From Alphaproteobacteria bacterium (lineage in GTDB: Bacteria; Pseudomonadota; Alphaproteobacteria; Micavibrionales; Micavibrionaceae): 64,000 bases of DNA. Shown piece by piece: positions 1-64,000 of this stretch. Below the pieces are notes generated by a model, which was not told the DNA's origin, ran no database searches, and saw nothing but the letters and a program-made list of their open reading frames with translations. The position numbers were made by a program, and so were the translations under genes. The DNA lies in NCBI GenBank assembly GCA_030427385.1, contig JAUHWR010000001.1, positions 1,116,001 through 1,180,000 of the forward strand, read 5' to 3'. Numbering within the stretch: the stretch's first letter is position 1; each line of letters begins with the position of its first letter.

Positions 1-685
1 CGTAAAGCGAATTAATCATAATGATATTGTAATCTGTTTTGGGATCAACGCCCGCCAAATCAAACAAATAATTAGTTTGAGAGAATGGCTGTGCCACATT
101 TTGCGGATAACCAATTAGAGTATGATTTTTTAAATCCGCCGCCGTCTTCGGCATTCCGAATTTTTCGACATATTCTTTTGACGCATAAATCTGAAATTGT
201 AGAGAGGCAAGGTGACGTTGAATCAGATCCTGCTGATCCGGCCTGTAAAGACGAATAGCGACATCTGCTTCACGCATACCCAAATTATAAATGCGGTCAT
301 CCATAAGAATCGTAATTTGCAGATCAGGGTGATTCTCTCTTATTGATGCCAGTCGCGGCACAAGCCAGGTTGATCCGACAAATTCAGATACGGTAATGCG
401 CAACGGCCCATCTTCGCGTTGTTTAGAATCCTGTATTTGCCCTTCGACATTCGAGAGCTTTTCAAAGACTTCATGGGCGGAATTATAGAGAAGCTCGCCC
501 TGCTCGGTTAGGACAAGGCCACGGGCATGGCGGTGAAATAATAAAACGCCAAGGCTGTCTTCAAGCCCGCTGATCTGGCGTGAAATTGCCGATTGGCTGA
601 GATTAAGAATCTCCCCCGCATGCGTAAAACTGTGGGCATCCGCCACAATACAAAAAGTCCTAAGTTTGTCCCAATCCATAGCCAT
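1..685 (-). CDS. LysR-family transcriptional regulator (3' part beyond window)
   Basis: This reading frame runs off the left edge, so only the N-terminal 228 or so residues are present. It starts MAMDWDKLRTF and continues with a LysR helix-turn-helix (SFTHAGEILNLSQSAISRQI) and the conserved stretch FHRHARGLVLTEQGELL. The start of a periplasmic-binding-protein-like effector domain follows. LysR proteins bind DNA as oligomers and often control a neighbouring gene. Here the neighbour is trxB on the same strand, with its stop 228 bp upstream of this start, so control of trxB is possible but not shown. A second in-frame ATG lies two codons later. The effector is unknown. Confidence 0.88.
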   Translation of the reverse strand, partial: MAMDWDKLRTFCIVADAHSFTHAGEILNLSQSAISRQISGLEDSLGVLLFHRHARGLVLTEQGELLYNSAHEVFEKLSNVEGQIQDSKQREDGPLRITVSEFVGSTWLVPRLASIRENHPDLQITILMDDRIYNLGMREADVAIRLYRPDQQDLIQRHLASLQFQIYASKEYVEKFGMPKTAADLKNHTLIGYPQNVAQPFSQTNYLFDLAGVDPKTDYNIIMINSLY

Positions 686-913
686 GATTTATTATTAAAG
701 GAAAAAATTAAAACTGGGAAGAGCTATGTATTTTCTGTATGCCTAATATTTATAATAAAAAAAATATCCCTGTCAGGAATAAATTAATAGAGAGTTTCAA
801 TCATAATCCCGCCTGATAGAATTGAAGATATTACAAGGCATGTTGATTACTCATTCTTCAGCATCATGGTAATATGTAGTTCAAATGAATTTATCTGAAT
901 CCATTTATAAATA

Positions 914-1879
914 CTAAGATGCCCCCAAATACTTATCTGCCTCAAGAGCGGCCATGCAGCCCATGCCGGCGGCGGTGATGGCTTGGCGGTAGATTTTATC
1001 TGTTACATCGCCTGCTGCAAACACACCTGGAATGGATGTCTGGGTTGTGTTTGGTTTTACCAAAATATAGCCTTCACTATCCATCTCCATTTTACCTTTA
1101 AAAATCTCGGTTGCAGGATCGTGTCCAATCGCGACGAACATGCCCTCTACGGCAAGATCAGAGCCTTCGCCTGTTTTTACGTTTTTTAGGAGCAATCCGG
1201 TCATGCCGGGGATACCACCATCTTTCGCAGCGTCCTCTCGGGTGATACCCACGACATCTTCCACGACATGATCCCAAATTACTTCAATTTTTTCATGGGC
1301 AAATAAACGTTCCTGCATAATTTTTTCGGCGCGCAAACTGTCACGTCTATGAATAAGGGTCACTTTTGAGGTCATATTGGCGAGAAACAGCGCCTCCTCT
1401 ACAGCAGAATTTCCACCGCCGATGACGGCAACAGGTTTGTTACGATAAAAAAAGCCGTCGCATGTTGCGCATGCGGACACCCCAAGACCTTGAAATTTAT
1501 ATTCCGATTCAAGTCCTAGCCAACGCGCCTTTGCACCTGTGGAAATTATAATTGTATCCGCTGTATAGATTGCCCCGCTCTCCGCCGTTGCTTTCATCGG
1601 TCTGGCGGCAAAGTCGACATCGGTGATAAAATCATGAATGGTTTTTGTGCCCACATTCTTTGCCTGCGCCTGCATTTGCTCCATCAGCCATGGCCCCTCA
1701 ATGGGGTCAGCAAAACCGGGATAATTTTCAACGTCGGTTGTAATTGTTAACTGGCCACCCGGCTCACGCCCTAAGATCTGGATCGGCTCTAAACCTGCGC
1801 GCGCCGCATATATTGCCGCCGTATATCCCGCAGGGCCAGAGCCAATAATTAATACTTTTGTATGTTGTGTATCTGTCAT
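914..1879 (-). CDS. trxB: Thioredoxin-disulfide reductase
   Basis: This cytoplasmic flavoenzyme passes electrons from NADPH to thioredoxin. The 321-residue length is normal for the low-molecular-weight bacterial type. The N-terminal FAD site GSGPAG is at residues 13-18 and the redox-active CATC at 137-140. An NADPH-binding GGGNSAVEEA motif follows at about 154, and the C-terminal FAD contact AAGDV is present. The gene follows the LysR gene on the minus strand and precedes an ELM1-family gene read in the same direction. All key residues are present and the start is an ATG. Identification is secure. Confidence 0.97.
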   Translation of the reverse strand: MTDTQHTKVLIIGSGPAGYTAAIYAARAGLEPIQILGREPGGQLTITTDVENYPGFADPIEGPWLMEQMQAQAKNVGTKTIHDFITDVDFAARPMKATAESGAIYTADTIIISTGAKARWLGLESEYKFQGLGVSACATCDGFFYRNKPVAVIGGGNSAVEEALFLANMTSKVTLIHRRDSLRAEKIMQERLFAHEKIEVIWDHVVEDVVGITREDAAKDGGIPGMTGLLLKNVKTGEGSDLAVEGMFVAIGHDPATEIFKGKMEMDSEGYILVKPNTTQTSIPGVFAAGDVTDKIYRQAITAAGMGCMAALEADKYLGAS

Positions 1880-1917
1880 AAGCCTAACCTAGAAATCTTT
1901 TTATGCCTCGTAAAGGC

Positions 1918-2880
1918 TTATTCGTTGCCTATCCCCAATTTGTTACGAAGTTCGCTTGCTATTGTGTCTGCTTCACGTAAAGGGGGATAGTGATACGGCG
2001 ATAAATCCCCTGTAAAGCGCCGCGCATATCCCTTATCTATTATATGATCATGAAATAAATCAATGCGCCGCGCGCCGCCCGGCATGGGAATAATATATGT
2101 CGGCTTTCCCGTTGCCAAAGCGTCAGAAATCATGGAGACACTATCAGCTGTCACCAATATAAAATCGGCGTAGGCCAAATAAGCCAGATAGGGGTTATCA
2201 CCCTGCCCATTCCAAAAATGTACAGAATTACCGCCGGGAAATGCGGATGTTAAGGCAGACATATTCTGTGATCCCGTACGGCGCGATGCGGTTATTAATA
2301 AACTGGCATGATGAGTATTCTGTATGTTTTGTAAATCGGCGATCAAGGATTTAATGGTTTTGTCATCCATATCATATGCCTTGCTTTTGCCACCGATTAA
2401 AACCGCAATGCGCGGTGAGCTAAACGACTCGAATTGAGGATGTGCGATTTTCGCCGCTTCCAAAGCTTCATCAGAAATTTTATTCGGCGCCGCATCCGTA
2501 ACCACAACATTATGACCGCGCATGGGATCATGATAAGGAACGGCCACCATATCAAACTGAGTCGCCGCCACGCGCGGATCTTGGATATGTAGGGTAAAAG
2601 TATGCCCGTTACTTTGTTTTTTTATAAACCTAGATGCGGCAACCGCCTTACGCCCGCTTGTAATTAGTAAATCAGGCCATGGTGCAGGCCAGTCTTTATC
2701 GAATGTTGATGCACATTCAAAGCCCAACCACGGCGACAATGCCGCCCAAGGTTGCTTGAGGGCAACTTTAAACACCTTGGCTTTCACACCGAGTGCATTG
2801 GCAACCCCGATACATTGATTTTCGGTTCCCGCCATGCCTTCGGTTACAATCCAGCATGATAATTCCCTTGTTATTTTCAT
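1918..2880 (-). CDS. ELM1-family (mitochondrial fission ELM1-like) protein
   Basis: This 320-residue protein opens with CWIVTEGMAGTENQCIGVA, a hallmark of the ELM1/DUF1022 family. The family is shared by alphaproteobacteria and plant mitochondria. The fold resembles GT-B glycosyltransferases: there is a C-terminal VTADSVSMISDALATGKPTY segment like the nucleotide-sugar-binding region of such enzymes. In plants ELM1 recruits a dynamin-like protein to mitochondria. The bacterial role is not established, and an envelope glycosyltransferase is one possibility. No signal peptide is visible. The gene lies 38 bp upstream of trxB in transcription order and could share its transcript. Confidence 0.85.
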   Translation of the reverse strand: MKITRELSCWIVTEGMAGTENQCIGVANALGVKAKVFKVALKQPWAALSPWLGFECASTFDKDWPAPWPDLLITSGRKAVAASRFIKKQSNGHTFTLHIQDPRVAATQFDMVAVPYHDPMRGHNVVVTDAAPNKISDEALEAAKIAHPQFESFSSPRIAVLIGGKSKAYDMDDKTIKSLIADLQNIQNTHHASLLITASRRTGSQNMSALTSAFPGGNSVHFWNGQGDNPYLAYLAYADFILVTADSVSMISDALATGKPTYIIPMPGGARRIDLFHDHIIDKGYARRFTGDLSPYHYPPLREADTIASELRNKLGIGNE

Positions 2881-2984
2881 AAAAATATATTTTTATCTTG
2901 ATATCATTTTACTTGATCTTTATACCATATAACTTAAATCAAAGTATCGATAAGATCCTATACATATAAAACATACAGGGCAAA

Positions 2985-3458
2985 ATGAGACGTCAAAAAC
3001 TTGATAGAACAGACTTGCGAATTTTAAAAAAAATCCAAGACGATGGTAGAATTACAAATGTAGAATTGGCTAAGTATGCTGGTATCTCTGCGCCGCCATG
3101 CCTTCGTAGAGTACGTAGTTTAGAAGAATCTAATATTATCAGAGGATATTCCGCAGATATTAACCCCAATAGTCTGGGCTATGGTATTACGGTATTCACG
3201 CAAGTTAAGCTTGAAAGCAACAAGGACAAAGATCTTAAATCTTTTGAAGAAAAGATGTCAGAGTTTGAAAATGTTCGTGAATGCTATTTACTGTCAGGTG
3301 ATATCGATTATCTGCTAAAAATCGTTGCGAAAGATTGGGACACATATCAACACTTTCTAACAAGCGAATTAAACGCCATCGCAAATGTGTCATCGGTCAA
3401 AACATCACCGATCATGAAAACACCAAAGAAACTTCAAGGCATTCCGATCGACGGTTAG
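2985..3458 (+). CDS. Lrp/AsnC-family transcriptional regulator
   Basis: This 157-residue protein has an N-terminal winged helix (LDRTDLRILKKIQDDGRI, then NVELAKYAGISAPPCLRRV) and a C-terminal RAM/AsnC effector domain. The family forms octamers that sense amino acids and regulate amino-acid metabolism or transport genes. The gene is divergent from the ELM1-like gene with about 100 bp between them, which is AT-rich. It converges on greA with 13 bp between the stop codons. No specific target can be named from this window. The ATG at 2985 gives the full family domain. Confidence 0.92.
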   Translation: MRRQKLDRTDLRILKKIQDDGRITNVELAKYAGISAPPCLRRVRSLEESNIIRGYSADINPNSLGYGITVFTQVKLESNKDKDLKSFEEKMSEFENVRECYLLSGDIDYLLKIVAKDWDTYQHFLTSELNAIANVSSVKTSPIMKTPKKLQGIPIDG

Positions 3459-3471
3459 TTCGATTAGATGA

Positions 3472-3945
3472 TTAAATCCAGCTTACGTCCACAATCTCGT
3501 ACTTACGCTCGCCTTTTGGGGTGACGACAGTAACACTGTCATCTACAGATTTTCCGATTAATGCACGTGATAGCGGCGCAGTAATTGATATTTTTCCATC
3601 TTCAGCGCTGGATTCATATTGTCCGACAATCTGGATCGTTTGTTCTTCGCCTGTATCTTCATCTGCAATCAGAACGGTTGCCCCAAACTTCACGGAATCG
3701 CCTGACATTGTAGAGACATCAATCACCTGGGCATTTGAAAGCGCACCTTCTAGTTCTTTAATGCGCCCCTCAATAAAGCTTTGTTGTTCACGCGCCGCAT
3801 GATATTCGGCATTTTCAGATAGATCCCCATGCTCCCGCGCGGTTGCAATCGCCTGAATTACGGTTGGGCGCTGTACTTTTTTCAAATCTATTAATTCGGC
3901 TTCAAGAACTTTATGTCCTTGAACAGTCATCGGAACTTTATCCAT
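3472..3945 (-). CDS. greA: Transcription elongation factor GreA
   Basis: GreA rescues backtracked RNA polymerase by stimulating transcript cleavage. The 157-residue protein has the N-terminal coiled coil with the acidic tip ([17 protein letters not shown]), which inserts into the polymerase secondary channel. The C-terminal FKBP-like domain ([10 protein letters not shown], ending in the KYEIVDV strand) is also present. Length and motifs are standard. The gene is preceded on the same strand by an intrinsic terminator at 3969-3991, so it is probably transcribed from its own promoter rather than from the kinase gene upstream. Confidence 0.97.
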
Positions 3946-3968
3946 CTTATCCTCTTAGGTGTAAAAAC

Positions 3969-3991
3969 AAAAAAAACCGCCCTCTCGGCGG
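3969..3991 (-). terminator. Intrinsic terminator downstream of the kinase-like gene
   Basis: Read on the minus strand this is a CCGCC/GGCGG stem with a five-base loop (GAGAG), followed at once by eight T residues. It lies between the stop of the phosphotransferase gene (4027) and the start of greA (3945), so it should end the upstream transcript. Confidence 0.85.
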
Positions 3992-4026
3992 ATATAAAAC
4001 TAATTTAGAACAAATCCGGTAAAGGG

Positions 4027-5073
4027 TCAAGTTGCGTCGCTGCGGACATGTTTTTTTAAACGCTCCAAATCAAATGGTGGTAATGGCTTTGAAAAATCCA
4101 GCCCTATATTTTGCGCGTAATCTTGAAAAACTTTATTTTCATTTTGCCCCAGATAGCCCCATAAGCGATTTAAATGTATAAGGTAAGATGTTTTATTTAA
4201 AGTATAGGCGACTCGGATAAATTGACCGATAACACGCAAATGAAAATGCAAGGAAATATAATTATACCAAAGCATTACATCATTTTTCTTATCCAATACA
4301 TAAGCATCCTTGCAATCCCTAATAATTTTGGGATCCACATGACGCCGCGCATCATGTAATAAATTAACCAAATCATAGACTGGCGGACCGTACATTGCGC
4401 CTTGAAAATCCAAAAGACCGATTTGACCATCCGGCAAAACCATCATATTTGGCGGCTGAAAATCTCCGTGGACAAAGCCGAACGGAATCTCTGGCAGATC
4501 TGCTTCTATTTGCTTCATCATGGAAAAATACCCCGCGATATCATCATCCGACACAGGCCTGTCGAAATAATATGGCAGAAACCAATCGGCAAAACGTCGT
4601 CCGAATTGATAGATGCGCGAGTCCCTAAAAACCGGGAGCGTTCGCGCGACATCTTGCGGGATTGCTTTTAAATCAAAAAGCATGTTCGTCGCACGGCTAT
4701 ATAAATCCTCTTTGTCATTTTGCGAGATATTTAACAGCGCTTTTTCGAACGTAATATCACCAAAATCTTCCAATAATAAAAGTCCGTTTTGTTCATCGAC
4801 CGCATAAAGCTTGGGGACCTTTATGCGCGCCGCAGATAGAAGCTTTTGAACGTTCAAAAATGCAGAGATTTCGTGCCCAACCAAGGCCTGCTTATGGCCA
4901 TCGGGGGCGCATTCCATCAAAATGTAGCTTTTTTTATCCTGCGTAATACGATGATAATGACGCGGGGCCATATCAGATGTTATTTCCGCTAACTGAAAGC
5001 GTCCCGTCAATTCTTTCGACAAAAAGGCTTGCCGCCGCTCTTGGGAAGTTTGAAACCAATCCTGCTCACTCAT
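4027..5073 (-). CDS. Aminoglycoside-phosphotransferase-fold sugar kinase, AmgK-like
   Basis: The 348-residue protein has the APH kinase core. The catalytic loop is HGDFQPPNMMV (about residues 200-210) and the metal-binding DFG-like motif is LLDFQGAMYGP. Alphaproteobacterial proteins of this type include AmgK, which phosphorylates N-acetylmuramate and N-acetylglucosamine at the anomeric carbon for peptidoglycan recycling. The usual partner murU is not next to it here, so the substrate is uncertain. A 132-residue unknown gene ends 9 bp upstream on the same strand, suggesting co-transcription. A strong terminator follows. The kinase fold is sure; the AmgK assignment is tentative. Confidence 0.75.
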   Translation of the reverse strand: MSEQDWFQTSQERRQAFLSKELTGRFQLAEITSDMAPRHYHRITQDKKSYILMECAPDGHKQALVGHEISAFLNVQKLLSAARIKVPKLYAVDEQNGLLLLEDFGDITFEKALLNISQNDKEDLYSRATNMLFDLKAIPQDVARTLPVFRDSRIYQFGRRFADWFLPYYFDRPVSDDDIAGYFSMMKQIEADLPEIPFGFVHGDFQPPNMMVLPDGQIGLLDFQGAMYGPPVYDLVNLLHDARRHVDPKIIRDCKDAYVLDKKNDVMLWYNYISLHFHLRVIGQFIRVAYTLNKTSYLIHLNRLWGYLGQNENKVFQDYAQNIGLDFSKPLPPFDLERLKKHVRSDAT

Positions 5074-5082
5074 AATATTAGA

Positions 5083-5481
5083 TTAGGACTGTTTCTTCTT
5101 CCCCGCAAGACGAAGAATGGCATCAATATGGGATTGGGACGCTTGTTTTTTCTTCATGGGGGCAGAAAAACTCTCTTGGGCGAATTTTGCAGGTGCGCCC
5201 ATGGCAAAACTTTTTAAAAGCTCTTTACCAAACTCGCCCTCAGATTCGGATTTATGAATAACAGCCTCTTCAATGGGAGCCGGTTCGCCACGACTAATTT
5301 TAGCTGTCACACGTTCAATGGCATGCGCAACAATTCCGGTCATATGCGGATTTGCAATCCCCTGTAATAATCTTTGATCTTGCGCGCACCACTTGGTTAT
5401 GAGCTTACGCGCCTTTAGAGCATTACCTTTTGATAATTTTAGCGCCTCGCGGATGCGGTTTTCCGTATATGTCGTACTCAT
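5083..5481 (-). CDS. Conserved hypothetical protein, basic and helical
   Basis: I do not recognise a named family. The 132-residue protein is rich in Lys, Ala and Glu, has no signal peptide or membrane segment, and ends in a basic tail (GKKKQS). Its N-terminal part (ENRIREALKLSKGNALKAR) looks like a helix-turn-helix-sized helical pair, as in some small nucleic-acid-binding proteins, but this is only suggestive. It is transcribed together with the kinase-like gene, with 9 bp between stop and start. Confidence 0.7.
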   Translation of the reverse strand: MSTTYTENRIREALKLSKGNALKARKLITKWCAQDQRLLQGIANPHMTGIVAHAIERVTAKISRGEPAPIEEAVIHKSESEGEFGKELLKSFAMGAPAKFAQESFSAPMKKKQASQSHIDAILRLAGKKKQS

Positions 5482-5562
5482 GGCTATAGTGTCTCATATT
5501 TTGCCTAAGAATACATTTATTTATTTACTTACAAACCTTGTTATGACTATATTCTTTATAGA

Positions 5563-5688
5563 ATGAGACCAGAAAAAGAAGATAAACGCGCCGCCGCCCT
5601 TCGTGAAAATTTAATGAAACGCAAAGAGCAAAAAAAAGAGCGGAAAGAAATCACGCAACCTCCACAAAAAAATAAGACTGCGCCATGA
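5563..5688 (+). CDS. Small basic charged protein, translationally coupled to dcd
   Basis: This 41-codon frame begins [20 protein letters not shown] and is almost entirely Lys, Arg, Glu and Ala. Its TGA stop overlaps the dcd ATG as ATGA (5685-5688), a classic coupling arrangement that argues the frame is translated. Short proteins of this kind (about 40-60 residues, with the LRENLMKRK-type pattern) are common in alphaproteobacterial genomes beside housekeeping genes; their function is unknown. There is no zinc motif, signal or membrane segment. Confidence 0.65.
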
Positions 5689-6299
5689 ACGCCCTTGAGA
5701 ATTTAAAACAGCAAACCGCTAACCAAGCCGCAGGCGGTATGATGCCCGGTATTTTGGCCGATAACCAGATCCGTGAATTGGCCATGACGCGCGATATGAT
5801 TTCCCCATTTGTCGAGTCGCAAAAGCGCGACGGAATTATCTCCTATGGCCTGTCATCTTATGGGTATGATGCGCGATGCAGTGACGAGTTTAAGATTTTT
5901 ACCAATATTGATAATGCGATTGTTGATCCAAAAAACTTTTCCGATACCAGTTTTGTTGACCGTCAAACTGATGTTTGCGTTATACCGCCGAACAGCTTTG
6001 TTTTAACCCGATCAGTTGAATATTTTAAAATTCCTGAAGATGTGCTGGTGGTATGTTTAGGAAAAAGCACCTATGCCCGATGCGGATTGATTGTGAATGT
6101 CACACCGCTGGAACCCGGATGGGAGGGCCATGTGACGCTGGAGATTTCCAATACAACTCCCCTGCCCGCCAGGGTTTACGCCAATGAAGGCGTGGCACAA
6201 TTCTTGTTTTTTAAAGGCTCGGCGCCATGTGAGGTGAGTTATTCCAAAAGAAGCGGGAAGTATATGGGACAGCGCGGCGTGACGTTACCGAGGTTGTAA
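5685..6299 (+). CDS. dcd: dCTP deaminase
   Basis: The enzyme deaminates dCTP to dUTP, feeding dTMP synthesis. The 204-residue protein contains the family core: [11 protein letters not shown] near the N-terminus, the SSYGYDAR strand, the nucleotide-binding GKSTYAR, and the catalytic region [18 protein letters not shown], in which the Glu of PLEPGWEG is the general base. The N-terminus is about 15 residues longer than the usual 188-193 residue enzyme. The start at 5685 is supported by its ATGA overlap with the small upstream gene; an internal ATG at MMPGIL would give the standard length. Confidence 0.95.
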
Positions 6300-6311
6300 G
6301 GAAGTAAAAAA

Positions 6312-6554
6312 ATGGATAATAACAAAAGTCTTATAAAGTGCACTTTCTGCGATCATTCTTATTACAAATGGGCACAGTCTTGCCCAAAATGTAGCGGTCC
6401 AAATATAAAACAAAGAAAATTTGTAATTAACGGGTGCTTATGTGTCTTAATCATCATGTTATTGCTGTTTAGTTACCTCAATTTTTTTGGCTACTTAGAA
6501 CATCTTAACAAAGGAAGCCTGGACGATATTGCAATAGAAAACATTGAAAATTAA
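6312..6554 (+). CDS. Small zinc-ribbon membrane protein
   Basis: The 80-residue protein has two CxxC pairs (CTFC at 10-13, CPKC at 24-27), typical of a rubredoxin-like zinc ribbon. One hydrophobic segment follows (about residues 38-62), then a short polar tail. This predicts a single-pass membrane protein with a cytoplasmic zinc knuckle. It lies 12 bp after dcd and may be cotranscribed. No specific function can be assigned. Confidence 0.6.
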   Translation: MDNNKSLIKCTFCDHSYYKWAQSCPKCSGPNIKQRKFVINGCLCVLIIMLLLFSYLNFFGYLEHLNKGSLDDIAIENIEN

Positions 6555-6566
6555 TATGGCATTGAA

Positions 6567-6698
6567 ATGAAACCCTCTTATTTTGATAAAGATTATCAAA
6601 TTCTGCATGCGATATTTTTCTGTGTCATGTTCATGATAACTTGCTTTCATATTTATGGTTACTTTAATGCATATGGTAAATATTATAGTAGAAAATAA
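6567..6698 (+). CDS. Possible small membrane protein
   Basis: A 43-codon frame starts MKPSYFDKDYQIL and contains a central hydrophobic stretch (HAIFFCVMFMITCFHIYGY). It follows the zinc-ribbon protein by 12 bp on the same strand. Its base composition is AT-rich like its neighbour. The only evidence for translation is this spacing and the membrane-like composition, so it could be a chance frame. Confidence 0.35.
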   Translation: MKPSYFDKDYQILHAIFFCVMFMITCFHIYGYFNAYGKYYSRK

Positions 6699-6755
6699 AA
6701 AAGAATGATGTTATACGGCGTTACGAAAACTGTAACCAGCAAGAGATAAGCACAT

Positions 6756-7370
6756 ATGACCATTAACTTAGCAGACCGCGAAACAATTCTAACCGTAACA
6801 ACCAAAGATATGTCACCCGCCTTTGCATGTGCCGTTCAGGATGTCGGGACATATTATTTTGCGTGTGTAAGTATCAATTCGCATTTTAGACCTGCTTTAT
6901 CTCTAGATCGCAGTGAGGGATCTATCAGGGTATATCGTGATGATGCCTTATATTCCGAATCCAGAGCGATTATTACCTGGGGCGGAATGGCGGAGACACA
7001 TCGTATTTGTGGATTATCTAAAGAATTCTATTCCGGTGGAAACAGCTCAGCGGAAAAAATACCTTATTTGATGGCATATACCTTTCAAGAAGGTGACATA
7101 TTAACTTTGCGTTGCCCGAATTTAGAAAGTGAAGATTTAAGCACCCAGGAGAGATGGTCTATTGAGGGGCAGTTAAAACATCATTGGCAGAGACAAGGCG
7201 ACTTTATTAGGGGTATGCAACGACGTATGGATGACCCCGTCGCCGAACATCTTAAGCAGAAAAAAATCATTGGCGAGAATGCCATGAGTTCAACAGCAAT
7301 AAAGGCCGAGGCACAAACGCACCATGCACAAGCTTTAAAAGAGTTTTCATTTATTCCGGAAGCCGGTTAA
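6756..7370 (+). CDS. Hypothetical protein
   Basis: I do not recognise this 204-residue protein. It has no signal peptide, no membrane segment and a mixed alpha/beta composition. The C-terminal 50 residues are helical and charged (LKQKKIIGENAMSSTAIKAE). It stands alone between the small membrane genes and murA. A near-palindromic ACGGCGTTACG sequence lies upstream at about 6715. Function unknown. Confidence 0.6.
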   Translation: MTINLADRETILTVTTKDMSPAFACAVQDVGTYYFACVSINSHFRPALSLDRSEGSIRVYRDDALYSESRAIITWGGMAETHRICGLSKEFYSGGNSSAEKIPYLMAYTFQEGDILTLRCPNLESEDLSTQERWSIEGQLKHHWQRQGDFIRGMQRRMDDPVAEHLKQKKIIGENAMSSTAIKAEAQTHHAQALKEFSFIPEAG

Positions 7371-7476
7371 CCAATTCGCTTAATTCAACTCCATTGAATT
7401 TGGGAAGAGCGCTGTTTTATGGCCTTGCATGCAATAAAAAGCTTCAAAATTCTGTAAAATTTGCTATAACAGAGGG

Positions 7477-8844
7477 ATGAATACTCCCCTGCCACAAACC
7501 ACCATAGAACCACAGCCCGACACTTTAAATAAAGTGGCGGAAACTATTGATTTAATTCAGCCGGAAGTTAAGACGTCAGAGCTTGATAAAATTGTTGTGC
7601 GCGGCGGGAGAGAATTAAAAGGCGATATCCGTATTTCCGGTGCGAAGAATGCCGTTTTAAAACATATGTGCGCCGCGCTTTTGACCGAGGAAGCCGTGAC
7701 ATTTACCAATGTCCCCACGGGACTGCGTGATGTGCGGTTTTTGGGGCAAGTGCTCTCACATTTGGGGATGAACGTCGCGCTGTCTTCGGATGGCAAGGCG
7801 ATTTTACGGGCGCAAGAGATTAAAACCCATATTGCCCCCTATGATTTGGTGCGAAAAATGCGCGCGAGCGTTCTGGTTTTAGGGCCGCTTTTGGCGCGGC
7901 ATGGGGAGGCGCATGTGTCCCTGCCCGGCGGATGTTCGATTGGCGGTCGTCCGATTGATCTACACTTGCGCGGGCTGGAGGCCATGGGCGCGGAAATTGA
8001 AATCGACAGTGGCTATATTAAAGCCAAAGCACCGACAGGCGGATTAAAGGGCGCGATCATTGATTTTCCTTTTGTATCCGTTGGCGCAACGGACCAGCTT
8101 TTGATGACGGCCACGCTTGCGAAAGGTGAGACTATTTTAAGGAACGCCGCACGGGAGCCGGAAATTGTTGATCAAGGTAATGCTTTAATCAAAATGGGTG
8201 CGAAAATTGAAGGGCTCGGCACGTCTGAAATTCGTATTCAGGGCGTTGATAAATTACACGGAACAACACATGCGGTGGTTGCAGACCGTATCGAAACAGG
8301 CACATATTTATGCGGCCTGGGTTTAACGGGTGGCAGTTTACGTTTGAAAAATACACATATTGATTTAATGCCGTCCCTGATTGCGCCTTTGATGCGCGCA
8401 GGATTGGATATACAGCAAGAGGGTGATGATATTATCGCCAGCCGCAGGCATGCTCTGGTGCGCGGCACTGATATCATGACAGAGCCGCACCCCGGCTTCC
8501 CAACCGATATGCAGGCGCAATTCATGGCGATGATGTGCTTGTGCGAAGGTGCCAGCATGATCACCGAAACCATTTTCGAAAATAGATTTATGCATGTACC
8601 GGAATTAAACCGCATGGGCGCAAATATTTCCGTACAGGGACAATCCGCAATTGTGCGCGGTGTCAAGAAGCTGACCGGCGCCGAAGTGATGGCAACCGAT
8701 CTACGTGCCTCGGTTGCCTTAGTTCTTGCTGGCATGGTTGCCGAGGGCGAGACCGTTGTAAACCGCATTTACCATTTGGAACGGGGCTATGAGAATATTG
8801 TTGAAAAGCTGTCCGGCGTTGGGGCGGATATTCGCAAAGCATAA
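7477..8844 (+). CDS. murA: UDP-N-acetylglucosamine 1-carboxyvinyltransferase
   Basis: MurA transfers enolpyruvate from PEP to UDP-GlcNAc, the first committed step of peptidoglycan synthesis. The EPSP-synthase-like fold is evident from GDIRISGAKNAVLKH near residue 50. The catalytic Cys is at 153 in GGCSIGGRP, so the enzyme is of the fosfomycin-sensitive type. The FPTDMQAQFMA and LRASVALVLAGM motifs are also present. The 455 residues exceed the usual ~420 because of a 37-residue N-terminal extension rich in Pro, Gln and Thr. No other ATG lies close to the conserved start, so either the extension is real or a GTG near 7597 is used. Confidence 0.96.
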   Translation: MNTPLPQTTIEPQPDTLNKVAETIDLIQPEVKTSELDKIVVRGGRELKGDIRISGAKNAVLKHMCAALLTEEAVTFTNVPTGLRDVRFLGQVLSHLGMNVALSSDGKAILRAQEIKTHIAPYDLVRKMRASVLVLGPLLARHGEAHVSLPGGCSIGGRPIDLHLRGLEAMGAEIEIDSGYIKAKAPTGGLKGAIIDFPFVSVGATDQLLMTATLAKGETILRNAAREPEIVDQGNALIKMGAKIEGLGTSEIRIQGVDKLHGTTHAVVADRIETGTYLCGLGLTGGSLRLKNTHIDLMPSLIAPLMRAGLDIQQEGDDIIASRRHALVRGTDIMTEPHPGFPTDMQAQFMAMMCLCEGASMITETIFENRFMHVPELNRMGANISVQGQSAIVRGVKKLTGAEVMATDLRASVALVLAGMVAEGETVVNRIYHLERGYENIVEKLSGVGADIRKA

Positions 8845-8904
8845 GTTTGCAATAAATTGTTATTTTTAATAATATAATAAAACAAATATACAGAGGAAAA
8901 TATT

Positions 8905-9462
8905 ATGGGTGAAATTTCAGGCGCACAAGCAGCTTCCACAGAAAAACAGTATACGCATGCAGATAGACAATATGATACCATTCGTAACGTTGTTGGAAAT
9001 CATCATGTTCCTTCTGATCTAAGCTTCGATGTAACAATGCATTTACTGGATAGTTCCCCATTATCAAAGTTAGGCATTACGGAACGCGTAAATAGCCTGA
9101 TTGAGAAAATTTCTGCCGTTGAAATTCCTGCCGGTGCACCTGGATTACATGGAATATCTGCCGAAGTGCATCGCAATAACGCCGTCAAAAGCGTTAAGGA
9201 TATAGTACAAAGAAATATTTTCCAGTTAAATGGAAGAGAATGGGATTATCATACAAAAAATGCTTTTTCTTGGATCCGTGGCAACGTTGAAGATGGCGCA
9301 GAAATTGAGAAAGAAGCCTTAGCCATCGGAGAAGAGCTAAATATTTTAGGCTACTGGAAAAATGAGGGTAGTACACCAATTAATGATTGCGTTAATATCG
9401 TTGAAAGAAGAAGGGGTGATGAAGCGCCTAAAACTGAGAACGCCTATGAAGCTGTATCATAA
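8905..9462 (+). CDS. Hypothetical protein
   Basis: The 185-residue protein is not recognised. It is soluble by composition and mostly helical. It starts with MGEISGAQAASTEKQ behind a good ribosome-binding site (AGAGGAAAATATT). It sits between murA and hisG, where many alphaproteobacteria carry a DUF2948-type gene and hisD; this protein does not resemble either. Function unknown. Confidence 0.6.
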   Translation: MGEISGAQAASTEKQYTHADRQYDTIRNVVGNHHVPSDLSFDVTMHLLDSSPLSKLGITERVNSLIEKISAVEIPAGAPGLHGISAEVHRNNAVKSVKDIVQRNIFQLNGREWDYHTKNAFSWIRGNVEDGAEIEKEALAIGEELNILGYWKNEGSTPINDCVNIVERRRGDEAPKTENAYEAVS

Positions 9463-9465
9463 ATC

Positions 9466-9488
9466 ACTTCGCAACTTCGCAACTTCGC
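9466..9488 (+). repeat. Short tandem repeat, unit ACTTCGCA, nearly three copies
   Basis: The 8-bp unit occurs twice in full and once minus its last base, between the stop of the hypothetical gene and the hisG start (15 bp upstream of the ATG). It could vary in copy number by slippage and change hisG leader spacing, but nothing shows this. Confidence 0.7.
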
Positions 9489-9502
9489 GTTAAAACATTT
9501 TT

Positions 9503-10153
9503 ATGACCCAAAAACTCATTCTTGCTTTACCAAAAGGGCGTATTCTGGATCAGGTGATGCCTATTCTGGAGCGTTGCGACATTCAACCGGAAGATGCTTT
9601 TTTTAACGATAAGGATCGCGGGCTACGCTTTACAACAAATCATGCGCATTTGGACATCATCCGTGTACGTGCATTTGATGTGGCAACATTTGTGGCCTTT
9701 GGGGCGGCACAATTGGGCATTGTGGGATCGGATGTCATTGAAGAGTTCCGATATGAGGAGCTGTTTTCCCCATTGAGCCTAGGAATCGGTAAATGTCGTT
9801 TATCTGTGGCAATGAAATCAAATGATCCGGAGAAGAAAAATCCGAAAAGTTGGTCACACATAAATATCGCCACAAAATATCCCAATCTGACACGTAAACA
9901 TTTTGCCAATAAAGGCATTCAGGCGGAATGCATCAAGCTAAGCGGCGCCATGGAAATTGCCCCCAATCTGGATTTATGCAGACATATTGTTGATCTGGTA
10001 GAAAGCGGATCAACTCTTAAGGCTAATGGTTTAGAAGAGATTGAAACCATTTTGGATGTCTCCTCTTATCTTGTGGTAAATAAAACCGCATCGAAGGTTA
10101 TGCAGAGTGATATTGATGGATGGATTGAACGCTTTAGGAGTGCGCTCCGTTAA
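9503..10153 (+). CDS. hisG: ATP phosphoribosyltransferase, short form
   Basis: HisG catalyses the first step of histidine synthesis, joining ATP and PRPP. The 216-residue length and the absence of the C-terminal regulatory ACT-like domain mark the short form, which acts with the HisZ regulatory subunit. Visible motifs are LALPKGRILDQVMPIL at the N-terminus, LGIVGSDVIEE and the PRPP loop DLVESGSTLKANGL. No hisZ gene lies in the window. A three-copy 8-bp repeat precedes the start, and no strong ribosome-binding site is obvious. Confidence 0.95.
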   Translation: MTQKLILALPKGRILDQVMPILERCDIQPEDAFFNDKDRGLRFTTNHAHLDIIRVRAFDVATFVAFGAAQLGIVGSDVIEEFRYEELFSPLSLGIGKCRLSVAMKSNDPEKKNPKSWSHINIATKYPNLTRKHFANKGIQAECIKLSGAMEIAPNLDLCRHIVDLVESGSTLKANGLEEIETILDVSSYLVVNKTASKVMQSDIDGWIERFRSALR

Positions 10154-10219
10154 ATCCACCCTTATAAAAGCTTTACATTTATGATATGAAAGATCGACTT
10201 TCATCATTAAGGACACATA

Positions 10220-10957
10220 ATGTTTCGTAACTTTTTTCTGCCACTTTTTTGTTTTTTCTCTTTGACGCTTTCCGCCTGTGCAGAGCCGTCAGCAGACTTA
10301 AATCCCGATCATAAAGTTGACCCCAAAGTTGATATTATTATGGGCGCAGACACAGCCCCGAATGAGATGATTGCCTATCTATCACCCGGATGCATTCATT
10401 GTTTGGCGCTGGCACAACATAGCCTATCCGGTATTAAGGCATTATATGTGGATACCGGTAAATTACGAATCGTATTTCGCGACATTCCCGGATTTGTTCC
10501 CGGAAGTGGAGGCGCCGATGAAACATATCTAAAAGCGCAAGATGTAAGTATTGCACTGGGCGTTAATATGCGATGCGCGTATCATTATGGCGATGTGAAT
10601 GATTTTACTAAGACCTTTGATATTATTTCTTATGCCGTCGGAAAAGGTGCCCGATTTGATAGAGCTCAGAATTGGCCCTACTATAACGAGCAGGCCATGG
10701 GCGTTGTAAATGATAATTTGGCACGGAAGAATTTAAGTACAGAAGAAGAGCTAAAAACCTGTACAAACGGACCATTAACGAATGAGTTTTACAATGTTTT
10801 TGATCGTAACCTATTAATTTTTAAGGATGATTTAAAACTAACCAGCTTGCCTGCATATTTTTTAAATGGTGAACAAATTGATTTAACAACCGGAAAAGCA
10901 GACAGAGTTTTAATGCATGCTCTGGCAGCTAAAATAAATCCCTCCTCCGAAGAGTAG
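10220..10957 (+). CDS. DsbA-like thioredoxin-fold lipoprotein
   Basis: The N-terminus is a lipoprotein signal with lipobox LSAC (Cys20), so the mature protein should be anchored in the envelope. A thioredoxin-fold domain follows, with the redox motif C58-I-H-C61 preceded by AYLSPGC and a cis-Pro candidate in LTSLPAYFLNG. This arrangement matches DsbA/DsbG-type periplasmic oxidoreductases with a helical insertion. It probably forms or isomerises disulfides in exported proteins; the window also encodes very cysteine-rich secreted proteins, though a link is conjecture. It stands alone upstream of the ribosomal operon. Confidence 0.82.
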   Translation: MFRNFFLPLFCFFSLTLSACAEPSADLNPDHKVDPKVDIIMGADTAPNEMIAYLSPGCIHCLALAQHSLSGIKALYVDTGKLRIVFRDIPGFVPGSGGADETYLKAQDVSIALGVNMRCAYHYGDVNDFTKTFDIISYAVGKGARFDRAQNWPYYNEQAMGVVNDNLARKNLSTEEELKTCTNGPLTNEFYNVFDRNLLIFKDDLKLTSLPAYFLNGEQIDLTTGKADRVLMHALAAKINPSSEE

Positions 10958-10997
10958 ACATTTAAGGCGGGGTAATCAGGAACTTTCTAAAAAACAT

Positions 10998-11025
10998 TTG
11001 ACAAGTCCGCATAAATCCGTATATT
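10998..11025 (+). promoter_or_regulatory. Sigma-70-type promoter of the rpsM operon
   Basis: A perfect TTGACA -35 box (10998-11003) is followed after 16 bp by TATATT (11020-11025), 62 bp upstream of the rpsM start. It explains how this operon is transcribed without the usual spc-operon genes upstream. Confidence 0.75.
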
Positions 11026-11087
11026 TCGCACATTCTAACGTTTACGATCTGGAATTACGGATCGGCACAAAATGAAAGGTTAAGTAT

Positions 11088-11456
11088 ATGGCTCGTATTG
11101 CCGGGGTTAACGTACCCGATAAGAAACGCGTTCCAATCGCGTTAATGTATGTTCATGGAATTGGACGTACCACTGCATTTAAAATTTGTGAAGAACTGAA
11201 AATCGACGTTCAGACCCGCATGGCGGATTTGTCCGAAGATGATCTGAATTTGATTCGTCAAAAAATCGATTCCGATCTGACTATCGAAGGGGACTTACGT
11301 CGTCAAGTATCGCTGAATATTAAGCGTATGACTGATATGGCTTGCTATAAAGGCCTTCGTCACCGTCGTGGTTTGCCAGTTCGTGGTCAGAAAACAAAAA
11401 CAAATGCGCGTACGCGTAAAGGTCCGGCCAAAGCAATTGCCGGCAAGAAGAAATAA
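11088..11456 (+). CDS. rpsM: 30S ribosomal protein S13
   Basis: S13 sits in the head of the small subunit and contacts the P-site tRNA and the B1 bridges. The 122-residue protein shows [13 protein letters not shown] at the N-terminus, the helix-two-turns-helix region ([16 protein letters not shown]) and the basic C-terminal [19 protein letters not shown]. It is the first gene of an rpsM-rpsK-rpoA-rplQ operon. The usual upstream secY and adk are not here. Confidence 0.98.
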
Positions 11457-11466
11457 GGAATAGACC

Positions 11467-11859
11467 ATGGCTAAACCAACAAAAAAAGTGACCAAGAAGA
11501 AGGTCAAAAAGAATATTCACACAGGACTGGCAATGGTTCTGTCTACATTTAACAACACGATTGTGACAATTACCGATATGCAAGGTAATGCGATTGCATG
11601 GTCAACTGCTGGTGCGATGGGCTTTAAAGGCTCACGTAAATCCACACCTTATGCGGCGCAGATCGCCGCTGAAGATGCGGGACGTAAAGCACAAGAACAT
11701 GGCATGAAGGAACTAGACGTGAAAGTGAAAGGTCCGGGCTCTGGTCGCGAATCTGCACTACGTGGTTTGCAATCCGCCGGATTTACGATTAAATCCATTA
11801 AGGATATCACGCCAATTCCACATAATGGATGCCGTGCACGTAAACAACGCCGCGTTTAA
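11467..11859 (+). CDS. rpsK: 30S ribosomal protein S11
   Basis: S11 forms part of the platform of the small subunit near the mRNA exit. The 130-residue protein contains [17 protein letters not shown], the [19 protein letters not shown]-type segment (here [12 protein letters not shown]) and the C-terminal [13 protein letters not shown]. It begins 10 bp after rpsM and is standard in length. Confidence 0.98.
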
Positions 11860-11889
11860 GATTTAACTTCAATTGAAGGATATAAGTAT

Positions 11890-12915
11890 ATGACACAATT
11901 ACAAAAAAACTGGATGGAATTGATCAAGCCAAATCAGATCAATTTAAAACAAAAGAATAATCCAAATATTAAAGACATCGTTGTCGAGCCTTTAGAGCGC
12001 GGCTTTGGTCTAACACTTGGTAATGCATTGCGTCGCGTTTTGCTATCCTCCCTTCAGGGTGCGGCCGTGACAGCGGTTCAGTTTGACGGATCAGTTTTAC
12101 ATGAATTCTCTTCCATCGAAGGCGTTCGTGAAGATGTGACAGATATTATCCTGAACATTAAAGCGATTCCGGTTTCTCTTCATACAGAAGGACCGAAAAA
12201 AATGCGTCTTGCGGCGGAAGGCCCCTGCACAGTGACTGCAGGTATGATTGAAGCCGGTGCGGACATTGAAATTATGGATCCGGGTTTAGAGATTTGTACG
12301 CTTGATAAAGGCGCAAAAATCAACATGGAATTAACAGTTGGAACAGGCAAAGGCTATTGCCCTGCCGCGCAAAACCGCCCAGAAGAATGCCCAGTCGGAC
12401 TTATTCCGATTGATAGTGTTTTCTCACCGGTTCGCAAAGTGAGCTATAACGTGGAAGATACACGTGTTGGTCAGATTACCGATTACGATAAGCTGACATT
12501 GACCGTTGAAACAAACGGAACTGTGACTGCCGAAGACGCTGTTGCCTTTGCCGCGCGTATTTTGCAAGATCAGCTTCAAATCTTCATTAACTTTGAAGAG
12601 CCGAAGAAGCAGCAAGTTGAAGAAGAAGAAGAAACGCTTCCATTTAACCGCAATCTGTTGAAAAAGGTTGAAGAGCTTGAACTGTCTGTACGTTCTGCAA
12701 ATTGCCTGAAAAATGACAACATCACATATATTGGTGATTTGGTTGTTAAATCAGAAGCAGACATGCTGCGGACACCAAACTTTGGTCGTAAGTCATTGAA
12801 CGAAATCAAAGAAGTTCTAACGATTATGGGGCTTCACCTTGGTATGGACGTGCCGGAATGGCCACCTGAAAATATTGAAGAGCTGATCAAAAAAGTTGAC
12901 GATCAGCCTTATTAA
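11890..12915 (+). CDS. rpoA: DNA-directed RNA polymerase subunit alpha
   Basis: The alpha dimer nucleates RNA polymerase assembly and contacts UP elements and activators through its C-terminal domain. The 341-residue protein contains the N-terminal assembly domain with [20 protein letters not shown], an acidic linker ([10 protein letters not shown]) and the C-terminal helix-hairpin-helix region ([12 protein letters not shown], then [13 protein letters not shown]). It follows rpsK by 30 bp with AAGGATATAAGT before the ATG. Confidence 0.98.
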
Positions 12916-12947
12916 GAAGTTAGACATTAGAAGTGAGAGTTTAGAAA

Positions 12948-13394
12948 ATGAAACACGGAATTAAACAGAGAAAATTAGGGCGTACAACCCCGCACCGTAA
13001 ACAGATGTTGGCAAATATGGCCGCAGCTTTGGTGAAGCATGAGCAAATTGTAACAACATTGCCAAAAGCAAAAGAGTTGAAGCCGTTTGTTGAAAAACTG
13101 ATTACGCTTGGTAAAAAAGGCACACTCGGCGATCGTCGTTTGGCGATGTCACGTATGCGTGATGAAACACAAGTTAAAAAGTTGTTTGATACACTTGGTG
13201 ATCGTTACCAAGAGCGTCAGGGCGGATATACACGCATCATGAAAGCGGGTTTCCGTTACGGCGATAACGCGCCAATGGCTGTAATTGAATTGGTTGATCG
13301 TGACCCAGAAGCCAAAGGCAAAGACAGCGGCCCAGTTCCGACATTCGAAGATGATTTCGATATGGAAGACGACGCCAAAGTTGCAGCAGCTTAA
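12948..13394 (+). CDS. rplQ: 50S ribosomal protein L17
   Basis: L17 lies near the exit tunnel of the large subunit. The 148-residue protein starts [20 protein letters not shown] and shows [21 protein letters not shown]. The acidic C-terminal extension beyond about residue 125 is common in alphaproteobacteria. It is the last gene of the operon and is followed by an intrinsic terminator. Confidence 0.98.
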
Positions 13395-13418
13395 TTAGGG
13401 TTACACATAATAATTTTT

Positions 13419-13443
13419 AAAAGGCGCTTTATGCGCCTTTTTT
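13419..13443 (+). terminator. Intrinsic terminator of the rpsM-rplQ operon
   Basis: The stem AAAAGGCGC/GCGCCTTTT with a five-base loop runs into a T tract, 25 bp after the rplQ stop codon. Confidence 0.9.
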
Positions 13444-13552
13444 ATTACCTTATTTCATTAATGACTTCAAAGTCACTCCACTGCCTTTGTAATCACAGTG
13501 CATTATATAGAGAAGTGATGTCACACAAACAGAATCTCCCTATACTAAAAAA

Positions 13553-15361
13553 ATGTCTTCTACATTTTTAAACGTTACAAAATCGCTATCCGGTAAAAGA
13601 TGGGTTATTCCCGCACACAAAGAAGATTTGGTGAACCGGATGATGCAAACGCAAGGATTGCCGGAAATATTATCACGGCTACTAATCAACCGTGATGTAA
13701 GCGCGGAACAAGCACAAGATTTTCTTGCGCCGAGTTTAAAATCCCTGCCTGATCCACATTGCTTGAAAGATATGGAAAAGCTGTCGGTTTATCTGGCGGA
13801 TGCCATTGAACAAAAAAAGGCAATCGGTATTTTTGCAGATTTTGATGTGGACGGCGCCACCTCCTCCGCGATTTTAAAGCGGTTCTTTAAGGGATTGGGC
13901 TTAGATGTTCCTGTTGTTATCCCGGATCGTTTACATGAGGGATATGGCCCCAATATAGCTGCGTTTAAACGGATAAAAGAAGATGGCGCTGATATTCTTA
14001 TTATCGCCGATTGTGGCATTGCCGCCCACGATGTAATCGATGCCGGGCGTAAGATGGGATTGGAAATTATTATTTTGGATCACCATGAGCCAATTACGTG
14101 CCGCCCCCTGCCCGAGGCACATTTTATTATTGATCCCAAACGAGATGATGATAGTAGCGGCCTTGATTATCTATGCGCGGCGGGTGTGTGCTGGATGACA
14201 TGCTATGCGTTGGGGCGTGAATTATTGAAACGTGGCAAGGTCGCCAATAAACAAGAATTAAAGTTAGGGGCTTTGCTTGATTTGGTGGCATTGGGCACAG
14301 TTTGCGATATGGTGCCGCTGACGGGCATAAACCGCGCTTTTGTTAAGGCCGGGTTGGACATGATGCAAAGGCGGGAAAAACCCGGCATCGCCGCACTTGC
14401 CTCAGTATCACAAATCCCCGCAGACAAGGCGATCACCAGTTTTCATTTGGGCTTTGGTTTTGGCCCCCGAATTAATGCGGGATCACGTATGAAGGATTCG
14501 TCGCTTGGATCACGCTTACTTTCCACGGACAATGAGCGCGAAGCATTAGAAATAGCGCAGATCTTAGATGAATTAAACGAGCAGCGCAAAACACTAAGCG
14601 CATCCTTACAAAAACAGGCTTTGCAATCACAAGATAAGATGAGTAATTATGACCCGCGGATCACGGTTAGCGTGCTGCCTGAAGCCAAGGGCGATGTCAA
14701 AGGCCTAGTTGCAAGTGAGTTATGTAGCCGTTTTAGCCGCCCTGCCCTTGCCTTAATGCCAAAAATAGACCCAGATAGCGGTGAAGTCCTATTAAGCGGC
14801 TCTGCGCGCTCTGTAGGCGAATTTGATCTGGCCGCGATGATGTTTGCCGCAACAGATGCCGGCGTCATGGTGAAGGGCGGCGGACATGCCATGGCGGCAG
14901 GTTGCCTGATAAGGGAAGACAAGCTCCCGGCCTTTATGGAATGGTTGCCGACATATCTTGATGCCACGAATACGCCGCATGAATTTATTAGGGAGTTAGA
15001 GCTGGACGGGCTTATTTCTGTGGACGGCGCCAGTGTGAGCGCCATTCACCGACTGGATCAAGTCGGCCCCTATGGGCAGGGAAACCGCGAACCAAAATTT
15101 GTGCTCGCCGATGTCCAAATTTATGATGCCAAAACTATCGGCGCAGATAAAAGCCATATTTCATGCCGGATCAGCGAGAAGGAAGGCGGAAAATCAATGA
15201 AAGCCATTGCATTTAGAGCGGCAAATACGCCTTTGGGGGATGCCATTTTAATGAGTGCACGAGATCATAAATCGCTGCATTTGGCGGGAAAATTAGATGT
15301 TAATGAATGGCAAGGGCGAGAATCAGCGCAATTAATCATAGAAGATGGCGCCCTTATTTAG
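13553..15361 (+). CDS. recJ: Single-stranded-DNA-specific exonuclease RecJ
   Basis: RecJ degrades single-stranded DNA 5' to 3' in recombination and mismatch repair. The 602-residue protein has the DHH phosphoesterase motifs: FADFDVDGATSSA (motif I), IADCGI (motif II), LDHHEP (motif III) and DLVALGTVCDMVPL (motif IV). The C-terminal DHHA1 motif GGGHAMAAGC and an OB-like end follow. Metal-binding residues are intact. The gene is monocistronic and converges on the response-regulator gene with 6 bp between stops. Confidence 0.96.
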   Translation: MSSTFLNVTKSLSGKRWVIPAHKEDLVNRMMQTQGLPEILSRLLINRDVSAEQAQDFLAPSLKSLPDPHCLKDMEKLSVYLADAIEQKKAIGIFADFDVDGATSSAILKRFFKGLGLDVPVVIPDRLHEGYGPNIAAFKRIKEDGADILIIADCGIAAHDVIDAGRKMGLEIIILDHHEPITCRPLPEAHFIIDPKRDDDSSGLDYLCAAGVCWMTCYALGRELLKRGKVANKQELKLGALLDLVALGTVCDMVPLTGINRAFVKAGLDMMQRREKPGIAALASVSQIPADKAITSFHLGFGFGPRINAGSRMKDSSLGSRLLSTDNEREALEIAQILDELNEQRKTLSASLQKQALQSQDKMSNYDPRITVSVLPEAKGDVKGLVASELCSRFSRPALALMPKIDPDSGEVLLSGSARSVGEFDLAAMMFAATDAGVMVKGGGHAMAAGCLIREDKLPAFMEWLPTYLDATNTPHEFIRELELDGLISVDGASVSAIHRLDQVGPYGQGNREPKFVLADVQIYDAKTIGADKSHISCRISEKEGGKSMKAIAFRAANTPLGDAILMSARDHKSLHLAGKLDVNEWQGRESAQLIIEDGALI

Positions 15362-15367
15362 GGGGAA

Positions 15368-15754
15368 TTATCCATAGCTTTTGGCAACAACTTGTTCCAA
15401 ACGCTCTATTGTTTCAAACTTAATAGGTTTTTGTAGATATTCCTTTACACACTTATACGCAAAGGATTGCTCTTTGTCCTGTTCTTGATCTGAAGATGTT
15501 AACATGACGACAACAGGAATTTCGCGCTTATTATCTTCTGAATATTCTTTTAGAAATTCATGTCCGTTCATACGAGGCATATTGATGTCCAATAAAATCA
15601 GATCAGGAGAGATATTACCTTCATTTAGAAGCTCTAAAGCCTCCTGTCCATCGGATGCAATATGAACAGTGACATCGGGACGCTTTGAATTAAAAATTGC
15701 CTTTCCTAAAAACTGGTCTGCCAAATTATCTTCAATAATTAAAATTGTCTTCAT
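15368..15754 (-). CDS. Single-domain response regulator
   Basis: The 128-residue protein is a CheY-like receiver only. The acidic pair is at Glu8-Asp9 (IIEDN), the phosphorylatable Asp at 56 (LILLDINMPRMNG), a Thr/Ser in VMLTSS and the conserved Lys in LQKPI. The N-terminus resembles Rcp1/phytochrome-type regulators (IIEDNLADQ). It follows the histidine kinase by 13 bp, so the two form a pair. There is no output domain, so the signal must pass to another protein such as a phosphotransfer protein or motor. Confidence 0.92.
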   Translation of the reverse strand: MKTILIIEDNLADQFLGKAIFNSKRPDVTVHIASDGQEALELLNEGNISPDLILLDINMPRMNGHEFLKEYSEDNKREIPVVVMLTSSDQEQDKEQSFAYKCVKEYLQKPIKFETIERLEQVVAKSYG

Positions 15755-15767
15755 TTTGTTCCTTTTA

Positions 15768-17105
15768 CTACCTTATCGGGACGCTTAAAATAAATTCCGT
15801 ACCCACGTCATGTGGAATAAATAGAATCTCCCCGCCCAATTCTTCCATATTTTGCTTTACAAGATAAAGCCCTAATCCACTTCCAAATGAAACATCCGGA
15901 TGAAAACGCTTGAACATTCCAAACACTTTATCATAATAATCCTTAGGAAATCCTATACCATTATCTTTAATTGATATTTTACAATAATTATTTTCTTTAT
16001 ATACCCTTATGCGAATATTTGGATTCGATTTTTTGGGATCGTAATACTTAATTGCATTTGAGAGAATATTTTCAATGCTTTGCTTAAGGAAAAGAGGTTT
16101 GATGTGAAGTTTTTCAATGCCCTCAATTTGTGTGCTAATATCTATCTCCTTAACATTCACCATGAAAGATAATTTTTCGAGCGCGTGATCAATCATATTT
16201 GATACATCCACGTCTTGCTTTTCAATCATAACGCTTTTCATTTTCGTAAGGTTAATCACATCATCAATCAACTCTTCTAACCTTACTAAAGCTAATTTCA
16301 TGTGATCTAGCGCCTCATATGCTTCATCTTTATTATCCTGTTCAATAAACATTTTTGTGACGTCAACCAAGCCAAGAGATGATACAATTGGTGCTCTTAG
16401 GTCATGCGAAATACGATAAGAAAATTCGGTTAATTCATTATTCGCTGTTTTTAATTTTCTTGTATTGATAACAATATTTTTTACCATTGGATAAAAAATG
16501 AATATTATCTCCAGTAGTAAAAGAGCCAATCCTAAAATATAAAAATTTCGCTCCATTACTTTAAATTGCTCAATGCTGGCTTTATTTTCTTGCTGATATA
16601 AGGATACGGCAGAATTTAAGTGATTAAGAAGATCGCTCTGTGCAATATTGGCAATTGATTTAACTTCGTCACTATTGCGTACGGCCTCCAGACCTAGCGC
16701 CTCATATTTATTTAAAAATGCCGTTGAAATATTTATGTATTCAATAATTTGATTATTAATATTTGGCTCAACGTAATAAAAACGCCGAATGGCTTCATCT
16801 CTCGTATCTTTGGAGGCATCTTGCGTCAATTCACGATGATTGTCCGTCATTGTAGACAATGCCTTGCGCATATTTTGAATATAGCCCTCCGCTTCGTCGG
16901 TTGTATCTGACATGTTAACTTCATATGCTAGCAACGCAATTCGTTGCGATAACATGCGTTGCATACCGCTGATATTAATAATGTAACCATCATTCTCATT
17001 ATGTTTGATTTGAAAAATCATGAAAAAATAGGTAAAGGACAAAACCAACGCGATAAGTAAAAGCGCGATAACATAACGGATATGAAGTTTTTTCTCGAAT
17101 GTCAT
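15768..17105 (-). CDS. Membrane histidine kinase with PilJ-type sensor region
   Basis: The 445-residue protein has a transmembrane helix at about 11-32 and a periplasmic region of ~155 residues. That region starts with SGMQRMLSQRIALLAYEV, the signature of type IV pilus methyl-accepting/NarX-like sensors. A second helix lies at about 188-207. The HisKA box SHDLRAPIVSS has phospho-acceptor His234, and the ATPase motifs are ILSNAIKYY (N), DNGIGFP (G1) and GSGLGLYLVKQ (G2). The adjacent receiver gene is its likely partner. The SGMQRMLSQR helix binds small ligands in NarX-like sensors; the ligand here is unknown. Confidence 0.93.
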   Translation of the reverse strand: MTFEKKLHIRYVIALLLIALVLSFTYFFMIFQIKHNENDGYIINISGMQRMLSQRIALLAYEVNMSDTTDEAEGYIQNMRKALSTMTDNHRELTQDASKDTRDEAIRRFYYVEPNINNQIIEYINISTAFLNKYEALGLEAVRNSDEVKSIANIAQSDLLNHLNSAVSLYQQENKASIEQFKVMERNFYILGLALLLLEIIFIFYPMVKNIVINTRKLKTANNELTEFSYRISHDLRAPIVSSLGLVDVTKMFIEQDNKDEAYEALDHMKLALVRLEELIDDVINLTKMKSVMIEKQDVDVSNMIDHALEKLSFMVNVKEIDISTQIEGIEKLHIKPLFLKQSIENILSNAIKYYDPKKSNPNIRIRVYKENNYCKISIKDNGIGFPKDYYDKVFGMFKRFHPDVSFGSGLGLYLVKQNMEELGGEILFIPHDVGTEFILSVPIR

Positions 17106-17182
17106 TCAGCTATTCTCTATTAATTCCCTTGTAGCTTAACTTGCTGTTAAACATAAATAAAGATAACTCTTAAAAAAAGAAA

Positions 17183-17259
17183 TGGTCGGAGCGACAGGAC
17201 TTGAACCTGCGACCCCTAAGCCCCCAGCTTAGTGCGCTACCAGACTGCGCCACGCTCCG
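17183..17259 (-). tRNA. tRNA-Pro (anticodon GGG)
   Basis: The minus strand folds as a cloverleaf with acceptor CGGAGCG/CGCTCCG, discriminator A and an encoded CCA. The anticodon stem is CTAAG/CTTAG with loop CTGGGGG, so the anticodon is GGG. The T arm is GCAGG-TTCAAGT-CCTGT. Length is 77 nt. Confidence 0.96.
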
Positions 17260-17284
17260 ATGAAAATGGTTATAGCTTAAAAAA

Positions 17285-17797
17285 CTAAGAATTGGCAATG
17301 ATAGATCTTAATTCTTTTAAATCTTCAATTGCTTCTTTTAAAAGCGCCTTTTGTTTTGCATTAAAACCTGCAGTTACAACATCATTTTTTGATGTGGCCT
17401 GTGAGGGAGTAGCAACATTTTGATCATTTGAAGGGATGAATGCCGGACGCTCATTATTATTCGCGGTATATCCCTGGATGATCTGCATCTTGCTTTGTCC
17501 TTTAAGCAACTTCTGAGCGCCTTTGATTGTATATTTATCGCTATAAAGTAATGTGTGAATGACCTTTAGCAATGAAACATCTTCAGGGCGGTAATAACGA
17601 CGCCCGCCGCCGCGTTTAAGGGGCTTTAATTGCGAAAATTTTGTTTCCCAAAAACGCAGGACATGTTGTTGAATATCAAGTTCTTCGGCGACCTCACTAA
17701 TAGTTAAAAAAGCACCCGGAGCTTTCTTTGGTGCTTTTGTATCAGCCGGCTCGCTGTCTACAGTCAAATTTTCTATTTTTTGAGAAGCTGAGTCCAT
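17285..17797 (-). CDS. MerR-family transcriptional regulator linked to ihfA
   Basis: The 170-residue protein has a MerR winged-helix DNA-binding domain ([20 protein letters not shown], then RRYYRPEDV) and a short C-terminal helical tail ([15 protein letters not shown]). It lacks a metal- or drug-binding domain. Alphaproteobacteria commonly carry this small MerR protein directly after ihfA, and here it follows ihfA by 22 bp. Its targets are not known from sequence. Confidence 0.9.
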
Positions 17798-17819
17798 TGT
17801 GAGAGTCCTTTATTTAAAT

Positions 17820-18116
17820 TTATACTGAATCATTAATGCGGTTTTTGAGAACGTGTGAAGCACGGAAAACCAATACTTTACGTGGTGTAATTGGCACCTC
17901 TTCGCCCGTTTTCGGGTTACGGCCTATGCGCTCCGCTTTTTGACGTGCAGAGAAGCTGCCGAAAGAAGATATTTTTACGCTTTCGTCTCTTACCAAAGCA
18001 TCAGACATTTCATCAATAATATTTTCAACCAGATCTGAAGAATCATTTCGAGACAATCCTAAATTCTCGAAAATAGCGTCTGCCAGATCCGCACGCGTGA
18101 TCGTTTTTTGGCTCAT
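17820..18116 (-). CDS. ihfA: Integration host factor subunit alpha
   Basis: IHF bends DNA and assists sigma-54 promoters, recombination and replication. With the start at [20 protein letters not shown] the protein is 98 residues, the normal length. A longer frame reaches 18161 but lacks a site as good as the AAAGGACACAAAT just upstream of 18116. The beta-arm shows the family motif [12 protein letters not shown] with its DNA-intercalating Pro. IHF would be expected to assist the sigma-54 promoter found upstream of flgF. The gene lies between fabH and the MerR gene. Confidence 0.95.
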
Positions 18117-18231
18117 ATTTGTGTCCTTTTGTGTAATATACTCACAATAGAGAACACACAAATTCAGGTCAAATAAAAATATATTTATTTTATAAGATCG
18201 GGGGATAAGTCATTTTTATAGATGGCTTTTT

Positions 18232-18250
18232 TCGCCTTCCATGAAGGCGA
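18232..18250 (-). other. Short hairpin after fabH
   Basis: TCGCCTTC/GAAGGCGA forms an 8-bp stem with a 3-nt loop directly after the fabH stop codon. No T tract follows it on the minus strand, so it may be a processing or pause site rather than a terminator. Confidence 0.5.
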
Positions 18251-19210
18251 TTAATAGCGCATAAGCGCAGAGGCCCATGTAAACCCGCCGCCGAGAGCTT
18301 CAAATAAAATTAAATCGCCGCGAGTTAATTTATTTTCCGATACAGCCGTATGAAGCGCCAGAGGAATTGACGCCGCAGAAGTATTACCATGTTTATTGAC
18401 GGACACAATAACCTTATCCATAGGCATACCAAGTCGGCGCGCAGTGGCCTCTAAAATACGTACATTGGCTTGATGCGGGATTAACCAATCAATATCAGAT
18501 GGCGATAAATTAACACTTTCCAGTGTTTCGGCGACAATCTTACTCATTGAATTGACAGCAAACTTGAATACTTCCTGCCCATCCATGTTAATGAAACCGG
18601 ATTGGGCATCGACATAGAGCATATCCTGATACTGACCATTGGCGTGCAAATGAGAGGTCAGCATGCCCTGATCGGCATTGGTGCCGGTGCCTTCACAAGC
18701 TTCCAAGATAACCGCGCCAGCCCCGTCGCCAAACAAGACGCACGTACGGCGATCTTCCCAATTCAAAAGCGAAGAAAATTTTTCCGCGCCAATAACTAAG
18801 AAACGCTTTACCTGCCCAGAACGAATAAGCGCATCAGCTGTGCTGAGGGCGTAAACAAAACCGCTACAGGCCGCAGAAACATCGAAGGATGGGCCAAATT
18901 GTGTCCCTAGAGCATGTTGCACCGCCACCGCAACGGAGGGAAAGGCACGATCCGCAGTAGCAGTTGCGACAATTACACCGCCAATATCTTCGGGCTTTAG
19001 ACCAGAATTTTCCAATGCCTGCTTAGCGGCTTTGATTGCCATATCAGAGGTAGTTTGCCCATCGGCGGCGATGTGTCTTTGATGAATTCCTGTACGCTGT
19101 ACAATCCAGTCATGGCTGGTTTCAACGCGTTTTTCCAAATCATAATTGGTAACCACATTTTCAGGTAGATAGTGACCTGTACTGACAATTCTTGATCGGG
19201 TTATACTCAT
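18251..19210 (-). CDS. fabH: 3-oxoacyl-ACP synthase III
   Basis: FabH condenses acetyl-CoA with malonyl-ACP to start type II fatty acid synthesis. The 319-residue protein carries the Cys-His-Asn triad: Cys115 in VSAACSGFVYAL, His in LIPHQANVRIL and Asn in KHGNTSAAS. The C-terminal LFEALGGGFTWAS is typical. It starts one base after the plsX stop, so the two are translationally linked. Confidence 0.97.
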   Translation of the reverse strand: MSITRSRIVSTGHYLPENVVTNYDLEKRVETSHDWIVQRTGIHQRHIAADGQTTSDMAIKAAKQALENSGLKPEDIGGVIVATATADRAFPSVAVAVQHALGTQFGPSFDVSAACSGFVYALSTADALIRSGQVKRFLVIGAEKFSSLLNWEDRRTCVLFGDGAGAVILEACEGTGTNADQGMLTSHLHANGQYQDMLYVDAQSGFINMDGQEVFKFAVNSMSKIVAETLESVNLSPSDIDWLIPHQANVRILEATARRLGMPMDKVIVSVNKHGNTSAASIPLALHTAVSENKLTRGDLILFEALGGGFTWASALMRY

Positions 19211-19211
19211 T

Positions 19212-20288
19212 CTATCCCTGCTCCCCCAGTGTCTCGAAAATTTCGCGCTCGCTTAACGCGTCCAGCTCGGCGGCCACTCTCTGGTTATAGTTATTTGCCG
19301 CCAAGTCAGCCGCAACAATCAATGCGCGTGAAAAGCCATAATCGTCGCTGCTACCATGGCTTTTTACACATATTCCGTTTAACCCCAAAAACATACCGCC
19401 ATTATAAAAGCGTGGATCAAGGCGTTTTTTTAGCTTCTTCATCGCCGCACCCGCAAATAAAGCACCAATCATAGAAAGGAATGATGATTTAAATGCATCG
19501 CGAATAAAATGACTAATTAATTCACTGGTACCCTCGGCGACTTTTAAGGCAACATTGCCGGTAAAGCCATCGGTGACCACGACGTCAGTTGTGCCGCGGG
19601 GGATGTCATTACCTTCTATATATCCATGGAATGTTCCGGGGAATTCAATTTGACGCAGCATTTCGGCGGCCACACGAATATGATCCGGGCCCTTCATATC
19701 CTCAGAGCCAACGTTTAATAAACCGACTGTGGGAGCGTTTTGATTTTTAATCACTTTAGCGAACACAGAACCAAGTATGGCAAATTGCACCAGATTATCA
19801 GAATCACAAACGCTGTTTGCGCCCAGATCAAGCATGATAGTTTCGCCTTTTTTGGTGGGGAATACACTGGCAATTGCCGGACGCCTTATTTCTGGCAAGG
19901 TTTTAAGTACCATTTTGGACATCGCCATTAATGCCCCCGTATTCCCGGACGAAATCACGGCATCTGCGCGCCCCTCAGACACGGCGTTAATCGCAAGGCG
20001 CATGCTGGAATTCTTCCCCTGCCGTAGGGCGACAGATGGCTTTTCTTCATTTGAGATCATTTTATCCGTATGGATAATTTGGCTGGCTTGTTTCAATTGA
20101 GGAAAATGTGCCATTACCTGTTCTATCTTGGTACGCTCACCAAATAGAAGAAAAAGAGTATCCGGACGTTGTTTTAAACATAGCGCCGCCCCTGAAATTG
20201 TTGCATTTGTCCCGTGATCACCGCCCATGGCATCAATAGCAAGGGTTACGGGAGATTTAAGTGTATGATGAGAATGTGATGTAGACAT
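19212..20288 (-). CDS. plsX: Phosphate acyltransferase PlsX
   Basis: PlsX makes acyl-phosphate from acyl-ACP for phosphatidic acid synthesis. The 358-residue protein shows LAIDAMGGDHG near the N-terminus, SSGNTGALMA and EGNDIPRGTTDVVVTDGFTGN. I take the ATG at 20288 (MSTSHS); an upstream TTG at 20300 is also in frame, and neither has a strong ribosome-binding site. It sits between rpmF and fabH, the standard order. Confidence 0.96.
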   Translation of the reverse strand: MSTSHSHHTLKSPVTLAIDAMGGDHGTNATISGAALCLKQRPDTLFLLFGERTKIEQVMAHFPQLKQASQIIHTDKMISNEEKPSVALRQGKNSSMRLAINAVSEGRADAVISSGNTGALMAMSKMVLKTLPEIRRPAIASVFPTKKGETIMLDLGANSVCDSDNLVQFAILGSVFAKVIKNQNAPTVGLLNVGSEDMKGPDHIRVAAEMLRQIEFPGTFHGYIEGNDIPRGTTDVVVTDGFTGNVALKVAEGTSELISHFIRDAFKSSFLSMIGALFAGAAMKKLKKRLDPRFYNGGMFLGLNGICVKSHGSSDDYGFSRALIVAADLAANNYNQRVAAELDALSEREIFETLGEQG

Positions 20289-20345
20289 AGTTAGGGTCAA
20301 GTATAGCTAGGATTCATCTTTTTTACAGATAAAAAGAACGAAGAG

Positions 20346-20372
20346 AGAGATTTGAATATTATTCAAATCTCT
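20346..20372 (-). other. Perfect inverted repeat between rpmF and plsX
   Basis: AGAGATTTGAAT and its exact complement form a 12-bp stem with an ATT loop, 23 bp after the rpmF stop. A T-rich run follows about ten bases later on the minus strand. It may be an attenuating terminator that lowers plsX-fabH expression relative to rpmF, or an RNase processing site. Confidence 0.6.
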
Positions 20373-20394
20373 GAATTGCCAACTTGCAAAATCC

Positions 20395-20574
20395 CTATTC
20401 TGCGTCGTCCAGAACTTGACGACCTCTATACATACCTGATTTAAGGTCGATGTGGTGGCGGCGTTTTGCCTCACCAGAATTTGAATCTTCAACCCAGTTT
20501 ACAGATTTCAAAGAGTCGTGTGCACGACGTGAACCGCGTTTCATTGGAGTCGTTTTTCTCTTTGGAACAGCCAT
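20395..20574 (-). CDS. rpmF: 50S ribosomal protein L32
   Basis: The 59-residue protein begins [20 protein letters not shown], the L32 signature, and ends with the alphaproteobacterial-type [12 protein letters not shown]. It lacks the zinc-binding cysteines seen in some L32 proteins. It lies between yceD and plsX as in most proteobacteria. The frame is shorter than the usual 60-residue ORF cut-off but unmistakable. Confidence 0.96.
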
Positions 20575-20648
20575 AATTTTTATCCTTATTTAAAAAGTCT
20601 GTTATCTTTAGCGAAAGAGATTAGAAATATCAAGGAAAAAGTTTAGAT

Positions 20649-21233
20649 TTATCGATCTTCTTTTAACGCTTTCAATGCCGCAAACGGATTTTCCTTCACG
20701 GGCAGATCCGCTTTTTCTTCCAAAATTTTCTGCGCTTCTTTGGATCGGGGATATGGATTAAGAGCGAGGATTAAATATTGTGCCACAACCTCCCCCAGAT
20801 TTATTTTCCCTTCAATGATAGGTTCAGGGTCTTCAAACTCTTCCAACATCGGACGCTCTTCTTCCTGAGCCGCTTTATCGCGTTCGTGGCGCGCCCGCGC
20901 GAATGACACGGCCTGATCGGGATCGGCATACCATGCCTCAAAATCTTCTTTAATATGATCCTTTACAGGGGTAAGCGTCACAACACAATTTTGCGTCAAT
21001 TTCGCATCAAAACTTCCTGATATTTTAATAACGCGCTTATTTTCGCGCTTTAACTTTACTTGTGCCGTCAAACTTTCAAGAGATTCCACACCAAGACGAC
21101 GGACAAGATTTTTCATCTCCTCCGCATCAGGGGAAATTTTTACGTTCATTTCTTTATCTTGGACATCGTCCGCGATAATGAAATGGCACCATTCCGGTGT
21201 TTCTCTATTAGTATGATCAGCAGATTCGGCCAT
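20649..21233 (-). CDS. yceD: DUF177 (YceD-like) protein
   Basis: YceD/DUF177 proteins are encoded directly upstream of rpmF and are implicated in 23S rRNA accumulation. The 194-residue protein has the conserved C-terminal part: an acidic stretch (EEERPMLEEFEDPEPI), then INLGEVVAQYLILALNPYPR. The start at 21233 (MAESADH) is preceded by GAGG at a suitable distance; an upstream ATG at 21248 is also in frame. The upstream chaperone gene ends 16 bp before this start. Confidence 0.9.
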   Translation of the reverse strand: MAESADHTNRETPEWCHFIIADDVQDKEMNVKISPDAEEMKNLVRRLGVESLESLTAQVKLKRENKRVIKISGSFDAKLTQNCVVTLTPVKDHIKEDFEAWYADPDQAVSFARARHERDKAAQEEERPMLEEFEDPEPIIEGKINLGEVVAQYLILALNPYPRSKEAQKILEEKADLPVKENPFAALKALKEDR

Positions 21234-21249
21234 TATTTTAATCCTCATA

Positions 21250-21801
21250 TTATTCCTTCTCTATAAAGATATTTTGTCCGTTTTGGAAGCTTTCAAGCGG
21301 TAAGGATTGCAAATGCGCCCATTGCCGCAAAATATAATCATGAATTTGCGCGATATTTTGAGGCGCGGCATTATCGAGTGTGCCATAGATATTACGTTTG
21401 ATGGCGTCCTTTAATGCTTGTTCATCCGCAGCGGTTATAGCAGCTTTGTAAGCCTGCGCTCGTCCGTTGAATCCATGCAGCATGCGCTTCATATGTTTGG
21501 GAATACGCAGATCACTAATCCCCATTTCCCGAAGTGAGCGATCCATATCCAAAAACATACGGTCAAATAATTGCTGTGATAGCTCCGCGGCCTCGGTGCC
21601 AAAATTTTCCAAGCGGAAGATAACCAATGATTCGTGAAGGGTGATCATGTCAAAACGACCATCCACATCATCGGGCACATCCAGATCAGCATAAAACCAA
21701 GGGCGGCGCGCCGCATCAACGACTTTTTGGTAAAGGATCTCGGCTTGTGCTTCTTCCGGTTTTTCTTTTTTTCTAAATAGTCCAAACATTATTTTACGCA
21801 T
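21250..21801 (-). CDS. Ubiquinol-cytochrome c chaperone (CBP3-like)
   Basis: Members assist assembly of the cytochrome bc1 complex. The 183-residue protein contains WFYADLDVPDDVDGRFDMI, the LHESLVIFRL helix, and LREMGISDLRIPKHMKRM, all characteristic of the CBP3 domain. A second in-frame ATG at 21789 (MFGLFRKKEKP) matches the usual family N-terminus and may be the real start. The location, divergent from bamE and upstream of yceD, is typical of alphaproteobacteria. Confidence 0.92.
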   Translation of the reverse strand: MRKIMFGLFRKKEKPEEAQAEILYQKVVDAARRPWFYADLDVPDDVDGRFDMITLHESLVIFRLENFGTEAAELSQQLFDRMFLDMDRSLREMGISDLRIPKHMKRMLHGFNGRAQAYKAAITAADEQALKDAIKRNIYGTLDNAAPQNIAQIHDYILRQWAHLQSLPLESFQNGQNIFIEKE

Positions 21802-21896
21802 TCATTGAGAACATGAGCCTCTGACATTGTCAGAAGTGACTAAAAACGATATATCATGTTAAGAAGCAAATACGATGGAGTCGGGAAAATAATTCA

Positions 21897-22352
21897 ATGG
21901 TTATAAACAAAAAATATCACAAATCTCTTTTATTAAGTGCCTCATTGGTTTTGGGGTTAGCGCTCATTCCCGCCTGTACGCCCATGAAAGCGACGCACGG
22001 CAATTTATTGGAGGCCGACCGCACCAGCCAGATTATCGCCGGCACATCCACCCGCGATGACGTTTTCCGTACCTTGGGATCCCCCACAACGGTATCACCG
22101 TTTGATAATAATGTTTGGTATTACATGGGTCAAAAGACCGAAAAACGCGGCATTTTTGACAAAGAAGTCGTTGATGAAACGATTGTGGTTGTGAAGTTTG
22201 ATGACAATAATATCGTGACCGCGTTTGACACCATGAATGATGCCCGCCTGGACGTTCCGATTAAAGGTGATAAAACCCCAACATACGGCAATGAAGTCAC
22301 CATCATGCAACAAATGTTGGGGAATTTAGGGAAGTTTAATCCCCCGGAGTGA
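21897..22352 (+). CDS. bamE: Outer membrane assembly lipoprotein BamE
   Basis: BamE is a small lipoprotein of the BAM complex that inserts beta-barrels into the outer membrane. The 151-residue protein has a signal peptide with lipobox IPAC (Cys27) and the SmpA/OmlA domain: GTSTRDDVFRTLGSPTT and VWYYMGQKTEK. It is divergent from the ubiquinol-cytochrome c chaperone gene. Its 3' end overlaps the convergent unknown gene by 17 bp. Confidence 0.94.
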   Translation: MVINKKYHKSLLLSASLVLGLALIPACTPMKATHGNLLEADRTSQIIAGTSTRDDVFRTLGSPTTVSPFDNNVWYYMGQKTEKRGIFDKEVVDETIVVVKFDDNNIVTAFDTMNDARLDVPIKGDKTPTYGNEVTIMQQMLGNLGKFNPPE

Positions 22353-22776
22353 AGTCCACATATGGTGTAGCGAAGCTTCTTGATTCATGATCATCTCCAA
22401 AAGAAACAATATCACTAAGATTCAACGAATCATTATTTGCAGCTTGCTTGCAAATTTGAGGCGCAGGAAGAATTTCTCTTTCTACGAAACTATCAATCAT
22501 TTCTCTCGTATCTGCTAATTCGCAAGCTTTGATGTTTGGAATAGTTACAATACTGATATGCTCATTTGAGGTCACTCTTGCGACAGGGGAGCATTCCATT
22601 TCCTCTGCTGTACACCCGCTCAAACCAGCTTGAGTATTATAGATTTCTGAAAAATCCTTAGCTTCTTTATCATTTTTAAAAAGCATAACAAGCTTACATA
22701 ACGGAGATCTCTCTACGTCAAACACATCTCTAGCTGTATGTGGATTAATATAGTTAGAACTAATATCTGTAATCAT
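22336..22776 (-). CDS. Hypothetical protein
   Basis: The 146-residue protein is not recognised. It is acidic, soluble by composition and contains five Cys residues without a clear metal motif. A good ribosome-binding site (AAAGGAAATAGAGG) precedes the ATG, which supports translation. Its stop lies inside the 3' end of bamE on the opposite strand. Confidence 0.55.
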   Translation of the reverse strand: MITDISSNYINPHTARDVFDVERSPLCKLVMLFKNDKEAKDFSEIYNTQAGLSGCTAEEMECSPVARVTSNEHISIVTIPNIKACELADTREMIDSFVEREILPAPQICKQAANNDSLNLSDIVSFGDDHESRSFATPYVDFTPGD

Positions 22777-22815
22777 CCTCTATTTCCTTTTTTATATTAT
22801 AGTTTTTATATTAAT

Positions 22816-23358
22816 TTACGCCGCATTTTTTTGCGAGTTTAATCGATCAATGCCTTCCTGGATCAATTCTTTGGCTCTATCGGCATCTGCCCAGCCCGCG
22901 ACTTTTACCCATTTCCCTTTTTCGAGGTCTTTATAATGGGTGAAAAAATGCTCGATCTGTTCTCTTAGGATCGGCTGGATATCTGTGTAATTATTGATAT
23001 TGGCGTGGTAAGGGAACAATTTATCAATCGGGCGGGCGATGATTTTTTCATCCTGTCCGGATTCGTCTTCCATTAACAATACACCCACCGGTTTGACCGC
23101 CATGACACAGCCGGGAATAACTGGTAATTGGCCAATGGAAATGACATCAACAGGATCACCGTCATCGGACAAAGTATGTGGAATAAAACCGTAATTACCG
23201 GGATAGAACATGGGTGTATGGATAAAACGGTCAACTTCCAATATGCCGCTATCTTTATCCAGCTCATACTTAACCGGCGCGCCGCCCATCGGGTTCTCAA
23301 TGATCATATTGACTTCATTGGGGCAGTTTTTACCAATTGAAATTTTGTTCATATCCAT
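22816..23358 (-). CDS. ppa: Inorganic pyrophosphatase
   Basis: This family I enzyme hydrolyses pyrophosphate in the cytoplasm and drives biosynthetic reactions. The 180-residue protein contains the metal- and substrate-binding residues in YELDKDSG, YPGNYGFIPHTL and the catalytic DDGDPVDVI. The end, AKELIQEGIDRL, is standard. An AAGGAATAATTT site precedes the ATG at 23358. Confidence 0.97.
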   Translation of the reverse strand: MDMNKISIGKNCPNEVNMIIENPMGGAPVKYELDKDSGILEVDRFIHTPMFYPGNYGFIPHTLSDDGDPVDVISIGQLPVIPGCVMAVKPVGVLLMEDESGQDEKIIARPIDKLFPYHANINNYTDIQPILREQIEHFFTHYKDLEKGKWVKVAGWADADRAKELIQEGIDRLNSQKNAA

Positions 23359-23444
23359 AAATTATTCCTTCATCAAATAAGTATTTGAAGAAGTCATATC
23401 ATAAAACAGAAAGTTTTGTGAAGCACGAATATTGATAATATGGG

Positions 23445-23921
23445 TTAAATGGGTCTTTGTTGAACGACTTGCAGCAAGACATCGTGAATAACATCATCAC
23501 CCATAACTTTTTTGCTAATTTTATTTAAACGCGCCTTGATTTTTGCAACTTGAACAACGCCGTCTTTTAAGGCGGCTTGTCTGTTTAAAACCCCGTACAT
23601 ATCTTGAATAAAAGCATCCTTCAAGCGTGGCTGCATTTTCTCGACCTTTTCAACCATTGTCGGGTCTAAAATTTCCAATGACACAACAAGTGAAACAACT
23701 TGATTTAAGCCATATTCATCAATGATCGGTAAAATTAGCGGATCAAGCTCGACATAAGTATATTCTTCGCCGTGGCCGCCGCTTTCATCCTTTGCATGGT
23801 TACCTGCTTCTTTTTCGATGGGTGCCGCTTCTGCGGTTGATCCTGTCAAATAGAGATATGCCCCGCCGCCTCCGCCGCCGAGCAAAACAAGTGCTACCAC
23901 TGCCATTATTATCTTTTTCAA
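23445..23921 (-). CDS. fliL: Flagellar basal body-associated protein FliL
   Basis: FliL associates with the stator and basal body and affects torque and swimming. The 158-residue protein has an N-terminal membrane anchor (AVVALVLLGGGGGGAYLYL), a His/Glu-rich linker and the FliL domain (YVELDPLILPI, MQPRLKDAFIQDMYGVL). The frame begins with TTG after AGGGG at good spacing; an ATG five codons later is the alternative. No other flagellar gene is adjacent. Confidence 0.9.
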   Translation of the reverse strand: MKKIIMAVVALVLLGGGGGGAYLYLTGSTAEAAPIEKEAGNHAKDESGGHGEEYTYVELDPLILPIIDEYGLNQVVSLVVSLEILDPTMVEKVEKMQPRLKDAFIQDMYGVLNRQAALKDGVVQVAKIKARLNKISKKVMGDDVIHDVLLQVVQQRPI

Positions 23922-24017
23922 AAGAATACCCCTGATTTAACCTTAACCTCTAACAAGATTATAGCAAATTCATTAATATTCCGTTATGCAGCAATGAAAA
24001 AATATGATTTAAGACGT

Positions 24018-24488
24018 TTACCGATTAAAGGTTGTTTTTAGCCCGTCTAAAGCGCCATTTACCAACTTTACTTCCGCAGAATCATAGAAAGATGCCGTGA
24101 TGTGTAAATATTCGGAAATGATCAATGCGGCATCATATTGTGGGTGATATTGAAGTTCATATGCACCGCAAAATAAACAAGCCAAAAGAATCAAATCCTT
24201 TTTTGCTTCAATAGCTTGATCGTCTTTTTTAATATTTTGGTTTATAACATTTTCAAGATCAGAAAATTGTTTATACACGCCCTGTAAAATGGAGGATAAT
24301 AGATCACGATCAGGAGACAAAATTTCGACATCATCTTCAGTCAAATTCGTATAATGATGATCATAATAATCCAAAATATCATCGACATCTGCGCCGGTTT
24401 GTTGCCATTGGTAAATGCATTGCACCGCCGCAAGGCGCGCCATCGTTAAACGCGCTTTTTTGGATCCTGTTTTCTTTCGTTCAGCCAT
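24018..24488 (-). CDS. nusB: Transcription antitermination factor NusB
   Basis: NusB binds boxA RNA with S10 and supports processive transcription of rRNA operons. The 156-residue helical protein contains RLAAVQCIYQWQQTG at the N-terminus and YDSAEVKLVNGALDGL at the C-terminus, the family ends. It lies 55 bp downstream of ribH on the same strand, the common ribH-nusB pairing. Confidence 0.94.
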   Translation of the reverse strand: MAERKKTGSKKARLTMARLAAVQCIYQWQQTGADVDDILDYYDHHYTNLTEDDVEILSPDRDLLSSILQGVYKQFSDLENVINQNIKKDDQAIEAKKDLILLACLFCGAYELQYHPQYDAALIISEYLHITASFYDSAEVKLVNGALDGLKTTFNR

Positions 24489-24543
24489 GATGCGGTTATA
24501 TAGAAGCGAAGTCAGTATGTCTATAACTTCGCTTCTATGAAAC

Positions 24544-24996
24544 TTATGCCGCTTTCAATTTTTGTGAGGTCATGGACAACATCATATCAGCGGCATTGGC
24601 GGCTTCGCTGCCTTTTTTCACCATATGTTTAACAAAAAAATCAACATTTTCAGGTAAATGCTCCTGGAAAGCTTGCGGGGTTAATACCACAGACAGGAAT
24701 GGTTTATTTGTTTTTAGTGATACATCTACAATCCCGCGAACGACTTCCTGACCGACAAATTCATGGCGATAGATCAAGCCATTAACGACAAAGCCAATCC
24801 CCACCGCCAGATCATAATCACCCTGTAGACATTGTTGCCCGATCAGCGGAATTTCAAGGCTACCTGGCACTTTGATGATATCAATTTGCGAGGCGTTATA
24901 CCCCTTTTCCTTCATTGTATTGATAAATGAATCCTCCGCAGATTGGACAATTTCTGTATTCCAACTGGCGGAAATGATTGCGATTTTTTGAGTCAT
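24544..24996 (-). CDS. ribH: 6,7-dimethyl-8-ribityllumazine synthase
   Basis: RibH condenses the ribityl-aminouracil intermediate with dihydroxybutanone phosphate in riboflavin synthesis. With start MTQKIAIISASWN at 24996 the protein is 150 residues, preceded by AAAGGAG; the longer frame to 25074 would run back to the riboswitch. Motifs include VPGSLEIPLIGQQ and YDLAVGIGFVVNGLIYRHEF. The usual GVV.GETxHFDY motif is replaced by AVGIGFVVNGLIYRHEF, which resembles the type II (RibH2-like) enzymes of alphaproteobacteria. An FMN riboswitch lies in its leader. Confidence 0.93.
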   Translation of the reverse strand: MTQKIAIISASWNTEIVQSAEDSFINTMKEKGYNASQIDIIKVPGSLEIPLIGQQCLQGDYDLAVGIGFVVNGLIYRHEFVGQEVVRGIVDVSLKTNKPFLSVVLTPQAFQEHLPENVDFFVKHMVKKGSEAANAADMMLSMTSQKLKAA

Positions 24997-25005
24997 GGTT
25001 TTTCT

Positions 25006-25036
25006 CCTTTCGTTTTGTTCAAACCAAAACCCAAGG
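25006..25036 (-). promoter_or_regulatory. Candidate Shine-Dalgarno-sequestering hairpin of ribH
   Basis: On the minus strand CCTT and TTTTG pair with CAAAA and AAGG around a seven-base loop and a 3x3 internal loop. The 3' arm covers the ribH ribosome-binding site AAGGAG. This would fit FMN-dependent translational control by the riboswitch just upstream. It is an inference from pairing by eye. Confidence 0.5.
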
Positions 25037-25074
25037 CATAAATAGCTCTCAGCAAAACACTGAAAACCATTCAT

Positions 25075-25215
25075 TCTCTTTCATCCGGACTATGACCGTC
25101 GGCTCTGGGATTACGCCAGATCTGCTGACCAACTGACTTTTAATCAGTCGCGCTCGCGGGCTTTCATGCTAAGATGATTTACCGCCGGTAGGGAGTTTCA
25201 CCCTGCCCTGAGAAT
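25075..25215 (-). ncRNA. FMN riboswitch (RFN element)
   Basis: The minus strand carries the conserved RFN blocks in order. These are CTCAGGGCAGGGTGAAA, TCCCTACCGGCGGTAA, AGCCCGCGAGCG, a variable hairpin (GACTGATT...), CAGATCTGG, AATCCCAGAGCCGACGGTC and ATAGTCCGGATGAAAGAGAA. The two ends pair as TTCTC/GAGAA. FMN binding to such elements reduces expression of riboflavin genes; the gene downstream is ribH. Confidence 0.97.
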
Positions 25216-25226
25216 AAATTCAATGT

Positions 25227-25232
25227 ATTATA
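25227..25232 (-). promoter_or_regulatory. Candidate -10 box for the riboswitch transcript
   Basis: A perfect TATAAT lies about 12 bp upstream of the riboswitch 5' end, between it and the preceding gene. No convincing -35 box is at the right distance, so this is tentative. Confidence 0.4.
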
Positions 25233-25253
25233 TTTAAAATGTTTGTAAACAGC

Positions 25254-25739
25254 TTAATCAAAATCCCAGCTTCCGAAATCATCTACTCCGTATCCGCCAC
25301 CTCTATGATGATTATCAAATACTCGACGAATTTCTGAGGAGCCTGTAAAAAAACCAGATGCTGCCTCTGTTATAACTCCACGTGCCCGTCTGGGAAGATA
25401 ACCGTCGCCGGCAGGATCATACGTGTTAGGTAGTTTATTGTAAGATATCGTTTCTGTATGCGGAACAGAAGCAGATTTAGAAGGATCGCCTTCGCACAAA
25501 TCTCTTAATTCTTGCAATCGGTAAGCACGGCTATTTTCACCTTGTTGAATACCATCCAACAATTTTTGAACGCGCCGCGCAAACGGGTCGGGGGCCAAAT
25601 CACTAGTTTGAAAAACATCAGCAACTGTTTTTATACCAGCTGCTAATAAAACATCTGCTTCCGCTTGATTAAACAGGGGATCTCCATATTCATCTCTCAA
25701 AGAAAAAACAATATTCGTTGGATATATTCTCATAGACAC
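25254..25739 (-). CDS. Hypothetical protein
   Basis: The 161-residue protein is not recognised. It has no signal or membrane segment. The first half (AEADVLLAAGIKTVADVFQT, then FARRVQKLLDGIQQG) is helical. The second half is Gly- and Asp-rich and looks disordered, ending GGGYGVDDFGSWDFD. It lies between ribE and the FMN riboswitch, where ribBA and ribD genes would often be found. Confidence 0.6.
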   Translation of the reverse strand: MSMRIYPTNIVFSLRDEYGDPLFNQAEADVLLAAGIKTVADVFQTSDLAPDPFARRVQKLLDGIQQGENSRAYRLQELRDLCEGDPSKSASVPHTETISYNKLPNTYDPAGDGYLPRRARGVITEAASGFFTGSSEIRRVFDNHHRGGGYGVDDFGSWDFD

Positions 25740-25804
25740 ACGCTCCTAATAATTTTTTGGAACTTTTACATTTATCATGATCTATGTAAACAAAAATTTA
25801 AAAC

Positions 25805-26389
25805 CTATCCAATCATCCGCGCCACGTAACGTGCGATGGTATCTATTTCAAAATTCAGATGGTCGCCTGTTTCTAGATTACCCATGGTGGTTACCTGCCA
25901 TGTATGGGGAATAATATTTACCCCAAATGTATTCCCCTCAACCTCATTCACAGTAAGAGAGATACCATCCAAAGCGATGGAGCCTTTCGGAGCGATGAAT
26001 TTTGCAAATTCTTTCGGGACGGAAAAAACCAGACGGTGCGAATCCCCTTCTCTGCTTATTTTCTCTAGTGTAGCAAGGCCGTCCACATGACCAGAGACCA
26101 TATGACCACCCAGTTCATCCCCCATTTTCAGAGATTTCTCAAGATTGATTTTAGTGCCCTGCGCCCATTTACCAAGGTTTGTTTTGGACAGGCTTTCGGC
26201 GGAGACATCAACAGAAAAGCTATTTGCAGTTTTGGCGATAACGGTTAAACAACACCCTGAACATGCAATGGACGCGCCCAGAGGAATGTGATCCATATCA
26301 AAAGAGGTTTGAATAATAAAACGGCGGTCACCGAGTGTTTCGTCGATATTTATAATTGTACCTATATCCGTGATAATGCCAGTGAACAT
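25805..26389 (-). CDS. ribE: Riboflavin synthase, alpha subunit
   Basis: The enzyme dismutates two lumazine molecules to riboflavin. The 194-residue protein consists of two similar barrel domains. The first starts MFTGIITDIGTI and includes ACSGCCLTV; the second includes GGHMVSGHVDG and ALDGISLTVNEV. The ATG overlaps the nrdR stop region at 26389, so the two genes are coupled. It is not downstream of the riboswitch in transcription order. Confidence 0.95.
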   Translation of the reverse strand: MFTGIITDIGTIINIDETLGDRRFIIQTSFDMDHIPLGASIACSGCCLTVIAKTANSFSVDVSAESLSKTNLGKWAQGTKINLEKSLKMGDELGGHMVSGHVDGLATLEKISREGDSHRLVFSVPKEFAKFIAPKGSIALDGISLTVNEVEGNTFGVNIIPHTWQVTTMGNLETGDHLNFEIDTIARYVARMIG

Positions 26390-26868
26390 TATTCTGCCGC
26401 CTGTTTTGATTTGACCTGAAGACGGTCAAGTTCTTGTAAAAATTCATTGAAATCATCCGGCGCGCGGAAATCTTTATAGACAGAAGCAAAGCGGATATAG
26501 CCGATTACGTCCAGTTGCGTTAGCGCCTTCATCACCAATTCACCAATTTTAAGTGAAGGAATTTCATGATCGCCCGTAGTTTCCAACTGGCGCACGATGG
26601 CATTTGCGGCTTGTTCAATGCGCTCCTCATCTACAGGACGCTTACGTAGCGCCGTTGTCATGGCGCGGATAATCTTATCACGATTGAAGGCCTCTTTGCG
26701 GTTATCTGTTTTAACCACAATTAGATCGCGCAGTTGTATCCGTTCAAAAGTTGTAAAACGCGCGCCGCATTCCACGCAAGCCCGCCGCCGCCGAATAGAC
26801 GCGCCATCATCAGCAGGGCGGGAATCTTTGACTTGGGAGTCATCGTGGGTGCAAAAAGGGCAACGCAT
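26389..26868 (-). CDS. nrdR: Transcriptional repressor NrdR
   Basis: NrdR represses ribonucleotide reductase genes in response to ATP/dATP. The 159-residue protein has the N-terminal zinc ribbon (MRCPFC, then CVECGARFTTFE) and an ATP-cone domain (VVKTDNRKEAFNRDKI, IGYIRFASVYKDF). It follows glyA by 8 bp, an order common in proteobacteria. In many relatives ribD comes next; here ribE does. Confidence 0.96.
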   Translation of the reverse strand: MRCPFCTHDDSQVKDSRPADDGASIRRRRACVECGARFTTFERIQLRDLIVVKTDNRKEAFNRDKIIRAMTTALRKRPVDEERIEQAANAIVRQLETTGDHEIPSLKIGELVMKALTQLDVIGYIRFASVYKDFRAPDDFNEFLQELDRLQVKSKQAAE

Positions 26869-26876
26869 TAGAGAGC

Positions 26877-28184
26877 CTAACTATAAATCGGGAATCTCGC
26901 ACAAAGCGCCTTTACCTTCTCATGAACTTCTGCCTCTATGGCTGAATTTTCATTAGGGTCATTGGCTTTTTCCAGACCGTTTAGAACGGTTGCGATCATT
27001 TTACCGACTTCGGTAAATTCAGCTTCGCCAAAACCGCGTGTGGTTGGGGCCGGCGTACCAAGACGAATACCAGACGTTGTGAATGGGCCTTCGGTATCAT
27101 TTGGCACCGTGTTTTTGTTACAAGTTAACCCAGCGCGATCCATAGATTTATCTGCCTGTTTGCCGTTATATGGCTTACCGCGTAGATCAACCAGCATAAC
27201 GTGGCTATCTGTCCCGCCGGAGACAATTTTGTAGCCTTCGGCTTCCAGAGATTTTGCCAAGGCCTGCGCATTTTTAACAACTTGCGCGGAGTAAGCTTTA
27301 AATTCGGGTTTTAACGCTTCGCCAAAGGCAACCGCTTTTGCCGCGATGACGTGCATCAATGGCCCGCCCTGAATTCCCGGAAAAACAGCTTTATTAATTT
27401 TTTTAGCGATTTCCTCATCATTGGTCAGGATCATGCCGCCGCGGGGGCCACGCAAGGTTTTATGCGTTGTTGTGGTGGACACATGGGCGTGTGGAATTGG
27501 GGACGGATAGGCACCGCCCGCCACCAGACCGGCATAATGCGCCATATCAATCAGTAATATCGCGCCGACTTCATCGGCAATCTCGCGGAATTTTGCCCAA
27601 TCGATTTTACGGGAATAGGCAGAAGCGCCGCAAACCAGCATTTTTGGTTTATGTTCTTGGGTGATGCGACGAACTTCGTCGAAATCTATTTCCTGATTTT
27701 CGTCAGACACGCCATAGGAGGCAAAATCAAACCATTTTCCGGATTGGTTAACGGGTGAACCATGGGTTAAGTGACCGCCGTGATCAAGACGCATGCCAAC
27801 AATTTTATCGCCCGGCTGTAACAAGGCAAAATAAACAGCCTGATTAGCTTGAGATCCGGAATTGGGCTGGACATTGGCATATTTACAATCAAATAATTCA
27901 CAAGCGCGCTCAATTGCAAGGCTTTCGGCAATATCGACATACTCACATCCCGCATAATAACGCTTTCCAGGATATCCTTCGGCATATTTATTTGTCATGA
28001 TCGAGCCTTGCGCTTCCAAAACTGCGCGGGAGACAATATTCTCAGAAGGGATTAACTCGATTGAGTTTTGCTGTCTGTTAAGCTCCTTTTGAATGGCTTC
28101 ATAAATTGCAGGATCACTATCCTGTAGGTTTGCTGTCCAAAAGTCATTATGGGTCATATTTGTCATTTTAAGTTCCGCGCTCAT
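26877..28184 (-). CDS. glyA: Serine hydroxymethyltransferase
   Basis: GlyA interconverts serine and glycine with tetrahydrofolate, the main source of one-carbon units. With the ATG at 28184 (MSAELKMTN) preceded by AAGGATAATAACT, the protein is 435 residues; the longer frame would need a TTG. Motifs include [22 protein letters not shown] and the PLP-lysine segment [15 protein letters not shown]. The following nrdR gene is 8 bp away. Confidence 0.97.
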
Positions 28185-28207
28185 AGTTATTATCCTTATT
28201 TTAAATT

Positions 28208-28648
28208 TCAACCAAGTTTATCAACTCTTTTTTTATGGCGTTCGCCGCCATCTTGATGCCCCGCAAAGTCAGTTTTTAGAAATGCCTCCAGGCAATCCAG
28301 TGCCACATTTAATCCAATCACGCGTGCGCCAATGCAGAGCACGTTGGCATCATTATCCATACGGGTCAGGCGGGCGGTGGTGACATCATGGCAAACGGCG
28401 GCGCGAATATGTTTATGGCGGTTTGCCGCAATGGAAATGCCGATACCTGTACCGCAAATCAAGATGCCTGTCTTTGCCTCGCCGTTTTTCAGGCAATCCG
28501 CAAGAGCACTGGCAAAATCAGGGTAATCACAGGATTCTTCAGTATGTGTGCCCAGATCAATCCATTCAATATCGGGGCGCATGTCTTTTAGGACGGTTTT
28601 TAACGCTAAACCGCCATGATCTGATGCAATCGCAAGCTTATTTGTCAT
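28208..28648 (-). CDS. rpiB: Ribose 5-phosphate isomerase B
   Basis: RpiB interconverts ribose 5-phosphate and ribulose 5-phosphate. The 146-residue protein has [11 protein letters not shown] near the N-terminus, [10 protein letters not shown], and the active-site [13 protein letters not shown]. The [15 protein letters not shown] segment is also typical. It precedes glyA on the same strand, a frequent alphaproteobacterial pairing. Confidence 0.96.
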
Positions 28649-28672
28649 GGCGGTAATATAGGCGGTTTTCCT

Positions 28673-28891
28673 TTACGAAATCAATCCTTTCTTTCGCAAA
28701 ACATATTCCAGCCGCTTTAATCCGTTTTTCTTTAATAACGCCTCAGAAGCACTCGCAGGCCCTTGGATTGAAACCTCCGTTAATGTTTTTACGTCCATAA
28801 CGGAAACTTTGACATATGCCCCCATTGGTGAAAATTCAAAATAGATTTGTCTGCCCTTAAGGTTATCTGTCATTTGGCTTTGGTCTGTCAT
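28673..28891 (-). CDS. Conserved small protein (DUF6898-like)
   Basis: The 72-residue protein contains IYFEFSPMGAYVKVSVMD and TEVSIQGPASASEALL, followed by KRLEYVLRKKG. I recall this pattern from a small family widespread in alphaproteobacteria and annotated as a domain of unknown function. The family label is from memory and should be checked. It lies 25 bp upstream of rpiB and likely shares its transcript. Confidence 0.7.
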   Translation of the reverse strand: MTDQSQMTDNLKGRQIYFEFSPMGAYVKVSVMDVKTLTEVSIQGPASASEALLKKNGLKRLEYVLRKKGLIS

Positions 28892-28935
28892 ATTTGTGTG
28901 ATAAAAATAATAGGATATTTCACAAAGGTAAAGCC

Positions 28936-29337
28936 ATGGATCAATTTTCCCTGCCCGTTATTTCATCACTTTATGCCGGTTTGTTGGCTATTATGTTGGT
29001 ATCGCTTGCTTTGTTTGTTATTGCAGGCCGCTTCAAATATAAGGTCGGTTTGGGATATGGCAAGAATGAAGATATGGTCCGGCGCGTTCGCATGCACGGT
29101 AATTTTGTTGAATATGTACCGCTTTTATTAATTATGATGGTCATTATGGAGATCAACAGCATGCATGGGTGGATGTTACATACCTATGGTATCGGCATTA
29201 TTTTGACCCGCTTGTCACATGCTTATGGACTTTATACATCATCAAAAATTTCTTTATTTCGTACGATTGGTATGGCGGGAACTTTCGCGCTGTTACTGAT
29301 TGCGGCAGTTGCCTGTATCACGCGATATATTCTTTAA
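28936..29337 (+). CDS. MAPEG-family membrane protein
   Basis: The 133-residue protein (start MDQFSLPVIS, preceded by AAAGGTAAAGCC) has four hydrophobic segments. It also has the MAPEG signature FVEYVPLLLIMMVIMEI with RVRMHGN before it and RLSHAYGLY after. The family includes glutathione transferases and peroxidases of eicosanoid metabolism; bacterial YecN-like members have unclear substrates. The frame extends upstream to 28894 but the internal ATG fits the family better. Confidence 0.9.
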   Translation: MDQFSLPVISSLYAGLLAIMLVSLALFVIAGRFKYKVGLGYGKNEDMVRRVRMHGNFVEYVPLLLIMMVIMEINSMHGWMLHTYGIGIILTRLSHAYGLYTSSKISLFRTIGMAGTFALLLIAAVACITRYIL

Positions 29338-29361
29338 CTTTTTCTATGGTACACTTAAGTC

Positions 29362-30552
29362 ATGACTACTTTTTCTTCGGATTGGCAAGACCCTCTTAGG
29401 TTGGATGCTTTATTAACTGAGGAACAGCGCATGGTAGAAAAAACCGCGCGTGATTTTTCCACAAGCCGGCTGTTACCCGGTATTATTGAAGCAAATCGCC
29501 ATGAAACATTCGATCCGGCAATTATGCGCGATATGGGAGCATTAGGATTATTAGGCCCCACCATAGACGGATATGGTTGCGCCGGGATGGATCATATCTG
29601 CGCGGGATTAATAGCCCGAGAATTTGAGCGCGTCGATTCGGCATATCGTTCTTGTTATTCGGTACAATCTTCCTTGGTCATGAAGCCAATTTATAAATTC
29701 GGCACCGAGGCACAAAGGGAAAAATATCTTCCCAAGCTTGCAAGCGGTGAATATATCGGCTGTTTCGGTTTAACCGAACCTGATGGCGGCTCAGATCCAT
29801 CCGGCATGACCACACGCGCCAAAAGTGTGGATGGCGGATTTAAACTATCCGGTGCCAAACAATGGATAACAAATTCACCAATTGCGGATGTATTTGTTGT
29901 CTGGGCAAAGAATGATGATGGCAATATTATAGGCTTAATCCTTGAAAAAGGGATGAAGGGATTATCCGCGCCAAAAATTGAGGGAAAATTTTCTCTGCGT
30001 GCCTCCATCACCGGCGGCATTGCCATGGATGACGTATTTGTGCCCTCAGAAAACCAGTTGCAGGTTGAAGGTATGCGCGGGCCATTTACATGTCTCAACT
30101 CCGCTAGATATGGTATTAGTTGGGGCGTGCTAGGTGCGGCCGAGGATTGCTGGCATCGTGCGCGGGATTATGTTCTGGAGCGAAAAATATTTGGCAAAAA
30201 GCTGGCGGCGCAGCAACTGATTCAGAAAAAACTGGCGGATATGCAAACCGAGATCACACTAGGGTTGTTATCTTGTCACCGTTTAGGGCAGTTAATGGAT
30301 GCGGCGGATGCGGATAAAAATGCCCCTCTTCCGATTGACGGTATATCCCTTTTAAAGCGTAATAACTGTCGTAAAGCGTTGGATATCGCCAGAGTTGCCC
30401 GCGATATGCACGGCGGTAACGGCATTGCCGATGAATATCACGTTATTCGCCACATGATGAATTTGGAAGCTGTCATTACCTATGAAGGGACAGACGACAT
30501 ACATGCTTTAATATTGGGGCGTGGACAAACAGGAATTGCCGCGTTTGAATAA
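29362..30552 (+). CDS. gcdH: Glutaryl-CoA dehydrogenase
   Basis: The FAD enzyme oxidises and decarboxylates glutaryl-CoA to crotonyl-CoA in lysine and tryptophan catabolism. The 396-residue protein has the acyl-CoA dehydrogenase motifs [15 protein letters not shown] and [17 protein letters not shown]. The catalytic Glu lies in [17 protein letters not shown]. The [19 protein letters not shown] stretch and an Arg-containing substrate loop match GcdH more than short-chain enzymes. It is monocistronic and converges on the MarR gene. Confidence 0.93.
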
Positions 30553-30555
30553 CCT

Positions 30556-31029
30556 CTAAAAGTCATCCAGACTTGATAAACCTGTGAACTGGGTTTGATG
30601 TTCCCAAAAGCGCTCTAATAATCCGAGTGTTTTATTCATTTCTTGGAATAATTCTTGGGTTAACGCCGTTTCGCCAATTTTTTCCTTATGGCGGTCAAAC
30701 ATTTCATCAATCATTTTGCGTATTTCCATACCTTTTTTATCGAGCTTAACGCGAATCGATCTTTTGTCATGCACAGATCTTTCCTGTTCTAAATATTCGT
30801 TTTCCACCATCTTTTTAACGTTATAGGACACGTTAGAACCAAGGTAATATCCACGCAAAGTCAACTCACCCACCGTCATTTCTTCATTACCGATATTATA
30901 AAGAATCATTGCCTGTACGTTGTTGATATCTTGAATGTTTTTGCGGTCTAGCTCGACTTTCAGGACATCCAGAAAACGACGGTGTAAGCGCTCGATCAGT
31001 TGGATAGAATCATAATAAGGAATGGTCAC
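30556..31029 (-). CDS. MarR-family regulator, LdtR-like
   Basis: The 157-residue protein has a MarR winged-helix domain with VGELTLRGYYLGSNVSYN and the wing VHDKRSIRVKLDKKG. The GYYLGSNVSYN recognition-helix region and LHRRFLDVLKVELDR match the alphaproteobacterial LdtR type, which is linked to L,D-transpeptidases, stress tolerance and motility in Rhizobiales. The start is GTG with GGAGATTCCAC before it. It is divergent from motA across 215 bp, so an effect on motility genes is possible. Confidence 0.85.
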   Translation of the reverse strand: MTIPYYDSIQLIERLHRRFLDVLKVELDRKNIQDINNVQAMILYNIGNEEMTVGELTLRGYYLGSNVSYNVKKMVENEYLEQERSVHDKRSIRVKLDKKGMEIRKMIDEMFDRHKEKIGETALTQELFQEMNKTLGLLERFWEHQTQFTGLSSLDDF

Positions 31030-31244
31030 GTGGAATCTCCGGTTAACTTAATTTATTTAATAATAATCTTCTTCTAGGCGAAGTAAAGCTTGGTTTCTGT
31101 ATTTGAATATTTAAAGGTTACGAGAACCCTCTAGCCCCATCAAAATAAATCAGGTAAATTTAATAAATCATTAAGATGCATCAGGCATCTTTAATTTAAC
31201 ACGAAGTTATTCCATCAAACCAAAGAATTTGGGTTATTTGAATT

Positions 31245-32132
31245 ATGAAATTTGTCGGCCTAGCACTTATCTTTGTCTGTACATTCGGCGGCCTTTTGGT
31301 CGCGATGCATTTTGACTTCGGTCACTTCACCCATCTTATGATGATGATTCTTGGGGCGATGCCCGGTGAGATTGTTATTATTATGGGGTGTGCGATTGCC
31401 GCATTTTTAACTGCGAACAGCATGGACACCATCAAAGGCACGCTGAAATATTTTAGCGCACTTGCAAAGCCAGCCGCATATAATAAAGATGATTACGTTG
31501 AATTGCTGTCCTTCATGTTTATTTGTTTTAAGTTGGCGCGTACCAAAGGCTGGCTTGCGATGGAAACCCATATTGAAAATCCGCATGATAGCGAGCTATT
31601 TAACCGTTTCCCAAAAGTGGCGCATGACCACCATGTCATTACTTTTTTCTGCGATTACTTCCGTATTATTTCACTGGGGAATGATGATCCGAATCAACTC
31701 AGTGATTTGATGGATGCTGAAATTGAAGGCATTGAAGCGCATGAAGGGCATCCCGGTCATGCCATGCAAACAATGGCGGATGGTATTCCGGCGCTGGGTA
31801 TTGTAGCCGCGGTTTTGGGGGTTATTAAAACAATGGCTTCAATTTCTGAGCCTCCGGAAATCTTAGGTAAGATGATCGGTGGCGCGCTGGTTGGAACATT
31901 CCTTGGGGTTTGGGTTGCTTATGGCATGGTTGGTCCAATTGCCGGTGCCATGACCGCCAAGGCTGAAACAGTTGTGATGTATTATAAATGTATTCGCGTT
32001 GGCATTCTTGCGTTCTTGAATGGCGCTGCGCCGCAGGTGGCCGTCGAATTTGCGCGCAAAATGTTGCCCCATGATGTGCAACCGAGCTTTATGGAATTAG
32101 AAACACATCTGAACGAGTTGCCTCCTCCATAG
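31245..32132 (+). CDS. motA: Flagellar motor stator protein MotA
   Basis: MotA with MotB forms the proton-conducting stator. The 295-residue protein starts FVGLALIFVCTFGGLLVAMH. It has four membrane segments and the cytoplasmic loop with charged torque residues. The signature ADGIPALGIVAAVLGVIKTM precedes the third membrane helix, and GTFLGVWVAYGMVGPIA marks the fourth. motB follows by 21 bp. Confidence 0.97.
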   Translation: MKFVGLALIFVCTFGGLLVAMHFDFGHFTHLMMMILGAMPGEIVIIMGCAIAAFLTANSMDTIKGTLKYFSALAKPAAYNKDDYVELLSFMFICFKLARTKGWLAMETHIENPHDSELFNRFPKVAHDHHVITFFCDYFRIISLGNDDPNQLSDLMDAEIEGIEAHEGHPGHAMQTMADGIPALGIVAAVLGVIKTMASISEPPEILGKMIGGALVGTFLGVWVAYGMVGPIAGAMTAKAETVVMYYKCIRVGILAFLNGAAPQVAVEFARKMLPHDVQPSFMELETHLNELPPP

Positions 32133-32153
32133 TGAGACATAAAGAAAATATAT

Positions 32154-33170
32154 ATGGCTGAAGAAGACGAAGAAGATAAAAGACCGATCATCATCAAGAA
32201 GATCAAAAAAGGCGGCGGCGGTCACCATGGCGGCGCTTGGAAAGTGGCCTATGCCGACTTTGTGACCGCGATGATGGCCTTTTTCTTATTACTTTGGCTA
32301 TTGAATGTGACTACAGAGGAGCAAAAAAACGCCATTTCCAATTTCTTTGACCCGACCCACCCCAAAATATCAGATATTAATAGTGGCGCCGGCGGAATTT
32401 TGGCCGGAACAAGTTTGGCGGAAACCGGTGCTTACTCATCTACACGCGCCCCTGCTGCCCCAAAAACCGATGATGGCAAGAGAACCCGCAAGAAAACGCA
32501 ACGTGAAAAATTTGAAGAAAAACTTAAAGCCAAAGAACAACAACGATTTAAAGATATTGAAAAACAAATTCGTAATGCCATGCAACGCAGTGCAGAGCTG
32601 ATCAAATTGGCGAATAATGTTTTAATTGATATCACCCCCGAAGGGTTGCGCATTCAAATTATAGATCAGGACGGAGCGTCAATGTTCCCAAGCGGAAGTG
32701 CGAGCATGTTCCAAAAGACAAAAGATCTGTTCACGACAGTCGCTGAGGTTATTAAAGGCGTTCCTAATGATATTTCAATCCGTGGTCATACGGACAGTGT
32801 CTCATACGGCGCAGGTGCAAAATATACAAACTGGGAATTATCTGCTGATCGCGCAAATGCCACGCGGCAAGTTTTAATGGATGCCTCAATCCCGGAAGAT
32901 AAAGTGTTTAATGTGCAGGGAAAAGCCGATACAGACCACTTATTCCCAAATGACCCGAAGGATGCACGTAACCGCCGCGTTAGTATAATATTGCTAAATG
33001 AGGACTTCACAGATATTCCGTCTCCGCCCGGTATGATTGATGATGAAATCACTGAAGCCGATGAGCCTGTGAACTTTTCTGATGATTTATATGAAGAAGA
33101 AGAAGCGCCGATGCCCTCCTCTAATGAAGGCCTTTATAATAAATCACAGGGGAATGTTCAGTTTCCTTAA
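32154..33170 (+). CDS. motB: Flagellar motor stator protein MotB
   Basis: The 338-residue protein begins with a charged cytoplasmic stretch (RPIIIKKIKKGGGG). A single membrane helix follows, containing the proton-binding Asp (WKVAYADFVTAMMAFFLLLW). Then come a periplasmic linker with a coiled coil rich in Lys/Glu, and the OmpA-like peptidoglycan-binding domain (ISIRGHTDSV, LSADRANATRQVL, NRRVSIILL). An acidic, probably disordered tail of about 50 residues ends the protein. Confidence 0.96.
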   Translation: MAEEDEEDKRPIIIKKIKKGGGGHHGGAWKVAYADFVTAMMAFFLLLWLLNVTTEEQKNAISNFFDPTHPKISDINSGAGGILAGTSLAETGAYSSTRAPAAPKTDDGKRTRKKTQREKFEEKLKAKEQQRFKDIEKQIRNAMQRSAELIKLANNVLIDITPEGLRIQIIDQDGASMFPSGSASMFQKTKDLFTTVAEVIKGVPNDISIRGHTDSVSYGAGAKYTNWELSADRANATRQVLMDASIPEDKVFNVQGKADTDHLFPNDPKDARNRRVSIILLNEDFTDIPSPPGMIDDEITEADEPVNFSDDLYEEEEAPMPSSNEGLYNKSQGNVQFP

Positions 33171-33231
33171 ATGGAAGCATTTAACTCAGTAATAAAAGAA
33201 TCAATTCTACTTAAATCTTTAAAATCATAAA

Positions 33232-33265
33232 AAAGGGCTGTACCAGATATCTGATACAGCCCTTT
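33232..33265. terminator. Bidirectional terminator between motB and clpP
   Basis: AAAGGGCTGTA pairs with TACAGCCCTTT across a loop whose centre, CAGATATCTG, is itself palindromic, so one long hairpin forms. T- and A-rich flanks fit termination from both sides, after motB (+) and after clpP (-). Confidence 0.85.
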
Positions 33266-33283
33266 ATATTACAATTAAACAGT

Positions 33284-33952
33284 TTATTTTTTCTTCTTAT
33301 CTTTGCTGTCTGTTTCAGATGGAATCTGGCTACGGCTTTCAACCACGTGATCAATCAAGCCGAATTTTTTAGCTTCTTCTGCGGACATAAAATTATCACG
33401 CTCCATAGCCTTTTCAATAACAGATAGTTTTTGCCCTGTATGTTTAACATAGACATCATTCAAATATTTACGAAGGCGCAAAATCTCTTTGGCATGTATT
33501 TCGATATCAGTTGCCTGACCGCGCGCACCGCCCGAAGGTTGGTGAATCATGATACGTGAGCTGGGGAGAGAATATCTTTGCCCTTCTGCGCCTGCGGTCA
33601 AAAGAAGGGATCCCATTGAGGCTGCCTGACCAACACAAACAGTTGATACATCGCACTTAATATATTGCATCGTGTCATACATTGACATACCGGAAGTCAC
33701 AACCCCGCCCGGTGAGTTAATGTAAAAAGAAATCGGCTTATCCGGGTTTTCAGACTCCAGAAATAATAGTTGCGCGCAAATAACAGCAGCAACCCCGTCA
33801 TGTACCTCACCTGTTAAAAAGATAATACGTTCTTTTAGTAGCCGTGAGTAAATATCAAAGGCGCGTTCTCCGCGGTTTGTTTGTTCGATAACGGTTGGAA
33901 CCAGATAATTATCATAGACTTCCAATGGATCGCGTTCGCTGAGCGTAGGCAT
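33284..33952 (-). CDS. clpP: ATP-dependent Clp protease proteolytic subunit
   Basis: ClpP forms the tetradecameric serine-protease chamber used with ClpX or ClpA. The 222-residue protein has Ser112 in [11 protein letters not shown], His137 in [14 protein letters not shown] and a downstream Asp in ERDNFMS. A Lys-rich tail (KDKKKK) extends the C-terminus. clpX is not adjacent, unlike in many bacteria: the next gene along the minus strand is across the terminator, and upstream lies divergent glnA. Confidence 0.97.
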
Positions 33953-34149
33953 ATTTATTTCCTTTTTTGAATCACTTTCTTTGAAGATAGGAAGATTTAG
34001 ACAGAGTGTAAAGAGCGGGCTTTAAAAGCAGGCAAAAATCATGAAAAAAGTCCTTTCTTTTTCTAGACACAAAATATTGCACATGCTAAAGGTTTACAGT
34101 AATCACATTCAATACATGCAAATACTGCATAGCTTAAGGAGCAACACTA

Positions 34150-35586
34150 ATGGCCGCCATTCAAATTTCAGCAAAAAATACAGACGAAGTTTTGAAAGTT
34201 GTTAAAGATAATAATATTACGCAAATTGGTCTGACATTTACTGATTTACGAGGAAAACAACAAATTACATATCAAAGCCTTGGAACGATTGATAAGTCAT
34301 TATTTGAAGATGGTGTCATGATGGATGGGTCATCCATTGAGGGTTGGAAAGACATTAATGAGTCAGATATGAAACTGGTTCTTGATAAAGATCGTATTTA
34401 TCTTGATCCGTTTACTTCTCAGCCGACTTTAAAGATTTTTTGTGATGTGCATGATCCATTGACAGGCGAAGGATACAACCGTTGCCCACGAACGATAGCA
34501 AAAAAAGCCGAAGCATATTTGAAAAAAACGGGTATAGCAGATACTGCTTATTTTGGCCCAGAAGCTGAGTTCTTTGTATTTGATAATGTAAAGATTAATG
34601 TCGAGTCGAATCATATCGGCCATCACGTTGATAGCCGCGAATTACCGAATAATGCCGGTCGCGATTATCCCGAAGGTAATTTAGGTCATCGCCCAAAAAC
34701 CAAAGGTGGCTATTTCCCCGAAGCCCCGGTTGATCATTTTGGCGATCTCCGTGCAGAAATGGTCACGGCGGCGGATTCCATGGGTGTTGAGATGGAAAAA
34801 CATCACCATGAGGTTGCACCGTCACAATGTGAATTAGGTATGAAATTCGGTCCGCTTCGTGCCTGTGCAGATAATTTACAACTATACAAATATGCGGTTC
34901 ATAATGTTGCCGATGCTTATGGAATGAGCGCAACGTTTATGCCAAAGCCAATCTATAAAGATAACGGATCAGGCATGCATTGCCACCAATCCTTATTTAA
35001 AGGCTCAAATGCTCTGTTTTCCGGAAAAGATGACGATTATGCGGGACTTTCTGAAACTGCGCTTTTCTATATTGGCGGCATTGTCAAGCATGCGAAGGCC
35101 TTGAATGCATTTACCAACCCGACGACCAATTCCTATAAACGTCTGGTTCCGGGATATGAAGCGCCTGTATTACTGGCTTATTCCGCGCGCAATCGTTCTG
35201 CCTCATGTCGTATTCCTGCGGTAACAAACGCCAAAGCGCGCCGTATTGAAGTACGCTTCCCAGATGCGATGGCAAACCCATATTTGGCCTTTTCCGCGCA
35301 ATTGATGGCCGGTCTTGATGGGATCAAAAATAAGATACATCCGGGTGAAGCCATGGATAAAAACTTATATGATTTACCAGCAAAAGAATTAGCGTCTATT
35401 CCGACTGTTTGCGGCTCCTTAAGAGAAGCCCTTATGTCACTAAAAGCCGATCATGCCTTCCTAACCGAAGGGGAGGTTTTTGATGAAGACATGATTAATG
35501 CTTACATCAAACTTAAAATGGAAGAAGTTGAACTTTATGAGACAATGCCTCATCCAGTAGAGTTTTATCTTTATTACTCATCGTAA
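34150..35586 (+). CDS. glnA: Glutamine synthetase, type I
   Basis: The dodecameric enzyme makes glutamine from glutamate and ammonia. The 478-residue protein shows DGSSIEGW, the metal-binding AEFFVFD, the NGSGMHCHQSL-type ATP motif (here DNGSGMHCHQS) and the NRSASCRIP stretch. The adenylylation site Tyr407 is in NLYDLP, so activity can be controlled by GlnE. The usual alphaproteobacterial partner glnB is not upstream. I found no sigma-54 promoter in the 197-bp leader. The 3' end overlaps the next gene, on the opposite strand, by 13 bp. Confidence 0.98.
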   Translation: MAAIQISAKNTDEVLKVVKDNNITQIGLTFTDLRGKQQITYQSLGTIDKSLFEDGVMMDGSSIEGWKDINESDMKLVLDKDRIYLDPFTSQPTLKIFCDVHDPLTGEGYNRCPRTIAKKAEAYLKKTGIADTAYFGPEAEFFVFDNVKINVESNHIGHHVDSRELPNNAGRDYPEGNLGHRPKTKGGYFPEAPVDHFGDLRAEMVTAADSMGVEMEKHHHEVAPSQCELGMKFGPLRACADNLQLYKYAVHNVADAYGMSATFMPKPIYKDNGSGMHCHQSLFKGSNALFSGKDDDYAGLSETALFYIGGIVKHAKALNAFTNPTTNSYKRLVPGYEAPVLLAYSARNRSASCRIPAVTNAKARRIEVRFPDAMANPYLAFSAQLMAGLDGIKNKIHPGEAMDKNLYDLPAKELASIPTVCGSLREALMSLKADHAFLTEGEVFDEDMINAYIKLKMEEVELYETMPHPVEFYLYYSS

Positions 35587-36821
35587 AAAGATATGGGCTC
35601 CAGAGAAGACACAATTGCTTCAAATGCGCTCTTATTCTCAACCCAAGCGAAGTAGCGGCTTCCCTTATTAGGGGTAACCATCGTGACAATATAATATGCT
35701 TCATCATTTTTCATATAGGCAACCCAAACTTCATAGTTTGGGTTGTCTTCTTTTACATTATTGCCATAAAATATATCTAATTTGGTAGATTCCACCATTG
35801 TGGGAAATACGATTTTCATATCAGATTTTATTTTTTCACCTAGCTCAATTCCCAATTTTTGTACGACATCTTTTTGTGCATCAACCTCATAGGCAAGTGT
35901 CGTCCCCGTACCTTCAAAGATAATGGTTTGTACACTGATGATACCTTTTGAATATTGCTCTTTTTTATCATGCCCATGTTCTTCGGCGCGACGATCATAT
36001 TCATCCAAATTAATCAGTCTAATGCTAGGTCTGTCATAATCTTTTTGATTTAGAATCCCTAATTTCCAATTAGACGGATATTTGAATTCTACGTAGCCCG
36101 TAATATCAAACGACAACATCTCTTCTTGGTAACTTGTAGCCACTTCTGTGATATTAAAAGATTTAGCGACCGTTGCCTGATATGATTTTTCTTGTTCCCA
36201 AAGATAAACAGGAGAGGAATACGTAACAAGAATAATTCTTTTCCCGTTAATTTGAGCCACCATCCTATCTTTATAATCAACCTCTTTATTCTTATAAATT
36301 ACGCCCAGAGCCTCTGCACGACTCCAATTTTTTTCTGATAATCCTTCCAAAACATAACCGTAATCCAGCAAATATTTTAGCAACCAATTTTTGGCAGAAA
36401 TATTATGCTCTAAATCAATTGCTTCAATACGTACTGTGCTTTTTCCCAAGTCATCCGGATCGCTGTCATACTTAGCAATCTCACCTAGAATGTATCCCTC
36501 TGCGGAAGCTGTATTTCTAATGATTTCTTCAGGTGCTTTTTCCCATCCTTTAGGAATAAAGATACGATAGCCGGAATATTTATCATCTGACGGCGCCATA
36601 TCCTCGAAATATTGCATATGCTCGATAATTTGCTCTTTATTAAAATAAGGTATATCCGGCATCGGAATATCAAAACCTTTATACAAACCACCTTTTTCAT
36701 CTAAAGCGTCATCTTCTTCCGAGACAGTAACGGGCACCGCATCTTGAGATAAGACAGGCGTTGAAAATGTCATCAGAAACAAAATTGCAGAAAAAATGTA
36801 GAAAAATCGTGTTGTTTTCAT
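35574..36821 (-). CDS. Secreted protein of unknown function
   Basis: The 415-residue protein has a cleavable signal peptide (IFSAILFLMTFSTPVLS|QDA). The mature protein seems to contain two similar PsbP/Mog1-like alpha-beta units. Each has a strand with WK or WE after a Pro (IPKGWEKAPEEIIR, then FKYPSNWKLGIL), and each ends in a short hydrophobic strand and helix (QATVAKSFNI, FEAIVSSLEPI). No enzyme motif is visible. The protein is probably periplasmic. The gene lies between glnA and parE and overlaps the glnA end. Confidence 0.7.
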   Translation of the reverse strand: MKTTRFFYIFSAILFLMTFSTPVLSQDAVPVTVSEEDDALDEKGGLYKGFDIPMPDIPYFNKEQIIEHMQYFEDMAPSDDKYSGYRIFIPKGWEKAPEEIIRNTASAEGYILGEIAKYDSDPDDLGKSTVRIEAIDLEHNISAKNWLLKYLLDYGYVLEGLSEKNWSRAEALGVIYKNKEVDYKDRMVAQINGKRIILVTYSSPVYLWEQEKSYQATVAKSFNITEVATSYQEEMLSFDITGYVEFKYPSNWKLGILNQKDYDRPSIRLINLDEYDRRAEEHGHDKKEQYSKGIISVQTIIFEGTGTTLAYEVDAQKDVVQKLGIELGEKIKSDMKIVFPTMVESTKLDIFYGNNVKEDNPNYEVWVAYMKNDEAYYIVTMVTPNKGSRYFAWVENKSAFEAIVSSLEPISFYDE

Positions 36822-36913
36822 AGATACCGTAGTTCGTTAGCGTTTTTACCTTTACAATAAAAGAATGCACTCTTTAAAGTAAGGATATAATTAATATATA
36901 GATATTTTATACA

Positions 36914-38944
36914 ATGACGAACATTTCTGCAAAAATAGATCAAACTTATGGCGCTTCGGATATCGAGGTTCTGGAAGGGTTGGAACCTGTCCGGAAACGC
37001 CCCGGGATGTATATCGGGGGAACGGATGACCGCGCCTTGCATCATTTGGTTAGTGAAATTCTAGATAATTCCATGGATGAAGCGGTTGCGGGACATGCCA
37101 ACCGCATTGAAATTCATTTGGCGCAGGATAATGTTGTCACCGTAACTGATAATGGACGGGGCATTCCGGTTGATGAGCATCCTAAATTTCCCGGAAAATC
37201 AGCCCTTGAGGTGATTTTAACAACATTGCATTCGGGCGGTAAGTTTTCAAATAAAGCATATCAGACGTCGGGTGGTTTGCACGGCGTGGGTATTTCTGTG
37301 GTGAATGCTTTATCTTCCGAGGTTACAATCGAAGTGGCACGCGACAAGCAACTATACAAACAAACATTCTCCCGCGGTACGCCCACATCCAAGCTTGAGA
37401 ATATTGGCGCTGTATCAAATCGGCGCGGGACATCAGTGACATTTAAGCCGGATACAGAGATTTTTGGGACTAAATTAAGTTTCCGTCCCAACTGGCTATA
37501 TCAAATGGCACGATCAAAGGCATATTTGTTCCGCGGGGTTGAGATTCGCTGGTCATGCGATCCGGAATTACTGACGCCGGAAAGTAAAGCACAGGAAGAA
37601 GCGGTCTTTCATTTTCCAAATGGATTGTTAGATTTTTTGAATGCCTCCATTAAAGATCGCGCTTGTATTAATGATAGCCCGTTCCATGGCATGATTGATC
37701 TGCCTGACAATGAAGGGCGCGTTGAATATGCCCTGACTTGGCCGGAATTTGGGGATGGTTTCATCCATTCCTATTGTAACACGGTTCCAACACCGCAAGG
37801 CGGGACGCATGAAACGGGTCTTCGCGGTGCATTGACGCGCGGATTGAAATCATTCGGCGAAATGTCGAATGTTAAAAAAGCCGGCCAGATCACTGCAGAT
37901 GATATCATGAGCGGCGCTTGTATTTTATTATCAGTCTTTATCCGCGAGCCGCAATTCCAAGGGCAAACAAAAGAAAAGCTGGCCAATCCGGAAGTCTCAC
38001 GCTGGGTTGATGTAGCGGTCAAAGATTATTTTGATAACTGGCTATCTAGCAATACTAATTCAGCAAAAGCGCTATTAGAATATGTTATTGAGCGCGCCGA
38101 TGAACGTTTAAAGAAAAAAGAAGAGCGCATCACCGCCCGTAAGGTTGGATCACGTCGTAGCCGCCTGCCGGGAAAATTGGCCGATTGTTCACGGAATAAT
38201 TCGGATGATACTGAATTATTTATCGTTGAAGGGGATTCCGCGGGTGGATCCGCCAAGCAGGCACGTCACCGTGAGACACAAGCGATTCTGCCTTTACGTG
38301 GGAAAATTTTGAATGTGGTCAGTGCCACCGCCGATAAAATTCGCGCCAATACCGAATTACAAGATTTGATTACTGCGCTTGGGTGCAGCGCCGGCAAAGA
38401 TTTTGATCTGAAAAAACTGCGTTATGAGCGCATCATTATTATGACTGATGCGGATGTGGACGGGGCGCATATTGCCTCCCTACTCATCACGTTTTTCTAT
38501 AGCAAAATGCGCGAGATGATTGAAGAAGGCCATCTTTATTTGGCTCAGCCCCCTTTATACCGCCTGAGTGTAAAAGGAAAATCCGCCTATGCGCGCGACG
38601 ATCTGCATAAAGAAGAATTATTGAAGACGGAATTTAAAGGTAAAAGTAATATTGAGGTGGGACGATTTAAGGGTCTGGGGGAAATGATGCCAGCCCAGTT
38701 AAAAGAAACCACCATGAACCCAAACACACGTACCTTAATTCGCGTTACCGTGCCGCATGCGCAGGTGATTGCCGACATGAATGCCGCTATATTGGAAGAA
38801 GAGCTGTTTGAGCCTGCATTGAAATCAGAAGAAACAACGGCGGAAGTAGACGATTTGATTGAGCGCCTGATGGGAAAATCCGCAGAAAGTCGATTCCAGT
38901 TCATTCAGGACAATGCAGAATTTGTTGAAGATGTTGATATTTAA
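36914..38944 (+). CDS. parE: DNA topoisomerase IV subunit B
   Basis: ParE is the ATPase subunit of topoisomerase IV, which decatenates daughter chromosomes. The 676-residue protein has the GHKL ATP site (SEILDNSMDEAVAG, TVTDNGRGIPVD, GGLHGVGISVVNALS). It has the TOPRIM motifs EGDSAGGSAKQAR and MTDADVDGAHI, and the C-terminal RFKGLGEMMPAQLKETTM. The QAILPLRGKILNV stretch and length support ParE over GyrB. Its stop overlaps the convergent neighbour by 4 bp. Confidence 0.96.
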   Translation: MTNISAKIDQTYGASDIEVLEGLEPVRKRPGMYIGGTDDRALHHLVSEILDNSMDEAVAGHANRIEIHLAQDNVVTVTDNGRGIPVDEHPKFPGKSALEVILTTLHSGGKFSNKAYQTSGGLHGVGISVVNALSSEVTIEVARDKQLYKQTFSRGTPTSKLENIGAVSNRRGTSVTFKPDTEIFGTKLSFRPNWLYQMARSKAYLFRGVEIRWSCDPELLTPESKAQEEAVFHFPNGLLDFLNASIKDRACINDSPFHGMIDLPDNEGRVEYALTWPEFGDGFIHSYCNTVPTPQGGTHETGLRGALTRGLKSFGEMSNVKKAGQITADDIMSGACILLSVFIREPQFQGQTKEKLANPEVSRWVDVAVKDYFDNWLSSNTNSAKALLEYVIERADERLKKKEERITARKVGSRRSRLPGKLADCSRNNSDDTELFIVEGDSAGGSAKQARHRETQAILPLRGKILNVVSATADKIRANTELQDLITALGCSAGKDFDLKKLRYERIIIMTDADVDGAHIASLLITFFYSKMREMIEEGHLYLAQPPLYRLSVKGKSAYARDDLHKEELLKTEFKGKSNIEVGRFKGLGEMMPAQLKETTMNPNTRTLIRVTVPHAQVIADMNAAILEEELFEPALKSEETTAEVDDLIERLMGKSAESRFQFIQDNAEFVEDVDI

Positions 38945-39789
38945 AACGTATTGGTTAGGCAATGAACGCCGCCATTGACCACCATAAAATCATCCACGCC
39001 GTAATCTTGAGGATTAACAGCGATGATATCACGATTTGAAAGTGCTTGCTTTAATTGATGCGATAAACGACTTGTTGAAACCATCATGTTATCATGCGTA
39101 ACACAATTTATAGCCCCCGCCTGTGCTTCCTGAACGTTAACCGGTGAAAGACAGTCATTGAAATGGCGTTCTAACTGCCTGTTTGATGCATATGTAAATG
39201 CCTCACGGCAATACATAACCGTATTCCCATTAATACGTTCCGATAGCGCAAGATCAAGATGATAAAACCAATGCGAATTAGGATTGTCGGAATCTCTGGT
39301 GATGCCCGGCGCCATCGTCAATGGTTTATAAGTCCAATCTTCAGATAGACAGGGCGAAAGACCTTGTTGCAGTTTTGTAAAAGATGCAAAATGATCCATT
39401 GTATGAATACCAAAAAACATTGTTTTTTCTTTCTCATCAAGAATCAAATTTCCCGTTTCAAACCACACATCATCTAATATTCTAACCTCGCGCTGATCCG
39501 TTCCAAGGATGCCATGATAAAACGCGCTATCATTCTTGATAGCATTTAGTGTTCCCACGTCCGGTCTATAAGGATAGGCATTAATATCCGGAAGAAATAT
39601 TTTATCTTCGATCAATAAATATTTATCGCGAGAATAAGGGTTTCGCGGCGCGTGCGATTGGGAAGAATCATATTCAATGATTTCAAACCCTACATCTTCC
39701 AAGGCTTGCTTGGTCGCAGACCATTTGGATAGGCATTCATCAAAGCTGACATCTGTTGGTTTAAAATACAGATCCGATGGGCGCACCAT
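38941..39789 (-). CDS. Guanidine-modifying-enzyme (DDAH/amidinotransferase-like) protein
   Basis: The 282-residue protein fits the pentein fold of arginine deiminases and dimethylarginine dimethylaminohydrolases. It has MVRPSDLYF at the start, an RD pair (SRDKYLLI, residues 54-55), VWFETGNLI with the acidic residue at 111, the catalytic His177 in FYHLDLALS and the C-terminal nucleophile Cys277 in GGVHCLTN. The likely reaction is hydrolysis or transfer at a guanidino group of an arginine derivative. GGAAGG nine bases before the ATG supports this start. Substrate unknown. Confidence 0.8.
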   Translation of the reverse strand: MVRPSDLYFKPTDVSFDECLSKWSATKQALEDVGFEIIEYDSSQSHAPRNPYSRDKYLLIEDKIFLPDINAYPYRPDVGTLNAIKNDSAFYHGILGTDQREVRILDDVWFETGNLILDEKEKTMFFGIHTMDHFASFTKLQQGLSPCLSEDWTYKPLTMAPGITRDSDNPNSHWFYHLDLALSERINGNTVMYCREAFTYASNRQLERHFNDCLSPVNVQEAQAGAINCVTHDNMMVSTSRLSHQLKQALSNRDIIAVNPQDYGVDDFMVVNGGVHCLTNTF

Positions 39790-39972
39790 TAATAGATGCC
39801 TTCCATTGCTGTCTTTAATCTTGGCTGATGTATGATTAATGTTCTGTATCTTTCTTTTAAAATGAAACGGTCACGGCCATGTCGTGCTTATGGTAATATC
39901 CGCTTTCAAGCAATCTATAAAACCCGTATCAAAAAATCCAGTTTTTTATATTTATACCTTTACCTCACAACT

Positions 39973-39988
39973 TGGCACGATCCCTGCA
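39973..39988 (+). promoter_or_regulatory. Sigma-54 promoter of the flgF operon
   Basis: TGGCACG-N4-CTGCA matches the -24/-12 consensus TGGCACG-N4-TTGCA with one mismatch. The invariant GG (39974-39975) and GC (39986-39987) are correctly spaced. It ends 37 bp upstream of the flgF ATG. Confidence 0.88.
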
Positions 39989-40025
39989 AAGCATCTGCTG
40001 TAATAACTAGAATTAGGATGTAAGC

Positions 40026-40748
40026 ATGGAAAATAGTATCTACGTTGCCCTGTCCCGTCAGGTTGGTCTGGAAGAAAAAATGGCCGTCACAGCGAATAAT
40101 ATCGCCAATGTGAATACCCCGGGATATCGCGCGCAAAATATGGTTTTCAATGAATTTCTGGCCGATCCGCGTGGTTTAAAAGACCCTTTGTCTGAAGTAT
40201 TAGATTACGGGCATTACCAAAGCACCGCGCCGGGCGCATTTCAAACCACAGGCAACCCAATGGACATTGCCATTCAAGGAAAAGGGTATTTTGGGGTGCA
40301 GACACCGGAAGGTCTTGCCTATACACGCAACGGCCAAATGGCGCTGAATATCAACGGCGAAATTGTAAATCCCGCCGGATTACCAATGACTGATGATGGC
40401 GGCAACCCGATCACAATGCCGCCGGGGGCAAAAGACATCGCGATTGCCCATGATGGTACGATTTCATCAGATCAGGGTGTCATCGCAAAATTAAAAGTTG
40501 CTGCCTTTGAAAATGAGCAAGAAATGGAAGCTACGGGCGATGGTCTATACAGAACTGCCCAAGCAGAAACACCCTCCGATGATTTTAAAATTATCCAAGG
40601 TGCCTATGAGGATTCCAACGTCCAAGCGGTTAGCGAAATGACCCGCATGATTCAGACATCGCGTGATTTCCAAGGCATTCAAAGATTGATGCAGAATGAA
40701 CATGATAGACAAAGAACAATGATTCAGCGCCTGACACAGGCCAGATAA
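40026..40748 (+). CDS. flgF: Flagellar basal-body rod protein FlgF
   Basis: FlgF is a proximal rod component. The 240-residue protein has the N-terminal rod motif (TANNIANVNTPGYRAQN), the central hook-domain segments (AIQGKGYFGVQTPEG, YTRNGQMALN) and the C-terminal DSNVQAVSEMTRMIQTSRDF. It is the first gene of a flgF-flgG-flgA-flgH operon behind a sigma-54 promoter. Confidence 0.96.
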   Translation: MENSIYVALSRQVGLEEKMAVTANNIANVNTPGYRAQNMVFNEFLADPRGLKDPLSEVLDYGHYQSTAPGAFQTTGNPMDIAIQGKGYFGVQTPEGLAYTRNGQMALNINGEIVNPAGLPMTDDGGNPITMPPGAKDIAIAHDGTISSDQGVIAKLKVAAFENEQEMEATGDGLYRTAQAETPSDDFKIIQGAYEDSNVQAVSEMTRMIQTSRDFQGIQRLMQNEHDRQRTMIQRLTQAR

Positions 40749-40771
40749 ACAGATTATAAGGAGAAAGTAAC

Positions 40772-41557
40772 ATGAGATCACTCGATATCGGCTCAACCGG
40801 AATGATGGCACAACAGACCAATGTTGATGTTATTTCCAACAATATTGCCAACATGTCAACGACAGGCTTTAAGCGCCAAAATGTGGCATTTATGGATTTG
40901 ATTTACCAAAACATCCAGCGCCCGGGGGCAAGTTCCTCGGATGTGGGAACGATCATGCCGTCAGGTATCCAGCTTGGTTTGGGAACACGTGTAGGCGGCG
41001 TTTATAGGCAGCATCAACAAGGCGCGTTGGAAATTACGGACAACCCGTTTGATCTGGCAATCACCGGAGATGGATTCTTCCAGATTGAATTACCGGATGG
41101 GGAGACCGCCTATACACGCGATGGAACGTTCGGCATTAATCAAGACGGTGAGTTAGTCACACAGCAAGGATATATCGTTAACCCATCCATCACCGTTCCC
41201 GCAGATGCCACAGATGTTACCATTAACCAAACAGGCGAGGTCTTTGCCAAAATTGAGGGGCAAGTTGCCTTAACAAACGTTGGACAATTACAATTAGCAA
41301 ATTTTGTTAATCCCACAGGGTTGGATGCAATCGGCGACAATTTATTTATAGAATCCGAAGCATCAGGCGCGCCAACAACGGGCACGCCATCCGAAGACAG
41401 CTTTGGCGCAATCCGTCAGGGCGCTTTGGAAAACTCAAACGTTGATGTTGTGGAAGAAATTACCAATCTGATTGAAGCGCAAAGATCATATGAGATGAAT
41501 TCAAAGGTAATTTCGACATCTGATGAAATGCTCGGCACAATTACTCAGCTGAGATAA
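40772..41557 (+). CDS. flgG: Flagellar distal rod protein FlgG
   Basis: FlgG builds the distal rod. The 261-residue protein shows SLDIGSTGMMAQQTNVDVIS, NNIANMSTTGFKRQN and the FlgG-specific segment GLGTRVGGVYRQHQQGALE. The C-terminus is ENSNVDVVEEITNLIEAQRSYEMNS-like. It follows flgF by 23 bp with AAGGAG before the ATG and is standard in length. Confidence 0.97.
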   Translation: MRSLDIGSTGMMAQQTNVDVISNNIANMSTTGFKRQNVAFMDLIYQNIQRPGASSSDVGTIMPSGIQLGLGTRVGGVYRQHQQGALEITDNPFDLAITGDGFFQIELPDGETAYTRDGTFGINQDGELVTQQGYIVNPSITVPADATDVTINQTGEVFAKIEGQVALTNVGQLQLANFVNPTGLDAIGDNLFIESEASGAPTTGTPSEDSFGAIRQGALENSNVDVVEEITNLIEAQRSYEMNSKVISTSDEMLGTITQLR

Positions 41558-41577
41558 TACAGTAAGGAGATTATAAA

Positions 41578-42549
41578 TTGACCATTCAATCCCCCATTAA
41601 AATGATGATTTACGCGCTGCGTTTTAACATGATCCTGCTTATGACCGTCACATTTGGCTCATTCGGGATTACCCAGGTTAATCAATCTTTTGCATCCAAT
41701 ATTAAATCATTGGCCGTGATCGAGGGGGATTACATCTTGGCGAAGGATTTGTTTGATGGTTTGACCCGTAAATCCGATACCATTATCGGCTCAGCCCCCC
41801 TGCCCGGCCGTGATATGGTATTAAACGCCAGAACATTGCTTCGGATTGCGATCGCGCTTGATTCTTCATGGCGTCCGCAAACAGGCACAGAGCAAATTAT
41901 TATACGCCGCGCCGCAACGATTATAAGTGATACAACCATGAAAGAAGAAATCAAATACGCCCTGTATGATCGCGGCGTAGAGGGTGATTTTCAGATTGTT
42001 TTTAATGAACAAGTCCCCGCCATGACTCTGCCACAAACAGAAGCAGAAGCGGTTCAAATCGGGTCATTTGAGTATGATCCAACCAAAAGTTTATTTGTTG
42101 CGGAATTGCTTGCCCCATCTGTTGACAGGCCACTAAAACGTCAAATGGTAAGTGGTAAAATTGAGCGCATTATCAAACTACCTGTTTTAAATAAATCTAT
42201 CCAAGGCGGCGATTTAATTAAGGCATCGGACATTAATATGATTGAGATCCCAGCATATAAGGTGCAATCCGATTATATTATCAATGAAGAAGGACTGATT
42301 GGTATGACATCGCGCCGTATGATGATGGCGGGCGAGCCATTAAAACAAAACCAGATTATGGAACCCGTTTTGGTCCAAAGAGGTGAAAGCGTGCGGATTT
42401 CTTACCAATCCGGCCCAATCCAGCTTATATCCGAGGGTAAGGCCCTGCAGAACGGAGCACGCGGTGATTTAATCCGCGTCACAAATTACAGTAGCAACCG
42501 CACCATTGACGCCGTTATTCAAAATAGCGGTCTTGTCGTTGTGAATTAA
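41578..42549 (+). CDS. flgA: Flagellar P-ring chaperone FlgA
   Basis: FlgA assists P-ring (FlgI) assembly in the periplasm. The 323-residue protein has an N-terminal hydrophobic signal region and a C-terminal SAF domain (LNKSIQGGDLIKASDINMIEI, GMTSRRMMMAGEPLKQNQI). The end is the FlgA-type RGDLIRVTNYSSNRTIDAVI. The start codon is TTG, preceded by AAGGAG at eight bases; no ATG lies close to such a site. Its client flgI is not in this operon. Confidence 0.92.
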   Translation: MTIQSPIKMMIYALRFNMILLMTVTFGSFGITQVNQSFASNIKSLAVIEGDYILAKDLFDGLTRKSDTIIGSAPLPGRDMVLNARTLLRIAIALDSSWRPQTGTEQIIIRRAATIISDTTMKEEIKYALYDRGVEGDFQIVFNEQVPAMTLPQTEAEAVQIGSFEYDPTKSLFVAELLAPSVDRPLKRQMVSGKIERIIKLPVLNKSIQGGDLIKASDINMIEIPAYKVQSDYIINEEGLIGMTSRRMMMAGEPLKQNQIMEPVLVQRGESVRISYQSGPIQLISEGKALQNGARGDLIRVTNYSSNRTIDAVIQNSGLVVVN

Positions 42550-42560
42550 ATGGAGGCATT

Positions 42561-43316
42561 ATGAATACAAAAACACTTTATAAAAATTTGGCCTTAATCT
42601 CCCTTAGTGCGTTATCTTTAACAGCATGCGGCGCGGCGGATCGCATTTCACGCATTGGTGAAAAACCGGCCATGACCGCCATTGAAGACCCCACCTTACA
42701 AAAAGGGTATCAACCGATCAGCTTGCCTATGCCGACACCAGAGATTGCAATTAAACAGCCGAACTCTCTATGGGCGTCAAATCGTAAAAACTTTTTTAAG
42801 GATCAGCGCGCAAGCCAAATTGGTGATATCCTAACCGTTATGATCAATATTCAAGATGATGCCGCATTAGACAATGAAACAGATCAAAATCGTAGCTCTT
42901 CTGAAGGGGCGGGATTAGGTAACTTCTTAGGCTTAGAATCTCAACTGGCGAAAGTTCTTCCCGAAGCGGTCAATCCCGGCAGTTTAGTGGATGCAAGCGG
43001 CGATTCCACTTTTAATGGGCAAGGATCCACAGAACGTGAAGAAGAAATCAATCTGGAAGTTGCCGCCTTGGTTACACAAATCCTGCCGAACGGCAATCTG
43101 GCCATTCACGGCAAACAGGAGATTCGGGTCAATTTTGAAAAACGCATTATCGGGATCGATGGCGTTATTCGCCCCGAAGATATCAGCATCAGCAACACCA
43201 TCAATGCCAACCAAATCGCCGAAGCGCGGATAGTGTATGGCGGCGAAGGCAACCTGACGGAATTACAGCAACCACGTTATGGGCAACAGCTTTACGATAT
43301 TATTTTCCCATTTTAA
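42561..43316 (+). CDS. flgH: Flagellar L-ring lipoprotein FlgH
   Basis: FlgH forms the outer-membrane L ring. The 251-residue protein has lipobox LTAC (Cys23), then SLWASNRKNFFKDQRA, QIGDILTVMINIQDDAALDN and the conserved IVYGGEGNLTELQQPRYGQQ. Length fits the family. It follows flgA by 11 bp and ends the visible flagellar operon. Confidence 0.96.
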   Translation: MNTKTLYKNLALISLSALSLTACGAADRISRIGEKPAMTAIEDPTLQKGYQPISLPMPTPEIAIKQPNSLWASNRKNFFKDQRASQIGDILTVMINIQDDAALDNETDQNRSSSEGAGLGNFLGLESQLAKVLPEAVNPGSLVDASGDSTFNGQGSTEREEEINLEVAALVTQILPNGNLAIHGKQEIRVNFEKRIIGIDGVIRPEDISISNTINANQIAEARIVYGGEGNLTELQQPRYGQQLYDIIFPF

Positions 43317-43393
43317 GATTATAGAGCGAACAATTTATCGATTATAACAAAATAAAATTGCGCGTCCTTACTAGGTTCTATATAACGCACAAC

Positions 43394-43906
43394 ATGCATA
43401 ATTTCTTTGAAAAATATTTTATCCCCTATCGCGGAACATTAGGTCGCTGGGATTTTCTAAAATCAATTATATTAAATATTCTTATAATATTACCCACGAT
43501 AGCTGTGTTTTATATAATTATCTGGCTGGAAATTTTTGAAAACAGCATTTTTTTTCAAGGTAATAACACACCATCGTTAGAAAAATTCTCTGCAAATTTT
43601 ACTATAAATACTCTCCTATCATTCTGTCTAATAGGATCTCTTTTTTATGCAACATTCATTTTTCCATTTTTTTATTGGGAAAAAAGGGTGGCGCAAATCA
43701 TTGGTGATAGAGTTTATTCGACAGCGATTGTGTTTATAGTATACATCTTACCAATATTACTCTCATTACTGATATATATATCGACGGGCAATGAGACAGT
43801 TAGTCCTATGCAAAACATTATTATTTCAGTTTTGAATGCATTTTCATTTATCTTATTTTTAGCGAGTATATTTATTAAGGGCAGTAAAAATAACATCGAT
43901 AAATAA
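43394..43906 (+). CDS. DUF805-like membrane protein
   Basis: The 170-residue protein has a short N-terminus ending in YRGTLGRWDFL, similar to the FxGRxGRxxFW motif of DUF805 proteins, and four strongly hydrophobic segments. The ATG at 43394 gives the best N-terminus; the frame could start at a TTG upstream (43358). It is AT-rich compared with flgH. It lies where flgI and a rod-binding gene are expected. Function unknown. Confidence 0.6.
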   Translation: MHNFFEKYFIPYRGTLGRWDFLKSIILNILIILPTIAVFYIIIWLEIFENSIFFQGNNTPSLEKFSANFTINTLLSFCLIGSLFYATFIFPFFYWEKRVAQIIGDRVYSTAIVFIVYILPILLSLLIYISTGNETVSPMQNIIISVLNAFSFILFLASIFIKGSKNNIDK

Positions 43907-43936
43907 GTGACTACCTAAGACTAACAATTTATCCAT

Positions 43937-44368
43937 TTAATCCCGCTGCGTTTTCTCTTTACGCTCGTGACGTTCCTGCGCCTCAATGCTTAGAGTGGCA
44001 TTTGGACGGGCCTTTAAGCGCGGGATAGAGATCTCATCGCCGGTTTCTTCGCAATACCCATATTCCCCGTCATTGATCCGCATAATCGCTTCTTCTATTT
44101 TCTTTATCAGCTTACGAGTGCGGTCTTTTGTGCGAAGTTCAAGCGCGTGGTCTGTTTCTTCTGAAGCACGATCAGCAAGATCAGGTTTTTGAAGATTTGT
44201 TCCCTGTAGCGTGTTCGCTATGGTTTCATTCATCCCCTGAAGCAGATCCTTTTTCCAATCAAGTAGCAATTTATTAAAGTAGGCCAACATGACAGGATTC
44301 ATGAATTCGCCTTTATCATTTTCCGGATCATAATCGGGAGGAACAATCACGCTGTTATTAGAAGACAT
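43937..44368 (-). CDS. dksA: DksA-type RNA polymerase-binding factor (cysteine-poor)
   Basis: DksA binds in the secondary channel of RNA polymerase and mediates the ppGpp response. The 143-residue protein has a long coiled coil followed by the zinc-finger-like tail GEYGYCEETGDEISIPRL, then ARPNATLSIEAQERHERKE. Only one of the four canonical Cys residues remains. This replacement is normal for alphaproteobacterial DksA proteins, whose fold is kept without zinc. It is located next to fliX, a common alphaproteobacterial arrangement. Confidence 0.9.
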   Translation of the reverse strand: MSSNNSVIVPPDYDPENDKGEFMNPVMLAYFNKLLLDWKKDLLQGMNETIANTLQGTNLQKPDLADRASEETDHALELRTKDRTRKLIKKIEEAIMRINDGEYGYCEETGDEISIPRLKARPNATLSIEAQERHERKEKTQRD

Positions 44369-44438
44369 TTTTGAACTTTCTTTTTAATTACAAAAATCAT
44401 ACCTGATACAAGAATTACAGGCTATGTTTTTACGGAGT

Positions 44439-44882
44439 TTATGAACTTTTATCAAGAGCTTTTCGCATCTTCGCCAATTCAACTTGTGCACGTAAGTCAA
44501 TTTCATCAAGTAAATTACTTAAAGTTTTATCGACAACGCGCTCCTTATGCCCCGCCACTATATCTGCAATTCCGACCATGTGCGCCATGGAAACCTTCCC
44601 CCCCAACATCGCAAGATGCAATCCATCGAGCTCTTCAAGGATGTTATCCGCGCGCAATGTCATACGTTTTCTGGCGGCGCGTTCAGTAGGGTCCTCAACG
44701 GATTGAACCGCCAATAGAGCATCAACAGCCGTCATTGATTGTGGAGCGGCCGTGGCTCCCGCACCCGTAGCTTTGCCAGCGGACATAAAACCATCGAAAC
44801 CGGCGGCATCGCTGGATCCTGATTTTGAAGACTTTTTTACCGAACCGGCGCCGGATGTTTGTTTGGGACCTTGTATTTTCAT
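44439..44882 (-). CDS. fliX: Flagellar assembly regulator FliX
   Basis: FliX couples early basal-body assembly to activation of sigma-54 flagellar genes through FlbD, as known from Caulobacter. The 147-residue protein has a low-complexity Ser/Gly/Lys start and a conserved C-terminal half: VDALLAVQSVEDPTERAARK, ILEELDGLHLAMLGGKV and LLDEIDLRAQVELAKM. Its presence agrees with the sigma-54 promoter upstream of flgF. flbD is not in the window. Confidence 0.92.
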   Translation of the reverse strand: MKIQGPKQTSGAGSVKKSSKSGSSDAAGFDGFMSAGKATGAGATAAPQSMTAVDALLAVQSVEDPTERAARKRMTLRADNILEELDGLHLAMLGGKVSMAHMVGIADIVAGHKERVVDKTLSNLLDEIDLRAQVELAKMRKALDKSS

Positions 44883-44979
44883 GTGCTTACTTTAGTATGT
44901 TTATCATATCCTACATGAAAATACTTTAGAAAATCGTAAATGTCTTGACCATATCACTTCAGTTTTTTTATAACAGACC

Positions 44980-45543
44980 ATGACAAAGATTATAAATCGC
45001 ATTAGCATTACCGGCGACCCGGGAAGCGGCAAAAGTACTTTTGCTGAATCAGTCGCAAATTATACGGGTTTTGAAAAAATCACCACGGGCAATATTTTTC
45101 GCAAACTAGCCGCCGAAGCCGGCGTATCCATTACAAAATTAAATGAAATGGCCGAAGCGCAAAGAGATTTAGACGCAAAGGTTGATGATTATCTAGTATC
45201 GTTAAATGATAAGACAACGCCCATGGTTTTGGATTCACGTATGGCGTGGCATTTTATTAAAGATACCTTCAAAGTACGTTTAACCGTTGATCCGGACGAA
45301 GCCGTCAAACGTATTTTTAGCGATGACAGCGCCGAGGAATTTCGCGAAAAATTTGCGTCTCTAGATGAAGCCATGGAAGAAGTGGAAAAAAGACGTCTCA
45401 GTGAAATTCGTCGCTATCAAAAACTATACGGCGTAAATATCGGGAATGACAAAAACTTTGATTTGGTCATTAATACGTCGCATATAACCAAAGACGAGAC
45501 GATTGATATTTTTATAGAAGCATTTGAAAGAGCAAATCGTTAA
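44980..45543 (+). CDS. Cytidylate kinase-like P-loop kinase
   Basis: The 187-residue protein has a P-loop GDPGSGKSTFAES (from residue 12) followed by ITTGNIFRKLAAEAGVS, as in archaeal-type CMP kinases and AAA_17 nucleotide kinases. VLDSRMAWHFI corresponds to the DGRDIG-like region. A lid with RRLSEIRRYQKLYGV contains basic residues for phosphate binding. The substrate is probably a nucleoside monophosphate but could be another small molecule. It is transcribed toward tRNA-Met. Confidence 0.78.
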   Translation: MTKIINRISITGDPGSGKSTFAESVANYTGFEKITTGNIFRKLAAEAGVSITKLNEMAEAQRDLDAKVDDYLVSLNDKTTPMVLDSRMAWHFIKDTFKVRLTVDPDEAVKRIFSDDSAEEFREKFASLDEAMEEVEKRRLSEIRRYQKLYGVNIGNDKNFDLVINTSHITKDETIDIFIEAFERANR

Positions 45544-45549
45544 ACTTTC

Positions 45550-45578
45550 TTGACATTTGTCTTGAATAAAGCGATAAC
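45550..45578 (+). promoter_or_regulatory. Promoter of tRNA-Met
   Basis: TTGACA (45550-45555), a 17-bp spacer and GATAAC (45573-45578) lie 16 bp upstream of the tRNA 5' end. Confidence 0.7.
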
Positions 45579-45594
45579 AATTTTCCCAAAGCGT

Positions 45595-45671
45595 GGCGGA
45601 GTAGCTCAGCCGGTTAGAGCAGCGGAATCATAATCCGCGTGTCGGGGGTTCGAGTCCCTCCTCCGCTACCA
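45595..45671 (+). tRNA. Elongator tRNA-Met (anticodon CAT)
   Basis: The 77-nt sequence folds with acceptor GGCGGAG/CTCCGCT (the first pair is G-U) and an encoded ACCA end. The D arm is GCTC/GAGC. The anticodon stem GCGGA/TCCGC has loop ATCATAA, and the T arm is GGGGG-TTCGAGT-CCCTC. The first pair and the absence of the three G-C pairs in the anticodon stem argue against the initiator. A lysidine-type tRNA-Ile with CAT is less likely. The accessory cluster starts directly downstream. Confidence 0.93.
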
Positions 45672-45718
45672 AATAATTGAAAACACACCTTAATTAATCT
45701 TAACTTTAAGTTTAAAAA

Positions 45719-46654
45719 TTAAATATCATTGTGATAACAAACCTGTCTTACCATGGATTGGCATGCCATTCTTGTCTGTATATTTTGATCATGAACATCA
45801 TGCCCTCCTCCATTAATCATTATTTGTTGAGAAATTGGATACACAAACCAAATATTTGTATTAGGCGCAACCCATTGATCATCAGATCCAAAGTAAAAAG
45901 TTGTAGGGATAGATTGAAATTCTGGATTATCATGAGATAAATTGAACAGCCATCGCTTTGGAAGTTTATTCATTACCTCATTATAAAGTTGTTCGGCTAA
46001 GTATGTTTTACTTAACTCCTCTCTCCATTCTAAATCACTCTTACTCTCATAAAAGCTTGTTTCAGTCCCTTTATATCCAAATATCTTTGCCTTTTCGAAT
46101 TCCCCCTTTAAAAACAAGCTCTCTTCTTGGGCAAACATACGTTGAAAAGCTTCTTTTTTTGCACCTCTTATATTGTTAGAATTATAATATTCCAGATAAG
46201 CTCTCGCAGTTTCTGGCGAACTATCAAGAAAAACATCCCAATCTTCTTCTTCTCCTAAAAAAGGCGCGTAAGCAGAAAAACCAAGGCACTTATCCGGATT
46301 TAAACACCCATATGCCGTCATAAAAATAGCGCCGAAAGACCAACTGAAAATTTGCCATTGATCGATGTTTAGATGGCAGCGAAGCTTTTCTATATCATGA
46401 ACGTGTGAGAAAACTGTATTTGGCGCATTTTCAAAATCAAACGCTTTAGAGCAACCAAAACCACGTTGATGAAAAGTTATAATATGATGATCATCTTGTG
46501 AAAACGCCGTTAAACTTTCTAAATCGAATGTATGTCCCGACCCGCCATGTATTAATAAAAGCGGGACTCCATTTGGGTTGCCATAAGAGCACCAATATAT
46601 GGATTGATGTCCCTCCACGGGCAAATAGCCTTCTTTAAAGTTTAATAATGACAT
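45719..46654 (-). CDS. Alpha/beta hydrolase, proline-iminopeptidase-like (S33)
   Basis: The 311-residue protein has the oxyanion-hole segment LLLIHGGSGHTFD (HGGSG instead of the usual HGGPG) and FHQRGFGCSKA. The nucleophile elbow is SWSFGA, the catalytic Asp is in FGSDDQWV and the His in GGGHDVHD. It lacks a signal peptide. The S33 family cleaves N-terminal Pro or hydrolyses small amides and esters. Divergence from the methyltransferase gene and a Fur-like box at its start suggest it serves the same pathway, perhaps product release or degradation. Substrate unknown. Confidence 0.8.
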   Translation of the reverse strand: MSLLNFKEGYLPVEGHQSIYWCSYGNPNGVPLLLIHGGSGHTFDLESLTAFSQDDHHIITFHQRGFGCSKAFDFENAPNTVFSHVHDIEKLRCHLNIDQWQIFSWSFGAIFMTAYGCLNPDKCLGFSAYAPFLGEEEDWDVFLDSSPETARAYLEYYNSNNIRGAKKEAFQRMFAQEESLFLKGEFEKAKIFGYKGTETSFYESKSDLEWREELSKTYLAEQLYNEVMNKLPKRWLFNLSHDNPEFQSIPTTFYFGSDDQWVAPNTNIWFVYPISQQIMINGGGHDVHDQNIQTRMACQSMVRQVCYHNDI

Positions 46655-46662
46655 TCATTCTC
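46644..46662. promoter_or_regulatory. Fur-box-like sequence between the hydrolase and methyltransferase genes
   Basis: AATAATGACATTCATTCTC matches the 19-bp Fur consensus GATAATGATAATCATTATC at 15 positions by my count. It overlaps the hydrolase start codon and lies about 50 bp before the divergent methyltransferase start, so binding could affect both. No experimental support. Confidence 0.55.
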
Positions 46663-46711
46663 ACCTTTGATATGTCAGTATTAAGTATCTTTATAGGAAA
46701 AAGTAAAGAAA

Positions 46712-47491
46712 ATGATTTCTAATAATAAGAAAATCGCAGAACAATATACTCTTCTAAGCCAGCATTATGATGATTGGTTCTCTTTGCAATGGCCCGAACC
46801 AGCTTACAGGCAAGGAAAAGCAATAGAAAAAATCTTTAAAAACTTTCAATTACCTAACAATGCCCGCGTACTGGATTTAACATGCGGAATTGGAACACAG
46901 GCAATAGGATTAGCTTTACAAGGTTATGAAGTCGTCGCTTTAGATATAAGCGATGGACAATTAAGAAAAGCAAAAGAAGAAGCTAATAAAATAGATCCCA
47001 ACCTAAAAATTGAATGGATTTTGGGTGATGCAACAGAGCCTAAAAAATATGTTAATGGTACATTTGATGCCGTTATTTCCTTTGGCAATTCATTACCATT
47101 ATTAGGAAATGAGGAGGCAATCATTAGTTGCATGAGACAATCACAAACAATTTTAAAATCAAATGGCTTGCTCCTTGTCTCTATGCGTGACCATAGCGAA
47201 TTACGCAAAACTCGACCCTATCTTATGGGGAGCGGAAAATTAAATAATAAAGATCGACAAGGAATTTGGATTGAAACAGGTGAATGGCTGCAAGGGCAAA
47301 ATCGTTATATATCCCATATTATTTTTATAATGAGTCAACCAGAGCATAAAGAATATCATTATCCATTCCCGCCATTAGCTGCTTTAACAGCGGAAGAAAC
47401 ATTAAACCTGATTAAACAAGCCAATTTTGACACCTCAACAATGCAACGAGTCGAAGACATCAGCTTCCCAGTGTTTATTGGAAAAAAATAA
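46712..47491 (+). CDS. Class I SAM-dependent methyltransferase (copy 1)
   Basis: The 259-residue protein has motif I VLDLTCGIGTQAIGLAL, the acidic motif II in VVALDISDGQL, motif post-II WILGDATEP and DAVISFGNSLPLL. Proteins with the CGIGTQAIGLA pattern resemble glycine/sarcosine-type N-methyltransferases, so an amine acceptor is plausible. It opens a plus-strand run with the PLP enzyme (1 bp between stop and start) and a second, related methyltransferase. Substrate unknown. Confidence 0.82.
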   Translation: MISNNKKIAEQYTLLSQHYDDWFSLQWPEPAYRQGKAIEKIFKNFQLPNNARVLDLTCGIGTQAIGLALQGYEVVALDISDGQLRKAKEEANKIDPNLKIEWILGDATEPKKYVNGTFDAVISFGNSLPLLGNEEAIISCMRQSQTILKSNGLLLVSMRDHSELRKTRPYLMGSGKLNNKDRQGIWIETGEWLQGQNRYISHIIFIMSQPEHKEYHYPFPPLAALTAEETLNLIKQANFDTSTMQRVEDISFPVFIGKK

Positions 47492-47492
47492 T

Positions 47493-48605
47493 ATGAAACT
47501 TAGTACGCCCAGTCGATCAAGTGAAATAATTATGAGCGATCTTAAAGATTTACGAAATCGTGCCCTTAAAGTTTGGGATTATAATCCCGATCTTGCCATT
47601 AGCGCCAATCTAACGAATAAAACTGTCCGAATTTTAGAAGATAAATTAACAAAAATGGAAAGTGGGAACTTTACCGTTGCTGTTGAAACTGGACAGGCTG
47701 CCATTTCAACAGTGCTCTTTTCTTTTTTGAAATCTGGAGACCATGTTCTTATTCCTGATAATGTCTATGGTCCGGTTAAGCTTCTCGCTGAAAACCAATT
47801 AGCTGCATTTAACATAGATTACACCTATTATGATCCCTTAGATTTAAAAGATTTAGAATACAAAATTACCATTAATACTCGGATGATTTATTTAGAAAGT
47901 CCCGGATCATTAACTTTTGAAGTACAAGATATTGCTAAGATTGCCCAACTTGCAAAACAAAAAAACCTTATTACTGTAGTTGATAATACCTATGCAACAC
48001 CCCTCAATAGTAATCCTCTGGAATATGGAATAGATATATGCCTTCATTCTTTATCTAAACATATTACCGGAAATACCGGGGTGTTCGGAGGAAGCTTGAC
48101 TGTTAAAGAACGAGAGCATTATAAAAAAATAAAAAATATGGCTGTATTTTTAGGGCATTGGCTATCCCCTGATGATGCATTATTAACATTGAATGCATTA
48201 CCCCACCTCAAAGGCCGACTTGAGCATCAACATGACACAGCTTGTAAAGTTATTAATTTTTTAAATACACATCCATCAATTGAAAAAATATACGCTCCTT
48301 TTCTAGCCACTTCGGCTACATATTCTACATGGAATAAATTTTATAAAAAAGGATGCGGGTTATTTTCAGTATCATTAAAACCACATTATAAAGAGCAAGA
48401 TTTAGAAGGTTTTTTTAACCATCTTAAAGTTTTTAAAATTAGTTATGGATGGGGTGGTGATAATCCTCTCATCGTTCCAGGAAGAACCACACGTAGCCTT
48501 TCAAAATTTCCACCTCATTTAATTCGTATTTATTGTGGTATGGCAAAACCTAACATTTTAATTGATGACCTTGAGCAGGCTCTTTCTGGCTTGATGAAAA
48601 CATGA
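47493..48605 (+). CDS. Cys/Met-metabolism PLP enzyme (cystathionine beta-lyase/gamma-synthase family)
   Basis: The 370-residue protein belongs to the transsulfuration fold-type I family. It has VETGQAAISTVLFSFLKSGDHVL, an Asp in VVDNTYATP that binds the pyridine nitrogen, and the PLP Lys in LHSLSKHITGNTG. The closest general pattern is MetC-like. Family members do beta- or gamma-elimination or replacement on Cys, cystathionine or activated homoserine. The ATG at 47493 directly follows the methyltransferase stop; the upstream part of the longer frame overlaps that gene. Tight packing argues for a shared pathway. Confidence 0.85.
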   Translation: MKLSTPSRSSEIIMSDLKDLRNRALKVWDYNPDLAISANLTNKTVRILEDKLTKMESGNFTVAVETGQAAISTVLFSFLKSGDHVLIPDNVYGPVKLLAENQLAAFNIDYTYYDPLDLKDLEYKITINTRMIYLESPGSLTFEVQDIAKIAQLAKQKNLITVVDNTYATPLNSNPLEYGIDICLHSLSKHITGNTGVFGGSLTVKEREHYKKIKNMAVFLGHWLSPDDALLTLNALPHLKGRLEHQHDTACKVINFLNTHPSIEKIYAPFLATSATYSTWNKFYKKGCGLFSVSLKPHYKEQDLEGFFNHLKVFKISYGWGGDNPLIVPGRTTRSLSKFPPHLIRIYCGMAKPNILIDDLEQALSGLMKT

Positions 48606-49393
48606 AAAAAACAATAAAATATGATCCCGTTGCTATAGCAACTTTATATGACGATATAGCAGCTATCTATGCTGATTATTATGAGGATTACAATGAAGCC
48701 ATTCGAAAGCAAGGCGCTGATCTAGCGAAGGTTATACAAACGCAAGGTATATACAATAACGCTAAAATTCTTGATTGTTCATGTGGAATAGGTACGCAAG
48801 CAATAGGCTTAGCTTTGGAAGGCTTTAATGTTTCAGGATGTGATATTAGTCCTGGTTCAATAAAAAAAGCCGAAGAAAACGCAAAATCTAAGTTTGTAGA
48901 TATTCCGTTCAAAACAGTCGATATGCGTTTTTTATCAAAAATATATAATGAGCGTTTTAGCGTTGTACTTTCATGTGGCAATAGTATCGCGCATCTTCTT
49001 ACCGATGAAGATTTAAAATTTTTCTTTGAAAGCGTCAAGAAAACTATTGAACCCGGCGGTATATTTTTGGTTGCGTTAACAGACCATGAGAAAAATATAC
49101 GAGAAGAAGGGGTTTTCTACGACCCTCATGTTAAAGAAGCAGACGATTTTAGAACTGTTAACTTTCAACTCTGGAAATGGATTGTGAAAGGTCTTGTTTA
49201 CATTTGTGATGATTACACTGTCCTAGACTATGGAAAAAATCAAAAGATTAAAAAAGTTTCGGCCACCTTTAGAATATGGCATAAAAAAGTTCTATTTTCA
49301 AAAGCAGAAGAATATGGTTTTTCAAATTGCCAATGGCTCTTACCACAAGAAACAGGGCACCATAATCCAATTTTTATTGCCCAAGCAATATAG
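48602..49393 (+). CDS. Class I SAM-dependent methyltransferase (copy 2)
   Basis: The 263-residue protein shares with copy 1 the motif CGIGTQAIGLALEG, preceded by ILDCS, an acidic loop CDISPGSIKKA and VVLSCGNSIAHLL. The ATGA overlap with the PLP enzyme gene shows translational coupling. The C-terminal part differs from copy 1, which suggests a different acceptor or a different methylation step. The gene converges on the asparagine-synthase gene, with 2 bp between stops. Confidence 0.82.
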   Translation: MKKTIKYDPVAIATLYDDIAAIYADYYEDYNEAIRKQGADLAKVIQTQGIYNNAKILDCSCGIGTQAIGLALEGFNVSGCDISPGSIKKAEENAKSKFVDIPFKTVDMRFLSKIYNERFSVVLSCGNSIAHLLTDEDLKFFFESVKKTIEPGGIFLVALTDHEKNIREEGVFYDPHVKEADDFRTVNFQLWKWIVKGLVYICDDYTVLDYGKNQKIKKVSATFRIWHKKVLFSKAEEYGFSNCQWLLPQETGHHNPIFIAQAI

Positions 49394-49395
49394 AA

Positions 49396-51183
49396 TTATC
49401 TCAGATAATCTGCTTGTCGTTCTATAATTTCATTCAAAATGTATAAACGATAGAATATTGAGCATTGAGTTGAAGTTCCATTTTGCCAAAGTTCTTTCAA
49501 ATACGACATATTTATGAAGCCTAGTTGATTTAAACCGCTTTCTTCTTCAAAAATATGCTCAATCAGTTTTCCAAAAGCTTCAGTTTTATAAATAGTATTA
49601 GAAATAGGAAAGCCCGCCTTTTTACGATTTATAATTTTTTCAGGAACAACCCCTTTTAGAGCTTCTTTAAAAATCCATTTTTCACATCCGTTAAAATGCT
49701 TATATTTAGAAGGGACCTGAAAAGCCATTTCAACTATGTCCAGTTCCGCAAGTGGACTTCTAACTTCCACGCTATGTGCCATAGACGCTTGGTCCATTTG
49801 TTTAAATTCGCAAACCGGATAAATACCATGAAAATTCATGAGACATGCAAGCTGTGCTGGATCACTGCAATCATTTTTATAAAGATCAATGATTGGTTGC
49901 ATTGATGCACAGAAGTTTTGTTCTGGCGTTAAATCAGGCATTAACCGTTCCAAATCAATATTATTCAACCCATTAAATTTTTTAAAATAAGATGACACTA
50001 AATTATCAACTGGCGTATCTTTTAAAAGATGACCATGCCCGTAACCATCAAAAATTTCGTCGGGCCCATTACCACTAAATGCCACGCGATAATTTTTATC
50101 TGATATAACACTAAATAAATTATATAGACTTGCTGCTTCAGGAGCACCATGTGGCTCAGAACAAACTTCACTCCATTTTTTTAGATTTTTACAATAATCC
50201 TCAGGAGTGAGAGCAATTTCTGTGTGCTTTGTCCTCATGACGTTGGCTACATAGCGCGCATACTTAAACTCATTATAAGAAATATCATTAGAGTTATCAG
50301 GATCTACTAAACCAATTGAATAAGTTGATAGTGTTAATCCCTTTTTCTTAGCAAAGGCAACCACAGTAGTAGAATCAATCCCCCCACTCAATAAATGTGC
50401 ATATGGAACTTCAAGGTTAAATAAACGGTAGCAACTAGCTTCAACCGCTTCATATAACGACTGCTTTAAATTCTTTTGGTCACTAATACTTAGTTCTGCG
50501 TACTGCCTGACAGGCACTGTATAATAACGGTCAATATTAAAATTATTATTTCTATAAGACCATGTTATTGAGCACCCACTCTCTAATTTTTTAATTTGCT
50601 TAATATGTGTATCTCTACCAAAGATGAACATAATACCTATCATTTGAGATATTGCATTTACGTCCCACTCCCTCTCGACCTCTGGTATTTGGATTAAGGC
50701 TTCTATATCAGAGGCGAAAAAAAGCCCCCCCTGCACTTTCATGTAATAGAGTGGCTTTTGACCAGTAGGATCGACAGCAATAAACGCGACCTGATCTTTT
50801 TCGTTATAAATACAAAATGAAAACATCCCTTTTATATATTTTAAACAATCTTGCCCCCATTTTAGATACGCCGCTAGTACAGTTTCAGTATCACATGATG
50901 TTTTAAAGTTGTAAGAATCTAAATATTGGCGTAACTCTAAATGATTATAGACTTCACCGTTAAACACAATAATATGAGCACTTTGCTTATTATAGAATGG
51001 CATGTCTGCTTCAGTATTTAGATGATCTGTAATGCGAAGCCTTGCCGCTCCTAAATATGCGCCCTCTAACGCATAAACTTTCTGAAAATCAGGCCCACGA
51101 GAACGCATAACATTAAGCATACCGTTCACGACACATGAAGTATTTCCATCTCTATTTCCAATAAATCCAGCTATTCCACACAT
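49396..51183 (-). CDS. asnB: Asparagine synthase (glutamine-hydrolysing) homologue
   Basis: The 595-residue protein has an N-terminal glutaminase domain with the nucleophile Cys2 (MCGIAGFIGN, then FNGEVYNHLELR). It has an ATP-pyrophosphatase synthetase domain with the PP-loop LLSGGIDSTTVVAFA and AFSGNGPDEIFDGYG. The last motif has Asn-Gly-Pro where AsnB normally has Asp-Gly-Gly/Ala, so substrate preference may differ. In secondary metabolism such enzymes form amides. It is divergent from methyltransferase 3, with a Fur-like box between. A housekeeping asparagine synthetase is the alternative. Confidence 0.85.
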   Translation of the reverse strand: MCGIAGFIGNRDGNTSCVVNGMLNVMRSRGPDFQKVYALEGAYLGAARLRITDHLNTEADMPFYNKQSAHIIVFNGEVYNHLELRQYLDSYNFKTSCDTETVLAAYLKWGQDCLKYIKGMFSFCIYNEKDQVAFIAVDPTGQKPLYYMKVQGGLFFASDIEALIQIPEVEREWDVNAISQMIGIMFIFGRDTHIKQIKKLESGCSITWSYRNNNFNIDRYYTVPVRQYAELSISDQKNLKQSLYEAVEASCYRLFNLEVPYAHLLSGGIDSTTVVAFAKKKGLTLSTYSIGLVDPDNSNDISYNEFKYARYVANVMRTKHTEIALTPEDYCKNLKKWSEVCSEPHGAPEAASLYNLFSVISDKNYRVAFSGNGPDEIFDGYGHGHLLKDTPVDNLVSSYFKKFNGLNNIDLERLMPDLTPEQNFCASMQPIIDLYKNDCSDPAQLACLMNFHGIYPVCEFKQMDQASMAHSVEVRSPLAELDIVEMAFQVPSKYKHFNGCEKWIFKEALKGVVPEKIINRKKAGFPISNTIYKTEAFGKLIEHIFEEESGLNQLGFINMSYLKELWQNGTSTQCSIFYRLYILNEIIERQADYLR

Positions 51184-51219
51184 TTAATATTTTACTTGTA
51201 ATGAAGGTTTGGAGACCAT

Positions 51220-51238
51220 ATAAATGAAAATCATTCTC
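51220..51238. promoter_or_regulatory. Fur-box-like palindrome between asnB homologue and methyltransferase 3
   Basis: TGAAAATCATTCTCA (51225-51239) is nearly the 7-1-7 Fur repeat TGATAATNATTATCA, with two symmetric mismatches. In the 19-bp form it matches about 14 positions. It is 37 bp from the asnB start and 28 bp from the methyltransferase start, where a repressor would block both promoters. Confidence 0.65.
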
Positions 51239-51266
51239 AATAACAAGACTTTTTTAGGAATAAATA

Positions 51267-51950
51267 ATGGCGGCAGAAAAATTAATACAAGAATGGTGGT
51301 TAGAGCCTAACCAAGGCGATGCATCATTGGAAGAAGATCACGTGGATTTTTGGCAAGATGTCCTTAACAATGTCATTGACCAATCTTTAACACATAAAAA
51401 TGTTCTTGATTTTGGTTGTAATCGTGGTGGTCTTCTAAAAATGTTGCACGAAACTTTTTCTCTCAACAAAGGCGTTGGTGTTGATATCGCTCAAGAATCA
51501 ATAAATGTGGCTAATTCACGCATTCAGAATGAACCAATTAAATACTTGGCTCTTACTGATCTATCACAATTTCAAGAAGAGTTTGATATAGCGATAAGTA
51601 CAGCTGTTATTTACCTCATACAAGATATAAAAAATCACGCTCAACAAATTTATGGAGCTCTAAAACCTAATGGCGTTTATTATGTGACCCACCCTGATTA
51701 CACTCAATCTGCTGGCGGAAAAGTTTTAATGGAAGAAATTAAAAAGTTTTCCGCAACTGAAGTTGCTACAAATACATTAGATGATATTGCCAATGCTTTT
51801 GAAGAAGTAGGCTTTCAAGTCTCTATTAAAAAAATGCAACCATCTCGTTATTTCTCGCACACAAAGCATTCGACTTGGTATCGTTCAATTTACGACTGCA
51901 TTCATCACGAATACAACGAACGTTATGTCTTTAAACTTGTAAAATTATAA
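51267..51950 (+). CDS. Class I SAM-dependent methyltransferase (copy 3)
   Basis: The 227-residue protein has motif I VLDFGCNRGGLLKML, acidic motif GVGVDIAQESI and YGALKPNGVYYVTHPDY. It is not closely similar to copies 1 and 2 and looks like a general small-molecule methyltransferase. The fusion gene starts 19 bp after its stop, so the two are cotranscribed behind the Fur-like box. Acceptor unknown. Confidence 0.8.
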   Translation: MAAEKLIQEWWLEPNQGDASLEEDHVDFWQDVLNNVIDQSLTHKNVLDFGCNRGGLLKMLHETFSLNKGVGVDIAQESINVANSRIQNEPIKYLALTDLSQFQEEFDIAISTAVIYLIQDIKNHAQQIYGALKPNGVYYVTHPDYTQSAGGKVLMEEIKKFSATEVATNTLDDIANAFEEVGFQVSIKKMQPSRYFSHTKHSTWYRSIYDCIHHEYNERYVFKLVKL

Positions 51951-51969
51951 AATTTTGAAAAATAATAAT

Positions 51970-53781
51970 ATGTATAATTACAGTGATATAGAGTTCATTA
52001 AAAATGAAATTTTTAAGTTTGGACATCAGATTATCTCTACAAAAGATTTGTCACCTGAAAACGATAATTTTCATCAAGCTCGCTACAAACTATACGATCT
52101 TGCAAAAATAGAAGTTACAGCAGACATTCTTGAGAACATAAGAAATGATCAAAAGCTTCAAAACCTAATTAAGCAAATCTTCCCAATCTCATGCGAGGCC
52201 GGAATTCACGAAGAGTGTTTTATAGCTGAGCAACTTTTAAAAAAAGACAATCTGACATTCGGACATATTTTTAGAAATTATCATGGTGAAATATACGAAG
52301 CTTTGATGAACGATGAATTAAAGTTTTTAGAATCACAAGAAAATATTTCAATGTCAGATGAGCATATTACTTATATTGGCGGAGGCGCATTACCAATTCC
52401 TGCAATGTTATTGGCACAAAAAACAGGATGCAAAATTACGATTATTGATCCGCATACACCATCATGTATTGTATCACAAAATTTAATAAAGCGCATCGGT
52501 TTGGATCACTTGATAACGATCGTTGCGGCATCAGGTCAATCCTATGACTATACTAATACTTCACTGGTTTTTACGGCAAATTGGATACCAGACAAAGCCG
52601 GGATTTTTTCAAGATTAACTGAATTCAACAATCTTAAGTATGTTATCTTTCGTTCTGCGGCTGAGGATAGCCTTAGCTTTATCATCAACGATTTTGTAAA
52701 TATATGCGATGTTTGTGATAAAGGCCTTAATTTAGTTTACAAGACAAAAAAACGTGAAGATATCTCTCTTATTTCATTAATTTTGAATAAACAAATTGAA
52801 GAAGAACCTTGTGTGCATAAGGCCCCTTGTCCAAAATTTAGAACGCCACGAATTATTAATGAAATGACGGATTTAATAGGGAATACGCCTATGCTTCGTC
52901 TCGATCCGAATAAAACGGGTTTGAAGCATATTGATCTCTACGCCAAATTGGAACACTTAAATCCTTTTGGATCAATCAAAGATCGTACAGCATGGGGTAT
53001 GCTCAAACCGCATATAAATGATTTAAAAGAGAAAAAGAAATCTATTCTGGAGTTATCAAGTGGTAATGCTGCGAGAGGTCTTCAGGCGATTGCCTCAATA
53101 AATGGCTTACAACTTGAAACAGTTAGCAATCGAATTCGTGTTCATGAAATGCGTGACATGTTACAGTTGCAAGGAGCTAAGGTAACACCTATGGCAGAAG
53201 ATTTGGATTCTTCTGATGCTTATGCTGCTTTAAAGGCCGTAGATATTAGAGCTGAAAAAGATAAAGATCACTTTTTTTATACAGATCAATATCGTAATCC
53301 AAATAATGATGGGACTCATTATTCTCATACAGGTCAAGAGATTATTGAAGATTTGGGATCAGTTGATTATTTTATTGGATCTGTTGGGACAGCTGGCTCA
53401 ACTATGGGCATATCAAGACGATTAAAAGAGCAAAACTTTGACCTTGATATAACAGGTGTTATTTCAGAAAAAGATGATTATGTTCCCGGCTTGCGTCACA
53501 AAGATGAAATATTTGACATAGGACCTTTTAAAGAAAACTATTATTCGCGTTTAATCGATATTGACGTTCAAAATGCCATTGACGGTATTTTAGAGCTGAC
53601 ACGTGATTATGGTGTCATGGCAGGACCCTCTAGTGGGGCTACTTATGTCGCCGCAATTCGTCACCTCAGAGAGGTGGATAAGACCTTATCAAGTAAGAAA
53701 ACAGCAGTCTTTGTCGTTTGCGATAGGGCAGAAATGTATTTTAGCTGGATAAAAGTTAGACGTCCTGATTTGTTTCAATAA
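51970..53781 (+). CDS. Nicotianamine-synthase-like / cysteine-synthase-like fusion protein
   Basis: The 603-residue protein (from the ATG at 51970; a TTG at 51955 is in frame) has two parts. Residues 1 to about 285 have a helical N-terminus and a Rossmann-like SAM-binding segment TYIGGGALPIPAMLLAQKTG followed by IIDPHTPSCIVSQNLI. This pattern matches nicotianamine synthase-like enzymes (NAS, CntL). Residues 295-603 are a PLP fold-type II cysteine-synthase/cystathionine beta-synthase domain: LIGNTPMLRL, PLP Lys337 in FGSIKDRTAWG, the loop LSSGNAARGL, and SVGTAGSTMG binding the cofactor phosphate. NAS-type enzymes transfer aminobutyrate from SAM. Cysteine-synthase-type enzymes such as SbnA make C-N bonds onto a serine-derived acrylate. 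The combination suggests an aminopolycarboxylate product. The domain calls are from visible motifs; the product is inferred. Confidence 0.75.
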   Translation: MYNYSDIEFIKNEIFKFGHQIISTKDLSPENDNFHQARYKLYDLAKIEVTADILENIRNDQKLQNLIKQIFPISCEAGIHEECFIAEQLLKKDNLTFGHIFRNYHGEIYEALMNDELKFLESQENISMSDEHITYIGGGALPIPAMLLAQKTGCKITIIDPHTPSCIVSQNLIKRIGLDHLITIVAASGQSYDYTNTSLVFTANWIPDKAGIFSRLTEFNNLKYVIFRSAAEDSLSFIINDFVNICDVCDKGLNLVYKTKKREDISLISLILNKQIEEEPCVHKAPCPKFRTPRIINEMTDLIGNTPMLRLDPNKTGLKHIDLYAKLEHLNPFGSIKDRTAWGMLKPHINDLKEKKKSILELSSGNAARGLQAIASINGLQLETVSNRIRVHEMRDMLQLQGAKVTPMAEDLDSSDAYAALKAVDIRAEKDKDHFFYTDQYRNPNNDGTHYSHTGQEIIEDLGSVDYFIGSVGTAGSTMGISRRLKEQNFDLDITGVISEKDDYVPGLRHKDEIFDIGPFKENYYSRLIDIDVQNAIDGILELTRDYGVMAGPSSGATYVAAIRHLREVDKTLSSKKTAVFVVCDRAEMYFSWIKVRRPDLFQ

Positions 53782-53943
53782 TCCTTTACAACTATTCGTG
53801 AATTGATTAGCTCTTATTCTTCTTAAGAGACATCAGTCTCAATTATATTTTCATATTTACATAAAATGCCATTTTAAATTTTATTCTTTTTAATCATATT
53901 AGAAGAAGATCATATATTAACTATTATTAACGGGGGTGTGTAT

Positions 53944-56190
53944 ATGGGTATTCAATATAAAGGTATTAATTTGTCCGGGTTGGAATTAGGGAGCGGGACT
54001 ACGTTATGGCAGGACTATACGAGACCGGGGCAGGATGATTTTTCCTATTGGACCAATCAAGTTGGTGCAAATATTATTCGTCTACCTTTCACGTGGGATC
54101 GATTACAATATGAATTAAATGGAGAACTGGAACAAAGTTATCTAAATTTAATAAAACAATCTGTAGCTTGGGCCGAAGAAAATGGTAGTACCATAATTTT
54201 AGACCTTCATAATTTTGGATTTTATAACGATGCGACCATTGGTTCGCACGATTTACCTATCACTGCATTTTCAGATCTATGGAAAAAATTGGGACAAGAG
54301 TTTCAAGGAAATGATAATGTCTGGTTCAATTTAATGAATGAGCCTTATACATTTGAAGCTAAAGAATGGGCAGATATTTCACAAGAGGTTGTAAATAATA
54401 TAAGGGATGCAGGTATAGATAATAAAATCCTTCTATCAGGTACGGCATGGTCGGGAGCGCAGTCATGGGAATATAGCGGAAACGCGGATGCATATAAGGA
54501 TTTTGTAGATCCGCTGAATAATTTTGCCTTTGATGTGCATCAATATATAGACGAATGGTCAACTGGAAATAATGAAACTTTCCATGAAAACGTCGGAATA
54601 CCACGATTAGAAAAAATTACGGATTGGGCAAACGACCACGATTTTAAGCTATTTTTAGGGGAAATCGGAATTACCGACCAAGCAGATTACCAGCAGGAAG
54701 TCATTAAAATTCTGGATTACATGGAGACACATTCAGAGGTTTGGCTAGGTTGGACGTTATGGGGCGCCGGTCCATGGTGGCCAAATGATTATCATTTTAA
54801 TATTAATCCACAACAAGACGGTCAGCATGATGCTGCTATCGATGCCATGATGGACTATTTTATAATTAATTTGAATAATTTAGATGAAACACAATTGTCC
54901 CCTGCCCCTGTAATCTTTGATGAAACGGCTTTTACTTCATATAATTACGAACAAGATGTCAGCGGTGTTGTCTCGACCAAAAATGACGGCATTGAGGTGA
55001 CTTTAAGCGGGAATATTTGGAAGAAGATGGCGTTTGAATATGTGGTCACCACAGACACCATAATCTCATTTGAATATAAATCCACCATACAAGCGGAGCT
55101 TCAGGGGTTTGTATTAGAAACGGACAATAATTACAAAACCGGGTCAAATGTTATTCAATTATATGGATATGACACAACCGGTTATTTTGATCGAACACAT
55201 AACTATAGTGGAACCGGTGGATGGCAGACTTTTAATATCCGCGCATCCGATTACATAACAGGCAATGTCAATGCTTTGGCATTTATTAATGATCATGATG
55301 GCGGGGCCCGTAATGGCAATAGCACTTATCGAAATTTTACTATTTATGAAGACGTACCCGTTATAGATGACAACACAATCCTTATAAATACGCCGATGAA
55401 GGATATGATTAATTTATCCAATCTTTCTCAGAGTGTATATGATTACGGTCAGCATCAAAATGGGGGGCTTAGTTTCAACAGCGAAGGTGATGCACTTACT
55501 ATCAGCGGGAACACATGGCAAAAGCTAGGATATACTTATAATGTGACCGAGCACACCATGGTTAAGTTTTCATTCCGCAGTGATGACATGGGGGAGATTC
55601 AGGGCATTGGCTTTGAAAATGATAATCGACACAGCACCGGCCCTGAGAAGAGCTTTCAATTGACGGGCTCCCAGACAAACCCACATTTTTACAATGATTT
55701 AAGCTATACAGAGTTTGGAAACTGGCAGACTTTTACGATCCGGCTTGGAGATTACCAATTGGGGAAAATTACCCATTTGGCATTCGTTAATGACGATGAT
55801 GCTGATAGCTCCGGCATCAGCCACTATCGTGATATCACACTTTATGAAGATGACGGATTATATGTTGAGGGTGTCTATATAGGAACGGATAGTAACGATG
55901 TTTTTGATATTGATGCTTTGCCGGGATACGGTAATGCGTATGAGATTAATGGCTTTGAGATTGGAAAAGATAAGATTGATGTATCAGATTTGTTAGAATC
56001 TTATGATCCGCTTACTGATGTCATCAGCGATTTCTTACGAATAACCAATGAAGGTGTAAATAGCTTGGTTGAAATTGATGCGGATGGACAAGCCAATGGG
56101 TCAAACTTCACGCAGGTTGCCACAATAACAAATATTACAAATTTGACTGATGAACTCGCTTTGGAGGCATCAGGAACAATTATAGCTTAG
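53944..56190 (+). CDS. GH5-family glycoside hydrolase with type I secretion C-terminus
   Basis: The 748-residue protein starts MGIQYKGINLSGLE (a GTG two codons earlier is possible) and has no signal peptide. Residues 1-310 form a GH5 (cellulase-type) domain with the acid/base Glu133 in WFNLMNEPY and the nucleophile Glu240 in FLGEIGI. Two similar beta-rich units of about 140 residues follow and look like carbohydrate-binding modules. The C-terminal 110 residues (GTDSNDVFDI, INGFEIGKDKIDVSDLL) resemble type I secretion targets of the VCA0849/serralysin kind. It is likely an extracellular beta-glucanase or mannanase. No transporter genes are adjacent. Confidence 0.88.
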   Translation: MGIQYKGINLSGLELGSGTTLWQDYTRPGQDDFSYWTNQVGANIIRLPFTWDRLQYELNGELEQSYLNLIKQSVAWAEENGSTIILDLHNFGFYNDATIGSHDLPITAFSDLWKKLGQEFQGNDNVWFNLMNEPYTFEAKEWADISQEVVNNIRDAGIDNKILLSGTAWSGAQSWEYSGNADAYKDFVDPLNNFAFDVHQYIDEWSTGNNETFHENVGIPRLEKITDWANDHDFKLFLGEIGITDQADYQQEVIKILDYMETHSEVWLGWTLWGAGPWWPNDYHFNINPQQDGQHDAAIDAMMDYFIINLNNLDETQLSPAPVIFDETAFTSYNYEQDVSGVVSTKNDGIEVTLSGNIWKKMAFEYVVTTDTIISFEYKSTIQAELQGFVLETDNNYKTGSNVIQLYGYDTTGYFDRTHNYSGTGGWQTFNIRASDYITGNVNALAFINDHDGGARNGNSTYRNFTIYEDVPVIDDNTILINTPMKDMINLSNLSQSVYDYGQHQNGGLSFNSEGDALTISGNTWQKLGYTYNVTEHTMVKFSFRSDDMGEIQGIGFENDNRHSTGPEKSFQLTGSQTNPHFYNDLSYTEFGNWQTFTIRLGDYQLGKITHLAFVNDDDADSSGISHYRDITLYEDDGLYVEGVYIGTDSNDVFDIDALPGYGNAYEINGFEIGKDKIDVSDLLESYDPLTDVISDFLRITNEGVNSLVEIDADGQANGSNFTQVATITNITNLTDELALEASGTIIA
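54943..55851 (+). repeat. Two divergent protein-level repeats in the GH5 gene
   Basis: Residues 334-470 and 496-636 align by eye through L.SGN.W.K, GxxxENDN-like, WQTFxIR..DY and LAF.ND followed by YR..T.YED. The unit boundaries are approximately 54943-55353 and 55429-55851. They are probably binding modules. Confidence 0.75.
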
Positions 56191-56201
56191 GCCGCTAAAT
56201 A

Positions 56202-58739
56202 TTACTCACATCGGTTTTTGCCCAAGCGTTTTTTACATTTATCACCGCTTGGGCAATCCGTATCCTGTGCACAGACACATTCACGGTTAGCGCCATTACC
56301 TTGGCATTTGCCAGTTCGACATTCCTGATTTTTACTACAAGATTGCCCCACATCTTTATTGCGGTTTGATAGGCATCTATTTTTGCTGGCGCGATTATTA
56401 CAGTATTGTGTCGCAGAACAATCGCTATCACGATTACACACGCATTCTCGATCACTACCGCTGCCTTGGCACTTACCTGAGCGGCATTCTGCATTTTTAT
56501 CACATGTTTCACCAACATTAGACGTCCCATTCGCTAGGCATCTGTTTTGTCCCAATCGGTTATTACAGAATTGTCCATTGGCGCAATCACTATCATTGTT
56601 ACAAACGCATTCCCTATTATCGCCGCTACCCTGACACTTATTGGTTTGGCATTCTTTATTCTTAAGGCAAGAGTCACCCACATTCAGCGTGCCATCCCGC
56701 AGACATCTATTCGCGCCAAGACGATTATTGCAAAATTCACCTGATGCACAATCATCATCTATGTTACAAACACATTGCTTGTTGCCATTACTTCCCTGAC
56801 ATTTGTTTGACATGCATTCCGCATTTTGATCGCATGATGCTCCCACTAATTTTTGGGCTGACTCAAATGTTCTACGAGGAATTTGTTGCCCTTCATTACG
56901 CTTTGCAACCGAAGCTTCCCACATTTGCAAAAATTGTTCAGCGCCGTCATTTTTCAATTGGTTAAGATATTCTGACCTTAAGCCCACCGCTTCTAACTCA
57001 TTGTGCCATTTCTTCATCATGCCGATATGTGAAAGACCTTCGGTAATATGTCCGTCATATAAATTAAAATCATCTTCGGTTTCGCCCACAATTCTAAAGT
57101 TACACTTCGCGGTTGTGCGGGAATATACGGCTTGGGTAATAGTTGCGAAATCAAGAGAATACCCAACGCTAAGTCCCTTTTCCAGAAGCCATGCCAACAT
57201 TTTACCGGTTTCAGTGCTGGAATTGGCACAATCATTTGATATGCCGGAATCAAAACCATCAACGACTGCCCCTTCATGGTCTTCCAAAGAATCCGTTGGC
57301 CCCATTCGTAAGCCAAAGAACCCGCCTGTCTCTGTTATATAATCAAGTTCATGACTATCCAGATCATATTCATGGCGGCGATAGCTTCCTTTGTCCGTAA
57401 GGCGCTCATTTGGCTTATTATGTAGTGCATTTAAAGGATAATTATTAAATTGACGTGAGATTTCACGCATATGGGTTCTGCCTTTGCTTGAAACATGATC
57501 AATGTTTACAATCATGCCATTAAGCATGGCTTCTCTGACAACACGCTCCCCTTCGTGAGATAACCCCAAATTATTACGCTCGATATCTGTATTGCTGTTA
57601 TAACTTGTCCCCCCGGTATTGGCAGGCGCAATCGTCATCGCTTCGGGTGTGAAGGAAGGCGGCAAAGGATATATTTCAAATCCATTAAACAAACGCGATC
57701 CATAAAGCAATATATAGCTACTTAGATTGGCTTCACTAATGTCACTGAGTTTATAGCTACATGTATCTGTAATTTTTGCCCCTTTGAATGCATCATTGCC
57801 GCAGCGCTTTTCATGTCCGCAATATTTATACCCGTCTGCTCTATAGAGGGGGAACTCACCGACATGATCATCATAATAAAAACAACCGGAAATGGCCTGT
57901 GACATCCGTAATGCTTTGCCCGATGAATTTCCGCGCGGCAAATAAACATCCGCCCCGGTCAGGCGGCTATTAATTTTATGTGACAGATAGAAAGTACGCA
58001 CGCCCTCATCAATGTAAGTATTTAAACGATCGACAGGATCGAACGTGCTCGCTTCGGAGCCAAAAGAATACTCGGATTCAATTCCCAAAATAATTGCCAA
58101 TTTATCATCATTAATAATATCTCTGGCTTCTGCCGGTGTGTAGGCAATTTGCATATCATCGCTATTCGCCGCGACCCAGTCCTTCATGGCGTCTAATTGC
58201 CTCTTCATGGATGGAAAACTATCCCCCTTGGTACAGCCATAACCTTCATGTCCATCGCCGCCATCCTTATCATTAACGTAATAAAGCTGTTCACACATTG
58301 ATTCATTTTCAACAGCAAAAGCCACCATGATGCGCGCACGCGAATCCTGATATTTTTCTTCTGTTGGTTTATGCGCTTCTTTGATCCACTCCGTTGAGTA
58401 TCTTAAATGTGAAAAGCTCTTTCTAAGCGGCCCGTCATAGGAAGAATGGACGCCGATATCTTTCCCTAGAAAAAGCCCTCCTAAGCTGCCTTTTGCTTCA
58501 CCGTGGTCACAAATACCTGCAACAGAACAACCGCCGCATTGTGCCGTGTATCCGTTTTCCATTACACCATTTTGATAATTACCGGCCGCACCCGTAAAAG
58601 CATAATTCCCCCCAAATGCCATGCCTTGTGTGGGATGTTCGTGTGTTAGTACATATCCCTGAATTTCTTGTGCTTTACTTGTGTGAGCAAGGGTTATGCC
58701 GAGTAATAGTAAAAGAAAAAAGAAGGGTTTTGGCAACAT
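56202..58739 (-). CDS. Secreted M19-dipeptidase-like protein with four cysteine-rich repeats
   Basis: The 845-residue protein has a signal peptide (FFFLLLLLGITLAHTSKA) and a large domain resembling renal dipeptidase (M19) and the amidohydrolase fold. Visible are THEHPTQG (His33, His35), AIILGIESEYSFG, VRTFYLSHKINSRL, GMIVNIDHVSSKG (His415) and NALHNKPN (His440). These correspond to the metal-binding and catalytic segments of M19. From residue 632 four tandem 55-residue units each carry eight Cys. It is probably an extracellular or surface metallohydrolase. The domain is much longer than ordinary M19 enzymes, and activity is not certain. Confidence 0.8.
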   Translation of the reverse strand: MLPKPFFFLLLLLGITLAHTSKAQEIQGYVLTHEHPTQGMAFGGNYAFTGAAGNYQNGVMENGYTAQCGGCSVAGICDHGEAKGSLGGLFLGKDIGVHSSYDGPLRKSFSHLRYSTEWIKEAHKPTEEKYQDSRARIMVAFAVENESMCEQLYYVNDKDGGDGHEGYGCTKGDSFPSMKRQLDAMKDWVAANSDDMQIAYTPAEARDIINDDKLAIILGIESEYSFGSEASTFDPVDRLNTYIDEGVRTFYLSHKINSRLTGADVYLPRGNSSGKALRMSQAISGCFYYDDHVGEFPLYRADGYKYCGHEKRCGNDAFKGAKITDTCSYKLSDISEANLSSYILLYGSRLFNGFEIYPLPPSFTPEAMTIAPANTGGTSYNSNTDIERNNLGLSHEGERVVREAMLNGMIVNIDHVSSKGRTHMREISRQFNNYPLNALHNKPNERLTDKGSYRRHEYDLDSHELDYITETGGFFGLRMGPTDSLEDHEGAVVDGFDSGISNDCANSSTETGKMLAWLLEKGLSVGYSLDFATITQAVYSRTTAKCNFRIVGETEDDFNLYDGHITEGLSHIGMMKKWHNELEAVGLRSEYLNQLKNDGAEQFLQMWEASVAKRNEGQQIPRRTFESAQKLVGASCDQNAECMSNKCQGSNGNKQCVCNIDDDCASGEFCNNRLGANRCLRDGTLNVGDSCLKNKECQTNKCQGSGDNRECVCNNDSDCANGQFCNNRLGQNRCLANGTSNVGETCDKNAECRSGKCQGSGSDRECVCNRDSDCSATQYCNNRASKNRCLSNRNKDVGQSCSKNQECRTGKCQGNGANRECVCAQDTDCPSGDKCKKRLGKNRCE
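56205..56846 (-). repeat. Four tandem 165-bp repeats encoding eight-cysteine modules
   Basis: Units lie at about 56682-56846, 56517-56681, 56352-56516 and 56205-56351 (the last is shortened). Each encodes the pattern VGxSCxxNxECxxxKCQG, then ECVCNxDxDC, FCNNRxxxNRC. The spacing of the eight Cys is constant, as in Dickkopf N-terminal or EGF-like modules. Confidence 0.9.
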
Positions 58740-58937
58740 AATATAAGCCTATGAGTTATTTTAGATTGATAGGTAAAGCTAACGTAACAAGTAAGGATAG
58801 GCAATTATAAATATTTTATTATCTAATTCTTTGGTTTTTTGTAATTTAAGTTTAATAATTTTGTCTTGATCCTTGCCTTTTTAATTTACTTTGATAAACT
58901 TCGACGTCTTACATAAAAAAAATCGAGCTTAAATATT

Positions 58938-59837
58938 ATGAACAGCATGTCAAAAATTACGTTATTTTCTACCCTCCTTATTATGCTTTGCGCCTTTTCA
59001 ATGTCATCATTTGCCCAAGATAAAAAAGAGGAAAAAACCGACCCCAAAATTGAAAAACAAATCAATTTATTATCGGAAGACCCCGCCTTTATCTCATCGA
59101 TGAATGGAATTATGAAGATTATGAGCGGTATGAAAAAGGGATTCCAAACTATGCCCTCTGAACAACGTGATGAATTTGTAAAAGAGTTGCGTACGTATGT
59201 TAAAAAACATGAAAATATGAAAGATGACGCAGGAAAAGAACTACTTAAAAGATTAAGTGAGACGTCCGGCGTATCTATGGATGACTTCGAGACAGTTATC
59301 AAATCTACTGATGGTTTGCTTGATCGCTATCCTGTGATAGGGCAAGGTCCTGCCGCTACGGCGCAAGCTATGTATAGCTCTAAAGGAATAGAATATAATT
59401 TTTCAGATGTTGATCCGGACCGTGAATGTGATGAAGCATGCCAATGTATACGTGATTGCCGAGAGGAAGCCCGTATAGCAACCAACCGCGCCGGCTTTGA
59501 TGCTTTTATTGACGTGGCAACTAATCCGTCCGTTTCCACATTTATCCGCTGGTTTGCGCTGGGTATAAAAATTCACGAAATTCAGGAAGCAGAAGTTGAA
59601 TGTGAAAAGCTATGCCAAGATTGGCCACCAGGATTTGATTGTCAGAGCGATTCTGAATGTGAGGGCGATGAATACTGCCATAAACCAATCGGCAATCCGG
59701 TCAATAGTTGCTGGCCCAAAAAAGCGCTTGGCGATCCATGCAGCGGGGATAGAAAATGCCTATCGGGATGTTGTAAATATCACTTCATGAGCAACCCCAT
59801 TCAAATGGTATGCCGTCCGGCCGGTAGATGTAATTAA
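58938..59837 (+). CDS. Secreted protein with C-terminal cysteine-rich module
   Basis: The 299-residue protein has a signal peptide (LFSTLLIMLCAFSMSSFAQ). A charged helical region of about 130 residues follows, then a segment with C..CQCIRDC (Cys-rich) and a C-terminal module of 10 Cys. The stretch CQSDSECEGDEYC, then GDPCSGDRKCLSGCC, repeats the spacing of the repeats in the divergent dipeptidase-like gene. The two share an intergenic region of about 200 bp. They may act together outside the cell. No enzyme motif is seen. Confidence 0.72.
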   Translation: MNSMSKITLFSTLLIMLCAFSMSSFAQDKKEEKTDPKIEKQINLLSEDPAFISSMNGIMKIMSGMKKGFQTMPSEQRDEFVKELRTYVKKHENMKDDAGKELLKRLSETSGVSMDDFETVIKSTDGLLDRYPVIGQGPAATAQAMYSSKGIEYNFSDVDPDRECDEACQCIRDCREEARIATNRAGFDAFIDVATNPSVSTFIRWFALGIKIHEIQEAEVECEKLCQDWPPGFDCQSDSECEGDEYCHKPIGNPVNSCWPKKALGDPCSGDRKCLSGCCKYHFMSNPIQMVCRPAGRCN

Positions 59838-59887
59838 TGTAATTATTTAAAAAATACCTCTAATTTATAAGAAGGAAAGCTCTCAAA

Positions 59888-60268
59888 ATGAGTGATGAAA
59901 ATAATATCCCCGCTCCCGTTGATGGTAAATTTGTATTCCAAGTGGGCCCATCAATGCGGATCAGGTTTAATGCGGAAGGCTGGGTTGAAGAAATTGGCAA
60001 GGGCACACCAGAAGATGAAGGCACCGTTCTGGCCGGCGTACCGGGAACAAAATTAGACGATATTTACGCCGTGCGATATTATGATCTATATTCGCGCATG
60101 GTATTATTGGATGTGCATGCGGGAAAAGGATCATCCGATAAAAGCCGAGGTAGCGGAGCCATTTTATTCAAAGACCTTGATCCCTCCTCTCCTATGTATA
60201 AACGAGTTAATATGGCGATCAAAATCGGTAATCATTACTTTAATATGAATATAAAAGAGCTTGGTTAA
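59888..60268 (+). CDS. Hypothetical protein
   Basis: The 126-residue protein has no signal peptide or membrane segment and a beta-rich composition (FVFQVGPSMRIRFNAEGWVEE). It follows the secreted cysteine-rich protein by 50 bp on the same strand with AGAAGGAAAGC before the ATG. I do not recognise it. Confidence 0.55.
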   Translation: MSDENNIPAPVDGKFVFQVGPSMRIRFNAEGWVEEIGKGTPEDEGTVLAGVPGTKLDDIYAVRYYDLYSRMVLLDVHAGKGSSDKSRGSGAILFKDLDPSSPMYKRVNMAIKIGNHYFNMNIKELG

Positions 60269-60277
60269 TTTTTAACG

Positions 60278-61222
60278 TCAAGCTTTTGGAATTATCACAT
60301 TTAAAGATTTTGGATTAATCTTAATCTTCGCAGGCCCCTTACAGATGAAATCGCCATCGGTTTGAATTGCATGGTGACTTTTTATTTCTAATGCTTTTAC
60401 ATTATTCAGTTCCATATAATGGGAGCGTTTGGTCTTACTGGTATTATAAGATATTAATTTAAATAGATTACGTGTCGGGATAATCAGCACTTCAAAAACA
60501 CCATCATCCAATTTTGACTTAGGACTCAGAGGATATCCGGTGGCGTATGTTCTGGCATTTTGAATAAAAAGAGCATACACGCTCATCACCTTCCCCTCTT
60601 CTGTCCGAATTTTAATACGATGATGTGGATAACGATAGATTTCGCGAAAAGCGATTAAAACATACGATAAAGCGCCCCATATACTTTTTGCATTCTCATC
60701 ATCAACTTCTTTAACGACATGTGCATCAAATCCCGCGCTAGCGGTTACGGTATAAATATGCTCATTAATCTGGAGGGTATCTATTTGTTTCTGTGTGCCT
60801 TGGCAAATAATTTTGCATGCTTTTTTAATATCAGTTGGAATTTTTAACTCTGATGCCAATAAGTTTGCGGTGCCCGCGGGAATAATCCCCAAGGCTACAT
60901 TTGAGCCTGTTAGTGCATTTACAACTTCGTTGATCGTGCCGTCGCCGCCAACGGCGGTAACAATATTGTAGCCATCCTCAATCGCTTCTCTTGTTAATTC
61001 CGAAGCATGCCCCGCATGAGTTGTTTCAAAAATTTTATAATTGGCGTTAAGTTCGGAAAAACCGTCTTCAATTAATTGGCGACGCTTTTCTTTAGATATG
61101 TTTTTTTTAATAGGAATACGAAGCATCCATTGCACAAAGCGCGGTATCGCTATACCGCTACCTGCTTTGCCATTAATAATAATCATAATTTTGTTTTGAT
61201 TATCGTCTTCCATGGCACACAT
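60278..61222 (-). CDS. Diacylglycerol-kinase-family lipid kinase
   Basis: The 314-residue protein belongs to the DAGK/YegS/sphingosine-kinase family: IIINGKAGSG at the N-terminus, ETTHAGHASELTREA, the ATP-binding VGGDGTINEVVNAL and IIPAGTANLLASEL. The C-terminal beta domain includes DGDFICKGPAKIKI. It phosphorylates a lipid alcohol, perhaps diacylglycerol or a bacterial sphingolipid. An internal ATG at codon 4 is an alternative start. It lies 11 bp downstream of kdsA. Confidence 0.9.
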   Translation of the reverse strand: MCAMEDDNQNKIMIIINGKAGSGIAIPRFVQWMLRIPIKKNISKEKRRQLIEDGFSELNANYKIFETTHAGHASELTREAIEDGYNIVTAVGGDGTINEVVNALTGSNVALGIIPAGTANLLASELKIPTDIKKACKIICQGTQKQIDTLQINEHIYTVTASAGFDAHVVKEVDDENAKSIWGALSYVLIAFREIYRYPHHRIKIRTEEGKVMSVYALFIQNARTYATGYPLSPKSKLDDGVFEVLIIPTRNLFKLISYNTSKTKRSHYMELNNVKALEIKSHHAIQTDGDFICKGPAKIKINPKSLNVIIPKA

Positions 61223-61233
61223 TACATATCATT

Positions 61234-62055
61234 TTATGATTTCACAACTTGATCAAGGGCTTTTAACGTCTCCAGAACCTTAGGCATATCCTGCAATTTC
61301 ATCATATTAGCCTTATCCGATTGAGTGGAATTTTCAGGGTCTTGATGAACTTCCATAAATACACCGGCAACCCCAACGGCAACAGCCGCCCTTGCCAGAA
61401 CGGGGACCATTTCACGGTCTCCCCCCGATGATCCACCTAAACCGCCGGGCTGTTGGACGGAGTGAGTTGCATCCATAATCACCGGATACCCTGTCTGTGC
61501 CATGATAGGAAAAGAGCGCATGTCAGAAACCAGCGTATTGTATCCGAATGAAGCACCGCGTTCCGTTAGTAAAATATTATCATTGCCACTTTCCGAAACT
61601 TTAGCCGCGACATTCTTCATATCCCATGGCGCTAAAAACTGACCTTTCTTTACATTAATGACAGCCTTAGTTCTTGCGGCAGCAATTAATAAATCTGTCT
61701 GGCGGCATAAAAAAGCAGGGATTTGCAACACATCAACAACGTCCGCAACCACTTTACATTGCTCACGTTCATGAATATCGGTTAGCATCGGCACACAAAA
61801 TTCTTTTTTGAGATCCGAAAACACAGACAGAGCTTCATCTAATCCAACCCCGCGGGTTGCATTTAAGCTGGTACGATTAGCTTTATCGAACGATGTTTTG
61901 TAAATAAAAGGGATGCCCAATTGATCGGTGAGCTCCTTTAAAGCACCACACATCTCAAATGCGTGATCTCGGCTCTCCATCTGGCACGGACCGGCAATCA
62001 GCGTAAAAGGATTATGGTTGGAAATCTGAATATTTTGAACTGAAACCGTCTTCAT
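61234..62055 (-). CDS. kdsA: 3-deoxy-8-phosphooctulonate synthase
   Basis: KdsA condenses arabinose 5-phosphate with PEP to make KDO 8-phosphate for lipopolysaccharide. With ATG at 62055 ([10 protein letters not shown]) the protein is 273 residues; the frame runs further upstream without a better start. Motifs are [26 protein letters not shown], the PEP-binding [13 protein letters not shown] and [10 protein letters not shown]. The Cys of AGPC is kept. Length and motifs are standard. Confidence 0.96.
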
Positions 62056-62145
62056 TTTCTGGCGCGCCTGTTTTTTATGAAATAGAACCCTATATTTATC
62101 ATTATTAGAGCATAAGTCCAACGCCAATCAGAAAACATATACGCT

Positions 62146-62316
62146 ATGAATAAAATTGAAGAAAAAATAGAACATATTGAAGAGAAAATTGTTGATCTGG
62201 ATCCCGAAACAGATCGTGAAGCACGAAAACGCCAACCATGGATGCCGCTGGGCGGCTCTATCCTTGCTGCATTCATATTATTTGTAATAGTTGCTTTATT
62301 TATGGGGTGGTTTTAA
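62146..62316 (+). CDS. Small membrane protein
   Basis: The 56-residue frame begins MNKIEEKIEHIEEKIVDLDP (charged, coiled-coil-like) and ends with one hydrophobic segment (PLGGSILAAFILFVIVALFM). It is divergent from kdsA. Its TAA stop lies inside the loop of a strong hairpin. Composition and position argue for a real gene. Function unknown. Confidence 0.6.
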   Translation: MNKIEEKIEHIEEKIVDLDPETDREARKRQPWMPLGGSILAAFILFVIVALFMGWF

Positions 62317-62327
62317 CACCCCATAAA
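62299..62327 (+). terminator. Hairpin terminator at the end of the small membrane gene
   Basis: TTTATGGGGTG pairs with CACCCCATAAA (11 bp) around a seven-base loop that includes the stop codon. TATTAATTTTT follows on the plus strand. It also lies just past the decarboxylase stop on the other strand. Confidence 0.7.
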
Positions 62328-62329
62328 TA

Positions 62330-63529
62330 TTAATTTTTAGCTGTATTCTTAATCTGAATAACATCTACATCTGTAAAGCCGTTGAATCCGGTTCGTACGC
62401 TTTGGCTATAAGCACCGGTTTGTTTAAACATAACCCAATCACCAATTTTTGCATTATTTGACATGACAAAAGGGCCATTCATCATATCAACGGAATCGCA
62501 AGTGGGCCCGGTCAATCGAAATTCACCCATTTCACATTGATCCATATATGCATCACGTTGAACCAATTCATGATGATAAACAATGCCCTGCCATGGGGCG
62601 ATATCAGTCAGACCGCCGTATAAACCATCATTAATATATAGAATGTCATTACGACGCATATCAATACGGGTCACAAGGGTCATACAATCAGAAACTAAGG
62701 CGCGGCCTGGCTCGCTCAAGATATGAATATCTTCAAAGCCATTTTCTGTGATCGCATGGCGAATAACATCAAAATAAGATGTCAGGGGCGCAGGCTGAGC
62801 ATTTGGATAATCAACAGGAAAGCCGCCGCCCACATCCAAAGAATCGATTTCAATCTCTGCGGCGTCAACAATTTTACGGACATGGGCGATGGCACGGGCA
62901 TAGACTTCCGGATCCATTGATTGCGTACCAACGTGAAAGCTGATCCCCAGACGTTTGCTTACTGGGCGTGCCAATTTTAAAAGCTCAATTGCCGAGTCAA
63001 AATCTGCACCAAATTTGCTTGAAAAATCAGTTCTGGCGGCATTATTTTTTGGTAATGCCAAGCGAATGTACAGATTTAAGTCCTGTGCCAGACCTGTCTC
63101 ACGCATGATTTTATATAGCTCGTCTTTATGATCGAGAACATATGTGCGCACATCATATTGGAAATAAGCGGCATGAATTGCTTCGGGCGTTTTGATTGGA
63201 TTCATATAATATAAATCTGCCGAAGGATTGATTTTCCGCACACGTTGGATTTCATCCAATGATGCCACATCAAAACATGTAATCCCCGCCTTAGTCATTG
63301 TTTGCAGAATTTGACGTGATGGGTTGCATTTTACAGCATAGGCAACATCACCCGGGAAGTGATTTAAAAATAAATCAACCTTATCCTTTAACTTTTCAGG
63401 TTCATAAAAATAAGTTGGACATTTTGGCTGAACAGCTAAAACGGCTTGTTTTATGTCGCCATTATAATTCAGAACTTTTGATTTTTTGAAGTTTGTTACG
63501 GGCGCAGCGCCCATATTGTAAGTTTGCAT
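62330..63529 (-). CDS. Ornithine/lysine decarboxylase (eukaryotic-type, fold III)
   Basis: The 399-residue protein is an alanine-racemase-fold PLP enzyme: the PLP Lys in DVAYAVKCNPS, LGISFHVGTQS, SLDVGGGFPVDYP, ILSEPGRAL and the catalytic Cys in GPTCDSVDM. The GPTCDSxD motif marks ornithine-type enzymes rather than diaminopimelate decarboxylase. It supplies putrescine (or cadaverine) for polyamines. The start is MQTYNMGAAPV; the preceding 150 bp are AT-rich. Confidence 0.92.
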   Translation of the reverse strand: MQTYNMGAAPVTNFKKSKVLNYNGDIKQAVLAVQPKCPTYFYEPEKLKDKVDLFLNHFPGDVAYAVKCNPSRQILQTMTKAGITCFDVASLDEIQRVRKINPSADLYYMNPIKTPEAIHAAYFQYDVRTYVLDHKDELYKIMRETGLAQDLNLYIRLALPKNNAARTDFSSKFGADFDSAIELLKLARPVSKRLGISFHVGTQSMDPEVYARAIAHVRKIVDAAEIEIDSLDVGGGFPVDYPNAQPAPLTSYFDVIRHAITENGFEDIHILSEPGRALVSDCMTLVTRIDMRRNDILYINDGLYGGLTDIAPWQGIVYHHELVQRDAYMDQCEMGEFRLTGPTCDSVDMMNGPFVMSNNAKIGDWVMFKQTGAYSQSVRTGFNGFTDVDVIQIKNTAKN

Positions 63530-63684
63530 TGTGTTCTCCTGTTAAGTTAGGGGAACGCCATTACATAAACACCAAATGGGCCAGGGGTATGTACGTCTTA
63601 GGGAAATTATATAATTTAAAAGTAAATAATTGTTAAATGTTTTTTTTGTAAAACGCCATGCAATAATATCATGCTTAAATCATA

Positions 63685-64000
63685 TCAAACTAATCTGCTT
63701 TGCTTAACTGCAGCCTTAATAAAAGACACAAAAAGCGGGTGTGGATCAAACGGTTTTGATTTTAGTTCCGGATGGAACTGAACCCCGATGAACCATGGAT
63801 GATTATCACTTTCAAAGGTTTCCGGCAATTTACCATCCGGTGACATGCCTGCGAATTTAAAGCCCTCAGATTCGATTTGGTCTTTGTAATTGATATTCAC
63901 TTCATAGCGATGACGGTGACGCTCGCTCAGTTCAGTTGCGTTATAGATCTCCGCGATTTTTGACCCTGCTTTCAAAGACGCAGGATAAGCACCAAGGCGC
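63685..64000 (-). CDS. pyrG: CTP synthase (C-terminal part; 5' end beyond window)
   Basis: The frame enters from the right edge as [17 protein letters not shown] and continues through the glutaminase domain end: [23 protein letters not shown] and [14 protein letters not shown] with the catalytic His-Pro-Glu. These are CTP synthase motifs. About 104 C-terminal residues are present. PyrG amidates UTP to CTP with glutamine. Confidence 0.93.

Follow-up and report, generated by a model that had tools for sequence, protein, structure and literature searches.

A nicotianamine-synthase-like domain and a complete PLP-dependent domain joined in one polypeptide of a Micavibrio-like bacterium

In the window, i.e. 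the whole stretch of 64,000 nucleotides analysed here, which originates from an alphaproteobacterium of the family Micavibrionaceae, a single gene encodes a nicotianamine synthase (NAS)-like domain followed by a PLP-dependent domain of the beta family (PALP). The fusion of these two complete domains is real. NAS enzymes, which are used to make nicotianamine and staphylopine, and PLP enzymes forming C–N bonds with O-phosphoserine, which are used to make staphyloferrin B precursors and aspergillomarasmine, represent two separate known routes that lead to natural metal chelators or to precursors of these; one protein joining both routes would be a ready two-step catalyst, if our reading holds. 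According to this reading, to which we give slightly less than an even chance, the fusion is a bifunctional enzyme that synthesises a nicotianamine/marasmin-like aminopolycarboxylate, its PLP chemistry replacing an opine dehydrogenase. The gene and its domains are:

51970..53781, + strand: NAS-PALP fusion gene, an open frame of 603 aa
51970..52800, + strand: NAS-like domain, N-terminal, about residues 1-277, with E82 and Y109
52846..53778, + strand: PLP beta-family (PALP) domain, C-terminal, residues 293-603, with K337, the SSGNA loop and PGLR (R509)

As the host assembly consists of only 3 contigs and the frame is unbroken through both domains, a sequencing chimera is unlikely. An alternative TTG start of the ORF at position 51955 is possible. 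Residues 136-149 of the fusion are IGGGALPIPAMLLA. The domain order, the coordinates and the motifs reported in the first-pass annotation were correct, as judged by the ORF and the domain profiles. A model of the full-length protein, based on a small joint alignment (A5) that appeared sound by eye, was poor (pLDDT 62.9) and is uninformative on the arrangement of the domains.

Taken alone, the N-terminal half matched the Pfam NAS family PF03059 weakly (E 0.0056; 16.5 bits, the cut-off of 27.1 bits not being reached), and its match to the CntL model was weak, too (E 0.0027). When scored against a profile made from 13 stand-alone NAS-like proteins, from which the fusion was excluded, this half reached 124 bits; the best of 200 shuffles scored 2.8 bits. 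The AF2 model of the N-terminal half (pLDDT 91.5, pTM 0.88) shows the NAS fold, with the helical domain at its N-terminus, and is distinct from ordinary methyltransferases. In a Foldseek search with this model, the first 12 chains were all MtNAS or CntL. VIA-align gave a Z-score of 27.8 for MtNAS (E81Q entry 3fpj; 258 residues, 2.5 Å) and of 21.4-23.5 for CntL, compared to 17.4 for the best non-NAS chain; sequence identity to MtNAS and CntL in the structural alignments was 14-16%. Residues E82 and Y109 are invariant in all 14 rows of the alignment and pair with E81 and Y107 of MtNAS, as deduced via the alignment of a stand-alone relative to MtNAS. The equivalent residues of AtNAS1, E77 and Y106, are essential (PMC10248798).

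Thus, the proposal of the first-pass annotation that this half is NAS-like was upheld by the fold, the kept catalytic residues and the profile of the relatives. A superposition on an ordinary methyltransferase, which had been named beforehand as the outcome contradicting this proposal, is ruled out by the Foldseek chains and the Z-scores: MtNAS scores about 10 Z and CntL 4 to 6 Z above the best methyltransferase. The N-terminal half is a divergent NAS-like domain which, as a single sequence, lies outside the curated membership of PF03059. With MtNAS (thermonicotianamine) and CntL (staphylopine) it has in common the fold of the whole domain, the equivalents of E82 and Y109, and the SAM loop GxGxLP; it differs from both in its low identity, its score below the Pfam cut-off when taken alone, the attached PLP domain, and an island lacking a CntM-type gene. 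NAS-type SAM chemistry of this half is likely.

Stand-alone proteins matching the N-terminal half occur in eight other genomes among 58 related ones and comprise 272-317 aa. The one at locus L010 matches MtNAS (E 1.3e-14), CntL (E 2.5e-10) and PF03059 (100.2 bits). In the host's order, stand-alone NAS-like genes lie at L009:5047-5895, L010:5006-5854, L013:5221-6123 and L015:5304-6122; in the ORF lists around these four genes, no biosynthetic neighbours were noticed by eye.

A different use of SAM has to be considered for this half: it could act as a SAM cyclase, delivering azetidine-2-carboxylate (or another SAM-derived amino acid) to the PLP half or to the island, with the prolyl-aminopeptidase-like hydrolase described below handling the proline analogue. 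Ring closure of the last unit by plant NAS yields azetidine-2-carboxylate (PMC11794875), and a prolyl-aminopeptidase-like gene does lie within the island. However, AzeJ and VioH, which are dedicated azetidine-2-carboxylate synthases, are similar to ordinary class I methyltransferases (PMC11794875), whereas the N-terminal half possesses the full NAS fold; we regard a cyclase as quite improbable.

In the C-terminal half the PALP domain (PF00291) is complete: residues 300-585 cover profile positions 2-295 of 295 (E 6.5e-50, 170.6 bits versus a cut-off of 35). The PLP core is retained, i.e. the lysine (K337, within NPFGSIKDR), the glycine loop and PGxR. The scores for specific families are low. 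The curated CysK and CysM models gave 140 and 159 bits (cut-offs 351 and 394), the SbnA model TIGR03945 152 bits (cut-off 350), and the CBS cut-off was likewise far from reached; the scores are below half of the cysK, cysM and CBS thresholds. A housekeeping cysteine synthase is opposed by these family scores and by the phylogenetic tree described below. Hence, of the claim that this half is a complete cysteine-synthase-like core with K337, the complete PLP core stood, and a close relationship to cysteine synthases was opposed by the distance to the CysK, CysM, CBS and SbnA cut-offs and by the grouping with PALP-rhodanese proteins.

In order to describe this grouping, we use a non-exhaustive subfamily profile scan of genome contigs, which was based on two peptide patterns of the PLP domain and confirmed 121 stretches, the best 80 being retained (the 80 best loci in the following); records near the host's own genome were possibly left out. 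At 79 of the 80 best loci, the ORF extends past the PLP domain (428-454 aa from the start of the match), the exception being L108, a plain PALP protein without extension. Pfam confirmed a rhodanese domain in L030, the one extended locus scanned, and at least 65 of the 79 extended relatives show the pattern of a rhodanese-type Cys loop (sum of the 15 commonest forms). The C-terminal half is 38-48% identical over the PLP domain to these 79 bacterial members. Among the 38 rows of a maximum-likelihood tree it stands beside the PALP-rhodanese proteins, set apart from four outgroup rows by a branch with 100/100 support. It sits on a long branch at a point where, according to a warning of the tree program, long branches meet; the position inside the subfamily is not fixed. 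The fusion shares the core motifs with PALP-rhodanese proteins (among which we count Fda4 by its published description), but has no rhodanese domain, as its ORF stops after the PLP domain, and carries the NAS domain in front. The genomic context differs as well: a decarboxylase-like type III PLP gene occurs at 79 of the 80 best loci and a cysteine-desulfurase-like gene at 63-71 of them, depending on the query (BLASTP; Pfam for examples), whereas both are absent from the island of the fusion.

Two positions of the PLP half deserve attention. The PGxR motif is present in the fusion (R509) and in 79 of 79 relatives from the 80 best loci. R509 aligns with an arginine of 3dwg, which we take to be M. 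tuberculosis CysM, whose Arg220 binds O-phosphoserine. As an arginine is also found at this position in the CysM chains 2jc3 and 2bhs, R509 is not decisive for O-phosphoserine. Following SSGN, the fusion has an alanine, unlike all 79 relatives from the 80 best loci (74 threonine, 5 methionine), which is why the PLP half may have altered or lost its activity. This exchange, the long branch of the PLP half and the occurrence in a single genome would suit an accidental fusion of two neighbouring genes, with one or both halves decaying and without a coupled function. Such an accident is hard to reconcile with two complete domains, an intact frame and the kept catalytic Glu, Tyr and Lys, and we assign it a low probability.

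A number of PLP enzymes indicate what the C-terminal half may do. Fungal Fda4 is a PLP enzyme of the cysteine synthase group with a rhodanese-like domain; it condenses O-phosphoserine with L-Ala and yields only traces with O-acetylserine. O-phosphoserine is also used by AMA synthase, which adds it to L-Asp, and by SbnA, which adds it to L-Glu (all according to PMC12751119). Given the chemistry of these three enzymes, an amine is the natural guess for the acceptor of the fusion's PLP half, and C–N bond formation is plausible by analogy; the chances that this half accepts amines are even. Fda4 itself may be kin to the bacterial PALP-rhodanese subfamily, judged solely by the shared architecture. 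SbnA has the PLP core in common with the fusion, and a similar chemistry is plausible, but the fusion scores less than half of the SbnA cut-off and an SbnB-like partner is missing from the seven island genes. To AMA synthase, which joins O-phosphoserine to the amine of an amino acid, the fusion can be likened only by plausible chemistry and from the description of that enzyme. The host content fits O-phosphoserine as donor: the 2.2 Mb genome contains two SerC (phosphoserine aminotransferase) genes above the cut-off (G000:C1:182127-183245 and 1872218-1873342), and neither a CysE above the curated cut-off nor another CysK-type match (E 0.001; also at 1e-9) was found in it. The absence of CysE is a soft result: in the same search, no more than 8 of 14 control genomes exceeded this cut-off, and three weak matches occur in the host.

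The fusion gene is the last of seven genes of a low-GC island (45719-53781), which has a GC content of 34-36%, compared to 41-43% for the two portions of flanking DNA that were measured. Together, these genes resemble a pathway to a small molecule. GC3 is 0.24-0.28 in six island ORFs and 0.40 ± 0.06 in 50 others, one of which has 0.25; the value of 0.27 for MT1, which an overlap rule had excluded from the six, was computed separately. It is this composition by which the stretch is taken as a putative island. Besides the fusion gene, the following features belong to it or mark its edge:

45595..45671, + strand: tRNA-Met, left edge of the low-GC island
45719..46654, - strand: alpha/beta hydrolase, prolyl-aminopeptidase-like (Pfam/family models)
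46712..47491, + strand: MT1, class I methyltransferase, 33% identical to MT2 over 156 aa
47493..48605, + strand: MetC-like (Cys/Met metabolism) PLP enzyme, lyase and racemase types not being separable by sequence
48602..49393, + strand: MT2, class I methyltransferase; the best NCBIfam model is glycine/sarcosine N-methyltransferase, far below its cut-off
49396..51183, - strand: asparagine-synthase-like amidotransferase with Cys2 and SGGIDS
51267..51950, + strand: MT3, class I methyltransferase, 19 nt upstream of the fusion; best Pfam model PF13489

The start of the MetC-like gene is uncertain (ATG 47493 in the sequence, TTG 47427 in the ORF list). Asn_synthase has two matches in the host genome, of which the amidotransferase is by far the stronger (203 versus 22 bits). 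A search for repeats listed no directly repeated copy of the tRNA-Met end. An empty integration site was not found among five relatives, in which the left flank gene was unmatched and the right flank gene was matched in four; in G030, the one region compared, there was no shared gene order. Adjoining the island, a GH5 cellulase-like gene with a GTG start and about 470 residues beyond the GH5 domain lies at 53938-56190 of the window, followed at 56202-58739 by a gene for a large, secreted-looking protein whose translation shows, by eye, a repeated cysteine-rich C-terminus.

The MetC-like neighbour raises the question of sulfur metabolism. The PLP half might be a cysteine or cystathionine synthase, forming a transsulfuration pair with the MetC-like enzyme in a host lacking CysK; the NAS half would then be a separate SAM consumer, fused for reasons of stoichiometry. 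The lack of another CysK-type match in the host genome agrees with this, as do the pairs of PALP and MetC-like genes found about 200-600 bases apart in relatives (e.g. G051, G029 and G050), and the subfamily to which the PLP half belongs has rhodanese and cysteine-desulfurase-like neighbours, which also point to sulfur. The PLP half, however, is separate from those CysK/CBS-like genes (L006, the PALP protein of such a pair, belongs to the outgroup of the tree), stays under half of the cysK, cysM and CBS cut-offs, and lacks the rhodanese; moreover, two methyltransferase genes and the amidotransferase gene separate the fusion from the MetC-like gene. We consider a role in transsulfuration improbable.

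We return to the bifunctional synthase, a two-site enzyme which we favour as the most parsimonious explanation. Domains, catalytic residues, gene neighbourhood and host content are observed; from these we infer the substrates, the sequence of the two steps, a product shared by both halves, the binding of metal and a biological role as follows. In the NAS half, bound SAM would donate its 3-amino-3-carboxypropyl (aminobutyrate) group to an amine, and methylthioadenosine would be set free. In the PLP half, aminoacrylate would be formed from a serine derivative, most likely O-phosphoserine, and would react with the amine of an amino acid; the resulting N-(2-amino-2-carboxyethyl) linkage is known from aspergillomarasmine and from the product of SbnA. 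Together, both halves would build a nicotianamine/marasmin-like aminopolycarboxylate by means of two different C–N bonds, the PLP step occupying the place of the opine dehydrogenase CntM in staphylopine-type pathways; the product might then be methylated by MT1-3 and amidated by the AsnB-like enzyme. Pairing a SAM-derived aminobutyrate transfer with a serine-derived transfer, as put forward in the first-pass annotation, is chemically sensible and fits the gene content of the host, the substrates being presumed; that both activities serve one product is a matter on which we are evenly divided.

The locus resembles opine-type zincophore clusters (CntK-CntL-CntM) in combining a NAS-type enzyme with methyltransferase neighbours, but the opine dehydrogenase (no CntM-type gene by Pfam) and a transporter are absent from the seven island genes. 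No Fur/Zur gene was found among the seven annotated genes either, which, like the missing transporter, counts against a secreted metallophore; a metallophore role is doubtful. Against the bifunctional synthase speak the single known example, the Ala in the substrate loop, the lack of an island transporter or metal regulator, the missing rhodanese, the soft result on CysE and the poor model of the full-length protein. The most complete version of this reading, namely one polypeptide of a Micavibrio-like bacterium that combines SAM-dependent aminocarboxypropyl transfer with PLP-dependent amine addition, substitutes PLP chemistry for the opine dehydrogenase, and is encoded on a horizontally acquired 8-kb island, so that a nicotianamine-marasmin hybrid chelator is made, N-methylated and amidated, is rather unlikely in all its parts; if true, it would constitute a new logic for the biosynthesis of metal-chelating aminopolycarboxylates.

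The NAS-PALP architecture was found in one of 142 genomes of the order, the window's own (among the matches listed, where a fusion would rank at the top). No second fusion was detected among the 58 related genomes, in a class sample of 385 genomes or in a phylum sample of 398 genomes; these four sets overlap and include the host genome. The PALP relatives contained none in the 80 best loci, and a NAS profile had zero matches (E up to 1) to all ORFs at these loci. Among 72,556 plasmid records 265 matched, none over more than 80% of the query, and the NAS half was unmatched. The viral contigs, searched with a query that detects close relatives only, yielded nothing encoding a relative of the fusion, and PADLOC reported nothing for it. 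In the literature searched (open-licence papers only), we found neither a NAS fused to a PLP enzyme nor a description of the type of product predicted for the cluster. The rarity of the fusion is supported, not proved, and the absence of a second one from everything covered is in line with the novelty claimed at first pass, the overall interpretation of which is partly supported.

Several related loci were seen in passing. A decarboxylase-like type III PLP gene and a PALP-rhodanese gene, often accompanied by a cysteine-desulfurase-like gene, form a conserved unit at L030:2407-7760, L033:2309-7311, L029:3530-7314 and L034:1825-7332; the hosts are Nocardia, Ktedonobacteria, Melainabacteria/Obscuribacterales and Micavibrio. 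At L030 and at L033 (Micavibrio) it adjoins a Fur-family gene, and L033 also has an ABC ATPase; the unit possibly represents an undescribed metal-related pathway. In Ktedonobacteria, L029:4996-7314 contains tandem PLP genes, one (318 aa) lacking and the other (438 aa) carrying the C-terminal extension; this may be an intermediate stage in the loss of a domain.

At L121, in another alphaproteobacterium, a relative of MT3 lies directly upstream of two tandem NAS genes (29% identity across 216 aa, the E-value of 4e-36 coming from a small comparison), and the stretch also carries two EamA transporters and a PEP-mutase-like gene. This neighbourhood counts in favour of the bifunctional synthase; what counts against it is that an MT3 relative was seen in just one of 19 genomes with NAS loci compared (12 + 7), some of which offered only about 1.5 kb of flank. 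Zincophore clusters can include extra PF13489 or PF13847 methyltransferases of unknown role and EamA exporters (PMC7438024), and PF13489 is the best match of MT3. Two adjacent NAS matches occur in three alphaproteobacterial genomes (L121:8661-11590, L130:301-2114, L131:467-2256), and these tandem loci are candidate metallophore clusters; at L130 the NAS matches adjoin, by eye, a membrane-protein gene.
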